From Polytrichum commune (taxonomy: Eukaryota; Streptophyta; Polytrichopsida; Polytrichales; Polytrichaceae): a stretch of 64,000 nt of DNA. Positions 1 to 64,000 of this stretch are shown in pieces. Position 1 is the first letter of the stretch, and each line of letters opens with the position of its first letter. The translations under genes and the position numbers were made by a program. Location: NCBI GenBank assembly GCA_950295325.1, contig OX485803.1, forward strand, positions 47,075,554-47,139,553, in the 5' to 3' direction. The notes beneath the pieces are model-generated. The model was not told the DNA's origin and searched no databases. It saw only the letters and a list, made by a program, of their open reading frames with translations.

Positions 1-1500
1 ACATAAAAATTTGACAAGAGACGCTACTTTCAGTCAATTTATAGTTGTCATCCATTGTTTGTCATATGGTAATAGTCCCCAATGACTTGTACATGTGATG
101 AAGACTTATTTATTTCATGATTTATACATAGTGTATGTAATGGAGGCATTTAATATATTAAATTGGAAATCTTAGTATAAATTCATGAGTCCATTTTCAA
201 GCCAATTGTTAGTACATATACATGTGTTTTCTTTATAAACTTCTCTTATATAGGGGGTTTAGTTTCATAGTCACCCATGCATGCCATTTGTGTTGTTAAT
301 GAAGAGTTCAACCCCCATGCACCATTGCAAGCTTCAAACTCAATCATAAAACTCTCAAGTCCCAAACAACTATTATCACTTTTCATGTTTTCCCATAACA
401 TTACTTGGATCCATAACAATGTTTTGTGGGATTGACAATATTCCACATAAATATTGTTATGGATTGGAATAATGTTATGCCAATTAACTCTTGCCTACAA
501 TTGAACATTTTGGGATGAAAATGGGTGAAGTGACTTCTTCCATGATCTGAATCCTAGTGATGGCATGCGCTAGACATCGGCTCAGTGACTATGTCATTGA
601 ACAATAATATTAAAATTACAAAAAATATGAAGGATTTTCCATTTTGTATTGATGATTGTTGCAGGCATTAACTACCAATCATTGTAATCCAATGTATTGT
701 TTGATTAACATACTAGTTATTGCAATTAGTGCGTGTGGTACTAATTCCTGAAACACACACTATTTTGCCAAGTCTCAAAATTAGTGAGGGCTAGAATTTG
801 TACTAAGTGATACTAAATTCATAAACACATGCTCATTTACCACACATTTCAAGAAAATGAGTGCATGCTCTAAGTGCTTGTGGATTGATTAAAAAAGAGT
901 ATGTGCAATACATGATTGTCAATGAATAATGTCATGAAGAATAAAGCTTGTACTTTAAATGAATAATGCTACTATGAATAGTAATTTTAATTAATAAGGT
1001 TGAGATGAACAATGTGTCCTATATCATTTTGGTGGCACTAATTACATAGAGTAAAAAAATTTGATATCATCTTCACTAATTTCTTACACTTACTCTTAGC
1101 CCTCCCCCACTAATTGGGGTAACCAGTGTAGTAGTGTTGGGTGGGAACAAATGATGATGTCTATGTTAAGTTAAGTATGTACCTAAATCCATACAAAGGA
1201 GTTTTTTTTTTATCGTTGTCAAGACAAGTTTTGTCTTTGTGCAATGTGCACTCAAAAGGAGGTTAAAGTTCAGGTATGCAACTACCCACTTGGTTGCAAA
1301 TTTTTGAAGATTGCACTTCAATTGTACCTCCTACTTTTATGAAGTTTTTTAATGAATATATATAAAAAAAATTCCTACTTGAAGGGCTTGGGAAAGCAAG
1401 TTTGGAATTACTGGAAGTACATACAAGTAAGTCCGCATCCAACCTCAAATTTTGTCTAGAGTTCACCCAAATTTCCTTGAACTTACATGACTCATAATGA
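1..1500. other. AT-rich spacer, no gene recognised
   Basis: This stretch is AT-rich with stops in all frames. I see no coding signal, RNA gene or terminal inverted repeats. The only structure is one member of a diverged direct-repeat pair at 551-600. Confidence 0.6.
551..600. repeat. Direct repeat A, copy 1
   Basis: The block reads AGTGATGGCATGCG, then a near-identical GACATCGGCT and GTGACT. It recurs in the same orientation at 1965-2015 with a few substitutions. It may be part of a larger diverged duplication that also includes repeat B. Confidence 0.6.
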
Positions 1501-1502
1501 TT

Positions 1503-1600
1503 CGATGCATGCATGGATGGGAGGACCTTATTCTGTTGCCAGAACCGTCTTCCAGTTGCAAATCAAAAGTATTGCCCTTCCATGTACAATAGATTTGTAC
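1503..1600. repeat. Direct repeat B, copy 1
   Basis: Shared landmarks with 2644-2740, in the same order and orientation, are GCATGCATGG, ACCGTCTTCCAGT / ACCATCTTCCAGT, AAAAGTA-TGCCC / AAAAGTACCGCCC and TCCATGTA-ATAGAT. The copies are clearly diverged. The element family is not recognised. Confidence 0.55.
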
Positions 1601-1964
1601 TAGAAGATCTACATGTAGGGAGGTTCAACTACTTGTGTGAGGATATTGTAGCCTAAAATATTTATTTTCATGAAAATAATTTTTGGTGGACACCTTTTAT
1701 ACCCCAAAAGTAAAGGTATTCTTCACCCCCCCCCCAAAGGGATACTCTATGGAGCATCTCTTCACCAAGTTGAGAGTTAATACCAATGCATCACCAAAAA
1801 CAAAAACAAACAAAAACACAATCTACTAAATTGCACATCCTAAACTTCTCAATTCTCGCAACTTGAGTGCTCTCTATACATGGGGAATCCCATAACCAAA
1901 GAAGATTTATGCCCATTTGATACTTGGTCCCATGAAACGTAACCAAGGCGTTGTGTAATGGTAC
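1601..1964. other. AT-rich spacer
   Basis: Non-coding AT-rich sequence with a 10-base C run at 1726-1735. No gene or mobile-element terminus is visible. Confidence 0.5.
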
Positions 1965-2015
1965 TAGGACTAGTGATGGCATGCGTTGGACATCGGCTTG
2001 GTGACTTATATCATC
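1965..2015. repeat. Direct repeat A, copy 2
   Basis: Second copy of the block at 551-600. It shares AGTGATGGCATGCG and GACATCGGCT, with C/T and A/G changes between. Confidence 0.6.
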
Positions 2016-2643
2016 CAAAAACATATATAACACATTGCCAAAAATAGAAACAAGAGCAAATTATTGCATAATAATGTACCTCTCATTCATCAAACATAGA
2101 AACCGTGAAGTAGTAACTTCTTAGTTGATTCGAACATTCTAATTTTTTGTTAGATTATGACAATTACTTACACCAAAAACACCTCCAATTGCTTGTCATG
2201 CACATTCAATCACTACAAAATAAATGATCAAACAATTAAGGACTTCCAATTGAAAGTACTCTATTTGCAACGTGCATGCAAAATGTGTCACTTGTAACAC
2301 AATTGTTGGTTGGAATGTGATTAGCATGAATGAAAGTGTGGTGGCATTTTGCTTCTCAACTAGCAAGATGCTATTATTTATTTTGTTTAGGGGCTCCCAA
2401 AATGGATTGTGCCAAGTAACTTGGATTTCCTCCAAACGACATCAGTGCTTTATCATGTCCACATCTAGGAATAGTACATCTTAAATCTATGCTTCTGTTA
2501 AGGTTAGGATCATCATGTTAACTTTGACACATGGCAATCGGGCTAGTTCCACCCTAGCCATTTCCAACCGTATAGGCTTTACCTCAACTTCAACACATAA
2601 AGTAAAGGATATCTACATGAATTTTTTAAAATAGTAATTCCCA
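2016..2643. other. AT-rich spacer
   Basis: No gene, RNA or element terminus recognised. Short open frames on both strands here have no domain-like composition. Confidence 0.5.
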
Positions 2644-2740
2644 CTTGCATGCATGGGAGGGGGTAGGCTTGTTTCCGCGCTCATAACCATCTTCCAGTGG
2701 CAGATTAAAAGTACCGCCCCTCCATGTATGATAGATACGA
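2644..2740. repeat. Direct repeat B, copy 2
   Basis: Second copy of the block at 1503-1600, sharing GCATGCATGG, CATCTTCCAGT, AAAAGTA and CTCCATGTA-GATAGAT in order. Confidence 0.55.
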
Positions 2741-3230
2741 GTTTGTGCACGTAATTAATGGTTTTTAAAAAAAAATTAAAAAAATTGTAGTGGTCAAATT
2801 TTAGTTTTCCTTATTGATGAAACTTATCATCCTCAACAGGGGTCCAACTACAATAAGGTGTACCAAAACTATGTCACGCGTCATCATATTTCACAATCCT
2901 TGACACACTCCCTTAAATACTCATCACACTTTTATTTTGAACTTTACATAGGTTTCTTGTCAAAACTCAACATCGACTTATGGTCAACTATAGATATTGT
3001 AATCACATCTTATCAATGATTTGTGATTTTAATCATGATTATTGTGTCAAATATATATGTCCCTATGAAATGCAAGGACTCTCCTCCTATATAGCCCTTC
3101 ATGATACACCTTATCACGGGTGGACCCACAGACACCGTAAGTCAAGATAGAAAAAGGTTTGGAAGTTGTTTTTTGTCCACAATTGCCACAAGGACCGCAG
3201 GTAGGCTATAAGTCTTTCATGTTGTGTAGT
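2741..3230. other. AT-rich spacer
   Basis: No recognisable gene or repeat terminus is visible in this stretch. Confidence 0.5.
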
Positions 3231-4455
3231 ATTTGCATCCTCCTCAACTCCGGAGAGAGAGACCCGTTTTGGGGCGGGTGTGGACATTCACTCACAAAAG
3301 CGGTCCCTCCATCCAACAACTAAACCCCAAAAGCAGGAACATTTCTTGGTCGTAACGGCTTCACGTTGGAAAAGCATTGCCAAATTCTTGTGTGAAGACT
3401 CGTCCACGAATTCCTCATCCCTAGACTTAGTTAGTGTGAGAGTAGACACTGCTCATCTTTTGTGCAGACAAGGACATGCCACACGAAAGGAATAATAAAA
3501 ACGGACAAGGAAAAGTGGTGCCTAGATTCTTGACCCTCTTCCCGATGTCCACCATCCACGTGATGGATGGGCGGGCGGGCGGACGGACGGACGGACGGAT
3601 GAATGATGGATGACTCCCCCCCACCCCCTTCTATCTCTTCCTCTCCTCCCTTCCCCTCCCCTTCGTGGATGAGAATGATACGATGTTCCGTTCCCGAGTA
3701 GTATAAACTTCACCACAACTTTTGTCCCCTCCGCGAGCGAGAGAGCGAGAGAGAGAGGATAATCACACACGAACATACCTTTCATTTATGCAACATAAAA
3801 CTCCCGGAATAATATGCAACGTGGGGGTCACTAGGTTTAGTTGATGTGCCATCGGAAGTGGTTCTAAAGACACCACATTAGTCGGGTGTCTTCAAGTCCT
3901 TTGTGATGGACCGGGCACAAGCCCATACGGTGTCGAGTGTTTTAATGTGGGATGGATTAGTGGCAACAACCTTCCCCATGATCCTTGTGATGGGTTGTTG
4001 TGAGCGGTGGGGGTTGTACATGCGGCCCCTTTGGTACATGGACGGAATAAAATTAGTTTGAATGCGGGCGGTGCAATGGCATGGCGCCTTCATGACATCC
4101 AAGGTGCCTTTCTTAAGCAAAAGCCGTGGAAGAAGTGCAACTATATCGACGTGTACTTTGATTCTCCGGGAGGGGGAGGAGGAGGACCCCATTCGGGCAC
4201 CGAACGATCACCCGGGTCGTCCCGGGATTGGGTCCGGGTGGGTTCCCGTCTCGGTGATGGATTCCGGAACTTGTCCGGACGTAGCTTAAGTGATGCCTCA
4301 ATATGCATGGCCTCCACGTCCGGGGGAGTTGGCAATGGACGGGACACCCACTACCCCCTCACACAATTCGCCTACGGAAACGCCACCGTTAATGATGAGG
4401 TGACATGCGGCCTAACACATCCACCGCAAACTCCACATGTGGCTTTGAATTTGTG
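3230..4455. other. GC-rich island with a GGAC tandem array
   Basis: Base composition shifts sharply from the surrounding AT-rich DNA to GC-rich. The island holds a (GGCG)/(GGAC) tetranucleotide array at 3562-3604, a GA-rich stretch near 3735-3760 and a CCCGGG-rich segment at 4180-4290. A 149-codon plus-strand frame (4007-4456) is open, with Gly-rich and Ser-rich composition but no domain I recognise. Its length could simply follow from the GC content. It could be a gene first exon, a CpG-like promoter or a repeat fragment, and the sequence alone does not decide. Confidence 0.4.
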
Positions 4456-5340
4456 AGCGAATTTCTTTGAAATCTATATTGCAACTTGTAATACCGGAGT
4501 AGACACTACAATGCCGTTGTGGGTTGTGGGCTCTCTATTCAAAGGCACCAAACACAATTATAGAATCCTCAAGTTTTGCCGCGTTTGGATGTCACGTTCG
4601 TTAAGACTCTCTTGAAATTTACGTGACAACTACATTCCGACAATACGCTAAATACGATATTTAGTGTCACAACTTGTAATTGTTTTGCTGAAAAATCTGA
4701 TTGGAAATTGTGGTACAGTGTCACCAACACTAAATTGTTAACCCAACGTCAATTGTCATTCCTCTAAGTTGTATGCATTGGATAGCTTCGATGTTGACTG
4801 TCTAGGGAATTTGTTTCCGCTCGAGGGAGAGTTGGCTTTGTGTATGCCAAACCTTGTTGGTTCATGCTTGGACCGTTTGTGAAGCAATTTTTGCAATGTA
4901 TCTCATCGATAATGTATACCAAAAGAAATTTTCATCATTGTGTTTTGACCTTACACCATTCAAATGCTCTTTTGTGCATTGTAATCTTCAAAAATGCCTT
5001 CATTACTTCTAATCCTACTTTCCAAGTGTTTGATTTTCTTAAACTAAATGAATGGTTATGTATTTGAAAACTCTAAAAAATCACAATCCAGATACCATCC
5101 TATCAAAAGGCTTGATTTCGAATATTATGTAATTATAGAGTCCTCAAAATGTACGCACAAAAACATCTTACCCATAAAATATATTGGATTTCGCACAAAT
5201 CTACAACATTTTAACACTAGGTGAACCCCCTAAAGTATAATATGATTGCAACTTTGATTGGGCAAAGAAGTTAACACAATGAGAGTTTGTTAGAAACATA
5301 ACTCCCTCTCCAATGGCCTTGCGGACATACTATGTACTCC
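4456..5340. other. AT-rich spacer with a CACTA-MITE-like scrap
   Basis: No gene recognised. Around 4648-4735 the motifs GCTAAATACGATATTTAGTGTCAC and, 60 bases on, CAACACTAAATTG resemble the palindromic ends of the MITE family at 18366 and 59802. They are too diverged to delimit an element. Confidence 0.4.
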
Positions 5341-5344
5341 CTTA

Positions 5345-6065
5345 CATAATATATAAATAAATAAAATAAAATAAAAGCAACGTCTGGGTTTCTTTTACCC
5401 TGACGTGAATGGGAGCCCGTTCCTCTTTACCGTGATCATGTTTGACAATGCGTCACCATAAGGGGTACTTCCTCCCTCTCAAGAGGTGGGCTCCTTTAGT
5501 TTACTCACTGGTTCAGTCCCTAGCCTCTAGGGGGGGTCAACGGGGGGTTGTTTGTTGTCTAGTTTTCTTTTATTTAATATCAAGTATGTGAGATATTTAA
5601 TGGAAATTTGGTGTATTTGTTTCATAAGTGTTTTGATTTCTCTTTTGGGTATTTTAAGGTATTCTAGTTCTTTGATTGGTTGTTCATGGATAGCCCCTCT
5701 CACTCTGGTTGTGATTGTTATGAGAGGGTTGACTTGCTATCCAACCGTTCTAAGTGTTTGGATGAGTGGGTTGTATTTCTCGGTTTTTTCCTTGTGTGCG
5801 GTATTTGGGAATCTGTCATGACAGTATGTGAATTCAATGAAATGTATGACGTTTGGTGGGGTTGGCGTTAGGGGAGGTTGGCTTTCGGGGGGAGGGGCAC
5901 CTAATACGCATAATATGTATGGTCTGAGCCTGGCTAGGCATGTGCATGGTGTGGTAGGGCATGAGCATTGGAGTAGCCATGTTGGCACTGTGTTGTCTTG
6001 TGGTCTGAGGTTTTGGTTACCTGCATTTATGAGGGTGTAGTATCTTGTATGTCGGCTTGATTGAT
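5345..6065 (-). mobile_element. 3' fragment of a Dualen-like LINE (restriction-like endonuclease tail plus 3' UTR)
   Basis: Read on the minus strand, 6065-5530 encodes the C-terminal tail also found twice at 48.6-51.7 kb. The landmarks are C-S-C-P followed by C-T-C, then RLRPYILC at about 5920, HFIEFTYCHDRF at about 5840, EKYNPLIQTL, VNPLITIT-RVRGAIHE and a Lys-rich end near 5555. A TAG stop (about 5744) interrupts the frame after LIQTLRTVG. The usual PD of the restriction-like endonuclease motif reads PY here, but the downstream Glu of FIEFTY is kept. The 3' UTR carries a 24-base block at 5471-5494 that recurs at 50985-51008 with one change, and ends in TTTTA/TTTA repeats near 5345-5375. The fragment is 5'-truncated, as is common for LINEs. 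Confidence 0.75.
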
Positions 6066-6906
6066 ATGTATTCCCTTACATGTAGGGAGCTAAGGCATAA
6101 GGAGTTAGACATTATTTAAGATGTCATTCAAAATAAGATTATGAAGATTTCTTGAGACATATCACAACATAGATGTTATGAGGCTCCATCAAAAGGTCAC
6201 ATCCCGACAAGTCGAAGTACAAAGGAGACTGTGTTCCACCTCTTCATGATATTAGAAGGAAAAACATTGGAAATTGATAACAATCAAAAAACCAAATATT
6301 TTTAATGCAATTTTTGATTAAAATAGGTTGAGATTAGGTCAACTATTGAAGGAAATGTTTCCACAAACATAACAATTTTTTTCACAATGTACCTTGAGGC
6401 CATGAATAAATATAAACCTAACTAATTTTCACTTTTGTTAAAAAAATCTTACTTACATATTTTCTGTCATAATTCAAATTTGAAGAACGTACTTCTACAA
6501 ATGTACTAAATATGTGCTAAATGGGATTGGACAAAGTTTCTCGCTACCATAAACTTTTGAAATTCTAAGGATATGAAGACACCATATTTGTGCATTGATT
6601 CGACTTGGGGGGGGGGGGGGGGTTAAAGGTCTTATTGTGACTCGGAATAACTTAGTGGTCACTTGGAAGGTTAGGTCCCAAATGGGCATTATTTCTTGAT
6701 TTCCCCTGGGGTTGCACTGGCTACCCCATTGTGGTTGTATTTTCATTCCTTTTCTTGCAATTGAAGTTTAAAAAAAATTCAACTATATATACTCTTATTT
6801 ATTATTATTTGTTTTTTTTTGGGGGGGGTATGTTCATACCCTTCTTAGTTCAAGCACATACCCTTCTTAGTTCATAGTTATATTAGTTTAACTCCTCCCA
6901 CAAACC

Positions 6907-6908
<2 letters not shown>
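6066..6908. other. AT-rich spacer with poly-G tracts
   Basis: No gene recognised. It contains a 16-base G run at 6607-6622 and an 8-base T plus 8-base G junction near 6820. A short block at about 6650-6720 resembles 43140-43205 (CTTGGA-GGT, AATGGGCA-TATTTCTTGA), probably a diverged dispersed repeat. Confidence 0.45.

Positions 6909-6986
<78 letters not shown>
6909..6986. repeat. (GA)39 microsatellite
   Basis: An uninterrupted GA dinucleotide array of about 78 bases. It is the longest simple repeat in the window. Confidence 0.98.
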
Positions 6987-6988
<2 letters not shown>

Positions 6989-9227
6989 TGTTATCTGTGT
7001 ATTATCCTTGACAAAACTTCAAGCTAAATTGAGTTAAGTACATTGTTTATGTTATTTACTGTCACTTGCTATTTCAAGTTACAAGGTGCTATAGCGTTTT
7101 AATACTTATGTAATATTTTACCAAATAAATTATTCCACTACGCAGCATGAGTACCCTTGAATGCAAATAAAAATGTTGTATTTGATCGTTAGTGTTTAGT
7201 ATGAGTATATTTTGATTTTCTCTTTGACACAAGACAATTTATATGATAAGGCTTCAAACAACAACAACAACCAATGCTTTATGAACTTGGTGAAGCCCGT
7301 ATAAAAAGTGTGTATGGCCATATATTGAGACCCCATGTACTTAAAGGGTCATGGTGGGTAGTACGGTTGAACAACACACTAATTAAATCAAGAAGGAAGA
7401 ATGGGAGCACAACAAAGGTACCTACGTAGCCAATTCCATTGTCCGAGTTCCCCCGCACCTAGAATTGGAGTGCATTCACATTGATGCTTCAAGAGTAATC
7501 TTGGAACTCTATGGGTGTGTGTGTGTCTCAATCCACAAGTTTTGTCAACTTGTCCTTATAAACCCGGAATACCGTATGGGAGCTTTATGTGGTGACTCTT
7601 TCTAAATTGGGAACCGATGAATGGGTGGTGTATGGCAAATGGTCACGTCAAAAAATGAACACCAAAAGGAAAAAAAAAAAACATGTGTTATGATAAGATT
7701 GGACTACACATTTATAGTATAAATAACATGTTCTATGCTTATTATTTAACACATTTGACAAGGGCCTTTCTATGATCTTATAGAGGACAAAGACAAATTT
7801 CATTTGATTTCATAATATCTTTGATTAAAGATCATAACCAAAAACTTCCAATTGTCAATCACGATCTAGGGGGGTGGACTCTTTATTGGAAACCTAAATG
7901 TTGTGCGTGGGTCACTATGAAAATAAACCCTCTATATACAAGAAGTTTATAGAAACAATGAATGTATGTGTACTAATGGCATGCTAGTAAATGGACTCGT
8001 GTGTTTATACTAAGTTTTTCAGTTTAATGTGTTGAATGCCTTCACTACATATTCAGATTTAAAATTATGAATTAAATAGGCATTTATTACGTATAAAACC
8101 CACTTTCACTTTCCAATGAGAAAGTCGTAGAACATTTTGTCATCCATAGCATCTAACTCAACAATCACATCAAAAAAGAAAGACACAATAACTTAGCCAC
8201 AATCCAAATAGAAAACACATGGTCATAATGAAGCCCATGAGCGCTCTAAGAGCCTCCAATTTCTAAAACCTCAAACCCGCATGTGAATCTTAAGAGTAAT
8301 GGACAAGATAGTCACTAAGGACTGTTATCATCTAACAACAATGGATGAAACGAACACATCTACTGTTAATTTGTTTCTTTGAACCATAGGGCCCCCTTCT
8401 ATACATATACCTTTACTTCAGAATTCTCAATACCCTTTTGAAATGTACACACTAGCGAAAGATAATACCTCTCCCTTATGTACAATATGTACGTTAATGT
8501 CTTAAATTACCCCCCCCCCCCCGGGGATCAAAATGACTTATTTATATTCTCGCTACAAGTTGCAATCAACAAGTTGGAGCAGCTGATTGTCATGGACAAG
8601 TTTAGTAATGTGAGACCGTTAAGCAAAGTTTGGTTGCCCACTACCACTAGAAGAGTGCAATTAACCATTGGGCATTTTTGACAATTCCCATCCCCATCCA
8701 ATGGCCAAATTAATTGCCGAATTGGAAGTACCCACAAAAGGACCATGTTTATCTACATCATCAATGTTGTATGCCACTCTCACCTGCAACTTATCGCTAT
8801 TGACTCACCTTATCCCATGGGCATTTTGCTTTTGGAACTTGACCATAATAAACTCGAAAGAGTTGGTGTAGTAAGGACCTCACTTTGTACTTACCGAAGG
8901 AAGTGTGGATTCCTTGGTTGTAAGGACATTAATAAATAGCATGCATTTTTCAACATGAAACCATGTGAAATGTTGGAGGCACTCAACATCTCAATTTTGG
9001 GAGGGCCTCGAAACATCATTGAATCAATAGGCTATATTAAGAAGTGTTGAACATTAAAAATACCAAAAATAACATGGAAATGACTTTAAGACAAGATACG
9101 GTAAAATGGTATTCATGAAATGTGTGGATGTCATGTCATACTTGTTTCAACCTTATGGTTATTAAAGAATACACACTTCTACATTCTTTGAATATTCCTC
9201 AAATATGAAGTGAAGGCTACAAGCTTA
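6987..9227. other. AT-rich spacer
   Basis: No gene, RNA or complete element recognised over about 2.2 kb. It includes a short dispersed repeat at 7281-7348, a 13-base C run at 8510-8522 and a brief TG tract near 7515. The small open frames show no domain signature. Confidence 0.5.
7281..7348. repeat. Dispersed repeat C, copy 1
   Basis: This block starts ATGAACTTGG and includes ATGGCCATATATTGAGACC. It matches 18084-18151 in the same orientation at roughly three bases in four. Function unknown. Confidence 0.55.
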
Positions 9228-9563
9228 GGCCACTTCACACAAGAGCCGAGGGTTATGATATTGTAATTGTGAGTGTCAGTGGTTCTCATCCAAAGGTCTT
9301 ACCATTGAAATTATTTGTGGAATTTGTGTTAGGCCTATCTCTTGGAGGTCAGATGGACGCAAATACTTGCAAACCACGAAACATTATTTATAATTTTCCA
9401 TGTAAGAATTCATGTAGACTTTTCATCGTTGATAATTTCTTTGGGCTCTTTGGCCTTCAACTTCTAGTGTAAAGTGAACTTGGGCGTTCTTGACCTTTTT
9501 GACCAATGAGAGATCACACAATGCAATGGTCACAGACATTGAGTCTTGTGTGTGAAGTGGCCC
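9228..9563. mobile_element. PIF/Harbinger-like non-autonomous element (short variant)
   Basis: The left end GGCCACTTCACACAAGAG and right end CTTGTGTGTGAAGTGGCCC form terminal inverted repeats matching the 500-bp family at 12147 and 29257. The left flank is TTA and the right flank TCA, close to the 3-bp TWA duplication of PIF/Harbinger. At 336 bp it is shorter than its relatives and keeps the subterminal GTCACAGACATTGAG-like segment. It has no transposase frame, so it depends on a partner elsewhere. Confidence 0.75.
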
Positions 9564-12146
9564 TCAAATACAATTTGTATTTTGTAGGAACTGTTCTTTT
9601 TTAAGGAATTCCAAAAAACACATAAGATGTGTATTTTGGAACACATAACAATTCCCAAAATTCATGGAAAATATATTATATATAAAAAACTACAATGTCA
9701 CATTATTCCAAGTTTTAAGAATTGTTGATAACCATTACAATTGGCGCTTCCTAACCTTTAACGTTTAGACTATCACAAGGATGGGAATGTCAACATTTGA
9801 TGAATTTGAACACGAAAGCGATGAAGTTGAAAAGGGTTAAAGTCTCTACTCCTACATGATGTGAATACCTACAGTCTCCCTACTTCTCACTAAACTGACA
9901 ATAACATAAGAGTACCCAGTCATATACATGCGTTTCTCTTCCTATAAATGTTGCACTCACAATATTCCGCACATGTGGCAAGGTTGTGTGAGGAGGAGTC
10001 AATAAATTCAATGACGAATATGGCCTCCCTCCACATATATCACTATGTATGTTACCATGTATGCCATGCAAATTTCTACACCCGTAGGGATGTGGAGAAC
10101 ATTTTGAGTGTTTTCGTGAAAAAATTTGAGAAAATTATGTTAAATATGTTGGAATCTCCATAACTTATAATGAAGATATCACATATATATATAGAGAGAG
10201 GGGCGCGCACACACGGAGATACATATTTACTTAGCCCACAAATGGGGGAATGAAGGAGCTCCTTGAGCTTTGTGAAGGTATGGGGGTTCCAAATGGATGA
10301 TGGAGGCCTCTTAAAGGCGTTTGGGCCGTGGCTCTAGGCTCCCGTGTACCTTAGAGTGCTAATAATTGTGGAGTTAAGTAAGGACATAAGTACATGGGCA
10401 AGATGAGGTACTACCGCACGTCCACTAGACTAGGTTACTAATCAAATCAAATGTCCGCAAAGCCTTTTGCACAAACTCTAGTACCTTCAATTACCTAGAA
10501 GTAAGGGCCAACAACCTCGATGGGCTAATTACATACGTCATCTTGCTTACGGTCCGGTAACTTAGAGCCAATCGTACCCATGATCATTATGAGTTCCAAT
10601 AAACAATCACCTCACATAAACTTATCCTCTCCCACAAATGCCAAATGTTGTCTTCGTAAGAATTGTGGGTCCCAACAATTGTTGCATGTTACAACAATGC
10701 GGGAATTGGGAGGCTCCAAGTTGAAGGAAATTGGGTCTACATTGATTGCAAGGAACTAAAAGGTTGTGATTCGAAGTAATGTTGATTTCATGAACTACAC
10801 ACGTGGGAGCAACAAGTGTGCATTTGAGTGAGTCGGTGTTTATTATAGTCTAGCAAGAGAATATTGTGGACTCATTATTGTTCATGATACTCAAAGTTGT
10901 TCCTAAAGGTTGTCTACGAAGCTTTATATGGGTGGTTGAGGGGTGGAGGTGTCACATAGGCAATTTTCCTCCACATACTAATGAGAGAAGAAAAAAGAAG
11001 AAGCAAACATTCGTTATATGGAACATGAAAGGAGAGAGTTCATCCAAGGGTATGCATCGTCGCTAAGGTCACCACTAGAGAACCCATGTTTTTCTTCATT
11101 TTGGTATGAAAGGAAAGAAAAAAAGAACAAAAGGAATACAATTAAATTGATGCCATAATAGAATCTCAGTGTACTTTTCTTTAAGAGAGTTGTATACTTA
11201 ATACATATAAGGCACGTGTGTTGAATTCTAATGGTGTGGTCTTTGATGTTAGTTTTAAATAATTTAGGTGTTACCTCCTTCGCCTAAGGTACGTGGGATT
11301 CACCAAAAATAATATCACGCAACATAATTACTCAAACTACTTTTCTAGAGAATATAGGACATAAATTACTTGAAACTATTTCAATGTGCATCCCAAAGTG
11401 GCCTAAAAGTACTTACACCCCAAGTCTTCCACATATACGTGTTAGGTGATATCACATAACGACTAGAAACATAGATTCTTCATACCTAATTTGAATCCTT
11501 TGGAGTGATAGTAGAGGATGAAATTTAAGAGGATGGCTACAAACCCTTGAAAACATACCTATTTGTTATGAAGAGGGATGCATTGGATGGAGCATGCAAC
11601 AATTGAACTAAAATAGTTTTCTCTTCGTACGTACTTTACTATATAGAACTAGGACGCTCACATGTTTAGAGCATCTCCACCACTCCACTCAATGAGCACC
11701 CACTCATGGCTCAAGAATTGACATGTCTTCGTGCGACGAATGAGATGAAATTGAAAGGCAACAAAGAAGGATATGATGGCCCGTTCATCATAGGTTACAT
11801 GTGCTAGGTGGGCCTTGTTTTTTCCCCCTTGAATTAATAAGTGACCCCAGCCCTTCATTATGCTTGTGGAGAGGGAGAGGCTACCAAATGGTGGGTAAGT
11901 ATGATTGGGACCATCATTCCTCTTTCTTGTAACAAATAAGTAAAGTCGGTAATGGGAGTGGGGGAGGCAATGATCACTTGTAGGAAAGGAACGGGGTTTA
12001 ATTCAACATGAAATCACCGCAAATTTATAGATATGACTTGTGTCAGATCACTTGTCTAGGAGCGGCCCCAGGTGGTGTCCACTTGTAAATTGTAATCATC
12101 CCGGTTAAGTCTAGTCATAGGTGTAAAATCTTAAACTCCAAACTAA
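9564..12146. other. AT-rich spacer
   Basis: About 2.6 kb without a recognisable gene. An AT/GA/CA simple-sequence patch lies near 10185-10215. At 11668 the motif AGAGCATCTCCACCACTCC resembles the ends of common plant MITEs, but no matching opposite end was found. Confidence 0.45.
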
Positions 12147-12646
12147 GGGCCACTTCACACATGAGCCAAGAGCCGTGACCATGAAATTGTGAGAGCCCGA
12201 AAGAAAGTGTCCAACGGCCATCCAAGACACCTCCAAAATCATGTAGTGTGGTCACGGATCCTCAAGTGTAGTGTGAAGCCACATGTGACCGGGCTCTCAA
12301 CCAAATGCTATTTCAATGAATTTCTATTCATTTTGGTCTTCAAACATGATAAAATAGAATAAACCAACGGTTGTGAGCGTTCGGAGTGTCAGAGTCTCCC
12401 GGTTTTGTGTTAAGCTTACCTCCAAGAGCTGGTTTTTGAAAATAATCCAAGTGACCATGAAATATGATCCATTCGATGTCATGTAGAATCCATGTAAACT
12501 TTACATCCATCTTGCATTCACATACTCCGTTGATCCCTCCAGCATAGTGTGAAGAAGAGAACTTGGACCGGCTCCGCCTTTTCCACCAATGAGAGTGCTT
12601 GAAGTGTAATGGTCACGGGCTCTCAGTCTCATGTGTGAAGCGGCCC
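12147..12646. mobile_element. PIF/Harbinger-like non-autonomous element (500 bp)
   Basis: The termini are GGGCCACTTCACACATGAG on the left and the complement GGGCCGCTTCACACATGAG on the right. Both continue into subterminal inverted sequence (GTGACCAT, GAGAGCCC). It is flanked by a 3-bp TAA on both sides (12144-12146 and 12647-12649), the duplication size and sequence expected for PIF/Harbinger. The internal 66-codon minus-strand frame has no transposase features. Copies also lie at 29257-29758, 44826-45289 and, shortened, 9228-9563. Confidence 0.85.
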
Positions 12647-13034
12647 TAAACTTGTCTTGGAATCCGAACCTGAGACGTCGTTTGGCATTTCTTCTTTTCA
12701 CCCAGCATGGGTGGAAACCAAAAATAAAATAAAATAATTAATTAATTAACAGAGCCAAAAGCTGCTAAGTTAACGCCATTAGTATGGTAATGCTGAGAGC
12801 CAAACTCAACACACCTCCTCGGATGGAAGCCCCACCTTAGATAACCTCTTGACATTAGATAGATAGAAACTCCGGTCCCTTTTTAGCAAGGGGCTGGCGT
12901 GAATAAAGTGTCCGTTCATAATGTCAATGACCCGATGCCCACTGGACAAGGGGACATTGGGGCAATACTACTCTCCCCTTTCGAGGATGGGCACTATAGT
13001 GACACACTATACTAGTTCCTAGCTAGCCACTAGT
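12647..13034. other. Spacer
   Basis: No gene recognised. It contains a short AAAT/TTAA-rich patch near 12725-12750. Confidence 0.5.
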
Positions 13035-13228
13035 GCCTTGAAGATACCGGACATGGTATCCCCCCAAAGGGCTTTGAGGTACCCATACAACAAGGTCCAA
13101 GGACCCCCCATCATAGTTGGGTGGACTAAGGTGGTGAGCACTACGCCGGCATGGGGAATAGAACCCACAACCTCCTCATTGGGAGCCATGAGCCCTACCC
13201 ACCAAGCCAAGGCCCGTGGTGCCTCTCT
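13035..13228 (-). mobile_element. tRNA-derived SINE
   Basis: On the minus strand an A-box-like TGGCTTGGTGGG (13198-13209) is followed by a B-box-like GGTTCTATTCC (13155-13165). Their starts are 44 bases apart, as in a real tRNA. GCACCAC just 5' of the A box can pair, with one mismatch, with GTAGTGC just 3' of the B box, like an acceptor stem. This pol III promoter layout indicates a SINE head. The body runs on towards about 13035, but I could not find clean target duplications, so both outer ends are approximate. Confidence 0.7.
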
Positions 13229-14853
13229 TGACATTAGCATTATATAATGGGCCTTCTATAATGGCTTCTACACTGTTTATCGCAATTAGTGAAGTGCTAG
13301 GACCATGAAATGAGAATGTAATATTACAATTGCCAGCACAGTCATTTATGTTATAGAATGTCCAAACAACTTATTGAACTTCCGTTAGTAAAAATTGAAC
13401 TCATGAGTGAGATGTTATTGCATTACGTAACTTTACATAATAACACGCACTAATTGGGGTAATCATGATAGTCAGACACATGTATTTGTGAGTTAAACAT
13501 CAAGCTTTGTAAGGTGTTTTTAAATCTCTAGGGTTCTTGATGTGGGATCTAGTATACAAACAAGGTTTACGAGTCCTCATCAAGTTTTGAAATCCTCGAT
13601 GTTTGATTTATGTGTTTCAAATTCTATGTGGTATATTATCTTCTATGATACAAGAGAGTCACATTTTACATCGATGACCATGATACTAAGTATGCATTTG
13701 CACACAAGGGCACCCAAGAACTGTATGAATCCCAAATGTACAATCACATTAGTGTGTTCAACTGATTGGAAAGGTATACTTGATAAATGAGTTGATTGAA
13801 TATAGGATAAATTTGACATATTTAGCTAAATATGTAACAAATTTATAACCGAAATACAAGTTTTGTTCATGAAGAAACATGTATATAACCTAGTGGATAC
13901 TTAGGGGTTAAGAACGGGTACCAAAATGGCATTGTTGGGATGAGATTGAACTATGTGCTCAAAAGTACACTAAATCCTCAAAAAGCAACTATTCCTTATT
14001 TTGACATCTTGTTACTTGTACATCTCAACTCCGGATTTAAGCTTGAAATGACCATTGTTCGGATTTGCAATAGCATACTTGATGATAAATTTCACCAATT
14101 TAGTACATATTAATTACCAAAACTCATGCACGTAGCAATTCACATGGCAACCAATTAGGGGAAGCATGGAACCCTGCAAGTAGTTGCCGAACCTCTACAA
14201 TAGCCACTGGATTGCAATCAATGCTTGCTGAATCTAACTAATAGCCCGAACCTAACTAGTAGCCATTGTATCTTAATCACTAGCGACCTTTACTTCTTTC
14301 ATATGGCAGCCCACACTTATGCACATTTCCATGTCGAAAGCACGACACGTTTGGGAACCCTCTTATGTGGAGGCATTAGACACTAGTGCCGGTTGGTGTT
14401 ATTTTGGACACTTCGTGTTAGATTGGCGTTTCATATAGACCCACCATATTTAGTGTATCAAACACTAAATATCATTTTTAGTGTAGTGTCAACTTGGAGT
14501 CCTCATTGAAAGGCAACTTCATGGGCACACACTAGGTATTGATTAGAATCCCACAAAGTCCCCAATTAGGGAACATTCAACCGGAGAACGTGTGATTACT
14601 CTCCCCCTACATTTGACTAAGAGCACAACTATTTCGTAAATCCTTGATGCTCTTTGACTATCCCTCTTGTTTGAGTGCTCCTTCTCACAGTCATCACCAT
14701 GGGTCTCAAATTCATTATACCCACCAATCTCCTTTAGGGTGGCACACACATACAAGTTCCGCACTCATCGGCATGTGATTGTAAATCATGGGGTTTGTAT
14801 TGAAACACGTCGTAAAATGCATTGAAGAAGTGTGCAACAATGTTGCATTGGTA
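13229..14853. other. AT-rich spacer
   Basis: No gene recognised. At about 14447-14495 three TTTAGTGT / ACACTAAAT motifs resemble the ends of the CACTA-like MITE family, without a complete element. Confidence 0.45.
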
Positions 14854-15082
14854 TGTAGGTGAATGCATGGTATCAATAATCAATATTATGTCAAGAATCA
14901 TACAAATAACCTACTCAAGGGTCTCTAATATGGATATTTGGTGGGGACCTCAAGGTGAGAGAATCTTAGTATGCATGGCTTTTTAAGTTTGGTCGACATG
15001 ATTCGAAGCCATATAGATATTAGGGTTTTTATTCTATTCTATTTTTTAATCTAAGTCTAAATGTTCTTGCATGGTATAAACC
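14854..15082. repeat. Dispersed repeat D, copy 1
   Basis: Starts TGTAGGTGAATGCAT and includes CTCAAGGTGAGAGAATCTT, ATACTAGGGTT-like and GGTTCTTGCAT-like blocks. The same blocks appear in the same order at 41061-41292 with substitutions and small gaps. No coding content or termini are visible, so the family is unknown. Confidence 0.7.
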
Positions 15083-17072
15083 CGAATGCTATCAAGGACA
15101 AAAATATTCTCAGTTAACCATGTTGATATCGGAATGTCAATTCCTCATTATGGAAACCCACATGGTATTCAAAAGGACAATATCAGTCCAACATTAGAGT
15201 GTGAGTGACCTCCAAATTGACAAATTAGCCCCCACGTACTAGATTATGTATATGTTGATACACCAAGTGCAATGCCTTTCAATAACTCCCAAGGACAATA
15301 ATGTGAGCAATTTGTCCTTGTAATATACCTTACACCCATATAGAACTTCAACTCCACGTACAGTTATGACATGGTTGGGATACAACTGTTTCATCTACAA
15401 GCAACTCCAAATCACAAAGATTGTCATTTCAAATGTAAGAATCGTATGTGATAGTTGAGAGATGAAAGTGGAGAACCCCTTTTCTATGGTGGTGTCTACA
15501 TTCTAATCTCATAGTTAAATCTATATTTTGAGCTCGTGATCGAATCTCGTTGTGACATGTGTCTTTTTTGGGTGTCCACTATGAGCTACAAATCCTTACC
15601 ATATGCAACCCAATATAGGTGAAGGTTTAAGTAGAGTGACCGCATAAGACCACATAAAACCTCATTACGGTAAGTGTCCCGTGTTGTGCTTGGGGATTTA
15701 TGAATGAACTAATGCAAAGAACAATGCAATCAGAACCCTAAACCAATTTTAAGATTATTGCAAGAACACACTTTGTTGGTCCCTTATTAATACTCCTAAT
15801 GCCTTCATTTTGTGGCAATCCCTCTCCTACCGACAAGAGAGTGACCCTTATGTGCACGACCATGGGCGGGGGAGCTTGAGATGAATGAGGACTAAACTTC
15901 ATCATTCATCCATGCATTTACCCATTTCATCTACCACGAATAGATGAGGGGGGGGGGCTTTCATTGCCTCTCGTTTTCACCGTTTGGGCATCCGTTCCGT
16001 GTGTAGATAATTCATCTCCGGTCTATTGGGACTTAAGTACGGGAGCCAAAGTGCTTTCTTATTCTTATTCTCTTCTCTTCTATTGACACAATAGAATACA
16101 TAGCTAGCCCCCATTTCCTTTGGCCACCCAAACCAAATCCTTGGTGACATCCCCATTTTTGTGGTACAAGAGTACCAACGCCCTAATGTACTTGAGAAGA
16201 TTTCTTGATCTATTGACTTACTATTGCCCGAACTTCAAAGTTTTGGTTCTTATCATGAGATGTCGTGTTTTAGCGGCATGAAGATTGGGCTAATAACTTG
16301 AATGATTGAGAGCGATTTATGCAACTTATGCAATTATTGCGAATTTATGGTCATCTATCGATTGAGGAACATCAACCCCCTAATTAAGTGTCCCTCTAGA
16401 TACTAGGACTCAACACCTAGTCATGTAAATACTCTACTTTTGGAGGGGAGGGGGGTGTTTGGTTTACATGGTGTCAAACCCTCAAAGGTAATAAAGTAGG
16501 TACAATGGAGGTCCTATCCTCCAACATCATTCTTTATCCAGGTCACGTCCACCTTTTCCTTGAGTGGATGATGAACACTTTTGTGTGCTTTTTGGCATTA
16601 AATTGTGAGTCACTCTCATACTACTCATGGACGTGCATTGTATTGTTGCCAACTTGTCGTTGTTCTCTCATCACCCTAGCTAGAATCGGTGGCCTTCACA
16701 TGCATGTACAAGCAAGGCGGCCAACATCTTTGAGGACGGGTGAATCGAATCCCATTGCATCCCATCTTATGCCTTAGGATGGCATAACACGTACACATAG
16801 ACGAGGGGGGCCCAAGGAGATTGTGAATGTTAAAATATCACCCATCAATAATAGGGTCCATGGAATTCATTCGAACAATCGGTTTGATATAGGTACCTCA
16901 CAAATGTGGCGAAGAAGGTTATAAGTAGTATAGTATGTTGTTTCACATCAAAATATATAGAGAATATTTTGAAATATTCACATTTCATTCTATTAATAGA
17001 CAACATGTTCCATAAGCTATCATTGTATTAGAGTTCTTCTTAAAAACATCCATTGCATGTGAATAGTTAGTG
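15083..17072. other. AT-rich spacer
   Basis: About 2 kb without a recognisable gene. It includes a G run near 15948-15957. The 90-codon plus-strand frame at 16505-16777 has no domain features and I do not call it a gene. Confidence 0.45.
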
Positions 17073-17162
17073 AACCATATGGATGAACTATGCCACCATA
17101 GGCAACCATATGGATGAACTATGCCACCATAGGCAACCATATGGATGAACTATGCCACCATA
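17073..17162. repeat. 31-bp tandem repeat, 2.9 copies
   Basis: The unit begins AACCATATGGATGAACTATG. Units at 17073-17103 and 17104-17134 are identical and a third begins at 17135. The unit length is not a multiple of three, so it does not encode a protein repeat. The identity of the units indicates a recent duplication. Confidence 0.95.
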
Positions 17163-18365
17163 TAAATTTCGATGGCTCCCGGTCCCCTGAAATAACTTAG
17201 GGCGTTGGAAAAACTAAAGCTATGCAACTCTTGTTGTGTCAATAAGGGCTCAATAGTGAGGGACGAGATAAGCGAGAGAAGGTTGATTGGTGTTAACGTT
17301 TCAAGCCCATGGGCAAATGGGGAAGTTAAGGGAATCACTCCCTAGTAGAGATATGAAGTACTTGATGTCAAGGGGGTTTTAGAGGGGAATGAGGTGCTAC
17401 AAAATAATTTGCATGTTGATGGAATATTTCATATATTTGGCAATCTTATTGGAATGTACTTAGTGTACTCTCAATAACAACTTTCAATAGCCTTGATAAT
17501 TCCCACTTTAAAATACTATATAAGACCCTATATTTTGTCATATCGTGTTTTCTAGTGGAACGCTAGAGAGCCCCATTAACCCCCCCCCCCTCCCCACCCC
17601 CAAAAAAGGTTCCGCGAGGTTTATAACTAAGTTCAATGCCGACACTTAAAGTATGTGCCATGATTTATGTGCTCACCAAATAAAATGCAATATAGGTACA
17701 TGCCATACATGTGTCAATGCATGTTATTGAGTAGATAAGATGACGAATGTATTATCCCTTAGACGTCCTAAAGGCCAAAATTGAGCCTCTCCATGCACAA
17801 AACGTTTTCCTTAAGCTACATACTTTCGTTTTTGTATAATAATATCAAAAGTGACCTATTTCATAGAAAGTTATTCTCCAAGTGCATTTTCTAAATCAAT
17901 TTAATACCTTGATGTTATTGAAGGTTTAAGTTCAAATGTGCAATTTGGGGTGCCTTCAATGCAAATACATATGGCGTATGTTGATCATCAACGTCAAAGC
18001 ATGACTATACGTTTATTTTATTCTTGACATACACTAATGTTTATAATAAGTTCCCAAACCCCTAAATGTGTTAAAACATGAATCATGAACTTGGCGAGAC
18101 TCTTATAAGTTGTGTAAATGGCTGTATGTCGAGACCATGCGTCCTTTAAACCTAACCGCATTGGACAAGGGATTTGTGTTGTCTTCCATTGCAAAGGCGA
18201 TAACATAGTGAACTATTTGATTTCCTATATATTATTGGTTTTAAAAGAGGCAAATATGGAAATAGCATCAAACTAAGACCCTGCATGATTCTAGTGGAGT
18301 TCAATTGGAATAAATGAGTCGGCACTAAATGAATTTTTATCAAAGCCCCTTCATCCAAAATAGTA
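17163..18365. other. AT-rich spacer with C tract
   Basis: No gene recognised. It includes an 11-base C run at 17580-17590 and dispersed repeat C copy 2. Confidence 0.45.
18084..18151. repeat. Dispersed repeat C, copy 2
   Basis: Partner of 7281-7348. Shared landmarks are ATGAACTTGG, ATGGC-TAT and GAGACC. Confidence 0.55.
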
Positions 18366-18740
18366 CACTAAATATGGTATTTAGTGTCATATGGTATTTA
18401 ATATCGCTAGGGTAGCTTTTCATATGACACTTCTTATGAGTAAGTGAACAAATATTATCATGGATGATGGATGAGTTCATCCATTGAACCAAAAACCTAC
18501 CTTTTCTTGTCATCAACTTCTAATGAAGGACTGTCATGGATGATTGACATTTGGATGAGAATTCACTTGGTAGTGACAGTAAAAGCAACACTGCAAATCT
18601 ATAATCCCCCCAAAAAAACTTTACAAGGAAAGACACATATTGTTGGGTTAATATTTAGTGTTGGTGACACTAAACCACGGTATACAATTAGTATTGAGCA
18701 AGACACTTAGAATTGGTGGCACAAAATATCATATTTAGTG
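18366..18740. mobile_element. CACTA-like MITE with palindromic ends (375 bp)
   Basis: The left end CACTAAATATGGTATTTAGTG and the complement of the right end, CACTAAATATGATATTTTGTG, are terminal inverted repeats. Each end is itself nearly palindromic, so each could fold alone. TA lies directly outside both ends. Ends beginning CACTA suggest the CACTA (En/Spm) superfamily, while the TA flanks would fit Tc1/mariner. A 3-bp CACTA duplication is not evident. The interior is homologous to 59802-60051 (TCATATGG, TATGA-CAAG and a GGTGACAC block in the same order). No transposase frame is present. Confidence 0.75.
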
Positions 18741-19560
18741 TAGTTTACATAGACTCCACGAACCCCAACACCCTCGCCCCCCTCCCCCAAGGCCATGCCA
18801 ATAGGTTTCGAGCTCCCCAAAACCCAATTTCCACATGGGTGTCTTTGGACCTCCACAATGGTAACACCTCACATATAAAAGTGTGTGTGCGTGTTTCAAT
18901 AAGCCCGACCTAGTGGGATGGCATTCAAGGCGCACACTCTTTTCACGTTCGCTTGAAATGCCAACATACTCTACTCTTCAAGGCCTCAATCAACACCCAC
19001 GAACTTATAAGCTCCCTCACAACCAAGTGTTGTTCGATGCTCGACATCGGGGTTTGTTGTTCGATGCTCGACATTGGGGTTTGTTATTCTCCATTTTGCC
19101 CAAAACCCACCTTGGCCACAAGCCACTATGGCATGGTACTACGTGGTGCCATGTGAAGTGGCCTCGAGCCGTGTGCGTGTGTGGAAGTTCTATCCACCAC
19201 CATCTACGGAGCTAAGCTACTTGCATTGGGCAAGGTGAGGGGAGGACCCTAACTTCATATTCCCCGATCTTTTTGGGTTGGTTTTGGGGCCGTGGTTTAG
19301 GGGATTTGGGTGCTAGTGCCACCCCACTTTTCCCTTGGCTCACCCATTCATTCATTCATTCATTTGTTCGTCCAATCGCTCTTCATTCATCCAATTTTTG
19401 AGGTGTCGTTGTGCATGGACGGGAAGTCCGGGAGTCACCATAGGTTGATGGACAAACTTTTGTCCTCACCAAATGGGTGGGAATCGAGGGTATTAAGGTC
19501 CAATCACCAAACCTCCAGGGGAAGTCAACTTAGACTAAGGGGAGGGACCTGACCAATGTG
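18741..19560 (+). other. Moderately GC-richer spacer with open frames of unknown significance
   Basis: This part is richer in GC than its surroundings. Overlapping plus-strand frames at 18883-19215 (110 codons) and 19310-19552 (80 codons) show no known domain. A 27-bp duplication lies in the first one. ATTC repeats occur near 19348-19368. It could be an old coding remnant or simply GC-driven open frame. Confidence 0.3.
19029..19082. repeat. 27-bp tandem duplication
   Basis: Two 27-base units beginning GTTGTTCGATGCTCGACAT differ by one C/T change. The period is a multiple of three, so in the 18883-19215 frame it gives a nine-residue repeat (FDARH-GLL). Confidence 0.95.
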
Positions 19561-21189
19561 GGTGAGAGCATCACCAATGTGTATTGATGTTGTGGCTATA
19601 ATGTGATGTCCCGTACTTATAACTTGTGTCTAGCATAGTTGGTCCATATGTTTTAAGGGCTCAAGAAATTCATTCTAAAGGCCCACCAAGTTGATGTACT
19701 TATTTTAACTTCGTAGTTTCCCACAAAAGTTGAACACTTTGACCTTCAAACTCAATGCTTCTGCTTTTTCTGGTTCCTATGTCCATACTGCCGCAACAAC
19801 ATGAATTCATATCTATAACCTTCGATTTCCCATAACATGGAAAACATGGGTACTTGACATGTCTTAGATCACAAAAAGTTATTTGGCGTGTGTACTGGAA
19901 ACCATTTCACTGTGTTTTACACATTGATTGTGATAATTGTGTTGCAATAGGTATATAGAGCCCAACTTTCAAAAGGAAGGCAATTCACCTCATCTTGCAT
20001 CCTGGATACCCATGGGCAGTATTAGGAGAATCATACCACATTTCCACACATTTAATGACACGCCATCTAACACGAAATGACCAGTATGACATCTCCACTT
20101 ATTACCCTCGTAATTTCATTTTAGATGATCGTGTCATGTGGGTACCACACTTCTATTGGTCAAGGTTTCATGGCAAATATCATGGGGGATGCACAAAATG
20201 AAGGGAGCCAATATATGAACTCGACCTCTACACTAAGTTTTAGGAGAGGAAAATGTGATCTTTAATCTATGGTCAGAAGGCCCCTATGCATTTTAGTAGA
20301 ACCCAATCAAAGTCCATTATCATGAATTCTGTGGAATGGGCAAGGTTCTACCACAAATGCCATACATATGCTATTTAGTGTGGCATTAAAATGGGTGTGC
20401 CCATCTTTGCTTAGAGATGGTTTACATGACTTTGTCATGTTTCACCAAGTGTCATAACACACACTCTCTAATTGCCACCCAATGATTGCATGGCAATTAG
20501 TGTGGATCGATGTTGAATAGTATGGCCCACACTACATTGCACTCCTAAACTCCATAATCTCAACCTCCTTAATGCCACTCCTTCTCTTATATTCCTAAAT
20601 CTCGTTCCTTGTTATCACACTTCCCTCCCATATACCATATCACATCATTAAAAGAAGCCACCAAAGAATTCAAACCACATGATCGCACAAATCATGTTAA
20701 TTAGTTATTGCCATTAATGCGATGTCAACTTTGTACTATTGCATAACGATGCTCCACTAATCCTCCTTTATCATGCATCTACAAAACTCTTACATGTCAC
20801 ATGCACTTTTTGCTACCAAAAGCATGATGTTACAGAGTTTAGAGTGTACACGTTCAGGGCTATTATACACACCTACTGAGGAGGAGGGTAAACCAAGAGA
20901 AAAGCACGGTGAAAATGCTCATTTGGTATGGTAAAACCCAATCATTTAATGGTTTTTAGGTAAATGAACTCATGAATGGGGATCACGATTAGAGACCCGA
21001 ACGAGCCTAATAAACTTCAATGAGGATGAACTAGCTAGCTAACGACGTATAACTTAGAAGGCCATTTATTTACTCTTCCCCCCCTCGGTAACTTTTTGGA
21101 AACCCAAACCGTGAGGGTAGGCTCTCTTGTAAAAACATACTTACAGCACCCATACCATTTACCGTGAAGTACAAATTCAGGAACAGAAT
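19561..21189. other. AT-rich spacer
   Basis: No gene recognised over about 1.6 kb. A GCTATTTAGTGTGGCATT motif near 20390 is a possible MITE-end scrap. Confidence 0.45.
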
Positions 21190-21420
21190 TTACTCTAGAT
21201 TTTACCCCCGTCCCAGTCTGGGCCGTCCTGGGATCGGGTACAGGGTCCATCTTCCAGGGCCTCACCCGGACCATACTGGCCTTCCGATGCTACCCGTGGA
21301 CGGTCGAGATCGGCTCGTACCACGGACGGGGCGGAGCGGGCCGCGGGACCCGTGCGAGTGCATAACGGGCCATTAAGACGGGCGCGGGCCGGCCCATTGA
21401 TGGCCCGTCATGTTAGAGTG
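21190..21420. other. Short GC-rich island
   Basis: About 230 bases rich in GGGCC, CCGG and CGG within AT-rich DNA. The segment GTCCTGGGATCGGGTACAGG resembles GTCCCGGGATTGGGTCCGGG near 4218, so the two GC islands may share a repeat. No coding domain is recognised. Confidence 0.45.
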
Positions 21421-22640
21421 TACCCTGTAGTGGTATGATTAGTGAGTAGGTAGTGCCTTAGTGTAGCCCCCCCCCCCTCCCCCTTAATCAATATCTCATA
21501 CTACACCATTTATGCCATTTAGTGTCAATTTTTTTTTTCACCGTGGATCTCAATTTTTACCAACAAAGTTCAAGTTGGTTGTTTGGACACTACAATAAAT
21601 AGATTGATTCATGAGTGTGGGACATTAGTGTGGGACATTAGTGAAGGTGATATTGACTTCCTCTAGGCTATGGATTGTTGCCACCAAATGATCTAGGAAG
21701 CATTGTTCGTCTTGGCACTTGGTAGTGTTCACTTAAAGTACCGGCACTTGGTATGAAAGTATCAGCACTTGGTGTGACAGTACCGGCACTCGGCACTCGG
21801 CACTATTCACTAAATTACCAGTACTTGGCACTAATCACTAGAAAATATCTTCACTTGGCACTATTCACTAAATGATTGGTACTTGGCATTAATCACTAAA
21901 AATGTCATCACCTGGCACTATTTATCATCAACAAGCATGTGGCACACACTAATCACAAGCACACACTAGTTTTCTTGAAATCTATGGTGATTGAGCATAG
22001 GATTTACCGTCATCATGCATTTGGTGTCACTCGGTGGTCATTTCAGCCTTCTGTGACTTTGGGGTCTGGCTAGATTGTTCATGTGACTTGCATTAGTACC
22101 ACCCTCACTAACTGGTATATCTAGTGCACTTAAGAATAGCATCTATACTTGGTAAAAAAATTACAATAACAATAAAATACGTGTTATAGCAATGTGCAAC
22201 TCCGAATAGTAAGTGACACTAAGTACCAAACACGGTGCGGTGGGGGCAAACTCCAACTAACAACTAATTGGAATCTACTAATCACTATCACCATTGTGGT
22301 ACACTATTTATGACATTTAGAGTCACGCACACTACTTTAATACCTTTACCACTTTGGCACTAGTTAAACTATTTTATTGAAAAGCAAAGAAAATGGAATT
22401 GTATTTTTAAAATTTCAAAAAATCACATGGAAAAATGAAATTTCCTTTACATCCAATATTGTCAGATTTAAAAATATAATGTGCTATACTTGTTTTTTCC
22501 CTATAAATAGACAGTTTGGTAAAGGTACCACAATATATGCGAAGGGCCTACACTAGATGCCTAGTTGTTTTAGACCACTATATTTTGATTAATTTGCAAT
22601 ATTCTTGTTCAATAACCAATTTGTCACGATTGTTACCCCT
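21421..22640. repeat. Degenerate CACTTGG / TTCACTAAAT repeat region
   Basis: From about 21700 to 21935 the motifs GGCACTTGGTA, GGCACTATTCACTAAAT and GGCACTAATCACTA recur about ten times at irregular spacing, with one exact CGGCACT triplication near 21784-21803. The flanks hold MITE-end-like motifs at 21501 and 22305 and an 11-base C run at 21467-21477. This looks like an old tandem array that has drifted. No gene is present. Confidence 0.55.
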
Positions 22641-23420
22641 ATAGCCGATCGAAGTGTCACTTAACTCTAGCTTTAGCTAAAGTAACACGAAGTTATTAAA
22701 TCTATACTCTCTCAAAGGTTAGGTCCTCTCCTAACATTTCAATCTCTCTTTATCACTTGGTTGCTCTATGCGGCCAATTTTATGACTGGCATAATCTCCA
22801 TGAATTCCAATGGTTATAACCTGACCTCTTATTGATCAACACAATTGCTTCAATGCAATCTCAATTTCACTCACACGTTATCATTTCTACCACACTCTCT
22901 TTCATTCAATGTAATCACGTTTCATTCACAAAAACTCATATTTCGATCTTGATTACAATTGATTAAGGTTTCAAAAGTGTCGCTAGGCTATATCATGGTT
23001 ATATTATGCCTAGCGACACTTTTGAAACATAATATATAGCCATCGTTTAGTTTATTGTCTTTCTACAAAAGGCATCGTTTATAGTCTATGCTCATTTCAC
23101 ATGATCCCATAACTTTAACCCTATGATCTATCTCTAACTCTCGTGCCCAACCAATAGCATGTGCTAACTCTCACTAGCTATCATAACTATTATTTATTTT
23201 TCTATTCAAAATGATTTATCTCTTTCATCAGATCGACCTTCCTTATAGCTAGACTTCTCCGGCAACCGCTAGCAACCACTTATAGCCTCTGTCTCACACT
23301 AATTTAGAATGTCCTTTCAAATCAATTTTCTAGTAGTCCACTTTCTGTAACTAGTAGGGACAAGCTATAGCCAAAAAAAAAAGCACTACACCTATGGATT
23401 GTCAAAGCCTTTGAAGGAGG
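22641..23420. other. Spacer containing a small perfect hairpin
   Basis: No protein-coding gene recognised. The only strong structure is the inverted repeat at 22968-23028. Confidence 0.5.
22968..23028. repeat. Perfect inverted repeat, 21-bp arms
   Basis: The left arm 22968-22988 (GTTTCAAAAGTG...TAGGC) is the exact reverse complement of the right arm 23008-23028, with 19 bases between. RNA from either strand would form a strong short hairpin. It could be a tiny foldback element, the fused ends of a deleted transposon or a small-RNA precursor. Nothing else decides between these. Confidence 0.9.
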
Positions 23421-25115
23421 CAAAATTTACCTTCACATTTTTATGCAATATATAGGCTGAAAGGTGCAAGACTTTATCAGAAAAACAAATGAAGTTTAGG
23501 AATTGCATGGATATTCCTCAACATCATATACCAACACATGAACTAGCATTTGGAGAAGAATCAGAGAAGTATTGAAAAGCACGTTAAAAATGTAGAAATC
23601 TTACCACTATAAGATAGGTATGAAATTTTCATCTTTGGTGAAACCCCGGATTCAAGGGATTGGGCTTTTTTTTCTTCTTCCAATAACGGAGTGGTGCAAC
23701 TTGATAGGATGGCCTCAATAAACTTCAGAACTTGTCATATTTTGAGAACAATCAATTTCTTGTTGTTGATTCTATCGCGCAAAGGTTTAAACTCGACTAG
23801 AGAGAACTTTGTACCATTGATACCATGATGAACTCCAAACCTAATCAATGGAAGCAACTAATCCAACAACATAGGCTACATGCTTTGGATGTGAAGACCG
23901 AGATGCCCAACTGATTATTATTTTTCGAAGTAGCCGATTGTTCTCCCCAATCATGAACAAACAATCTTGGCCCCCTTGTCCCCCCCCCCCCCCCCCAACC
24001 TTCAAGCGCTTCCAAGGAACGGGCAACACGTGCATCATAAATTTGGAGAAGCCAGTGGAATTTGACATAACCATCAAAACACATTGGTTTAGGGTGGTCA
24101 ACTGTGCACCATCAACAAGGGGCATTGGAAGGCTAGTCTTGACATGTACATTGGTAGGAGAGATTAATTAAGTATGTAATTTACACAACTTCAATGGAAG
24201 ACATGCGAGGACTTCCTTAGTTATACTTTTGCCATGCAGAAGGAGTATGTTACAAGCACGGAATCCTCCACCAAGATCAATTGAGATTAAATGGCATGGC
24301 ATCATTCCCACTAGGCTTAAATTAATATGGGGGATTGTATGGGACAACATGCATAGCAAACATGAAGGTGCGTTCATTTGGTCAATCTAGCATAAAGCAG
24401 TCGTGGTGAACTCATGGAGATCTAGATTCATTGCTGACATTGATGTCAAATGTCAAATGTGCATGGCAGGCATATTGGAAACCATCACACATAAGTTTTG
24501 GGATTGTAGAGTGGCCTTATAGAGCATGGGATTTCTCCATCGGAATTATCAACATAATGAAGGCTAGGCCATGTCATTAAGGGTTGTGAAAACCATTGGA
24601 CTAGCAACATGGGATCTTTGGATAGAATGTCTACCTCACTTAGTAAATATTCTACAACTTGTCTTGTATTTATAGGCCTCACACTTTGGGCTATTTGGGT
24701 AGAGAGGAATGACCTTACATTTAACAACAACATGTGGGATGCTATAAGACTCACAAGATGATGCAAGGGCTCCTTGAATACACAAATATTGCATTGGACA
24801 TTGCTAGTAAGGAGGTTGACCAAAAACCAATCTATACGGACCTGACTGGGGGTTACGCGAAAATGTGGGGAAGTCACAAGGTCCTCTATCATGTGATTCT
24901 AGCACTATAACCATGCATTGGAGCACCTAATGTGGGCTTAGTTCATCATGTTTAGGGTGTTTATGGGTCACGGGTCAATTTGGTTTCCCTGAGCGCATCC
25001 TAGAGAGCCCGCCAGACTCTCTTTAATGGATCCTTGATGACCTTGTAATGTTTTTTTTGACATTGAAATAAACTTTTTGATTGTCAAAAAACCAAAGAAA
25101 AAAAGAAGAAAAAGA
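23421..25115 (+). mobile_element. 3' end of a plant-type LINE (dead)
   Basis: Plus-strand translation shows a reverse-transcriptase zinc-binding domain and the C-terminal tail of an L1-like ORF2, broken by stops and at least one frameshift. The 3' end has a stem (TTTTTTGACA at 25053-25062 pairing with TGTCAAAAAA at 25082-25091) followed by an A/G-rich tail, typical of a LINE 3' terminus. The reverse-transcriptase core is not recognisable upstream, so the copy is truncated or decayed. The 5' boundary is uncertain, and only about 24300-25115 is well supported. Confidence 0.7.
24313..24790 (+). pseudogene. LINE ORF2 zinc-binding (zf-RVT) domain and tail, pseudogene
   Basis: In one plus-strand frame from 24313 I read IWGIVWDNMHSKHEGAFIW, a TAG stop, HKAVVVNSWRSRFIADIDVK, CQMC (24451-24462), ETITHKFWDC (to 24507) and another stop. 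The C-x2-C, then H-K-F-W-D-C arrangement with a following Ala is the plant zf-RVT signature found after the reverse transcriptase in LINEs and often in unspliced pseudogene annotations. Further on, LWAIWVERNDLTFNNN at about 24692 is the typical C-terminal motif of the same elements. In a working element this region would bind template RNA or DNA in the nucleus. Here several in-frame stops make it non-functional. The longer minus-strand open frame over the same bases is antisense noise. Confidence 0.8.
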
Positions 25116-28100
25116 AGAAAAACACACACACACAATTCATATATTCATATCACAAAAAAACCAAACTTGCAATGTATTAGTACATTTCTTTGGGTACAAT
25201 TTTATTCAAACCAAAACAAAGTAAAGGTTAACGTTGTAATGGTCATAAAAGACATATTTATCACAAGGCGTGAATAGTTTGAGGCTTGGAAAACTGTACG
25301 TTTGGAATGGTCTTGTGGCATATCAAATCAAAATATTTAAATGTGGCATTAGAAGTTTACATGTTAATAGGGAGTGTGAAATCAAAGGAGGTTCACTTGA
25401 GGGGCAACTATATCAACTATATAGAAGAAGTGCAACAATTGAACTTAATATACATTCTATGAGCCTATGTTGTGAGGGTGAAATTTTTGTTTTAGCAGTC
25501 ACCGTTGCCCAACACTATAAGGTACATGTTAATATTGCAATTATATGTTTTTGGAGATGTGGACAACTAGAAATTGTGTGAACATCCTAACTTTCCAAAG
25601 CTTTCATTTGTATCGCCAAGTCTACAATAGGAGGTGTTGATTTTCTTTAGTGAGCTTCTGCACATGATTGAATTATTTTAGGTGACCATGGGGCAATTTT
25701 GCTTCAACCTTTGGTGTTAATGGGCTCTAGCAAATTGGTCCTCAGATATCACTCCAAATGGCAACTCTCTATGTTCCCCAATCCCTATCACACATTGTCA
25801 TACTAGTGTCTAATGCATCCACTTCTAGTATACATGTCATACAATGAAATCTATTTTTTGGACTCAAGGGAATGCAAGTGGTTTTTTAAAATTGTAACCT
25901 TGTATACTATACAAGATGGGTTTCAAATTTATGTCTATCCAATAATGTTAGTATAGAAGTAAGCTCAATGATGTGGCCACTTACTACCCATAGAAATAAC
26001 CATGTCTGGCACCATGTGCTAAACATGCAAATTTTGAAGACCACACATAAGATTTGTGGAGGTTGTGACAAATACAAAAATGAAATATAGCTCTTTGATC
26101 AAATTTAAATGAATTGTGCGAAACATAACTAGTATTGCCTCCAATACAATCAATGTCTTTTAAGTGATTGAAAAAACAAAACAAAACAAAACAAAACTTA
26201 CTTTTACCAAGCAAGATATTCATTACAAAGGGTAATCAAAGTCAACTATGATGATCAAAAATATGTTGATCATGTTCATTGACACTAGTAGCAAAAGCTA
26301 CTCTCTAAGATGAGGCTTTGTGTACTTACCAACGTGAATTGGCTAGGAGTTCATGATTTTTTTATAGACTTATCCATTGCGAAGATGAAAACATAATGAA
26401 ATTGTATTTCATAAGGTGAATGTTTGTTTAGAAACGTATATACTTCAAAGACATAAAAAAGACTCATATCAGTCTAACGAAATCCATCTGGAATGCAAAT
26501 TTATAACTTGTTTTTACTAAAACCCCTTCCTACCTCCATCCTCGACGGATGAGCTTACATGAACGCCACGAACCCCAAGCCCACATGAATTGGTTTGGGC
26601 CTTGTATGGAAAGTTGTTAGGCCCTACTAGCTAGCTACCTACATACTACCTTAAATAGCCATGGCTTAGGCAAATATGTTGGGGAAGTTGGGCAATGTGC
26701 CACATGAACAATGATTTGGGCAAACGTGCGGCCCTAACTTATTACAAACATGGAGGTGGGGAGGGGAGGGGAGGAGATGGCATAATAACTTATGTCAGTC
26801 GCAATGGCATCGAATCTTTGCCCATGTAATATATATAACAAGGCGACCATGACCGTGCATGATAAGGGAATGTGGGCAATAAGGACTTGTGTCACTCAAG
26901 TTATAAGCTCAATGCGACAAACGTCGGGAGCCCCGTGTGGCTCAGAGATTTTTGTTGAAGAATATTTGACCCCGGGACCGGTAAGTATCCGAGTGGACCG
27001 TGCATTAAGATAGTCTATAAAGGATGGATTAGGTAGGGAGGGATGCATATATAGAGAGTAGGTTTTATTGGACTCCTTACTTGAGTGACACGAGTCGTAA
27101 GAGCCGGATTAGACTACGATGACGAAGTGCAACCATCAAACACGTTGTGGGGAATGGAGCAACGTGATTGGCCACGAAACGAGTTCCGCAGCAATTGAGG
27201 TTTATGCATGCGACATCCAAGACTTCCCCAGTGGAGAACTTCAAGCGTGCATTAAAAAATGATATGGTTGTCAACATGCCAACACTGTTTGTTAGGGAGG
27301 GGGGAGGGGGGGTCCTCCACAGGTCAAGTTTCTTGGGGCAACCTCAAACCCTCGGAGAAGAAACATGGCCTCTGAAGAATTCCAACTTGAGGCATTTTTG
27401 AAATCAAGTTTCTATCTTGTCCAACAAACCAAACGTTGTATGTATGAAATAACCTTGTCTTTGGATTAAAAATCTTGACCGACCGGTGCACTCCTTCAAC
27501 ATAGTCTGAACTAGCCCTAAGCCAGAGGATTGTGTACACACACGCGACTAAGTTACAATATGCATGGGTGAGTTCATATATATATATATATATATATATT
27601 CCTGAAGGGTCTACGTGGCTCATATATTTGCAATTTCAATGAATACTCTCCAAGTCTTCAAAAAGCATAAACACATCTCTCTTCATCCATGGGTTTGAAA
27701 CTCCATTTCATGTTAAGAAAAAGAATGTAGAAATATAGTCACATGTGATGTTGGCGATGGAATTATTAAGCATGTATTTGCATCCAAGGACACCAAAATC
27801 ACATTAAAGTAGTCAACCAATTTATTTGTGCAATAGATGAATGAGTCTATCTTGAGTAGGGTCACCTATCATGCAATTAGTCACATATGGACCTACGTAG
27901 CTCGAATGCAAGTGTTTTTCTTGGATTGCAATGCATAGTTAGAGCCTCTCGGACACTTAGTAGTTAATTGGGAAAAAATGTCCAACGAAAATGTCCCGAA
28001 TGGTGAAAAATCTTGTTCAGAGTGTCTAACTTTTTGAGGGTTCAAGAACATTGCTTACGTCCATGTCCGTGTTTGTAGGTGTGCATCCTTTGTGACTTTA

Positions 28101-29253
28101 TAATCAAATAAAGGGTTTACTTTTTTCCTTATACTTGCAACAACTTTGAGATATTATCAAGCACCAATTTCTCACCAAATCCATTTCTTTTATGCAATCC
28201 TTAGTAGATTTTGTATAGACAATTAGTTAGGGCTTGCAATTTGTGGCATCTGTGTAGCTTATTATCCATCAAGGATGATGGGGCTCTAGTGAAAGAACAA
28301 GTCCCTACAAGTTGAGGGCCTATTCTTTTTCAATTTGATCCCACTAGATTAATTTGGGGTTTTCGGTACCATTTCCACAGTCAATCTCTTTGGAAATCAT
28401 CATTTGTATCCTACAAAATAGTTCAAAGTGCCATCTTCATTTTACTAGTACACGAGTTTATGTAGACATCATGAATCCCTAGATGTTAGTTGAGTATGTG
28501 GAGCTCTAACTTTGAGTATCATCATTGTATATGGACAGAATTTCCGCCAAGTTTTCTTGGTGATTCTATTATGAACAAATTTCTCAAGAGCAAAAAAGGG
28601 AAGAAAAATAAAATAAACACCAAGTAGATAATAATATAAATTTATCAATGGTGGTATTTAACAAGCATATTCAAATTGGGCACATGTCCAATGACCTCCA
28701 AGGTATGGAAAGTGGCAAACTTGAGAAACCAAGTACGGTATTTAAACAAAGGCCAGTTGCAGGTGCTCTTAGGGCTCAAGACACAAGGATAGTTCCACAC
28801 TTAGGAAAGTCTCCAAAATGCCTAACCCCTCATTGCTAAGAAGCCCAAAAGTAGTTTTGGAGCGTTTCAAAGACATGTCTCTCAAAGCAAACTTATATTG
28901 TTCTTAGTTTATTTTCCTGCACTTGGAACTAACAAACTTATTGACCAAGTAGAAAAAGCAGATTGAGACTATGTATTAAGGACTTTAGAATGTGGACTTC
29001 AAATAGATTGAAAACCTAAAATAGTTTTGTTAACAATATTTACTATCTGAGGAAAGTAATAAGGACAGCAACATAGACTTCCTTTTACTTGTCCCCAAGT
29101 TATGAGGCTCATACTTCTAGCCAATCCTACAAAGATAAACAGTTTTTATCTGATACATCTTGGAATTTTATTTATTTAAAACAAAACCGATTCTAAAATT
29201 ATCCGGTGAAAATCATGGATATTGACCCTTATTGCAACTGGGCAGATGTGGTC
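25116..29253. other. AT-rich spacer
   Basis: About 4.1 kb with no recognised gene. It contains an (AAAAC)n patch at 26168-26197, an (AT)12 tract at 27576-27599, G-rich runs near 26755-26775 and 27295-27312, and several short open frames without domain features. The 103-codon frame at 25270-25581 is not convincing. Confidence 0.45.
27576..27599. repeat. (AT)12 microsatellite
   Basis: Uninterrupted AT dinucleotide tract. Confidence 0.95.
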
Positions 29254-29256
29254 TAA

Positions 29257-29758
29257 GGGCCACTTCACACATGAGCCAAGAGTCGTGACCATGGGATTGT
29301 GAGAGCCCAAAAGAAAGTGTCCAAAGGCCATCCCAACACACCTCCAAAATCATGTAGTGTGGTCACGGATCCTCAAGTGTAGTGTGAAGTCATAAATGAC
29401 TGGGCCCTCAACCAAATGCTATTTCAATAAATTTTTATTCATGCAGGTCCTCACATATGAGAAAATAGAATGAATCAACGGTTGTGAACATTCGAACTAC
29501 CGTGGTCTCCCAGTGGTTTTGTGTTAGGCCTACCTCCAAGAAGTGGTTTGGGAAAATAGTCCAAGTGACCGTGAAACACGATCTATTTGATGCCAAGTAG
29601 GAATCCATGTACACTTTACACCCATCTTGCATTCACATGCTCCGTTGGTCCCTTAAGCGTAGTGTGAAGCGAACTTGGACCGGCTCCACCTTCTCCACCA
29701 ATGAGAGTGCTTGAAGTGTAATGGTCACGGGCTCTCAGTCTTGTGTGGGAAGGGGCCC
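29257..29758. mobile_element. PIF/Harbinger-like non-autonomous element (502 bp)
   Basis: Same family as 12147-12646 and nearly collinear with it over its whole length. The left end is GGGCCACTTCACACATGAG and the right end AAGGGGCCC. A TAA duplication is present on both sides (29254-29256, 29759-29761). The right terminus has drifted (TGTGGGAAGGGGCCC for TGTGAAGTGGCCC). It carries no transposase. Confidence 0.85.
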
Positions 29759-29761
29759 TAA

Positions 29762-30690
29762 GTTTTATTCTCTACAACTTTTTATTGTATGCCAACACCA
29801 AAAATTTAAGGGAAAAATATTCTCATATTGCCACATGGAAATCTTAATTTCTACATAATTTCTAAAGATTTTGAGTTAAGGTCAACATCTAATATGGTTA
29901 CTTATCATTTCAAACAGGGAGTCGCTTTATTTAAGCTTTACATAGATCTTGTTATGAGGTTAATTTTTTTGTTAAATAAAGTAAGAATTCTATTTGCATC
30001 ATTGGAAGTTTTAACAATTTCCTTTTGCCAATTATTGGCTTGGAAGTGAGAGCATGATTAAGGTATGAGGTGTTTTTCAGGTAGGTTTTTTTTGTTCTAC
30101 ATCTTCTATTGATCTGATTTATGTGTACCAAAAAAAAAAACAAAAAAAATCTATAATGAAACATCAACAAAAGCCAAATTGGACAACGATCTCCCTCAAT
30201 TTTGTTATAATTATCCGAAGCACATATTTACTGATTTCTTAACTGAATACATAGATCCTCCAGATTGTCTAATCTTTGAATGGCCTTTGCCATTCAATTC
30301 TATCAAAGTCAAGGAAAGCATCCCAAGCAACTTGATGAACTTCCTCAAATGTTCACTTAATGGAATTGCAAACAATGATATTTTGTTGAAACCAAATGAT
30401 CCAAATTGAAATTCATAACCCTAAATATAGTGATCTAATTGCCTTCTACTAAGGTCAACAAAAACTCAACCTCTTTTTAATGGATTTGTTGTCCTCCAAG
30501 ATAGGCTCTATTTTTTCTTGGATTATATTGCATCATATCATATTTTTGCATCCAAAGCTCTTTTTTGGCAAGTCCGCCTTCATTTTATCTGACATGTTAC
30601 GTTTCTTCTTTTTGGCCTTCCAATGTGATGGACAACATCAAAAACTACCTTTCAAATGATGGGTTGAGAACAATTTTAATTTTGCAAATA
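29762..30690. other. AT-rich spacer, possibly further hAT remnant
   Basis: No gene called. It contains interrupted A tracts near 30129-30150. The sequence just downstream of the hAT fossil on the minus strand may include its decayed 3' part, but I see no diagnostic motif. Confidence 0.35.
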
Positions 30691-31262
30691 AATTTGAGGA
30701 TCAAATCATATGCTTCCAAAAAATAAATGTAGATAAGTTTGAACTCCTTACTATATTTAGATTGACATAGGAACTCTGCAATTCCTCATGTTGCGCCATA
30801 CCTCAAATATTGCCCTCCAAACCATATTCTCCAACTCTATTCCACATATTGATACTCAAATCGAAGCATCCAAAGTGTCCAACTAAATTCCCCATAATGA
30901 AGCTTGCAAGTGGCTCTTGATAGCATATTGTTTTGAAAGTCCCCTTTCACAAATTGCAATACTTGAGGAAATGACAAGTATGTTATGCCAAAGTTTCATG
31001 GGATGTGGCAAATTGGTATACCACTCGTTGATGCCCCCACAAAATTGCCATGCCTCATGCAATGATCTACTTTCACATTCATGCCTCAAAGTTTCTACAA
31101 ACTCAAGCAACTCCGCTCTAATTGCATCGCTTTCAACCGCAATCAATCCAAATTTTATGAACAAGCTCTCTAACCATTGCTTTGACATAGTTAAAGAGAC
31201 TTCCTCATCACTTAAATAATACTTTGGATTGAAAAGTTTTGATGCTTTGAAAACATGTAATC
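30691..31262 (-). pseudogene. hAT transposase C-terminal dimerisation domain, pseudogene
   Basis: On the minus strand I read VFKASKLFNPKYLSDEEV (about 31250-31195), then a 101-codon open stretch ending in PMKLWHNILVISSSIAICER followed by GLSKQYAIKSHLQASL, two stops, LDTLDASI, SICGIELEN and AIFEVWRNMRN. The W-H/N-x-L-x-I-S-S-S-x-A-x-x-E-R-G-x-S block followed by IKSHLxASL is the hallmark of hAT-family C-termini, which hold monomers together. The first part resembles the ZNF862/KIAA1586-like hAT branch. A stop precedes LHVFK, and two more interrupt the end, so it is inactive. The N-terminal catalytic part is not recognisable. Confidence 0.85.
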
Positions 31263-31844
31263 ATGAAACCTTATGTTCAAGCTATCCAATTGCTTGCATA
31301 TATACATAGCTCCCATCATCTTGCATTGTTCTATTGTGTTATCCCAATCAAAAAATTATCGGTGATGATATGTGCCTTCAATATCATCATTTACACCCAC
31401 ATACACCCACAACAAGAGAGCAACATGAGAGCAGGTAATTCCTTACTAACTAGACAAACAACTTATGATGGAACCACCTTGACTAAGAAAGATAAAAAGT
31501 TCCATAGAAGTTAGCAAATTCCACTATGAAAACCATTTTGCAAACATGTTTTTGGGCAAACATTTTGCTTATGACACTCACATACATCGCTCCAAGCTCA
31601 ACCTTGTCAATACCATTGAGTGCAATGCATGTGAAAATCTTAAAGATAGGATTTGATTGGTGAGGGGTAGGTCAAGAGATTGCAAAGAAAAGTTGTTTGA
31701 ATACAAGGTGCAGAAAACTTATAGATGTAGAAGATTATTCAAATATCCTAACTCAATGTGATGTCAAAACGTGGCTTATATATTACAAGATCCAACATTG
31801 TAGGCCCATAGTTGTGTAATAGGTTGACGGGTAATGGTTTTGGG

Positions 31845-31879
<35 letters not shown>

Positions 31880-32840
31880 CTTTGTATGTGATAAAAATTT
31901 TATTTTCGCTTTTCTTTCCATGGGCAAGATTTTAATTTCAAAAATAATATGCCTTACTTTTTGCTTGTGACAGGTGCAAAAAGGAGCCTTGATTGCATTA
32001 CATAATAACTTAAACAATATCCCACAATAGAATAGTTGACAACCACAATAAAAACCTTAAGTGGTAATGCATTGCCCTAAATGTCTTTTCACATGTAAGT
32101 AGATCCAATGACATGAGCCAAAGGAGCTTACATCTAAAACACACCAAGACATGTGCATAGCATGGCATAATGAACTCGCAACATGTATTGCTTACAAAAG
32201 AAAATTGTCTTAACCTACCCCGAAGAATTCAAACCTCCCTCCATGTATTATACAAATTTATATAAACAATCCCCACATCATTGAAAGTGGATGTACATGT
32301 CATTACACTCTCAACATATGACTCCTCGACAATTGTCCTGCATCACTTGAAGAACTATGCAAATCTATCATTGTGATCGACTTAAAATTTTCTAGTGCCA
32401 TAAGACAATCTTCGAGTGGCACTGGTTTGCTACCCGAAGCCTCATACGATTATAGTGTTGCTTTGATGTCTTGGAACAATATGTGCAATGGTATCAAACT
32501 ACGAAGTACACAAATGATGAAACAAACAACATCTACTAAAACACCACCCAATTGATACTGTGACCATCGGGTACGTAGTCAAATTCACCAACTAAGAAAA
32601 CCTCTTAGTCCAAACAACAACAAGCTTTTGCGTGGTTGTATTCAAGCAGGCCAAAAGAGTGAGCATGATCCACACAAAATGACATTTGCAAGGTTTGCTT
32701 CCCAAAGTCACACACACACACGAAGGGAGACTATGTGTCGTTAACTTGTAGTGTTCAAATGATCCATGTCCTCAACACCGTACAAAAGAACTAGGTAGGG
32801 AGATTGATCTTGGTGTGCCCCCCCCCCCCCCCTTCCTTCG
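31263..32840. other. AT-rich spacer
   Basis: No gene recognised. A T28 run at 31849-31877 could be a reverse-oriented poly-A tail of an unrecognised minus-strand retroelement. A 48-base block at 32353-32400 recurs at 34039-34086. A 15-base C run is at 32818-32832. Confidence 0.45.
32353..32400 (+). repeat. Coding-like short repeat E, copy 1
   Basis: Reads CTATGCAAATCTAT-ATTGTG in common with 34039-34086. In one frame the two give LCKSIIVIDLKF and ICKSMIVVDLKI, so the pair is better conserved as protein than as DNA. It may be two fragments of an old transposon gene. Confidence 0.45.
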
Positions 32841-33320
32841 GCGCCTATTGTGAGATCTAAGGATACCGTGTTAGTAAAGGCATATCATGTGTCTCCGAGA
32901 GAAATTCACACAAGAGACAAGGCATCTTGTGAGTGAGATTCAGTCTAAGTCGTTGTTGGCCTTCACCATCTTTTTGTCGTGTACTTTGTGGCACAAGGGC
33001 CATACCCTCCTCTTCCCCTTGGACCCCCCCCCCCCACCAAAAGTGGCCAACAACCGTTGTTCATCCATCTATCTTGTACCCAAAGAAGGGGGTGCCAAGA
33101 ATAATAAAATCCCATGTACCGGTGCGGACCCAATAATAAATCCATAACGGACTAGATAACAAGTGATGAGAGGCGAGTGGATGACTTGCCGCCGGGATCC
33201 AATAATAACAAGATAACAAGCGAGATAATGGACTAGATAGATAACAAGCGAGAGGAGAGTGGATGGTGAGCCAAGGGGGGGGGGGGGGGGGGAGATGAGG
33301 AGTCATCAACTTAAGGTTTG
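32841..33320. other. Low-complexity region with C/G tracts and GATAACAAG repeats
   Basis: Contains C runs near 33025-33036, an 18-base G run at 33275-33292, and three spaced copies of ACTAGATA / GATAACAAG with GCGAGAGGAGAGTGGATG-like blocks (33145-33270). These form a loose 60-70 bp tandem repeat. Open frames on both strands are Pro-rich artefacts of the C/G runs. Confidence 0.55.
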
Positions 33321-35850
33321 TGGGTGGTGTTCAATGTGTTCTCCATTTGCTCCATCTTTTGGTGAGTGGAGTCACACAGCAATGACTTGTGTTGCGTTAG
33401 CGTATCTGTGATGAAGCATCAACAGAAATTGGATTGAGAATTGGACCTTCTTTGATTGAGTTATGATTACCAAATGTGCATGTTTGTTGGTTCTTTGATT
33501 GAATATGTAGGCGGACTTCCAACTGTGTTCACTAATGACTATGGAGTGGGTATCAAATGTGAAGATGTAGGCCAATGTCTTTTGACACATGTGTCTTTAC
33601 GGTGTTTGTTCTTTGATCCTCACTGAACCACACACTAGTCAAGTATAAGGGTTCGATTAATAAAGACTGGATGAACAACACCCACCTACCTTATTCGAGT
33701 TCGTTAGTAATCATAACCGATGAGCTCATGGACATAGTCTGAGATTCATGGTTGATGTCGTGTCTCCTAAGGTGATAATGTGTGGCGAGTGAACAATCTT
33801 TTGCTCTTGGATGAGTGATTAGTTATGTTACTTTGAAGGGCATGGTATGAGACTCTCATATTTGTATTTTTTTTTAGTTTCACCACATCACATCCAATCT
33901 TTGCTTTGGAATCGAATTGAGACGCGTTACCTTTTCTAGAGTCGATGTCCCGGTCGCACACACAATTCTTACGCTTCTATCCTTTGTACCCACCACCAAT
34001 GTATGAGTCCTAGGCATACATCATGCATGCGTGAAAGACATATGCAAATCTATGATTGTGGTAGATTTAAAGATATTCAAGTGACACATCACAAATTTTC
34101 ATTAACACAGGGCATCTGGGAATCCTATGCTGGTAGCGACCCCTTCTCACCTGCCAGTAACGTCAAGAATAAGACTTCTTTTATAGTAAAGAATAATGGA
34201 TTCACTTGAGGCAATATCTACACATTCCCATGTTAACCATCAAGGACTCAGGAGCCCAATGTATAACCTATACACACATTTTTACAAGCCTTGCCAAGTC
34301 TTGAAATCTCTCTCTCTCACATATATATATATATATAAAGAGAGAGAAGGTTTTAAAATTTAATTAGTAATTATCTTATATCAATGGGAGCATGATTATA
34401 TACTCACATGTGACAAATCGATGACCAAAATATTGCATATGTATTTGCATTCAAGGACACCCATATTGTGTATTTGAGCATGAATATTCAGTAGTATTGA
34501 GGCACTATGGAGTTGTTTACATCATGACCACGAAGTTGTCCCATGTCATGTGGCCTTTTCCATGGTCACACTTTCATGCTCAAATGTACGAAAAATGGGA
34601 TTTTTAAAGCCTTTGGACCCCTCGCTAGGTGTAAATCAAATGTGGACCAAGAGGAGTGACTATGAACAGAAAAGTGAATGTGTTGATATTTGAATATGTG
34701 TAGTTCTGAGGATTTTCCATGTTTTACCTTCTTGCTTTCTTCTTGCCTTGTGTCCCTTTAACTATATCATTGTTTGACAAACACCTAGGAACATCATTTC
34801 TCTGCCTCGGTCCCCTGACCTTTGTAGCAAGAGAACCGCTTTGGCCTCTCTCACTGCAAAAACCATTGGACCATGACAGTGAATAATAATGTAGGCATGT
34901 AAATAGGTCCTTTGGGGATCTCACGTTCCATGGTCACTCTTACATTTTATTCATTGTTGGAAACTGAAGTGGTCCCGGAACGAGTTCAATGGCTAGTCAC
35001 ATATTTACCCGGGGGTTTCACTCCATTATCAAGTTGAACACCATGTGCGAACAAAAAAATTCTATGCTTTCTAAGTTGCATCACCAAAATGGGTCAAAAT
35101 TTTACCAATCTTTTTTTCATAAGTAGATATACACTATATCTATTACATAGTAAAAAATGGTAACCAATTTTGATGATTTTTTTATATTTTTTTAATAAAA
35201 TATACCGTTTCTAATTAGAATTACGCAAAATTGAACTAAAAAATTACCACAAAAATGAAGATGAAATATATATAATTATCAATGGTTACGTATATGTAGA
35301 AAAAAAAATCATAATTTAAAAAATTATCTATGACATGTAGTATAGAGGTAGCAAACTTTATTCACACGTGTGAGGGACAATTGTATGAAGTGCACCCCTG
35401 AAGCATATTTTAGGGGAGCAAAGGACGACTTTATGGTCGATGATGTCAACAACCCCTAAGAAGGCATAGGTTTAGGGTCAAGAAACAATAGTATATAACA
35501 ATAGGGAGTAAGGAGATAGAGTTGTCTTCATGACACCACACCAAATAGGGTCATGAGTGTGACCATTGGAATATAATAACTTACTTTGATAAGTTTTGGT
35601 TCCAAGCTACTAAGAGTAAGTCAATTCACTTTTTGACATGTGGAGACATATATATGAAAGCACGCGAATGTGTCTTCTTAGTTATTTAAAGCAATCAATT
35701 ACCTCCTGTAGTAATTATGATCCAATGTTACACTTATTATTATTATCATAAAAGTGAATATTATAATTATTTATGAAATATTAGGTAAACTATTATTAAT
35801 CACACTAATGACCCTACTTAGTGTAGGTAGTGTAAAGCAGCATACCCTTG
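33321..35850. other. AT-rich spacer
   Basis: About 2.5 kb with no recognised gene. It includes repeat E copy 2 at 34039-34086 and a (CT)n(AT)n(AG)n composite microsatellite at about 34308-34347. Confidence 0.45.
34039..34086 (+). repeat. Coding-like short repeat E, copy 2
   Basis: Partner of 32353-32400 in the same orientation. Substitutions are mostly conservative in the frame reading ICKSMIVVDLKI. Confidence 0.45.
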
Positions 35851-36560
35851 TGGGTGTAAGCAGATCCCGAGTGTGGCCAAGCTAGGTTAGGGGTAGAGTT
35901 CGGGAAGTTTTTGAAGCCTTAGTGGCTAATTGCCGGTAGTTGCTATGAAGGGTCGGATTTTTTCCAATTTACATCGGCAAGAGCCGGTCTTTTGTAAAAT
36001 CAATCGGCCAATTGCCTATATTTTCATATTTTCATTGGCCAATATCTGATTAAATGGAATTCATATCGGCACTAATTGTTTAAAAAATGTATGAAAAGTT
36101 ATTAGAAATCATTTCTTAGTACAAAATCTTGAATAAGTGAAAAGAAAAGGCATGTTCAAAACTTTAAATTTGAAGAGTCAATATCCTTGGCAGGAATTGA
36201 ACCTAGCAATGCCTTCACCGCTTGAATGCCAAGGGTCCCCCAATTCTTCATAGAAGCAATTGGATTCGGTCATGGAAAGGTTGCATAATTCAAAAAGTTT
36301 AAGGTTTAGGGTACTTCCTAAAGTGCATCATCAGATGCCCCAGACAAATAGCGCTTTGGATGCTTCCGGCTGAAATCCCAGTAACTCACAAGAAGAATCG
36401 GCTACATTTCCGGGACATTTTCTGGTCCATCGGCTAATTGCCGGAGGATTGAATCTATAGTCGGATTGCCATCCGATGGTTGGAAATTTGGACCGGCTAT
36501 GAGGGGAAATCCATCGGTTGATAATGATCTAGCCGTCGGTTTTCCCCGAACATAGGTTAG
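35851..36560. repeat. Unclassified segment with repeated TCGGC / AATTGCCGG motifs
   Basis: GGCTAATTGCCGG occurs at about 35926 and again at about 36431 in direct orientation. ATCGGC motifs recur near 35970, 36002, 36066, 36397 and 36428. GGTTAGGGG lies near both ends (about 35887 and 36553). The direct repetition about 500 bp apart could be the ends of a small unclassified element or two copies of a diverged unit. No gene is recognised. Confidence 0.4.
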
Positions 36561-39440
36561 GGGAGAAATGGATGTATAACAAGGGAGCTGATGTGGTGAA
36601 GGAATGAGATATGTGGTGATGGGATTTTTGATTGTGACAAATGCTGGATTAAGTGATTTGACAATGTGAATCATGTAATTTGAAGTATGATGAGATAGAA
36701 GTATAGCGTTTGGTAAGCGGGACTTAAACGGACACTTAAATGGACACTCTTCTGTTGCACCCACTTCTCATAAGGTATTGAACACACAATTAGTGCAAGA
36801 TGATTAACAAATCCAAATCGTGGCCATAGCCACTTTCCTCATGATTTTTGGAGCTTGTATGAATATCTTACCTATTGGCAACTTAGCGAAGATTTTTTGA
36901 GATTATATAGGTCCACCCTCCCCTTCCCCGTCAATTTATAGAACGTTTAACAAATTTTGAGCATGCAGTCCAACTCCTTTGGAACACGTGCCTTTTGGTG
37001 TTCTTTCTTAGATTCACATCCAACCATATACCACTCAAATATGGGTGTCAATTTGAGATCAAACAATGCATTAAGGCACATCTACCCTAGAAGATAGAGA
37101 GGTAAATGGAATGTGTAGATCATGCTTGGTAGAAGACAAATTTGATAAGAAATCTCCAAATTTGAGGTCGTTGCCAACCCCAAAGAGTTCATTTGGCCTT
37201 AAGTTTGGTTTACACATGCGTTAGTTGGGTATATTGCGGAGGCTATTATGTATGTATATTTATGAGAAATCAAGTGATCCATATTCAATGAAGAATTGGT
37301 CTTTCAATCATTTTCTAACACCTAGTAAGTGTTATAAATTTCAAACTAATTATTTTTTATTGGATTCTATATTATAGAATACTAAACATGGGTTTAACAC
37401 ATTAAACGAAAGGAATTGAGGAATTTCGACAGAAGAAGAGCCTCGAACCTTAAACTTTAAAAGTTCCAAACCCTCCGGCCTCACTAGAAAATAACCATGT
37501 TTCAACATGATAAATGTCCTCGTGCAAGGGCATTTCCACACTTTTGTTCAAGTCATCTATGGTACATCCATATTTTGCCATATATGTTTCATCCGTCTCC
37601 ACAAAAAAAATTGTAGGAAAAAAATTGGAATTTTTTATGCACATACTAGATTAGAAAAAATGCATACCTACACTAAAATTTGTGGAATGTTATATTGCTC
37701 ATGACTACTATTTGTTGTTAATTGTGATTCTGGCCCTCAACCTCATGGTCAAAATTAGCTTGTTGTCCCCCTGTCCTAGCATATCCCAACCTAATTTGTC
37801 ATGATCCGCAACTCCGTCTTCCGATATGAACTACACCTAACCATGAACCTCTTTTCCCCATCCCTGGTTTTCGTAGATGGTAGATCAGGAGGCACACTTG
37901 TTTCTTAAGCTACACCTTATACTAATCTACCCATCCTAAATGTCATTGGTCTTGGATTTGCCATATTCTGGCCTAGATGTACATTCTTGCAACCCTAGTT
38001 AGACGTCTTCTTCGGCTACCATGTCACATAATCGCATCACTCTAACCTACACAACATCATAATGATATGATAATGGAGTTTGCTAATCCTAATCATCGAC
38101 CTTACTTGCAAGAGCACTACCACTATGAGAATGCCTAAGATATATGGTTTCCTCAAACCTTTACTTCCATATGCACTTGAAAACCTCTTACTTGGATATC
38201 AAATCCCCTCTCACAAGTATCCTCTAACATCTTCATTATTAGGAACTAAGAGCCTAACTTTGCTACTCGAATATGAGACTACTTGAACAAAATCTACCAA
38301 CTAACTCCAAATACTAGCTCAAACAACTAACTCCTTGAGGGTCCTTTGCCTTGACTTATGTAGCAAAACCCTAGACTTGGCCCTAACTGGAAGTTACTTT
38401 AATTAGTAGAATCTTACCAAATAAAACTAGAATTTACTAGTCAATAAATCAACATGTTACTGCTATGATAACCGGTAAGTTAATACTTTGATAACCAATA
38501 AGCTATTGGTCGGTAGAACCAATAAGTTACTGGTTGGTAAAACCAATCAATTATTGTTGGTCAAAAAACAACAATTGGGTTACAAATTACTTATTGGCCA
38601 AAACTTACTGATGAACTAGACATTCATGCTAAGTAAAAGTCATAGATGTTATATGTCTCCACCCTAAAATTTGGGGTTTTAATTGATATTATGTTACATC
38701 TACTTCAAGGACACTAGTTGTCTTGAAGAAATAAACTACACGTGGCATTTTAACTTAGGTAGTTTGAATTTTGACCTAGTGAAACTCCTTGAGGTTGAAC
38801 ATATGTGAGTGGGGAAGTCAGTATGATGACAACCACCATGATATGTTGTGATAGGCAACCAACTCTTGGTGCAGTTGGACAAGAGTACCCCCGCCCCCTT
38901 TTTCCATCAACAACACCAAGCATAGTATTTTCATTTTCACATGTATGTATCTCCTTAGGGTGGAAGCTTGAAGACATTATTACATGTAGAATGCACTAGG
39001 GCTAGATGCATTGCCTTGAATCGTACAGTCGCATCAATGCATTGCATGGTATAAGGTCTTCCCTCCCTCCAACCCTCATAGTGCAATAGCATTATGTTTT
39101 TCAATGTATGATATTTCATACTTCAACACTTGAAGTGCCAAAAACTTATTTCCGCACTAGATTGAACATGGTCTTCACCAATGTGAATACAACGTATTGC
39201 AAAATCATTTCAAGAATTACTTATATTTCATGGAACCAAGCAACTTTGTACGGTCGTATGTTAAACTCCTCAATAGTCTATGGTTACATTATATGTTTCA
39301 TTTCCATATGTTATGTTATATGTTGATACCATGAACATGTCCTCCGCACGAATCAGTCCAACGCTTGTTGGTGCATGGAAACTTAGTCACATGAGCATTT
39401 GGGTTCACATATGAACTTGTGGCTATGCTCAAGGTGAAGT
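36561..39440. other. AT-rich spacer
   Basis: About 2.9 kb without a recognisable gene. From 38470 to 38600 a local TAACCGGTAA / ACCAATAAG repetition is visible. Open frames are short and lack domain features. Confidence 0.45.
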
Positions 39441-40044
39441 GTGAGAATTAACAATAACTTCCCTAGATTGGCATCATCACACACTTTCTCTCTAGTCACA
39501 TTGGCCCGAACGGGGCGATTGGCACAACCTCAAGGTTTGTGTTGCTTGTGTGTAGGCCAATTGATGCCCAAAGGGCTCCTTTTCTTGTTATGCAAGATGT
39601 GGGAAACTCCTACCGAGTTGTTCCTCCTCATCGGTCCGAGATGATCTTAATCTACCGGATGATAGTGGAAAGGGATCCAAACCAAACGGATTGGTGGGCA
39701 GTTCGATTCCCGACCGTCAAATCGTCTCTCTACTTGACGGAAAATTAGTCAGGTGGTTAAGCGTCTCCTATGTTCAAAAAAAAGAGAAAAAGAAAAGAGA
39801 GTTGTTCCTCCTCATCCGGGGTGAAACTTCGGCCTTTGTCTTTCTCGCAGCCCCAACATGCTCATCAATGTCCATCATTATAGGCGAATATAAAACCCTT
39901 GGCGAGCCTCTCTTGTGCGAGTTTTGGAGCACTAGACCAGGAGTGCACGCGAAAATTCAAATCGGCCCTAGTGACGAAGTCCACATTATGGTGCTCCATT
40001 GGAGTAGGGTTCATGACATTACTCAGCTAATGAGCTATGTTTAG
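39441..40044 (+). pseudogene. Hypothetical open frame split by a SINE
   Basis: A plus-strand frame beginning at 39441 runs through the 18-bp duplication as ELFLLI. The frame after the SINE also reads ELFLLI across the second duplication copy and stays open to 40044. Leaving out the SINE and one duplication copy, the two halves are in phase with no stop over about 139 codons. The region is somewhat GC-richer than its surroundings. I recognise no domain, and a chance frame of this length is possible. If it was a gene, the SINE broke it. Confidence 0.35.
39633..39798 (+). mobile_element. tRNA-derived SINE with 18-bp target-site duplication
   Basis: The 166-bp element begins GGTCCGAG and ends in an A-rich tail (AAAAAAAAGAGAAAAAGAAAAG-type, 39777-39798). 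It is flanked by exact 18-bp copies of GAGTTGTTCCTCCTCATC at 39615-39632 and 39799-39816. An A-box-like GGATGATAGTGG (39657-39668) and a B-box-like AGTTCGATTCC (39700-39710) are 43 bases apart, the tRNA spacing. The initial GGTC can pair with GACC just after the B box. The sequence after the B box, TCAGGTGGTTAAGCGTCT, looks like a second tRNA-like piece, so the SINE may be a composite. Confidence 0.9.
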
Positions 40045-40110
40045 AGGCCTGGTAGTACATTCGAGAATAAACGTGTAGTCCCGAATGTTGGAATCCCACT
40101 GCACCGGATT
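40017..40110. repeat. Dispersed repeat F, copy 1
   Basis: Matches 59651-59745 in the same orientation. Landmarks are ATTACTC-GCTAATGAG, GGGAATAAA-like, ATGTT-GAATCC-ACTGC and GA-TGAAT. The end, around 40022-40042, also has an imperfect inverted partner at 40133-40153 (AAACATAGCTCAT). Family unknown. Confidence 0.6.
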
Positions 40111-41060
40111 GAATACGAAGCCATGACAATTGAAACATAGCTCATCAATTGAGTAATGCATGCAGTGTTTTTAAAAAAGGTCCAAAACCATTGAATCCAG
40201 CCTACCACTGGCATTTCCAATGGCCTTGAGACAAGAAACGCTCTTAAACTAGGAAATTGTTGAATTATTATGATACATGGGAGCGGACCCAAACTACAAT
40301 GCATGGGCACTTCGAAGACCTACATTATCACACCACCACTTTGGGCGTGGCATCAACAATACGGCCGTGGCTTTTGAAAGCCATACCACAACAAAAACCC
40401 TTGGACGTAAGCTTTAGTTTTGTATGTATAAGTTAGTAAGAATGAGTCGGATGTCGGGGTCGTCAAGCCCCTCCCTCCCTTCCTCCATTCACATGGTTTG
40501 ATTAGCCAACAAGCCCATGTGCCGTGGGGCCAAATGAGTACACAAGTAACCGATAAGATTCGTGAAAGTGGATTGTTGGTAGGTACTCAAAAGGTGCCCG
40601 GGGGATGGGAGCTGTTGGGGAAGTGGACAAGGGGGTTTTAAGGGCCCCTCCCCTCCATTCCGCTCCATTCCGTTGCATTCCGTCCATCTCATTCATCCGT
40701 CATCCCATTCACGCTTTTGATCTCCGGAAAAAGCCAACGGTGGAGCTTGGCCTTCTTTGGAGGAGGAGTTGACGTTCCGGTGACCCGCTCGCATGATTTG
40801 TTGGGTGAGCTAGCAATCACGTGGGCTTTAGGTAAATGATGAGGTGGCGACATCCTCTTCTTCTTTCTCCTTTTTCTTGGGGACCGGGGTGGGCTTTTCG
40901 TGATTGCTTATCATAGGGTTTGAGCATTGTTGGTGTTTGTCGACTCTCATTTCACTCAACATCGTCCTTTGCCTTGGCAATCGAGCCCCCCTTTTTCTCA
41001 CTACATAGAGGTCGGCATTTGGAGAGTTTGGGAAGAGTTTATTACAGTCTTGGTGTGGTG
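40111..41060. other. Spacer
   Basis: No gene recognised. CATTC-type short repeats occur near 40657-40695. Confidence 0.45.
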
Positions 41061-41292
41061 TGTAGGTGAATGCATAGTATCAATAACCAACATCAATAAT
41101 GATGTCAAACAATCCACCCGTGGGAATCAAATTGAAAATCCAGTTAAATGTCGATCTTTGGTGGGTATCTCAAGGTGAGAGAATCTTTGTATAGTCAAGT
41201 CATTATTCAGGTCAGGTCAACAACATTCTAAACCTTGTCGATACTAGGGTTAGTTTACCTTAGGTATATAGGTTCTTGCATAGTATATAGAC
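41061..41292. repeat. Dispersed repeat D, copy 2
   Basis: Partner of 14854-15082, sharing TGTAGGTGAATGCAT, CTCAAGGTGAGAGAATCTT, ACTAGGGTT and GGTTCTTGCAT in the same order. Confidence 0.7.
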
Positions 41293-43253
41293 CATAATGG
41301 AATCAATAATCATTACCTTTTGGTATTATGAAAAAAAATGAAATCTTCATTATAGATACATGATTGGTATAAATAAATAGACAAATGATACTTATTCGTA
41401 CTTTGAATGACGTGTTTTAATCCACAAATCAAACTTGTTTAAGAGGTTATTCGTAGACAAGCTCTTAAATGAAATAAAACATGATGAAGCGGTGAAGTAT
41501 CCATCTTCTTTTTGGTTTGGTAACCCTCCACTTTACATTGTATTGTTTCTTGCCACAATAGCATGCATAACATTGCAAAGTGATTGTTGTTCATTCCCTT
41601 TTCTAGTCTCAGTAGAGCCCCTCCAAACACTATGACACTATGAAGCTCATTTAACTTTGACCACTAGTCATCGTTGTATCCTCCCCTAAAACCTAGAGCT
41701 TCTCAACCTATGCACTTCATGTATAGTACTCAACATGACACCTTGGCCTATAATAAATATTCACTAGAAGATTTTGAGATAGTTTGATGAAATGTTCTTT
41801 GTCACATGGAACAATGTTATGGTTGTTTTCAGTGTTCAAATTGTTGACAATCGTGCTTTATAATTAACTTGTCAATCAAGGGTTCAACCCTTGGCAAGAC
41901 AAGCACCGACACTTTCCCAAGACACCCAAAGGTTAATGACAACTTGCTTTGCGACAAAGACTAAGTTTCTCATAAACACACCTCACAAACTTCCAGAGTC
42001 TAAATTGTTATGTAAGAATGGTTTAGTCCTTAAATTGCATATGAACTTCAATTAGTGTTATGATAATTACACTAATTTGTTATCATCATATATTGTGGTC
42101 CACCATATACATCACAAAGTAAATTGTTACGTAGTAGTGTAACAATTACCACTGGGGGTAATAAATAATATCGTATACCACGCTTTGGAAACTTGTGATG
42201 CATAGATAAATAGGTAGATAGATTGTGGAGTACGGTCAACATACGGCTGTATATTGTTATTGGGCTTGGATGCAACTACCTTCATTACACATGACTATGA
42301 AAGGACACCCGTGCCATTGCTTTAGGTTATACCCTACATTGAGACAAAATGTTTATCATAGAAGTGCAGAAAATCAAGCGTATTTTAAGATCAAGTTTGT
42401 TAAAATTTGGTGTATAACTTTTGAGGTGTTTGTTCATTGAACTTCACAATTTGGGCGAATCAACCCATACATTCGTTCCTTGTTGGATGCCTAAACCCTT
42501 GCCTCCAAAGAACCAGTGTACGGGTTGGTTCGCCCCAACCCCAACTTCACTCACCTCCAATGAACAGGGGGAGCAAATTGCTTGTAACACGGTTGAGTTT
42601 GAGAAATAACCAGTTTGCATCCAAGACTTCATGAAAATTATCCATTGTTTTAGAGGAATCTATGGAATATACTCCAAATCAATAAAGAAAACCAGAACAT
42701 CGCAACATGTCACAAGTTGGACTTGGAAACACTAGGATTTTGACTGATTATGTCCAAAATTCTCCTTGATCGATCATAAGTAAGCAACTATGGGCCTTGA
42801 GAATATAATTGTGAGATGCTAGGAGCTTAGTCTAAATCTAAGTGTCCTTGTGCAAGGTTTGTGCATCCCATGGTTATAGGGTCAAGGCCCACACAAGGAA
42901 CACACGTTGCTTAGTAATGCTATAGTGCTCACCTCCTTTATTTTTATTTTTATTTTATTCTCAAGAACAACCTAGTCAAATCATTGTACATCCACAATAC
43001 CCAGTCAATGAGATTCATGGATCGTTCCTTGTTCATGTAGAAATGTTTGCATGCTCTGGAGACAACTTTGAGCTTTCACATACATATTCAAATTGACCTC
43101 AACAATTGGTTCAAACAAAGTGATATTGTAATGGACATAACTTGGATGGTGAGACCCCTAATGGGCAATATTTCTTGAGTACCCTCGGTTTTGTGTCAGT
43201 TCTCCCAAGGTGACATGTACTTCTCTGTTGCAATCGAATTTGTTTTCAATTTG

Positions 43254-43255
<2 letters not shown>
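41293..43255. other. AT-rich spacer
   Basis: About 2 kb with no recognised gene. Near 43140-43205 a block resembles 6650-6720. Confidence 0.45.

Positions 43256-43304
<49 letters not shown>
43256..43304. repeat. (GA)n microsatellite
   Basis: About 49 bases of uninterrupted GA. Long open frames on both strands over this tract (43158-43634 minus, 43210-43617 plus) arise because the dinucleotide contains no stop in any frame. Confidence 0.97.
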
Positions 43305-43309
<5 letters not shown>

Positions 43310-43591
43310 GGACCCTCATAGTAGAGAGGTTGTCTTTGTTTCTCTGTCTCTCTCCCCTCTCTCCGCACAAAGGGTCAATGTCAAGTGGGTATGTTCTCAT
43401 TGTTCTTAATTCAATTGGCACTAGCTTTTGGCCTTTTGACTCAAAAGAAAGGGAAATAAAAAAAAGGAGGAAAAGGGCCAATGCCATTTTGTTTCTTGGT
43501 AAACAAAAGCGAAAAACTTCTAAGAAAAGCGAGCCTTCTTTTCTTAAATGGACACCTATATTTGAGTGGTGTATTGTTATGTATGGGTGTA

Positions 43592-44035
43592 AGGGCATCG
43601 CCAGTGGATCTAGGTAAAGCTCACTGCAAATCAAAACCTATCTTTTGACTGACCTAAAATTAGAAACTGAAACTACCATCATTAGAAGCACACCTAAATA
43701 AACGTGAGATATTTCTCAAGAAAAAAGAATTGTAAAAATTTGACATAGGTGAAATCCCTCATTGAAAACACCACATTTTCAAAATTTAGAGGGAGTGCAC
43801 CAAATCTTGCTTAAAAATGGAAAGATCCTCCCACACTCCCTCCAAATTTTCAATGGTGTTTTCAATGAGGGATTTCACCTACGTCAAATTTTTACAATTC
43901 TTTTTTCTTGAGAAATATCTCACGTTTATTTAGGTGTGCTTCTAATGATGGTAATTTCAGTTTCTAATTTTAGGTCAGTCAAAAGATAGGTTTTGGTTTG
44001 CAGTGAGCTTTACCTAGATCCACTGGCGATGCCCT
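43592..44035. mobile_element. Foldback MITE with about 200-bp arms
   Basis: The left end AGGGCATCGCCAGTGGATCT is the exact reverse complement of the right end. Pairing continues almost without mismatch through about 200 bases per arm, including the CTTTTGACTGACCTAAAATT and TTTCTCAAGAAAAAAGAATT segments, leaving a short loop near 43790-43840. GGGCATC-CCA termini are common in plant MITEs, but I find no clean target duplication, so the superfamily is open. Its transcript would form one long hairpin RNA. Confidence 0.9.
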
Positions 44036-44825
44036 GAGAACTGACACCAAACTAATATATCGTTAGAAGAGATTGAACTACACGCTGAGAATATATTAGC
44101 CAATGTAAAGTTCAATATTCAATATAATTGAGGAGACCTGTATGATCAACTATTGAAGAAGAGACTCCTCGCTTTGACAATGGATAAGATAATCATGTGA
44201 GGTCCCAAAATTATGAGGAGAATGGCAACGGGCACAATGATTTGGATCTTCCACTAATCGAGGTTTCATATCCTACCAGAAGTGGGCTAATGGGAGGAAA
44301 AAACTGTCCGTTTAAGACCTGCTTCCCTTGTCTCTGGTTAGCGGAATGCCGGCATGGACAAAGGCACTTCACCAAGAAAGACTCGCGTCCAAGTTTGATG
44401 GTGCTATGGGCTATAAGTTAAGTTTGGCTATGGTGGTGGTGTTGTTGGAAAGGTGGTTTCCCTTTCTTGGTGGTTGATGATGCTTGCCGGGTGCCATTTA
44501 CGACCATCTATATTGTCTCCATGCATGCGATGGTCTCCTTATAATTGGTTTGGACTTCTTCCTCGGTATAAATGGTACAAGAATACTTTAGACACCACGG
44601 AATGTTAGGTGGCAAGCACTATGCTCTCCTCACCGCTGCCGTAGGGGGCTTTCTATTCAAGATAATTATTTTCCCCACAAGTTCTGTCACTTGTCACGCT
44701 GACATTCGCCACTACCCACTTGTATCCCATGTGGAAACTACATTCCAACACATGTAAAGATGAAATAGGAGCCCTCTACGATAATTGCTTCCCACCAACC
44801 GGAGGTTGCTACTTATTTCAATGAA
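44036..44825. other. Spacer
   Basis: No gene recognised. Short frames at 44197-44421 and 44572-44757 lack domain features. Confidence 0.45.
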
Positions 44826-45289
44826 GGGCCATGACCATGACCATGAAATTGTGAGAGCCCAAAAGAAGTGTCCAAAGGCCATCCCAAGACACTTCCAAAA
44901 TCATGTAGTGCGGTCATGTGCCCTCAAATGTAGTGTGAAGGCATATGTGATTAGGCCTTCCACCAAATGCTATTTATGCGGGGTCATGACACATGATAAA
45001 ATATAATAAATCAACTGAAATTTTGGAGTGCCAGGGTCCCCGAATTTTGTGTTAGGCCTACCTCCAAGAAGTGGTTTTTGAGAATAGTCCAAGTAACCAT
45101 GAAACATGATCCATTTGATGCCACGTAGGAATCCACGTGGATTTTACATCCATCTTGCATTCACATACATCGTTGGTCCCTCAAGCGTAGTGTGAAGCAG
45201 CGAACTTGGACCGGCTCCGCCTTTTCCACCAATGAGAGTGCTTGAAGTGTAATGGACATGGGCTCTCAGTCTCTTTTGTAAAGTGGCCC
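44826..45289. mobile_element. PIF/Harbinger-like non-autonomous element, left end damaged
   Basis: Collinear with the copies at 12147 and 29257 from GACCATGAAATTGTGAGAGCCC onward, ending AAGTGGCCC at 45289. About 20 bases of the left terminal repeat after GGGCC are missing. Flanks are GAA and TTC, so no TAA duplication remains. It is an older or rearranged copy. Confidence 0.75.
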
Positions 45290-47227
45290 TTCGGTCCTTG
45301 GTCACTTGTGCAAAACAGCACTGAGTTAAGTTAGCACCATGGCACATGTAACTGTTTGCGTGCTGAGTTCCTAATTCAATTTTGTGCCACAACAACTCTA
45401 ACTTACTACGGGTTTAGGTCAAGAGTTTTGTGCCATATGGCACTTTGGCTTCAAAATAAATGACTTAGTGGTTAAGTTGTCATGGCACTACTCTAGGAAT
45501 TTGTTCCGTGTCCACTTAATTATCTCAAGGTTCATGAACTACACCAAATAGTCCTATTTCTGTAGGCCACATTAAATCGCAAGAGCCCAAACCAATTCTC
45601 ATAATGAAAATCAATCTACATTATGTTCAAATTTCAAGTCACGTCAAATCTCTAGTTTGACATCAGCGCCGGCCACACGAAATGTTTTCCCAAACATTTT
45701 GATGTGGGTGACGAATTTATTATTTGGTGTTTTTTTTCTTTCATGAAATTAATATTCAATGTGTTGATCGGAAATCTTCGTGAAATCTTAGGGGAAGACC
45801 CGGGGTCTTGGACCCACGTTATTTTCACATTGGCTCGAAATTCAATTTGGCCCACATTAATTATTCCCATGCTCACACTAATCGTATTAGCTAGAGTGCA
45901 TCTTTTATCGTGTTTTTAGTGCCACCAATGTAATATTGTTACTTATCCTAAAACGAGGCCTATATCTAGGCTACAGTAATGTTCAACAGGAAGTTGATCA
46001 CGGGTGGAATCACATGACAAGTGGCATTAATGTGACCAATAATTTGTTGGCTCTAGTATATCCAATTTCATTATAGACCTATCATGTATAGGTTACATTA
46101 ATGATCAACAAGCTCACCATTACGTAAATGCATGACACTTGGGATTCGTAAGCTCAATAGTAATTTCCTCTTGCCATACTAGAATGTAAAAATCTCAAAT
46201 TTCAAGCACTTCAGTGGGCTATGCTAAATGTCATGTTGTGATTTATTCACTTTGAAAAAAGTTTATCTATATTGAACAACACCCCAATGTACATGTAACA
46301 TTAGACGTCGTTTTGATGACTTATGTCCCGGGGTGCCAAATGTCATCATTCGATCGGTGATAGCTTGTCAAAAAGATGATGTGGAAAATTGAGTATAGGC
46401 ATAGGAGTACCCAATCATACCCCATTGCATAGTAGCGTCATGTTGACATTCAACCAATATGATATTTTTAGGCCTCGAGGCAATTTAGTGTAACCTTTGA
46501 GAATAGTTTATGTGACACTAAATACACATAAACAGTGTAGAACTTTTGTTTGAATCTTGGTGCCGGATAACGGGAAAATATGCTCAATCGAAAGCAGGAT
46601 TTTGGGGGGAATGTTTCGAACCCACCTTCAATTTCATCCAAATGGGGAACCAAGGTGTAGGCGGACTTCCAAATTTTCCACCAATGTCATGGCTAGAACC
46701 CTAGAACCCCTTGAAGTTAGGAGATCAACTTTCTAGATGATCTTTAAAAACTCCTTTTGGGTATGATGAAGACAAACCACAATGGGGTGAAGTTTGACAT
46801 GAATGCGAGAAAATAAATGTGTCTAAGCGTAGGGCTTGTTTACACAAAAGCCATTAGGCCATAGGTCTTGAGATTCCTTGAATTCTCATTGGTTTAGAAT
46901 GTCGTGCCTTTCCCCCTCCCTCCCCCCTTTTAGGTTTACAGGAGGATAGTTTTGGATCACAAGCCATAACATCATCACTAGATGAAAAAATTACTTGAAA
47001 CTCCACATGGCATGTATGGATAATGTTGGGCAGGATTGTAGGGAATTTTTTGAGACGGCTCTTGAAGGTAGGCATGAAAGAATTTGCGGCGCGGATTTGG
47101 CATTACACTAGGGACTTGTGTCCTTCAAAAGACTTTGGGCTATTGTTCATGGACTTCTCTATGGTCTCATCCAAAAATATCATGGTCATTTAACAACCAT
47201 GGCCTCGTGCCTTTGGTGTAAACATGC
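45290..47227. other. AT-rich spacer
   Basis: About 1.9 kb without a recognised gene. A TTTAGTGTAACC and GACACTAAATACAC pair at about 46488-46527 is another possible CACTA-MITE scrap. Confidence 0.45.
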
Positions 47228-47578
47228 ACTTAACTCCTAAACACATGAGGATTTTAAGCAATTTCAAAGTTTACTATGAAAAGTATGTTCCTCTCCATGG
47301 AAGAAGAAAGTTTTTAAGATAAAGTTGTTCTTTACGGATTGGTGCACAAACATGTACAGTTGGTGTTTGGAGTGAAGTTTATAATCTTAATGTAAGCAAT
47401 GTGAGGGGTTACCACCTAAGGATATATTATAAACAGATTTTAAACTTCGTTCAATATAAAGATTCATTATGAGCTTCAAATACAAAAGAATAGTGCATCA
47501 TGAAAAGTTGCAAGGAATGACTATCCGGGTGTGTTAATAATCATCATATGTGTCATCATCTTTTGTTATTGACTACAC

Positions 47579-47580
<2 letters not shown>
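47228..47580. repeat. Diverged tandem duplication, unit 1
   Basis: Collinear with 47882-48240, offset by about 655 bases. Shared blocks in order include CAATTTCAAA, CTATGAAAA, AGATAAAGTTGTTC, TCATGAAAAGTTGC-AGGAAT and a TTGACTACA/TTGGCTACA end. It ends at a (TTG)10 microsatellite that appears to have grown from the CATTGCTGAT-like position of unit 2. Confidence 0.75.

Positions 47581-47611
<31 letters not shown>
47580..47611. repeat. (TTG)10 microsatellite
   Basis: Uninterrupted trinucleotide tract followed by a T-rich CTTTTT run to about 47635. Confidence 0.95.
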
Positions 47612-47613
<2 letters not shown>

Positions 47614-47881
47614 TTTCTTTTTCTTTTTCTTTTTTATCTGAGACAGAAGACCAACCACGCCAATGCCAATGAATTAACAAGAACCAAGAAAATACGCCCA
47701 CTTCAAGGGGAGGCAGTCATACTACACTCTTGTTACACTATAGGTTCATGGTGTGCCTGGTTTTGACAAGCCATAAAAAATTAAACAATTGACCTCACTA
47801 CTTAGTGTGTTCTTAAAGCTTTTGATACCACGCTACAAAAAGCTAATTCATGGATCCTTGCGAAAGTTATTATATTTGTTG

Positions 47882-48240
47882 GCTTCTAATCCCTACATGC
47901 CTATGATTTTGACCAATTTCAAATTCTCCTATGAAAATATACAATCTTCTATATGAAAGAGAAAGCATACCAAGATAAAGTTGTTCATAAATTATTCATA
48001 CAAAAATCTATACGGTTTCTTTTTTAGAATGTGAAGCTTATGATAAACCATGATGTTGCAAGAAGGTTATCATATGAATATGCCTTATCTATCTATCTCT
48101 AATTTGGACCTTTTACTATAAAAATCTTTGTCACAATTTTGCTGTACATAAGAATATCGTGTCATGAAAAGTTGCTAGGAATAAATTATCATACATGTCA
48201 AAATTCATCAATTGTATCAACATCCTTTCTTATTGGCTAC
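47882..48240. repeat. Diverged tandem duplication, unit 2
   Basis: Second unit of the duplication described at 47228-47580. Collinearity may extend to about 48300, where GACAAGACATCAAAAA matches GACAAGCCATAAAAAA near 47766. Confidence 0.75.
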
Positions 48241-48600
48241 ATTGCTGATACACTTCAAAAATATGATGTAACTAACTTTGACAAGACATCAAAAAGAAAA
48301 GAAAAGGAAAAAATTACACTAATAACTTGTACTACCATGAATGTGAGTTGGTTAACTCTATATTGGTCGTCAGTTGCCATTACATCAAGAAGAAGAAGAA
48401 GAAGAAGAAGTCCGGTCTCCGGAGGAGGCCGGAGTGAATAAAGTCTTTGTTTGTAGAATATCCTAGGCCATGCCTCACGGCAGTGGCATTAGATGTAAAA
48501 CTACTTCGCCCTTTGCATGACGTAGACACTATATTTAGTAACCAATAGTAAATTTTGGTAGCCGGTTATTATGTATGAGCCTTGTTTGGGGTAATGAAGG
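48241..48600. other. Spacer with AGA microsatellite
   Basis: Contains (AGA)n at about 48388-48410, then spacer leading to an 18-base G run (48599-48616). No gene recognised. Confidence 0.5.
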
Positions 48601-48639
48601 GGGGGGGGGGGGGGGGATTTGTGTTGGGTTGGGAGTTTT

Positions 48640-48999
48640 ATTTATTTATGAAGGGTCTTGAAGATCATGGATAGTTTGTCGATTTTCTAGCCTTCGTTTG
48701 TGGACTAATATGGAATGTGCATATTGTGTTGCAATTATGTTAATTTGTCTCAAAGTGTTTTTGATTTTTGTGATAGGAAGTGTGAGTGTTGTTTCCAGTT
48801 TTTTCATTGATGGGATATGTGTTGTGCCTCTTGCTTCCGCAACTAGTACCATGAGTGGGGCTACGTTCCAACCCTTTGTTATGATGTTGTTTATGAGTGG
48901 TTGATTTTTATGATTTTTCTATCTAGGGTTTCAGTGGCGAACCTATCATTGCAGTATGTGAATTTGATAAACTGTATGGTGATATCAGGTGTAGGGGTT
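48640..48999 (-). pseudogene. C-terminal extension of the shorter LINE copy
   Basis: Minus-strand reading gives IQFIKFTYCNDRF (about 48940-48975), then after frame changes EARGTTHIPSMKKLE, TKIKNTLRQINIIA, YAHSILVHKRRLENRQ (to about 48690). The fragment at 5.5-5.7 kb gives RVRGAIHEQPIKELE, REIKTLMKQIHQIS and LILNKRKLDNKQ at the same places, so this basic tail is a real, conserved part of the ORF2 product. It follows the nuclease motif and may complete its PD-(D/E)xK fold or bind DNA. Confidence 0.7.
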
Positions 49000-49800
49000 T
49001 CAAGGGGGGGGGGGGTGGTTATGTGGATGGCCTCTGATGCATAGTATGTCCGGTTTGAGCCTAGCGTTGCAATGACATCTTTGGGTATCACATGTACATG
49101 GAAGTAGCCATGGGGGGACTGTATTTTCTTGGGGTAGTTCATTATGCGTTCCTGCATTCATCAATGTATAATGTCTTGATATTTGAGTTGATAGAATGAG
49201 TTTGCGTATTTCCCATACCGCTTTGTTATGCCTTTTTGTTATGAGTGCATGGATGTGTTGTTGTTGGCATTTAAGTAGTACATGTAGCCATGTGTCCGCA
49301 TCTGTTGAGTTGCAGATAGGACATGTTCTCGATGGGAAGGCTTCTCTGCCAAAGAAGAGTTGTTTTTGGACGTGGCCCATATATTGTCCAGTTCGAAATT
49401 TTATTAAGCATATTTTTTGTTTATTTGTGATGGTAGGATTCGTCCAAAAGTCATTTGATAATATTTTATCTATGTCGTCGTTTTCTAGCCATTTATGTAA
49501 TTGGTGTGTTTGATTTGCTATGATTGTTAGGTTATGTCCATTGTCATGTTTGAGAATGTGTTGACTAAGGTGCCTAATGGGGCCCTTGTCAGGTATTTCT
49601 TGCATGGAATGCCACCAATCTTTTTGTAGGTGGTATGGTGTAGGATGTGCATGCTTGTATGGGACTGTGGCATCTCTATGGACTAATTCACGTCCTTGTT
49701 TGGCTAGTGTATCTGCTTGGTCATTTCCTCCTATGTTTGTGTGGGCTTTTATTTTGTGGAGTGTGGTGGTTTGTGTGCGGGATATTAACATTTTAATCAT
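49000..49800 (-). pseudogene. RNase H C-terminus, CCHC knuckle and restriction-like endonuclease of the shorter LINE copy (266-codon open frame)
   Basis: This is the longest open frame in the window. It starts inside RNase H, continues through KAHTNIGGNDQADTLAKQG, then a zinc knuckle CPICNSTDADTWLHVLLKC (C-x2-C-x9-H-x4-C) and KRHNKAVWEI. It ends after CTCDTQRCHCNARLKPDILC (KPD at about 49045-49056) and a Pro run. CCHC, then an RHN motif, then (K/R)PD and a downstream acidic residue in a hydrophobic strand is the layout of the restriction-like endonuclease of R2-type elements. The next frame continues IQFIKFTYCNDRF, where the acidic residue seen in the other copies (FIEF) is Lys. Upstream, the normal start is lost through decay, so the annotated Met is internal. 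Confidence 0.8.
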
Positions 49801-50356
49801 GCTTTCTAGGATTATTTTATCCGGGTGACTGTTATGACTAGTGGGGTGTTTGATTTGGGTGTTTAGGAGGTATAGGATGTTTAGACAATCTGTGAATATG
49901 TGGGCTGGCTCATTTCGGTATGTTGTGGTGAGGAGTTGTAAAGTGGTGTATGGCCATCATTTCTGCTCGTAAAATATTTTGTAGTCCCGGTAATCTTTTT
50001 GCAATTTTTAGGTTCTTGAAAGGGTTGTAAATACCATATCCAATTTTTTCACGTCTTCATTGTCCATTGTTTGTTTGTTTGGGTGGTTTGAATGACCCGT
50101 CCGTGTAGTAGCAAAATTGGGGTGGGTATTTAAGGGGTAGGCATTGTTCAGGGTTGATATTCCATGGGTTGGTTGGAATTTGGATGGTCGGCCGCGGGGG
50201 GGCGGGGGGGCGGGGGGGGGTATGTGAGTTTGGTCCATTTTGTATTGCGGTTCATTAAGGTGTCTAGTGGCATTGGTGGTGCAATTTGGCTAAACATTTC
50301 GGGGATTCGTAGTGTGTTAGCAATATCTGTCATTTGTTGAGTATATGTCATTGTTC
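49690..50356 (-). pseudogene. Pro-rich linker and RNase H domain of the shorter LINE copy
   Basis: After a Pro-rich linker (LTYPPPPPRPPAADHP, about 50170-50225, caused by C runs), the RNase H core is visible in pieces. CYYTDGSFKPP near 50085-50112 is the first catalytic Asp strand. A TGA stop follows within about 12 residues, then GYGIYNP, a frameshift, and RLPGLQNILRAEMMAIHHF (catalytic Glu). Another frameshift leads to AHIFTDCLNILYLLNTQI (second Asp) and finally KAHTNIGGNDQADTLAKQG at about 49690-49750 (His and last Asp). All four acidic positions and the His are kept. The enzyme would degrade the RNA strand of the RNA:DNA hybrid during reverse transcription. One stop and two frameshifts inactivate it. 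Confidence 0.85.
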
Positions 50357-50866
50357 CTATGGGTAATTTTTATGGTGTATGCATAATATGTGTAAAGCGC
50401 GATTTTTTGTTCTAGGTTCAGTCCTTAGTTCTGGGGGAATTGTTGGTTCTTCGTAGATGATGGTATCGGCTTTGAAGTGGGCTATAACATGTGAATATGG
50501 GAAGGGTTCATTGTGGGGATTAGAATTGTGATACCAATTTTCGTCTGGCATTACTAGTAATGTGATAGAGTTGGAGTCGTTTTTGGTTGCTAGGCGGGCC
50601 CAGTGGAGGGCTTGTTGAGATTCGGTGTTTGTGTGTGGGTGGGCATATCCATTGCCATGCCATTTATGATGGAATGCTTTTCCAACTGATCCAAATACTA
50701 CATCTCTAGGAAATGGGGAGTGGAATTGTCTTAGTGTGGTGGGGCATGTTACTGGCGATGAGAAATATGAGTGTGTTATTTGGAATGTGTTTATGAAGTT
50801 TTCAATGATGGCATTTGGGAGTGTGTATTGCGAAAGTTTAAGGGGGTCATTTTTGGAGTTTTCTAT
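50357..50866 (-). pseudogene. PCIF1-like methyltransferase domain in a LINE (169 open codons)
   Basis: This frame is open from a TAA at 50867-50869 to a TAG at 50357. There is no Met near the beginning, so it is an internal part of a longer polyprotein. In order I read LPNAIIENFINTF, ITHSYFSSPVTC, FPRDVVFGSVGKAF (50672-50710), GYAHPH (50633-50650), QALHWARLA, SITLLVMPDENWY, HVIAHFKADTI and YEEPTIPPEL. PCIF1-family adenine methyltransferases show a comparable order: a (F)ASPxN element, FGS-x-G, a G-x-x-x-NPP(F/Y) catalytic loop, a helix rich in A and H, then a strand with VV-P-W. At the NPPF position this copy has AHPH, so the catalytic Asn is absent. The family methylates the cap-adjacent adenosine of RNA polymerase II transcripts. 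A role in capping or disguising element RNA would be inference. It lies directly upstream of the RNase H region. The fold assignment is by eye. Confidence 0.5.
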
Positions 50867-50989
50867 TTATATATTTGGTATAACCATGCCACTTCTGTTT
50901 CGAATGGTTGGGTGGGGGCCTCTAGGTTGTGTGGTCTATTTAGTGCTAAGTGGTATTGGCCATTACACCATAAAAGGTATTATACCTCC

Positions 50990-51700
50990 CTTTCAAGAGG
51001 TGGGCTCCAGTAAGTAATAAAGTATGGGTTGGGTGTCATGGGGGCGAGTGGTGCTTGCTTGTCGTCTAGTTTCTTTAATTGAGGAGTAGATAGGTGAGAT
51101 CTTTGATGGAGTTTTGGTTTATGTTTTTCATGAGGTTTTTGATTATGGGTTTCAGGATTTTTAGTTTGGTGAATCTCTATACATGGTGTTTGTGTATGAC
51201 CCTCTTACCCCAGCCATGATGGTGATGATGTTGTTTATTTTCCATCCGTTATTTTGGAGCTTATTAATTAGTGGGTCATATTAAGTGTGTTTTTGTTTGA
51301 GCATTTGTTCCGGGAACCTGTCATAGCAATATGTGAGTTCTATGAATTGTAGGGTATTGGACTTTGGTTTGGGGCTTCTTATTTACATAGAATGTATGGT
51401 CTCAATTTTGTGAGGCACTGGCATGGTGGTTGTGTGCAGGTGTGCTTAAGCGACCATTATGGGATTGGCGAGTCAAGGGGCATGAGTCCTACGGTGGTCA
51501 ATGTGAAGAATCGAGCAAATTTGTTAGATTATATTGATTGGGTGATAAGGTGCATTGCTTTATTGTGGCGGCCTATTCAAATCCTTTCATATGTTGATTC
51601 TCACATGTAAATAGGAGGTGGGGCCATGTGTCTCGGGCATTCTAGAAGCAAAGTGTGCAGTTGAGATTAGGGTGTGTGTTGGGCCAAAAAACATTTTCCT
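50990..51700 (-). pseudogene. CCHC knuckle and restriction-like endonuclease tail of the long LINE copy
   Basis: CTLC (51648-51661 region), a stop, then NARDTWPHLLFTCENQH gives C-x2-C-x9-H-x4-C, the same spacing as the shorter copy. Further on come CTQPPCQCLTKLRPYILC (51386-51430), a stop, and LQFIELTYC (Glu at 51339-51341). The PD is PY, as in the fragment at 5.9 kb, while the Glu is kept. The sequence then runs through a Lys-rich tail into the 3' UTR with the 24-base block at 50985-51008. Confidence 0.72.
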
Positions 51701-51949
51701 TATGGTTGCCCATGTATTGTACATATCTTAATTTTAGAGCTTAGGTTCCTTGGGTCTTTCATAAATGATTGGATAGGTTCTTTGATAACCCTTTGTCAAC
51801 ATATGGAAATTTGTTTTTGGCCATCTTAATTTCTTGTTTCTGGTATTCTTTGTTGATGAATGTGTGGAGGTTGCAAGTGGCTTCATCATGTGTGGCGGTT
51901 GGGCAACTTGCTAATCAATAGGGAGTGGTGTGTTTAGTGTGTATGGGTT

Positions 51950-52419
51950 GTGTAGTGCTGGCTTTGTCTTTGTGGACACCTTCATTTGCTATTATGTATG
52001 CTATTTTGTTGCTAGTGATGCGTCTGTGGGCTCCGACTTTGTGGATGAAAATTTTGTGTGGGGTCAAGTATATTTGGTGAACGATTGGTGCTATGAGTAG
52101 TCTGTCAGGTTGGTGTTGTTATGAGGATGGGTGTTCTATGTTGTTTTTGTTAATCAAGAACATGCTATTGAGGTTGTCTATGAATATAGTGTGTGTCTAT
52201 GTGGGTGGTTTGTATGGTTTTTATGGATGTCAATATAGCATGTAATTATGCTTGGAGGATATTTTGGTGGCCATGTAGTCTTTTTGATATTTGTGTGTTA
52301 TTATTAGGGTTGTATATTTTGGACATTGCAATGTTGCCTTCCACTTCACCTTTTGAGTTCTTGGTTGGTGGGATGCAAGAACTATCCATACATGCATTGA
52401 TGCAGGTGGAAATTGAGGG
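51950..52419 (-). pseudogene. RNase H domain of the long LINE copy
   Basis: Minus-strand pieces align to the RNase H of the shorter copy: MDSSCIPPTKNSKG (52380-52400, corresponding to TDGS), SKIYNPNNNTQISKRL, HQNILQA with a stop where the Glu would be followed by LHAIL, and HKVGAHRRITSNKIAYIIAN (51985-52050, corresponding to KAHTNIGGNDQADTLAKQ). The last Asp is Tyr and the Glu position is disrupted, so it is inactive. Confidence 0.7.
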
Positions 52420-54199
52420 GGTGATTATGGTTGTATTAGGTTAGTAAGGGTGTCATAGGGGTGGTTTCAGGAGGGGGTCCTACTTTTGGTGTGGACTTCG
52501 ATGTAGTCGAGAATTTGATGTTATATTGTGCAAGGATAGGTTGGATTGGGTAGGTCTCCACATGCATATCATATAGTCTTTTTGTGATATGTTCGAGTTC
52601 TTGTGGGGTTTTCACATGTCCTATGTGGATTTGAGCAGGTTGGTATGCATACTATGGATGTGATAGAGGATTCTATAAATTGGTAATATTTTGGCCATTT
52701 TGGTGTTGTGGTGGGACAATTGCTATCATGTGGGTGTCGGCGTGTCAGTTGAGTGAGAGTTTGTTGGGTTGTCGGTTCCCAACCTCAAAACCACCATCCT
52801 AATAGTCAGCTACATTTTATGGCCCAATGGATAGCTTTGAGAGTGTTGTTGTGGTCGGTGGGTTATGCTAGGCCTACCCCGTTCTATTTAAGGGATTTGG
52901 CACTCCATGTAGAGCAGAAGAGGATGTCTTGGCTATGGGTTGAGTTGTGGTGTGTGAATTGCATGGGGCATGTTAAAGGAAATAATTAGTGGGAGTGAGT
53001 GGTTTTGAATGAGTCTTTTAGAAGGTTGATGATTTTCAGGTGCAAAGTGTGATGTTGGTTGATGGATTCGATATTTTTTGGCTTCTTAAATTTTAGGAAG
53101 TATGGTTACGTATCTTCGTATGAGCCAAAGTATTTATGGGGCGAAGTCTTCAGGTGGGGGTTGGAGGAAGATTGTAAGGTTTGGTAGTTTGTTTTTGGAG
53201 AAGTTGTTCCATATCCAATTTATTTTGTCGGTGGTGATGGTGGACATGTAGCTCCCTTTTGGTCATATATGTGAGATTCTAGACCTTGGATTTGTATAGT
53301 GGGCTTGTATGTGTGGATATCCTTATCTAGGTTGCATTCTTCCGTGGATAGTGCGAGGTTGGTCATTTGTAGGGGTGGGCATATGTCCCTGGTGTCTTTG
53401 GTTGTGGTTTAGGAAGCTTGTGTATGTATGGAGTGTTTTTTGTTTGCGGGTTATCGTATGGTATTGTGTTAGGAGCAGTAGGTGGTGATCCAACAATATG
53501 TTACATGGGTTGAAGAGTTTGATTTGCAACATTTTCCATTAATTGATATAGTGTCTTCTAATGGGTTGTGCCCCCCCCCCCACCCCCCCAATTTCTCTTT
53601 CCTAGTGGCGGTTTAGGTATTTATTATGGCATATGAATTTTGTGCCTAGGGTGGTGTGGGATGTTATGGTTAGAGTGTTGGAGTTGTTTGGTGGCATGGG
53701 GACTGGGGGTATTGGGTGTGGAGAGTGGAGAGTGGGAAAGTATGTGTGCTTCTCGGAGGGTGTTTTTGATAATTATGGGTGTATGTATGTATTTGATTCG
53801 GAATTCTTCCACTGTGAGGATGCCCACAGTGTTATTGTGATGTGTTGGGGACAATGTGGCGATGCCATACATGTATAGCTTGTTAAGTCAATGATGATTT
53901 TTGGCCTTTGTTTATGTTATGGGATTTGTGTATGTTGGGTTGGATCGCCATTCTTGTTCTAGGGGGTTTTTTTTATGGGGAATGAGTGGTCCATAGTGAT
54001 GGTGTGGATTTCATATTCTCTTTCTAGTAAGAAGAGTGTCCCGGCTATGGGTGACCTAGTACATGCTTGGTGTTTGAGTTTGGGGAGATGGAGTGACCTC
54101 CGTATTTGGCGCATATTTACTTGGTGAGGCCTTGGAAGATAATGCCCAATCATCTTTGGTCGTTAAGAGCTTGTAGTAGTTCTTGGGCTATGTGGTTTA
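52420..54199 (-). pseudogene. LINE linker between reverse transcriptase and RNase H
   Basis: Fragmentary minus-strand frames (53959-54153, 53624-53872, 53323-53532) continue the LINE without a domain I can name. They include ESTA-type thumb remnants, NHNQRHQGHMPTPTNDQPRT and HMIAIVPPQHQNGQNITNL at about 52690-52740. I do not see the methyltransferase-like domain of the shorter copy here, so the two copies may be different subfamilies or this part is too decayed. A C-run interruption lies at 53571-53590. Confidence 0.5.
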
Positions 54200-55402
54200 T
54201 GTAGGCAGGGACGAGGGAGGTTGCATTTATGTTGAAGTCTTGACTAGAGAGGTGGGTGAGTATGTTTGTTGTACTTTTGCATGTGTTGTAGATTTCTTTA
54301 CTTAGTTTGTTGAGTATTTTATCTAATTTTTGGATGTCCGGTTTTGAGAAATGGATGATGCAGATGTTGTATGCTATGCTAGCTTTGAAGAAATTGTATT
54401 TAGGATTTTAAATCATTTGTTTGAGTCTAGTTGGTGACATGTTTAGTTGTGTATTATGTTTTTTGGCTTTGTCGGTGGTAAATTGTTTTTGTAGTTTCCA
54501 TTCTAGTGATTGTATGAGATGGATCTAGGTATGTGTATCATTTGTTTTAGGTGAGGGTGGGGAATATTTTGGATTTTTAGGTGACTATTTTGTGACTAGA
54601 TGTAGGCTCTAAAGGCATTTGGTTTAAATTTGGACTTGTTTGGTCAACATGTAATGACACATTTTGAGAGGTTGAGGTCCACATGTGACCATTTTGGGAG
54701 CTTTTGTATTTGTGGTTGGATGGCTTGGATGTCATCAGTTTTCATTATGCGATCATCAATGTAGACTGTGGTGGTGCAGATGACAAAGGATATGGTGAAG
54801 TTGTAACCTAAATTATCTTTTCCCTGCCACCTGAGGAATGGTTCCATAAATACGATGAATAAGTATGTGCTAAGGATGCCACCTTACATGGTTTCATGAT
54901 TTATGTGGATTAGGGATATTGTTTCAAAGTGGTTGGCATAGAAGGAGGTGGTGGAATCAATGTAAATATTACCAACTAGTTCAATTGTGGTTTGTGGAAG
55001 CCGAGGTCAGTGAATCCAAACGCATTTTGGAAATTGATGTAGGTTAGGTACATGTCTTAATTTGTGAGACTTGCGTCCTCAATGGTTGCTATAATCATTT
55101 GGATTTATATTGTAGCATTACGTTGTGGTGTAAATCCTTCTTGGCTAAAGTGTAGGGGTTTGTGTTTTTCTTTGTAGTTTGTTCGGAGGGTTGTTAGGGT
55201 ATTGGTGTATAGATTGTATATTGTCTTGGCCAATGCAATTATACATGTCTATAGTTTGTGAGGAGCAAGGCGCCTTTTTTTGGGGGGGGGGGGGGAGAAT
55301 GGTATATTGTGTCTCCAATAGGTCGGGATTTTATTTTTATTTTTATAGCATTGTTGGAAGAAAAAAAGAAAAAGAAAAAGAAAAACATGTTTTGGTAGGA
55401 GG
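54200..55402 (-). pseudogene. LINE reverse transcriptase, catalytic part
   Basis: Continuing past the hAT site on the minus strand: LPPSYQNM, a phenylalanine run from a CTTTTT repeat, and QQCYKNKN. Later come LHFSQEGFTPQRNATI (55117-55160), IQMIIATIEDASLTN, then TYINFQNAFG (motif A, about 55015-55044), GGILSTYLFIVFMEPFLRW (motif B, about 54830-54875), VYIDD (motif C, 54752-54766) and WSHVDLNLSKCVIT. The palm aspartate of motif A is Asn (codon at 55033-55035) and the motif B GDTLSP-like core is altered. Motif C keeps both Asp. With several stops besides, this polymerase is dead. It would have made element cDNA at the nicked target site in the nucleus. Confidence 0.9.
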
Positions 55403-55410
55403 GCGGTAAT

Positions 55411-56851
55411 CAATGTGTATGTTTGACAAATTTCATGTGACGTTCAACCTCAAATCCAAAGTGTCACATGACGTTTTCAAAAACAAAATGAATGTCAATT
55501 GACATCTACATTTTATTCCAAAATGTCACCTCAATTTTTGGCTTACACAATATTTTAGAAAACTAATATTTTGAATAATAAAAAACAAACTTGATTTGTT
55601 ACCAAAAAAAAAAAACTATCAATCGAGCGTAAGTATCCTTCGGTCTCGCATGTTTCTCCACTTATGCAATGTGATTAGAGAGAAATGCACGACATACAGA
55701 AAAGAAGTCAAGAGCCTTGAATTTAGGCATCTTTCTCCACTTTTTGCTTCTGAATCTGCAGCCAGACTCTGCTATCTCTCCGCCAAAAGCAACGGACAAA
55801 AACTCTCAAAGGTGATCAACATGGGTGACTCTCTTGCACTTTAGTACGGAGGCTCTGAGGCTCACAATTACGTATGCTCCTCCCTTTGCTTGATTCTAGT
55901 TGAATGTATCTATTTATCTATCTACCTATCTGCTGAACAATCAATATCAACCGATATCCTTTTGAAGCATATTATATCCTTTAGTGGTAAAGAAAAAGAA
56001 TAAAAAGTTGTTCAATTGGTGAGGTCTGATCTAGGTCTCTGAACTGGAATTGTGAAATATAGAAACACTTCTAGTGCGCTGGCCAACAAAAGGTTGTTAC
56101 AAGAAGGAATATTGATTATCGTTGGGAATTAATTGGTTCCAGGTGTTTCCAGAGAGGCAGGGGAAGTGGAAAGCAACCACACAATCACAACTTCATAATT
56201 ACAAGTTAATTATCCCAACAGAACAATTCACTCTGGAACAAAGTGCGCGACAATCAATCCTAACCGAAAGCAGGTGATGATCTTCGTGCCACTTCTGCGT
56301 CATTTTTGCAGTAAGAAGCCTCTCCTGCTCCAAGAAAGCTCAAAGGGATTCAAATGCTTTCAACAAGGGAGCTTTGCGATTCAAAGGGAATTGCTCAAAA
56401 CAACTTTGGTTGAAAGCAAGAAAAACTCACATTGGTTGGAAGCAAGAAAAAACTCATATGGAGTGGAGGATGTGCAAGCACCACGGTGATACAAACATTT
56501 GCCTCGCCATGTTCCTAGTTAGTCTCGCTCTCCGATCACCATCTAAGCTCCCGGTTACAAAGGAAATTGCAAGAGCAAAGTTGAACTAAGTATGTTAGTG
56601 AGTGTAGGAAGTTCTCCTACTGTTATGGGTTATGTTTTCCGGATACTTGAGCTGCACTTTATAGTACTCAAGTAATACGTGTCATTTCAATTTCTAGTGT
56701 GTCAATTGACGTGTGGTTTTTTTCTTCACAAGTCACAGTACATGTCAATTTCTAGATTGTGCGTGTCAATTGACGTGCATTTTTTTTTTGTGCAAGTTTT
56801 TGCGTGTCAAAAGAGAAAAACTTGCAAAAACTTTGTCAAACATATACACTG
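55411..56851. mobile_element. Non-autonomous hAT element (1,441 bp) inside the LINE
   Basis: The ends are CAATGTGTATGTTTGACAAA (left) and, as complement of the right, CAGTGTATATGTTTGACAAA, matching the hAT pattern C-A-R-N-G. An exact 8-bp GCGGTAAT flanks it (55403-55410 and 56852-56859), the hAT duplication size. The palindrome GTCAATTGAC occurs three times near the ends (55494, 56701, 56765), like subterminal transposase-binding motifs. The interior has frames of 82 (55596-55844) and 71 codons (56274-56489) with no transposase signature, perhaps captured sequence. It must have been moved by a transposase encoded elsewhere, after the LINE was in place. Confidence 0.92.
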
Positions 56852-56859
56852 GCGGTAAT

Positions 56860-57434
56860 GCTTAATTAATTTCTTTAGGGATGTTGCTAATCCCTTGAGC
56901 TTTGCCTGAGGCTACCCTTTTGAGGCAATTGTCATAAACTTCTCGGGAGAAGTGGTTGAGTGTGTGGTGGGGGGGGTGCCTAAAATGATTCATTTGGAAG
57001 TGTGCCATGGGTATTTGCATACCACACACATGCATGTGTTGGGGTGGTCTAATGTATCATCACAAAGGGGTGTTTGTCATTGGAACAGGAGTTTGTTGGG
57101 AGCATTTGCTATGTCTGTAGGTTGGTTTGGATGTTGATTTGTGGGTCTTGGAGACATGCAAGGGGGTTGGTGTTCGTTGGTTGAGATTTTTCTTGTGAAT
57201 TCTTTTGGTTTCATGTCTAGTAGGATTTCCATATTTGGTAATGACAACCCTACCATTGATGGTTATTTGTTTTGAGGTTTGCTAGCTCTTCTATTCATTG
57301 GGCGTATCAATGGGAGTGGGGGGGGGGGCGGGGGGGGGGGGTTTGCATACGGTTATATTGATTTTAGGGCTACTAGGTAAGGGTGGTTGGATGCATGGGG
57401 GTGGTTGTATGTGGCTCAACTTGCCTTGCGGATG
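56860..57434 (-). pseudogene. LINE reverse transcriptase, N-terminal (finger) part
   Basis: Mostly decayed sequence with G/C runs at 57321-57340 and 57521-57537. At the end nearest the hAT insertion it reads HFSREVYDNCLKRVASGKA-QG and NIPKEI (about 56866-56955), the finger motif that precedes reverse-transcriptase motif 1 in LINEs. A TAA follows PKEIN. The sequence then enters the hAT target site and resumes as ALPPSYQNM on the other side. Confidence 0.75.
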
Positions 57435-58640
57435 CTATGGTGGATTCTTACTTGATTTTTTCATAATTTCTCTTGCTTTATGGGGAGAAAACCACCTTGG
57501 TTTTTGGCTCGGGTGGTTAGTGGGGGGGGGGGGGGGGTTGGCCATGCATGTTTGTTTGATGCATTTGGTGAGGGAGTGTATAATTTCTTGGAATTGTTCT
57601 TGTGCATTTTCTTTTTGTTGGGGGTGAGTTGCTTGTGGTGTACTATGTTTGTAAGGTTGTCTATTTCTAGCTTGTTTTCTTCTAAGAACATTGTTTGGAG
57701 TTTTTGGAGGTTGGTTGGGGGATATGATATGGGGGTTGTTGGTAGGTGATGACTTCCATTTGGTGATTATGTTGTTGGGGTGGAATTGTATGTAAACTGG
57801 GAAGTGGTCAGAGTTTTGGTTGTCATTGATTAGTGTGTTATTTTTAAAGGTGTTATGATTATGGAGATTGGTGTAGAAGCCATTTGTATGGCTTGTTGAG
57901 GCGTAGTTGTGGCCTCCTTGTCGTGAGAAGCTTTGATGGTGTTTTGTGGTATGGAGTCCTAAGTTGAGTGTGTGTGTTGGGCCCATTCGTGGTCGGTTTG
58001 ATTTTGGGAAGTTGTTATCCCATTGGACATTCGTCATTTGTGGAGTGCATCTCTGTTTAAGTCCCTGGCTAGGATGATGTCATGTTGTGGGTTGTGATCT
58101 ATTAGAACTTGGTTTTGGTCTTGGATTTTCATTTACAAGATTTATGTCACATGGGTGAGTAGGCATGCATATATGTGGGATGAGTATGGGTTTTATGGGT
58201 TTGTTGATCTTGAGTGCTTGTAGGTAGGGCAAGACTACGGCTGGAGTTGGGAGTTTGGTGATATTGTCACTGATGGACATGTGTATCATTGCTAGGATGT
58301 TTACCGGGGTGCATGTTGAGAATTGATTGTGGCGATATGGCTTAGTGATGTTGGAGTTGTTGTGTATGATTTTATAGTATGGAAATCTTCGGACTATGTA
58401 GATCGTAGACTTGTTTTTGTGGAGTTTAGTTTCTTGTATGAGTGTTGTTTGTGGGTCATTGTGTTGTGCTTGTAGGAAAACTTTAATCCCAAGAAGATTA
58501 GAGCTAATATGGCATGTGTTCCAAGTGCATGTGCTTAGGGTTGTGGTGTTGTGGTTGTCTGTTGTTGTAGGTGGGATGTTTGTGGTGTGGTTGGGGTGTG
58601 TTAGGTGGTTATGCCTTGAGTTGTATCCTTTGATGTTGTG
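57435..58640 (-). pseudogene. APE-type endonuclease domain of the LINE
   Basis: In order on the minus strand: STCTWNTCHISSNLLGIKVF (Trp-Asn at 58518-58523), TLIQETKL (QET at 58428-58436), a CMPTHPCDINL strand (about 58155), HDIILARDLNRDAL (DLN near 58049-58066), a frameshift at about 58040, and QNSDHFPVY (SDH at 57804-57812). These are the metal- and phosphate-binding motifs of exonuclease-endonuclease-phosphatase enzymes that nick the target for LINE insertion. GDxN reads RDLN, so the conserved Gly is Arg. Downstream a 200-codon open frame runs into a Pro-rich linker and KPRWFSPHKARE, a common lead-in to LINE reverse transcriptases. Confidence 0.88.
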
Positions 58641-58745
58641 AGCACACTTAGGGATTTCTCATATCAACTCTTTGTTTAGGTTGTCTTGGGTTATTGGGTC
58701 TTCTTTGGGTTATTGGGTTTTGTTTTGTTGTGGTGATTGTGTGAC

Positions 58746-59650
58746 ATGTAGGGAGAATAGATTAAAACAATATATGGAGACCTCACAATCAACATCATAA
58801 CATTAATAAGCAACTACATGATGGTTGCGATTGAAGTTCTATGATAATCTACAGTTGCTTGTAGAAAAAGTTCACAATACATACTGTGAGTGATCCCATA
58901 AACGGGGAATCTATGAATCAAAGAATAATTATGCTCATGTGATGTATGGTTCCTAGAATGCAGCCACGGAGATATGTGATGTTATGATGATGTGAAGACA
59001 TAATGAACATTAATATTCAAATCCTTAGATTTTTAGACCAAGTGCTCATATTTTTGTCAAATAAAAGTACCCAAGAAAGGCAATATATATAAGTTTAGAA
59101 GTTCCCAATAATCCGTAACAATTAAGTACAATTGGAACAAGTACAATTGAGAAACAAACTTGCTATTTTATATTATATTTGTTGGGTGTTTTGTAACGGG
59201 CTCCTCAAGGAAGGGGGGTGCTCTTAGATATAAGTGCTTAATATAAAGCTCACGATATTCAAGTTCTCTCCAATTTGATGATATAAATTTGAATAATGCA
59301 TGAGTCAAACTTGGTTGACTTTGAAATATATTTATGTTTCTAATTTTGGTTTGCTTTCCAAGCGACAACCGTTGTTCTAACCACAAATATCCGTATGGGA
59401 TCATGTACCCTCAAAAATAAGCTCTATCATGTAGTTTTTATAGGCACTGCCAAAAAGAGTTTGTGTGGCTGGTATGCATGGGAGTTACAAAGACTGTAGT
59501 CAAAATTGACATTGTGACTTTGGCAAAGTTCACGTGGATTGCTAAGCCCTTGAAGGAGAGCTTTTATTTCTAAGCCTTTGTGCCTTTTCTCCGGAGCCAC
59601 TTCGTACAAACTGGTAGAACAATAAGATATCATCCTCCTCCCCACATAAT
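58746..59650. other. AT-rich spacer
   Basis: No gene recognised. A minus-strand frame at 59427-59645 has no domain features. Confidence 0.45.
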
Positions 59651-59745
59651 ATTACTCCGCTAATGAGTCGTGTTCATGGGCCCAATAGTAGACTCGGGAA
59701 TAAAGATTCCAGATGTTAGAATCCTACTGCTTTAGACTGAATCTA
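59651..59745. repeat. Dispersed repeat F, copy 2
   Basis: Partner of 40017-40110: ATTACTCCGCTAATGAG, CGGGAATAAA, ATGTTAGAATCCTACTGC. Confidence 0.6.
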
Positions 59746-59747
59746 AA

Positions 59748-59748
<1 letters not shown>

Positions 59749-59785
<37 letters not shown>
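59749..59785. repeat. (TC)n(TA)n composite microsatellite
   Basis: CT repeats pass directly into TA repeats. The tract sits 16 bases left of the MITE at 59802. Confidence 0.95.
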
Positions 59786-59801
59786 GTGTCATCCTTTACT
59801 A

Positions 59802-60051
59802 CACCAAACGTTGTATTTAGTTTCATATGGAATTTTATGCCATTGTAGTAAAACTTTTTTAATGACACGACTTATGAACAAGTTTATAAACAATGTCATC
59901 CTAACTTACGTTCAGTTCATCCACATTTGGTGTGTTTTGCACCCTAACATTCCTTAGAATGAAAAAGAATGATAGGTCTACATTTAGTGTGGGTGACACC
60001 ACACGGGCGATTCACAATGAGTATTAACCACACTAAATACACTATTTAGTG
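59802..60051. mobile_element. CACTA-like MITE with palindromic ends (250 bp)
   Basis: Left end CACCAAACGTTGTATTTAG, right end complement CACTAAATAGTGTATTTAGTG, with TA directly outside both ends. The interior is collinear with 18366-18740 but shorter. The left terminus has drifted (CACCA for CACTA). No transposase. Confidence 0.7.
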
Positions 60052-60845
60052 TACTACTCCCAATTCTCAAGGCTTTTGAGTTTTGGCACCGTATAAGTAG
60101 GGAATTCCCCACGCACCTAGGATTAGGGCTAGGCTTGTGAAGGTATTGTATAGCTAGGCCCGAGACGAGATGGAATGGTCCATCATGTATTACATGTTGT
60201 TGTTGTTGTTGTTGTTGTCCCAACACGAGAATATCAAGGATTGTGGCATATTTCAAAGTGAGCACTAATTAAACTACCATGAAAGTAAGTGGACATGATA
60301 ATGTTGTTTGTGTGTGTGTTTTGTGTTTGTTGTTGTTTCTTCTTTCGGTCCTTGAAAGATGTCGGTGTCGAACCTCCACAACATTCCGGCTAGAATTTGA
60401 GGGGGAATGCGACGATGCTCTTTGTGGATTCGGAGTTGGAAGGGGATCTTATTCCCCGGAGATCAAATCCGGGCTTGGACTAAAATATTCATATGTGGGC
60501 GAGCCAAGATAAGGTTGTGCCGGAGGTGGAGTACCTATATAAGGGGGCAAGGGAATAAACGAGCGGAGGAGCCTATCCACTATAATTAACTCCCCTTCAT
60601 CCCCTTCATCCCGCAGCCGAGAGCCGTTCCAAAAGCATCATCACTTTACTTTCATCAATAATAATTTAAACAACTTATGTATCTTTCCAACCGATGGATG
60701 GATGGATGGAGGGATGGAAGAACTTTGGCATCCTTAGAGCCCAATATGGATGGAAAGATGACACTCAACACCTCCGTTGATGGCAACCTTCAATAATTCG
60801 TGATACTACATGGCCATAGTCTTCCCATTGGTTCCCAGTCACTTA
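60052..60845. other. Spacer with microsatellites and a GC-richer patch
   Basis: Contains (TTG)n at about 60196-60218, a GTGT tract near 60306-60320 and (GGAT)n at 60692-60718. From about 60350 to 60540 the sequence is GC-richer with two overlapping plus-strand frames (60279-60512, 60407-60589) that have no recognised domain. Confidence 0.45.
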
Positions 60846-61705
60846 GGGCCGGTTTACACTACGGTGGAGAAGGCCTCCAGTCGGTCAAGAATGCTTGGCC
60901 AAGACATTATTATATTAGGCAAATGATGGATGTGCCGGAGAAGAATTAAAGGCAATAAAATCTTTCTTTTGGAGTCTTGACCGGTTGAAGTCTAAACACC
61001 TAGAGGAGAAGTTTAGCGGAGAAGTCCACCGGAGAAGTCCACCGGTGAAGAGAAGTTCACCTAATGGTGAAGATTTTTTGTGATAAAAAACCATAATTCT
61101 CTACATTCACATTGTATCAAAAGATTTCAACAAGAATTGTATTCATAAGAATTGTGTAATATAATGTTCGATTTTATTCAAAAGATAATGAAAATTACCA
61201 AATTGCCAATTGTCAAGTTTGGCCCATGTAGGAAATAAATGTCTCCTTGGGTGTTTAAGAATGAAGAGGGGAAAACCCATACACATTGGACAAAGCACTA
61301 CTCTTTGGTATTATTTAAGACATGCTCTCCTCTTAATCATTCTCATCAATTTCTCTCTTCTTATCTTTGATCTTCAATCATGGATAATCGAAGAAGAGAG
61401 ATTTTGTGCTCTCTTATGATCTTTATGGTTTTGAAGTATTTTATCGTTTCAACTATGGTGATACAAAAAACCATCATGTCTATCTCTCTTCCTCCTTCAA
61501 ACTCTTTCCTCAAATTCCTTGCAAGTGGAGAAGGGTGTTGAACATAAGCCCTAAAAGCACTTCCTAGAAATTGCCTTGAGGGCTCAAAATAATTCTCACT
61601 ACCAATGAGGTCATCCTCATCTTGGCTACTACCAAACTGAAATTATGAGTAACCAGCCATTGCAAAAAAAATTGCACAAAAAAAACCCACTAAGGAGCTA
61701 CTACG

Positions 61706-61710
<5 letters not shown>

Positions 61711-61756
<46 letters not shown>
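61711..61756. repeat. (GA)23 microsatellite
   Basis: Uninterrupted GA tract inside the PIF/Harbinger-like element. Confidence 0.97.
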
Positions 61757-61758
<2 letters not shown>

Positions 61759-61840
61759 CTTGCCAACACCTTAGGTTTTGAAAAAAACCAGATTTGAAAT
61801 CTACGGTCCAAATCTGTTTTTGAAAATTAATTTTTTATTG

Positions 61841-61913
61841 AGTTGGGCTTCTCCGGAGGAAGAGGAGTTTATTGAGGCCGGACAAGAAACTCCTCCTCCG
61901 GAGAAGCCCAACT
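61841..61913. repeat. Internal hairpin of the PIF/Harbinger-like element
   Basis: Left arm 61841-61870 and right arm 61887-61913 are inverted copies (AGTTGGGCTTCTCCGGAGGA core) differing only by a three-base AGA insertion, with a 16-base loop. Confidence 0.9.
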
Positions 61914-62090
61914 CCAAAAAGTGCCGCCATGTCATTTTATCATCCATGAGAAAAGTTCACCACCATTGTTTTCATCACCTAGTGTAAACACTCACTGGTC
62001 AAGAGTTGCATTTTCGACCAATCACAATTGAGAAACGCCATGTTTTTCATGACCGGTGGACTTCTCCACCGTAGTGTAAACCGGCCCTTA

Positions 62091-63060
62091 GATGGTTGCA
62101 ATATTCATGAACATGGATTCAAAATCTATTACTTCTATAGATCAGAACTTTATTGACATTGTGTCTAATAAGTATAGTGGGTCACACTATAAACGAGAAA
62201 ACCAACACCAAAACATCAGGGATAATATGAGAGAGTGTGTGTGAGTGTGTGTGAGAGAGAGAGGCTTTGGCTAGCATGTATGAGTATTGTGAATGTACAT
62301 TATATTCTCACAATCTGTAACATTGGAGATCGAAGTTGCAGGTTCTGATATTTTTATTGGATGAAAAATAATATGCACTTGAGAGACTTTCAACATAATG
62401 AGATCCAATTCATATATGTTTCACCTTGGCAGTTTACAATCTAAGGTTCAAATATTTTCAAAAAGATGTCAAAAATCAAATAACCATCATTAAAAAAATT
62501 TAACGTTCTTTATCTAGGAATATATTTGTAAATTTGTAAATATCAGAAAATAATATAGTTCCTATAGGAGTTGCATAGAAACCTAAAATCCAACACTTTT
62601 ATGTTGGATTTGCTAAGACATGATACTCCACTGTTCTATATTGAAAAGAAACAACAACAACAACAACAACAACAACAAGTACCTTAAGGTACTCTTCCAT
62701 GGATGAGGGCATAATTTTAGGTGTGCAACTTATGAGATGAACAAGATCGATCATTTGCGCAATGATGTGAAAGACAACAACCCGTGAAGAAGGTCGCGCT
62801 ATGATTGACGATGGCACTTATAATTTCCATCTCCGGTCACACATCCAAGAAGAAAGGGGGAGATCAAATCACCACTTGAGTGCGCATTTGACCCACTCCA
62901 TGTACCCCTTGACCGCCCCCCCTTTTGCAATGTGTGGGACCCACCAATAAAACCCCTTTTGAGACATTTGGAGGCTAACTAACATATCATAGTGTTGGGT
63001 GCCACCGCTATGATCACTCTTCTCCGTCATGCCTTTCAAACCAATGCTTGTGAAAGGAAT
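62091..63060. other. AT-rich spacer with CAA and GA/GT tracts
   Basis: No gene recognised. It contains GAGTGT/GA tracts near 62228-62262 and (CAA)10 at 62650-62678. Confidence 0.5.
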
Positions 63061-63073
63061 CTAGGTATCAACT

Positions 63074-63400
63074 CTATCTAGCGCCCATGCCCCCCTCCTC
63101 TCCCCATTGCCCACTTTATATTGCCAATAGGCACTTGGGCTCCATGTTTCGTTAAGATTTGAACTCAAAGTGCATCACTTATATTCCAATCCAACGCCCG
63201 AAGTTGCTTGCGTTCATTGCTCGATAACAATAATTCCCAAGTTTCATCATCCACCCAAGAGCCCAAGTTGTTAGGAATCATGTCGCATGATACTATGTAG
63301 TCCACCAAACAAATAATAGGCTTTACAACCCACCCAATTGTGCCTCGTGTCATCACAAGGAGGAAGAGAAAAGGCTTACTTGAAACTCAACAAATGGGCC
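63074..63400 (-). pseudogene. Coding-like remnant of unknown family
   Basis: One minus-strand frame reads GWVVKPIICLVDYIVSCDMI, NNLGSWVDDETWELLLSSNE and RKQLRALDWNISDAL. A single TGA at about 63168 follows, and the same frame continues VQILTKHGAQVPIGNIKWAM to a stop near 63080. The amino-acid mix (Trp, charged residues, few low-complexity stretches) is more protein-like than other frames here. I do not recognise the family; an old transposase or host-gene exon are both possible. Confidence 0.3.
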
Positions 63401-64000
63401 AAGAGTCATTTGGGAGAATGGGAATCATCACATAGGAGTGTATGCTCTCATTCATCCAACAAAAAAGCCATGGATTATTATGCAATATGGATTTTTGTGT
63501 TTTAAGTTGAGTTGACACTAGAATTAGCATTCAAAACCCTAAATTAGACTAGTTCACATCATTCAAGTAACATTTTTTTAAATGTAAATTACATCTTGAC
63601 CCACTTCTAAGTAGTAAACTCTCAAATTGTTTCTTAAATCCTATAGGTCAAAGGAAGGGTACATATACAAGCACATCTCTCATTCATCTAACACAAAATT
63701 TTATGCACCCAAAGGTTAACTTTCTCTAGTTGGTTTGACACCAAAATTAGTTTGAAAGACCAAGCATTAGTCTGCATGAGGTCACTTGGAACGAATTGAT
63801 CACAAACCTATAGTAGGTCAAGTTTTTATGTTTGATGGACGAGAGGTATGCTTGTATACAATAATTCCCTCCCTCCCTATAGGTCTCATGGGTCTAATAT
63901 GAAGCAAAAAGCATTACACGGAGGTGTGTAAGGTAACTAATATTTTTAGTCAATAACGTCATGAATCTACCTCATCTTTGATTGATTTGTTAATCATATT
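63401..64000. other. AT-rich spacer
   Basis: No gene, RNA or element terminus recognised up to the window end. Confidence 0.5.

Follow-up and report, generated by a model that had tools for sequence, protein, structure and literature searches.

Several hundred copies of a Dualen-like LINE in the Polytrichum commune genome carry in their ORF2 polyprotein, between the reverse transcriptase (RT) and RNase H, a domain that is homologous by sequence to the methyltransferase core of PCIF1 (CAPAM). This domain is present in nearly all of the copies tested, is under purifying selection, and has His-Pro-x-(N/T/S) in place of the NPPF catalytic loop. We favour, at somewhat better than even confidence, a reading in which the domain has been kept with its loop replaced and, no longer making canonical m6Am, serves as an RNA-handling module in retrotransposition.

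Nested LINE copies in the window

The window, by which we mean the whole stretch of 64,000 nucleotides that was analysed, holds on its minus strand two copies (A and B) of one kind of LINE together with the 3' fragment of a third, copy C (Table 1). The frame at 50357-50866 is stop-free over 169 codons on the minus strand and contains SYFSSPVTC, FGSVGKAF, GYAHPH, ALHWARLA and LLVMPDENWY in the order claimed by the original prediction, and stop codons are present across the same positions on the plus strand. PF12237 is the single Pfam family reported for this frame, at residues 12-81 and with a score of 30.8 bits, which is slightly below the family cut-off of 31.1 bits. Despite the WW domain in its name (PCIF1_WW), this family is a CAPAM-like methyltransferase according to the accessible text of PMC7641849. 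When the frame alone was compared with the PDB, PCIF1 took the top rank at E 0.91, below significance, and a single-sequence AlphaFold model of the frame had a mean pLDDT of 30.7. The predicted coordinates do enclose an open PCIF1-like frame but cover only about 83% of the domain in copy B, whose start lies farther upstream in a different frame (about 50946), with a frameshift near 50839-50866. RNase H (PF00075) lies downstream.

Copy B is flanked by the 9-mer TGTAATGGC, which has no other occurrence in the window on either strand, and its insertion site is the 3' UTR of copy A, so that the two are nested and copy A is the older and more decayed. The 5' end of copy B coincides with the beginning of the PCIF1-like domain. 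The frame had been described as cleaner than its surroundings, and this is indeed so because copy B is a separate, younger insertion beginning at the domain start. A tandem block duplication was considered for copies A and B and rejected in favour of nested insertion with the 9-bp duplication. When the joined flanks of copy B were compared with the 3' UTR of copy C, there was a good match on the 5' side only (36/43) and a weak one beyond the insertion, and continuity of the flanks there therefore rests on the duplication. Copy A, which extends by matches from 58529 to about 50966, is old, with endonuclease, RT, PCIF1-like, RNase H, zinc and restriction-like parts recognisable in scattered frames.

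Table 1. Positions in the window of the parts of the three LINE copies
Feature	Position	Strand	Evidence
Copy B, LINE insertion truncated at 5' end, carrying the PCIF1-like frame	48385-50958	-	flanking 9-bp duplication
Target-site duplication, 5' side of copy B	50959-50967	-	TGTAATGGC
Target-site duplication, 3' side of copy B	48376-48384	-	TGTAATGGC
Copy B PCIF1-like domain, open frame	50360-50866	-	PF12237 2.6e-7; tblastn from L036 domain, 83% identity, 1.9e-95, 50854-50360
Copy B PCIF1-like domain, start in other frame	50839-50946	-	tblastn from L036 and L024 domains, 2.8e-10
Copy B RNase H, two frames	49657-50140	-	PF00075 9.9e-7 in second frame; tblastn from L036, 2.7e-48 and 3.6e-37
Copy B zinc-motif region past RNase H	49243-49659	-	tblastn from L036, 6.4e-87
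Copy B putative restriction-like endonuclease, CxC..CxC and PD..E..K motifs	48682-49209	-	tblastn from L036, 2.9e-68; motifs by eye
Copy B 3' end, short hairpin then CTT repeats	48386-48432	-	sequence
Copy A AP-type endonuclease remnant	57759-58529	-	tblastn from L020, 1.3e-30
Copy A reverse transcriptase remnant	54542-55356 and piece 56972-56844	-	tblastn from L020, 1.9e-30, 4.6e-17, 1.1e-4
Insertion within copy A RT, inverted repeats inside	55357-56843	-	gap separating RT pieces
Copy A PCIF1-like remnant	52821-53096	-	tblastn from L020 2.2e-14; from copy B 3.1e-9, 34% identity
Copy A RNase H remnant	51945-52386	-	tblastn from L036 7.7e-10, L024 8.3e-9
Copy A putative restriction-like endonuclease remnant	51197-51546	-	tblastn from L020, 1.9e-13
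Copy C, 3' fragment: restriction-like domain and 3' UTR	5454-6068	-	blastn 65% over 552 columns, 86% over 43; tblastn 8.5e-43

Other features of the window were observed along the way. The insertion of about 1.5 kb within the copy A RT has arms at 55478-55515 and 56753-56790 that are 79% complementary, and long runs of C occur on the element strand in copies A and B (48599-48630, 50204-50235, 57312-57354 and 57526-57557). In copy B and 3' of the L020 ORF2 a short hairpin precedes a microsatellite-like repeat (CTT and TATC, respectively), and judged by eye this pairing is perhaps the 3' end of the LINE. An Rfam search of the window returned no match, and three further window ORFs had no Pfam match at E <= 0.01.

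The LINE family and its PCIF1-like domain

The genome searched comprises 408 Mb in 64 contigs, and its copies of the LINE are numbered L019, L020 and so on. The window frame gave at least 151 matches (from 1786 first-look candidates), and PF12237 at least 150 (697 candidates), with all 150 of the matches listed scoring above 31.1 bits; the same PF12237 search of 14 control genomes gave zero matches. Searches with the frame, PF12237 and the vertebrate PCIF1 core together identify at least 298 distinct places, and copies of the LINE number in the hundreds. Open frames of at least 2625 aa occur at six places. L019 and L020 share 99.37% identity over 7624 bases, gap-free, and the family has therefore moved recently. 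L019 also has an ORF1 of at least 633 aa (7603-9501, minus strand) overlapping the start of ORF2, for which we found no significant Pfam or NCBIfam match and, by tblastn against the window, nothing at E <= 1.

L020, the one copy examined along its full length for domain order, has an ORF2 of 2625 aa that matches RVT_1 (2.6e-29), PCIF1_WW (3e-10) and RNase_H (4.6e-13), in that order. Its PCIF1-like domain occupies about residues 1868-2065. The PCIF1_WW score of 40.4 bits is above the cut-off, and these three were the only families reported at E <= 1, with no WW domain among them. The complete order is a 2A-like motif, AP endonuclease, RT, PCIF1-like domain, RNase H, zinc motif and a putative, motif-based restriction-like endonuclease. 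The AP endonuclease profile matches ExoIII in the PDB (1.3e-3) and the motifs WN, QETK, GDFN and SDH are present; the match to TIGR00633 (E 0.0048) is below the cut-off, and this region of the L020 ORF2 has no Pfam match. The restriction-like part was recognised by eye from CxC..CxC, PD, E and K motifs, its profile returning one unrelated PDB chain at E 1. Compared with the PDB, the RT is closer to R2 (1.1e-30) than to L1 (3.6e-16). With an AP endonuclease by profile, a restriction-like domain by motif and this RT, the LINE is probably best described as Dualen-like, and not as Dualen. The 2A-like motif, GD(I/V)E(P/L/T)NPGP (for example GDIEPNPGP), lies upstream of the AP endonuclease at about residues 277-285 of the L020 ORF2 and fits the 2A/StopGo core consensus, given as (D/G/C/N)(V/I)ExNPGP in the accessible part of a StopGo survey (PMC12846837). 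It was seen in 10 of 38 loci (L019, L020, L021, L022, L024, L025, L027, L029, L030 and L035), many of the 38 ending short of its position.

The original prediction placed the PCIF1-like domain within a LINE polyprotein upstream of RNase H, and this placement is upheld across the family. The domain lies downstream of the RT in 109 of 113 matches to the L020 RT, a set that was chosen irrespective of the domain and is a subset of 2091 candidates biased towards near kin of L020. A listed domain was found downstream in 68 and a further 27 of these matches, and for the remaining 18 a stretch of 641 bases was read where the domain was expected; of these 18, 14 have the domain, two of them (L040 and L042) showing its first third only in the stretch read, and four (L041, L051, L053 and L056) have no domain in that stretch. 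The PCIF1-like domain is a standing part of this LINE family.

Alignment of the family gave a much firmer match to PCIF1 than the single frame. PF12237 matches each of the 21 aligned domains (best 1.1e-13) and is the one Pfam family to do so at E <= 0.01; since this is so and the domain recurs in copy A, the likeness to PCIF1 exceeds chance. Searched against 177,635 distinct PDB sequences, the family profile gave two matches at E <= 10, both of them PCIF1 (6.9e-4 and 5.1e-3). Profile-profile comparison of the family with the PCIF1 pair by hhalign returned a probability of 94.6%, compared with 0.1-0.6% when six further domains of this polyprotein served as controls. The SxP and FGSxG stretches aligned to PCIF1 are kept in the family, and hhalign pairs the family Y-A-H-P-H-N with the PCIF1 E-A-N-P-P-F. 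Its confidence drops after about column 145, so the similarity is firm only for the first part of the core. The domain may share the PCIF1 fold. As for a source, no host PCIF1 gene was recognised in the genome, where a gene in pieces could escape; the vertebrate PCIF1 core found 91 places (best E 9e-4), and all 19 of these that fall within loci read are copies of the LINE domain.

Loop replacement and selection on the domain

The catalytic loop of PCIF1 is reported as N553-C557, with changes of NPPF to APPA or SPPG giving inactive protein (PMC10544176, in the text available). We tallied the corresponding residues at 62 places, these being 70 loci less two duplicates and six with the loop out of reach. 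The first position, Asn in NPPF, is His in 62/62 and the second is Pro in 62/62. The third is variable (52 H, 3 N, 2 P, 2 Q, 2 Y and 1 D), and the fourth, Phe in NPPF, is N in 38, T in 23 and S in one; in the frameshifted L067 this final residue depends on the frame, which gives one I in the codon tally. The NPPF loop of the PCIF1/CAPAM m6Am methyltransferases is thus absent from all 62 places tallied, which have HPx(N/T/S). The His is encoded by CAT in 14 and CAC in 48, and all four Pro codons are used, and these synonymous changes indicate that the residues have been held while the DNA changed.

A DNA pattern for KWxGxGYAHP had 404 exact matches in the genome (216 + 188) and none in the reversed control. 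The equivalent pattern with Asn, KWxGxGYANP, had a single match, again with none in the control, and this lies in L071, a broken copy with shifts and stops that is outside the 62 places. The corresponding place in copy A reads stop-P-T-D. It had been noticed that the window frame has His for the NPPF Asn, and this proves to be the family state; no NPP(F/Y) was found in the younger copies searched. We considered decay as the cause of the His and rejected it on the 62/62 tally, the synonymous codon changes and the ratio of 404 His to one Asn. His-Pro-x-(N/T/S) is the family state of the loop.

Nei-Gojobori estimates of dN/dS for the domain fall between 0.04 and 0.22 in 13/15 pairs (two pairs being saturated), and those for the RT between 0.05 and 0.10 in 7/9 pairs. 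Constraint is looser in the short stretch that separates the domain from RNase H (0.12-0.79 in 10/12 pairs); these values are rough, as several dS exceed 1 and the pairs share lineages. The PCIF1-like domain is under purifying selection. Protein distances for the domain and the RT are correlated across 18 loci (r 0.963, 0/999 permutations as high), each of which has the zinc and RNase H parts as well as the RT and the domain; the loci were picked by the domain, and shared ancestry inflates r.

Possible function and comparison with known systems

We suggest that an ancestor of the LINE may have gained a PCIF1-type methyltransferase core in ORF2, between the RT and RNase H, and that purifying selection would then have kept the core while NPPF turned into His-Pro, a variable residue and N/T/S. 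The domain most likely stopped making m6Am by the known mechanism in the process, and it may now hold the element's RNA by its 5' end, or hold the RNA/cDNA hybrid, during target-primed reverse transcription. An RNA-handling role is put first because the domain sits between the RT and RNase H, where RNA and the RNA/cDNA hybrid pass, and because of the substrates of PCIF1. With a loop that has neither the Asn nor the Phe, m6Am made in the known way would not be expected, by analogy with the fly homologue. The invariant His-Pro does count against this reading, as it could equally be an active site. So do the fading of the alignment past the first part of the core, the four RT matches in whose read stretch the domain was not seen, and the L020 ORF2 Pfam result, in which neither a WW domain nor the helical cap-binding domain of PCIF1 was recognised.

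It is possible, though we consider it fairly unlikely, that the domain is an active methyltransferase with a re-tooled His-Pro-x-(N/T/S) loop, which would bind SAM and methylate the element's RNA or RNA/cDNA hybrid at another atom or base. Invariance of His and Pro beside a variable residue, strong purifying selection and retention of the SxP and FGSxG stretches all point this way. A loop of this kind is not known to us from any N6-adenine methyltransferase, which counts against the idea. The reported substrates of PCIF1 include DNA and RNA/DNA hybrids as well as RNA, which is favourable; on the other side, the same accessible text has it that losing the Asn and Phe kills the enzyme (PMC10544176). 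The original prediction, that the domain methylates the cap-adjacent adenosine of the element's transcript, has homology to PCIF1 in its favour and is not supported by the loop, in which both the Asn and Phe are replaced throughout the family; nor did Pfam find a WW domain in the L020 ORF2, and we regard this activity as improbable. That the likeness is due to chance, or to a host gene overrun by LINE copies, might be argued from the degraded copies in the window and the insignificant PDB match of the single frame. This is contradicted by the unbroken copies, by hundreds of copies with the domain at the same place in the same polyprotein, and by the places found through the vertebrate core, all 19 of which that fall within loci read are copies of the domain, and can hardly be credited. 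On balance we would place RNA handling ahead of altered methyl transfer, and both ahead of cap m6Am.

LINE proteins are assembled from a short list of enzymes, and an RNA-methyltransferase fold was not found among these in the literature within reach. Searches of that literature on PCIF1, CAPAM or Dualen and retrotransposons, which covered the titles and abstract openings listed and left subscription papers mostly outside, found no LINE with a PCIF1-like domain. No confirmed relative was found among IMG/VR viral contigs (by protein, domain profile or RT profile) or among GTDB genome contigs, plasmids and phages, collections that cover viruses, plasmids and prokaryotes and say little on other eukaryotes. 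The lack of relatives in the prokaryote, phage and plasmid collections is in line with the eukaryote-only distribution of PCIF1 given in the accessible part of an N6-adenine methyltransferase survey (PMC8868631). Should the LINE use this domain to manage its RNA, then a single small protein would suffice to test how a LINE recognises or marks RNA. A PCIF1 relative that is under selection yet lacks the NPPF loop would also join the fly gene as an example of a fold outliving its chemistry. Were the re-tooled loop to be active, a LINE would have made the cap methyltransferase it captured into a nucleic-acid methyltransferase of a new kind, acting on its RNA or RNA/cDNA hybrid in retrotransposition.

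The LINE domain resembles PCIF1/CAPAM (PF12237) in sequence over the methyltransferase core, between the QGSLP region and the catalytic loop inclusive; it differs in having HPx(N/T/S) for NPPF and in lying inside a LINE polyprotein in which a WW domain was not found. Drosophila Pcif1 is likewise a PCIF1 relative retained though its loop departs from NPPF, with F changed to H (NPPH) and without m6Am in the available text of PMC9479742, and, in a title cited in PMC10544176, it is described as catalytically dead but as having roles in fertility and gene expression. The fly protein is the product of a host gene with the F to H change only, whereas the LINE domain has lost both Asn and Phe and mostly has His where the second Pro would be. 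Plant LINE superfamilies are given as L1 and RTE in the accessible part of a plant-element review (PMC9033089), and Dualen is reported from Chlamydomonas and its kin (PMC8226300, in part). Dualen elements are described as encoding both APE and restriction-like endonucleases (PMC4640811, in part), and with Dualen/RandI our LINE shares an AP-type endonuclease and RNase H and, judging by motifs, may share the presence of a restriction-like endonuclease in the same element. It shares with APE-type non-LTR elements that carry 2A (StopGo), known from a title cited in PMC12846837, a 2A-like motif upstream of the endonuclease. A PCIF1-like domain goes unmentioned in the accessible portions of the Dualen descriptions (PMC4640811, PMC8226300), and what the LINE adds to Dualen/RandI is this domain, between the RT and RNase H, together with the 2A-like motif.
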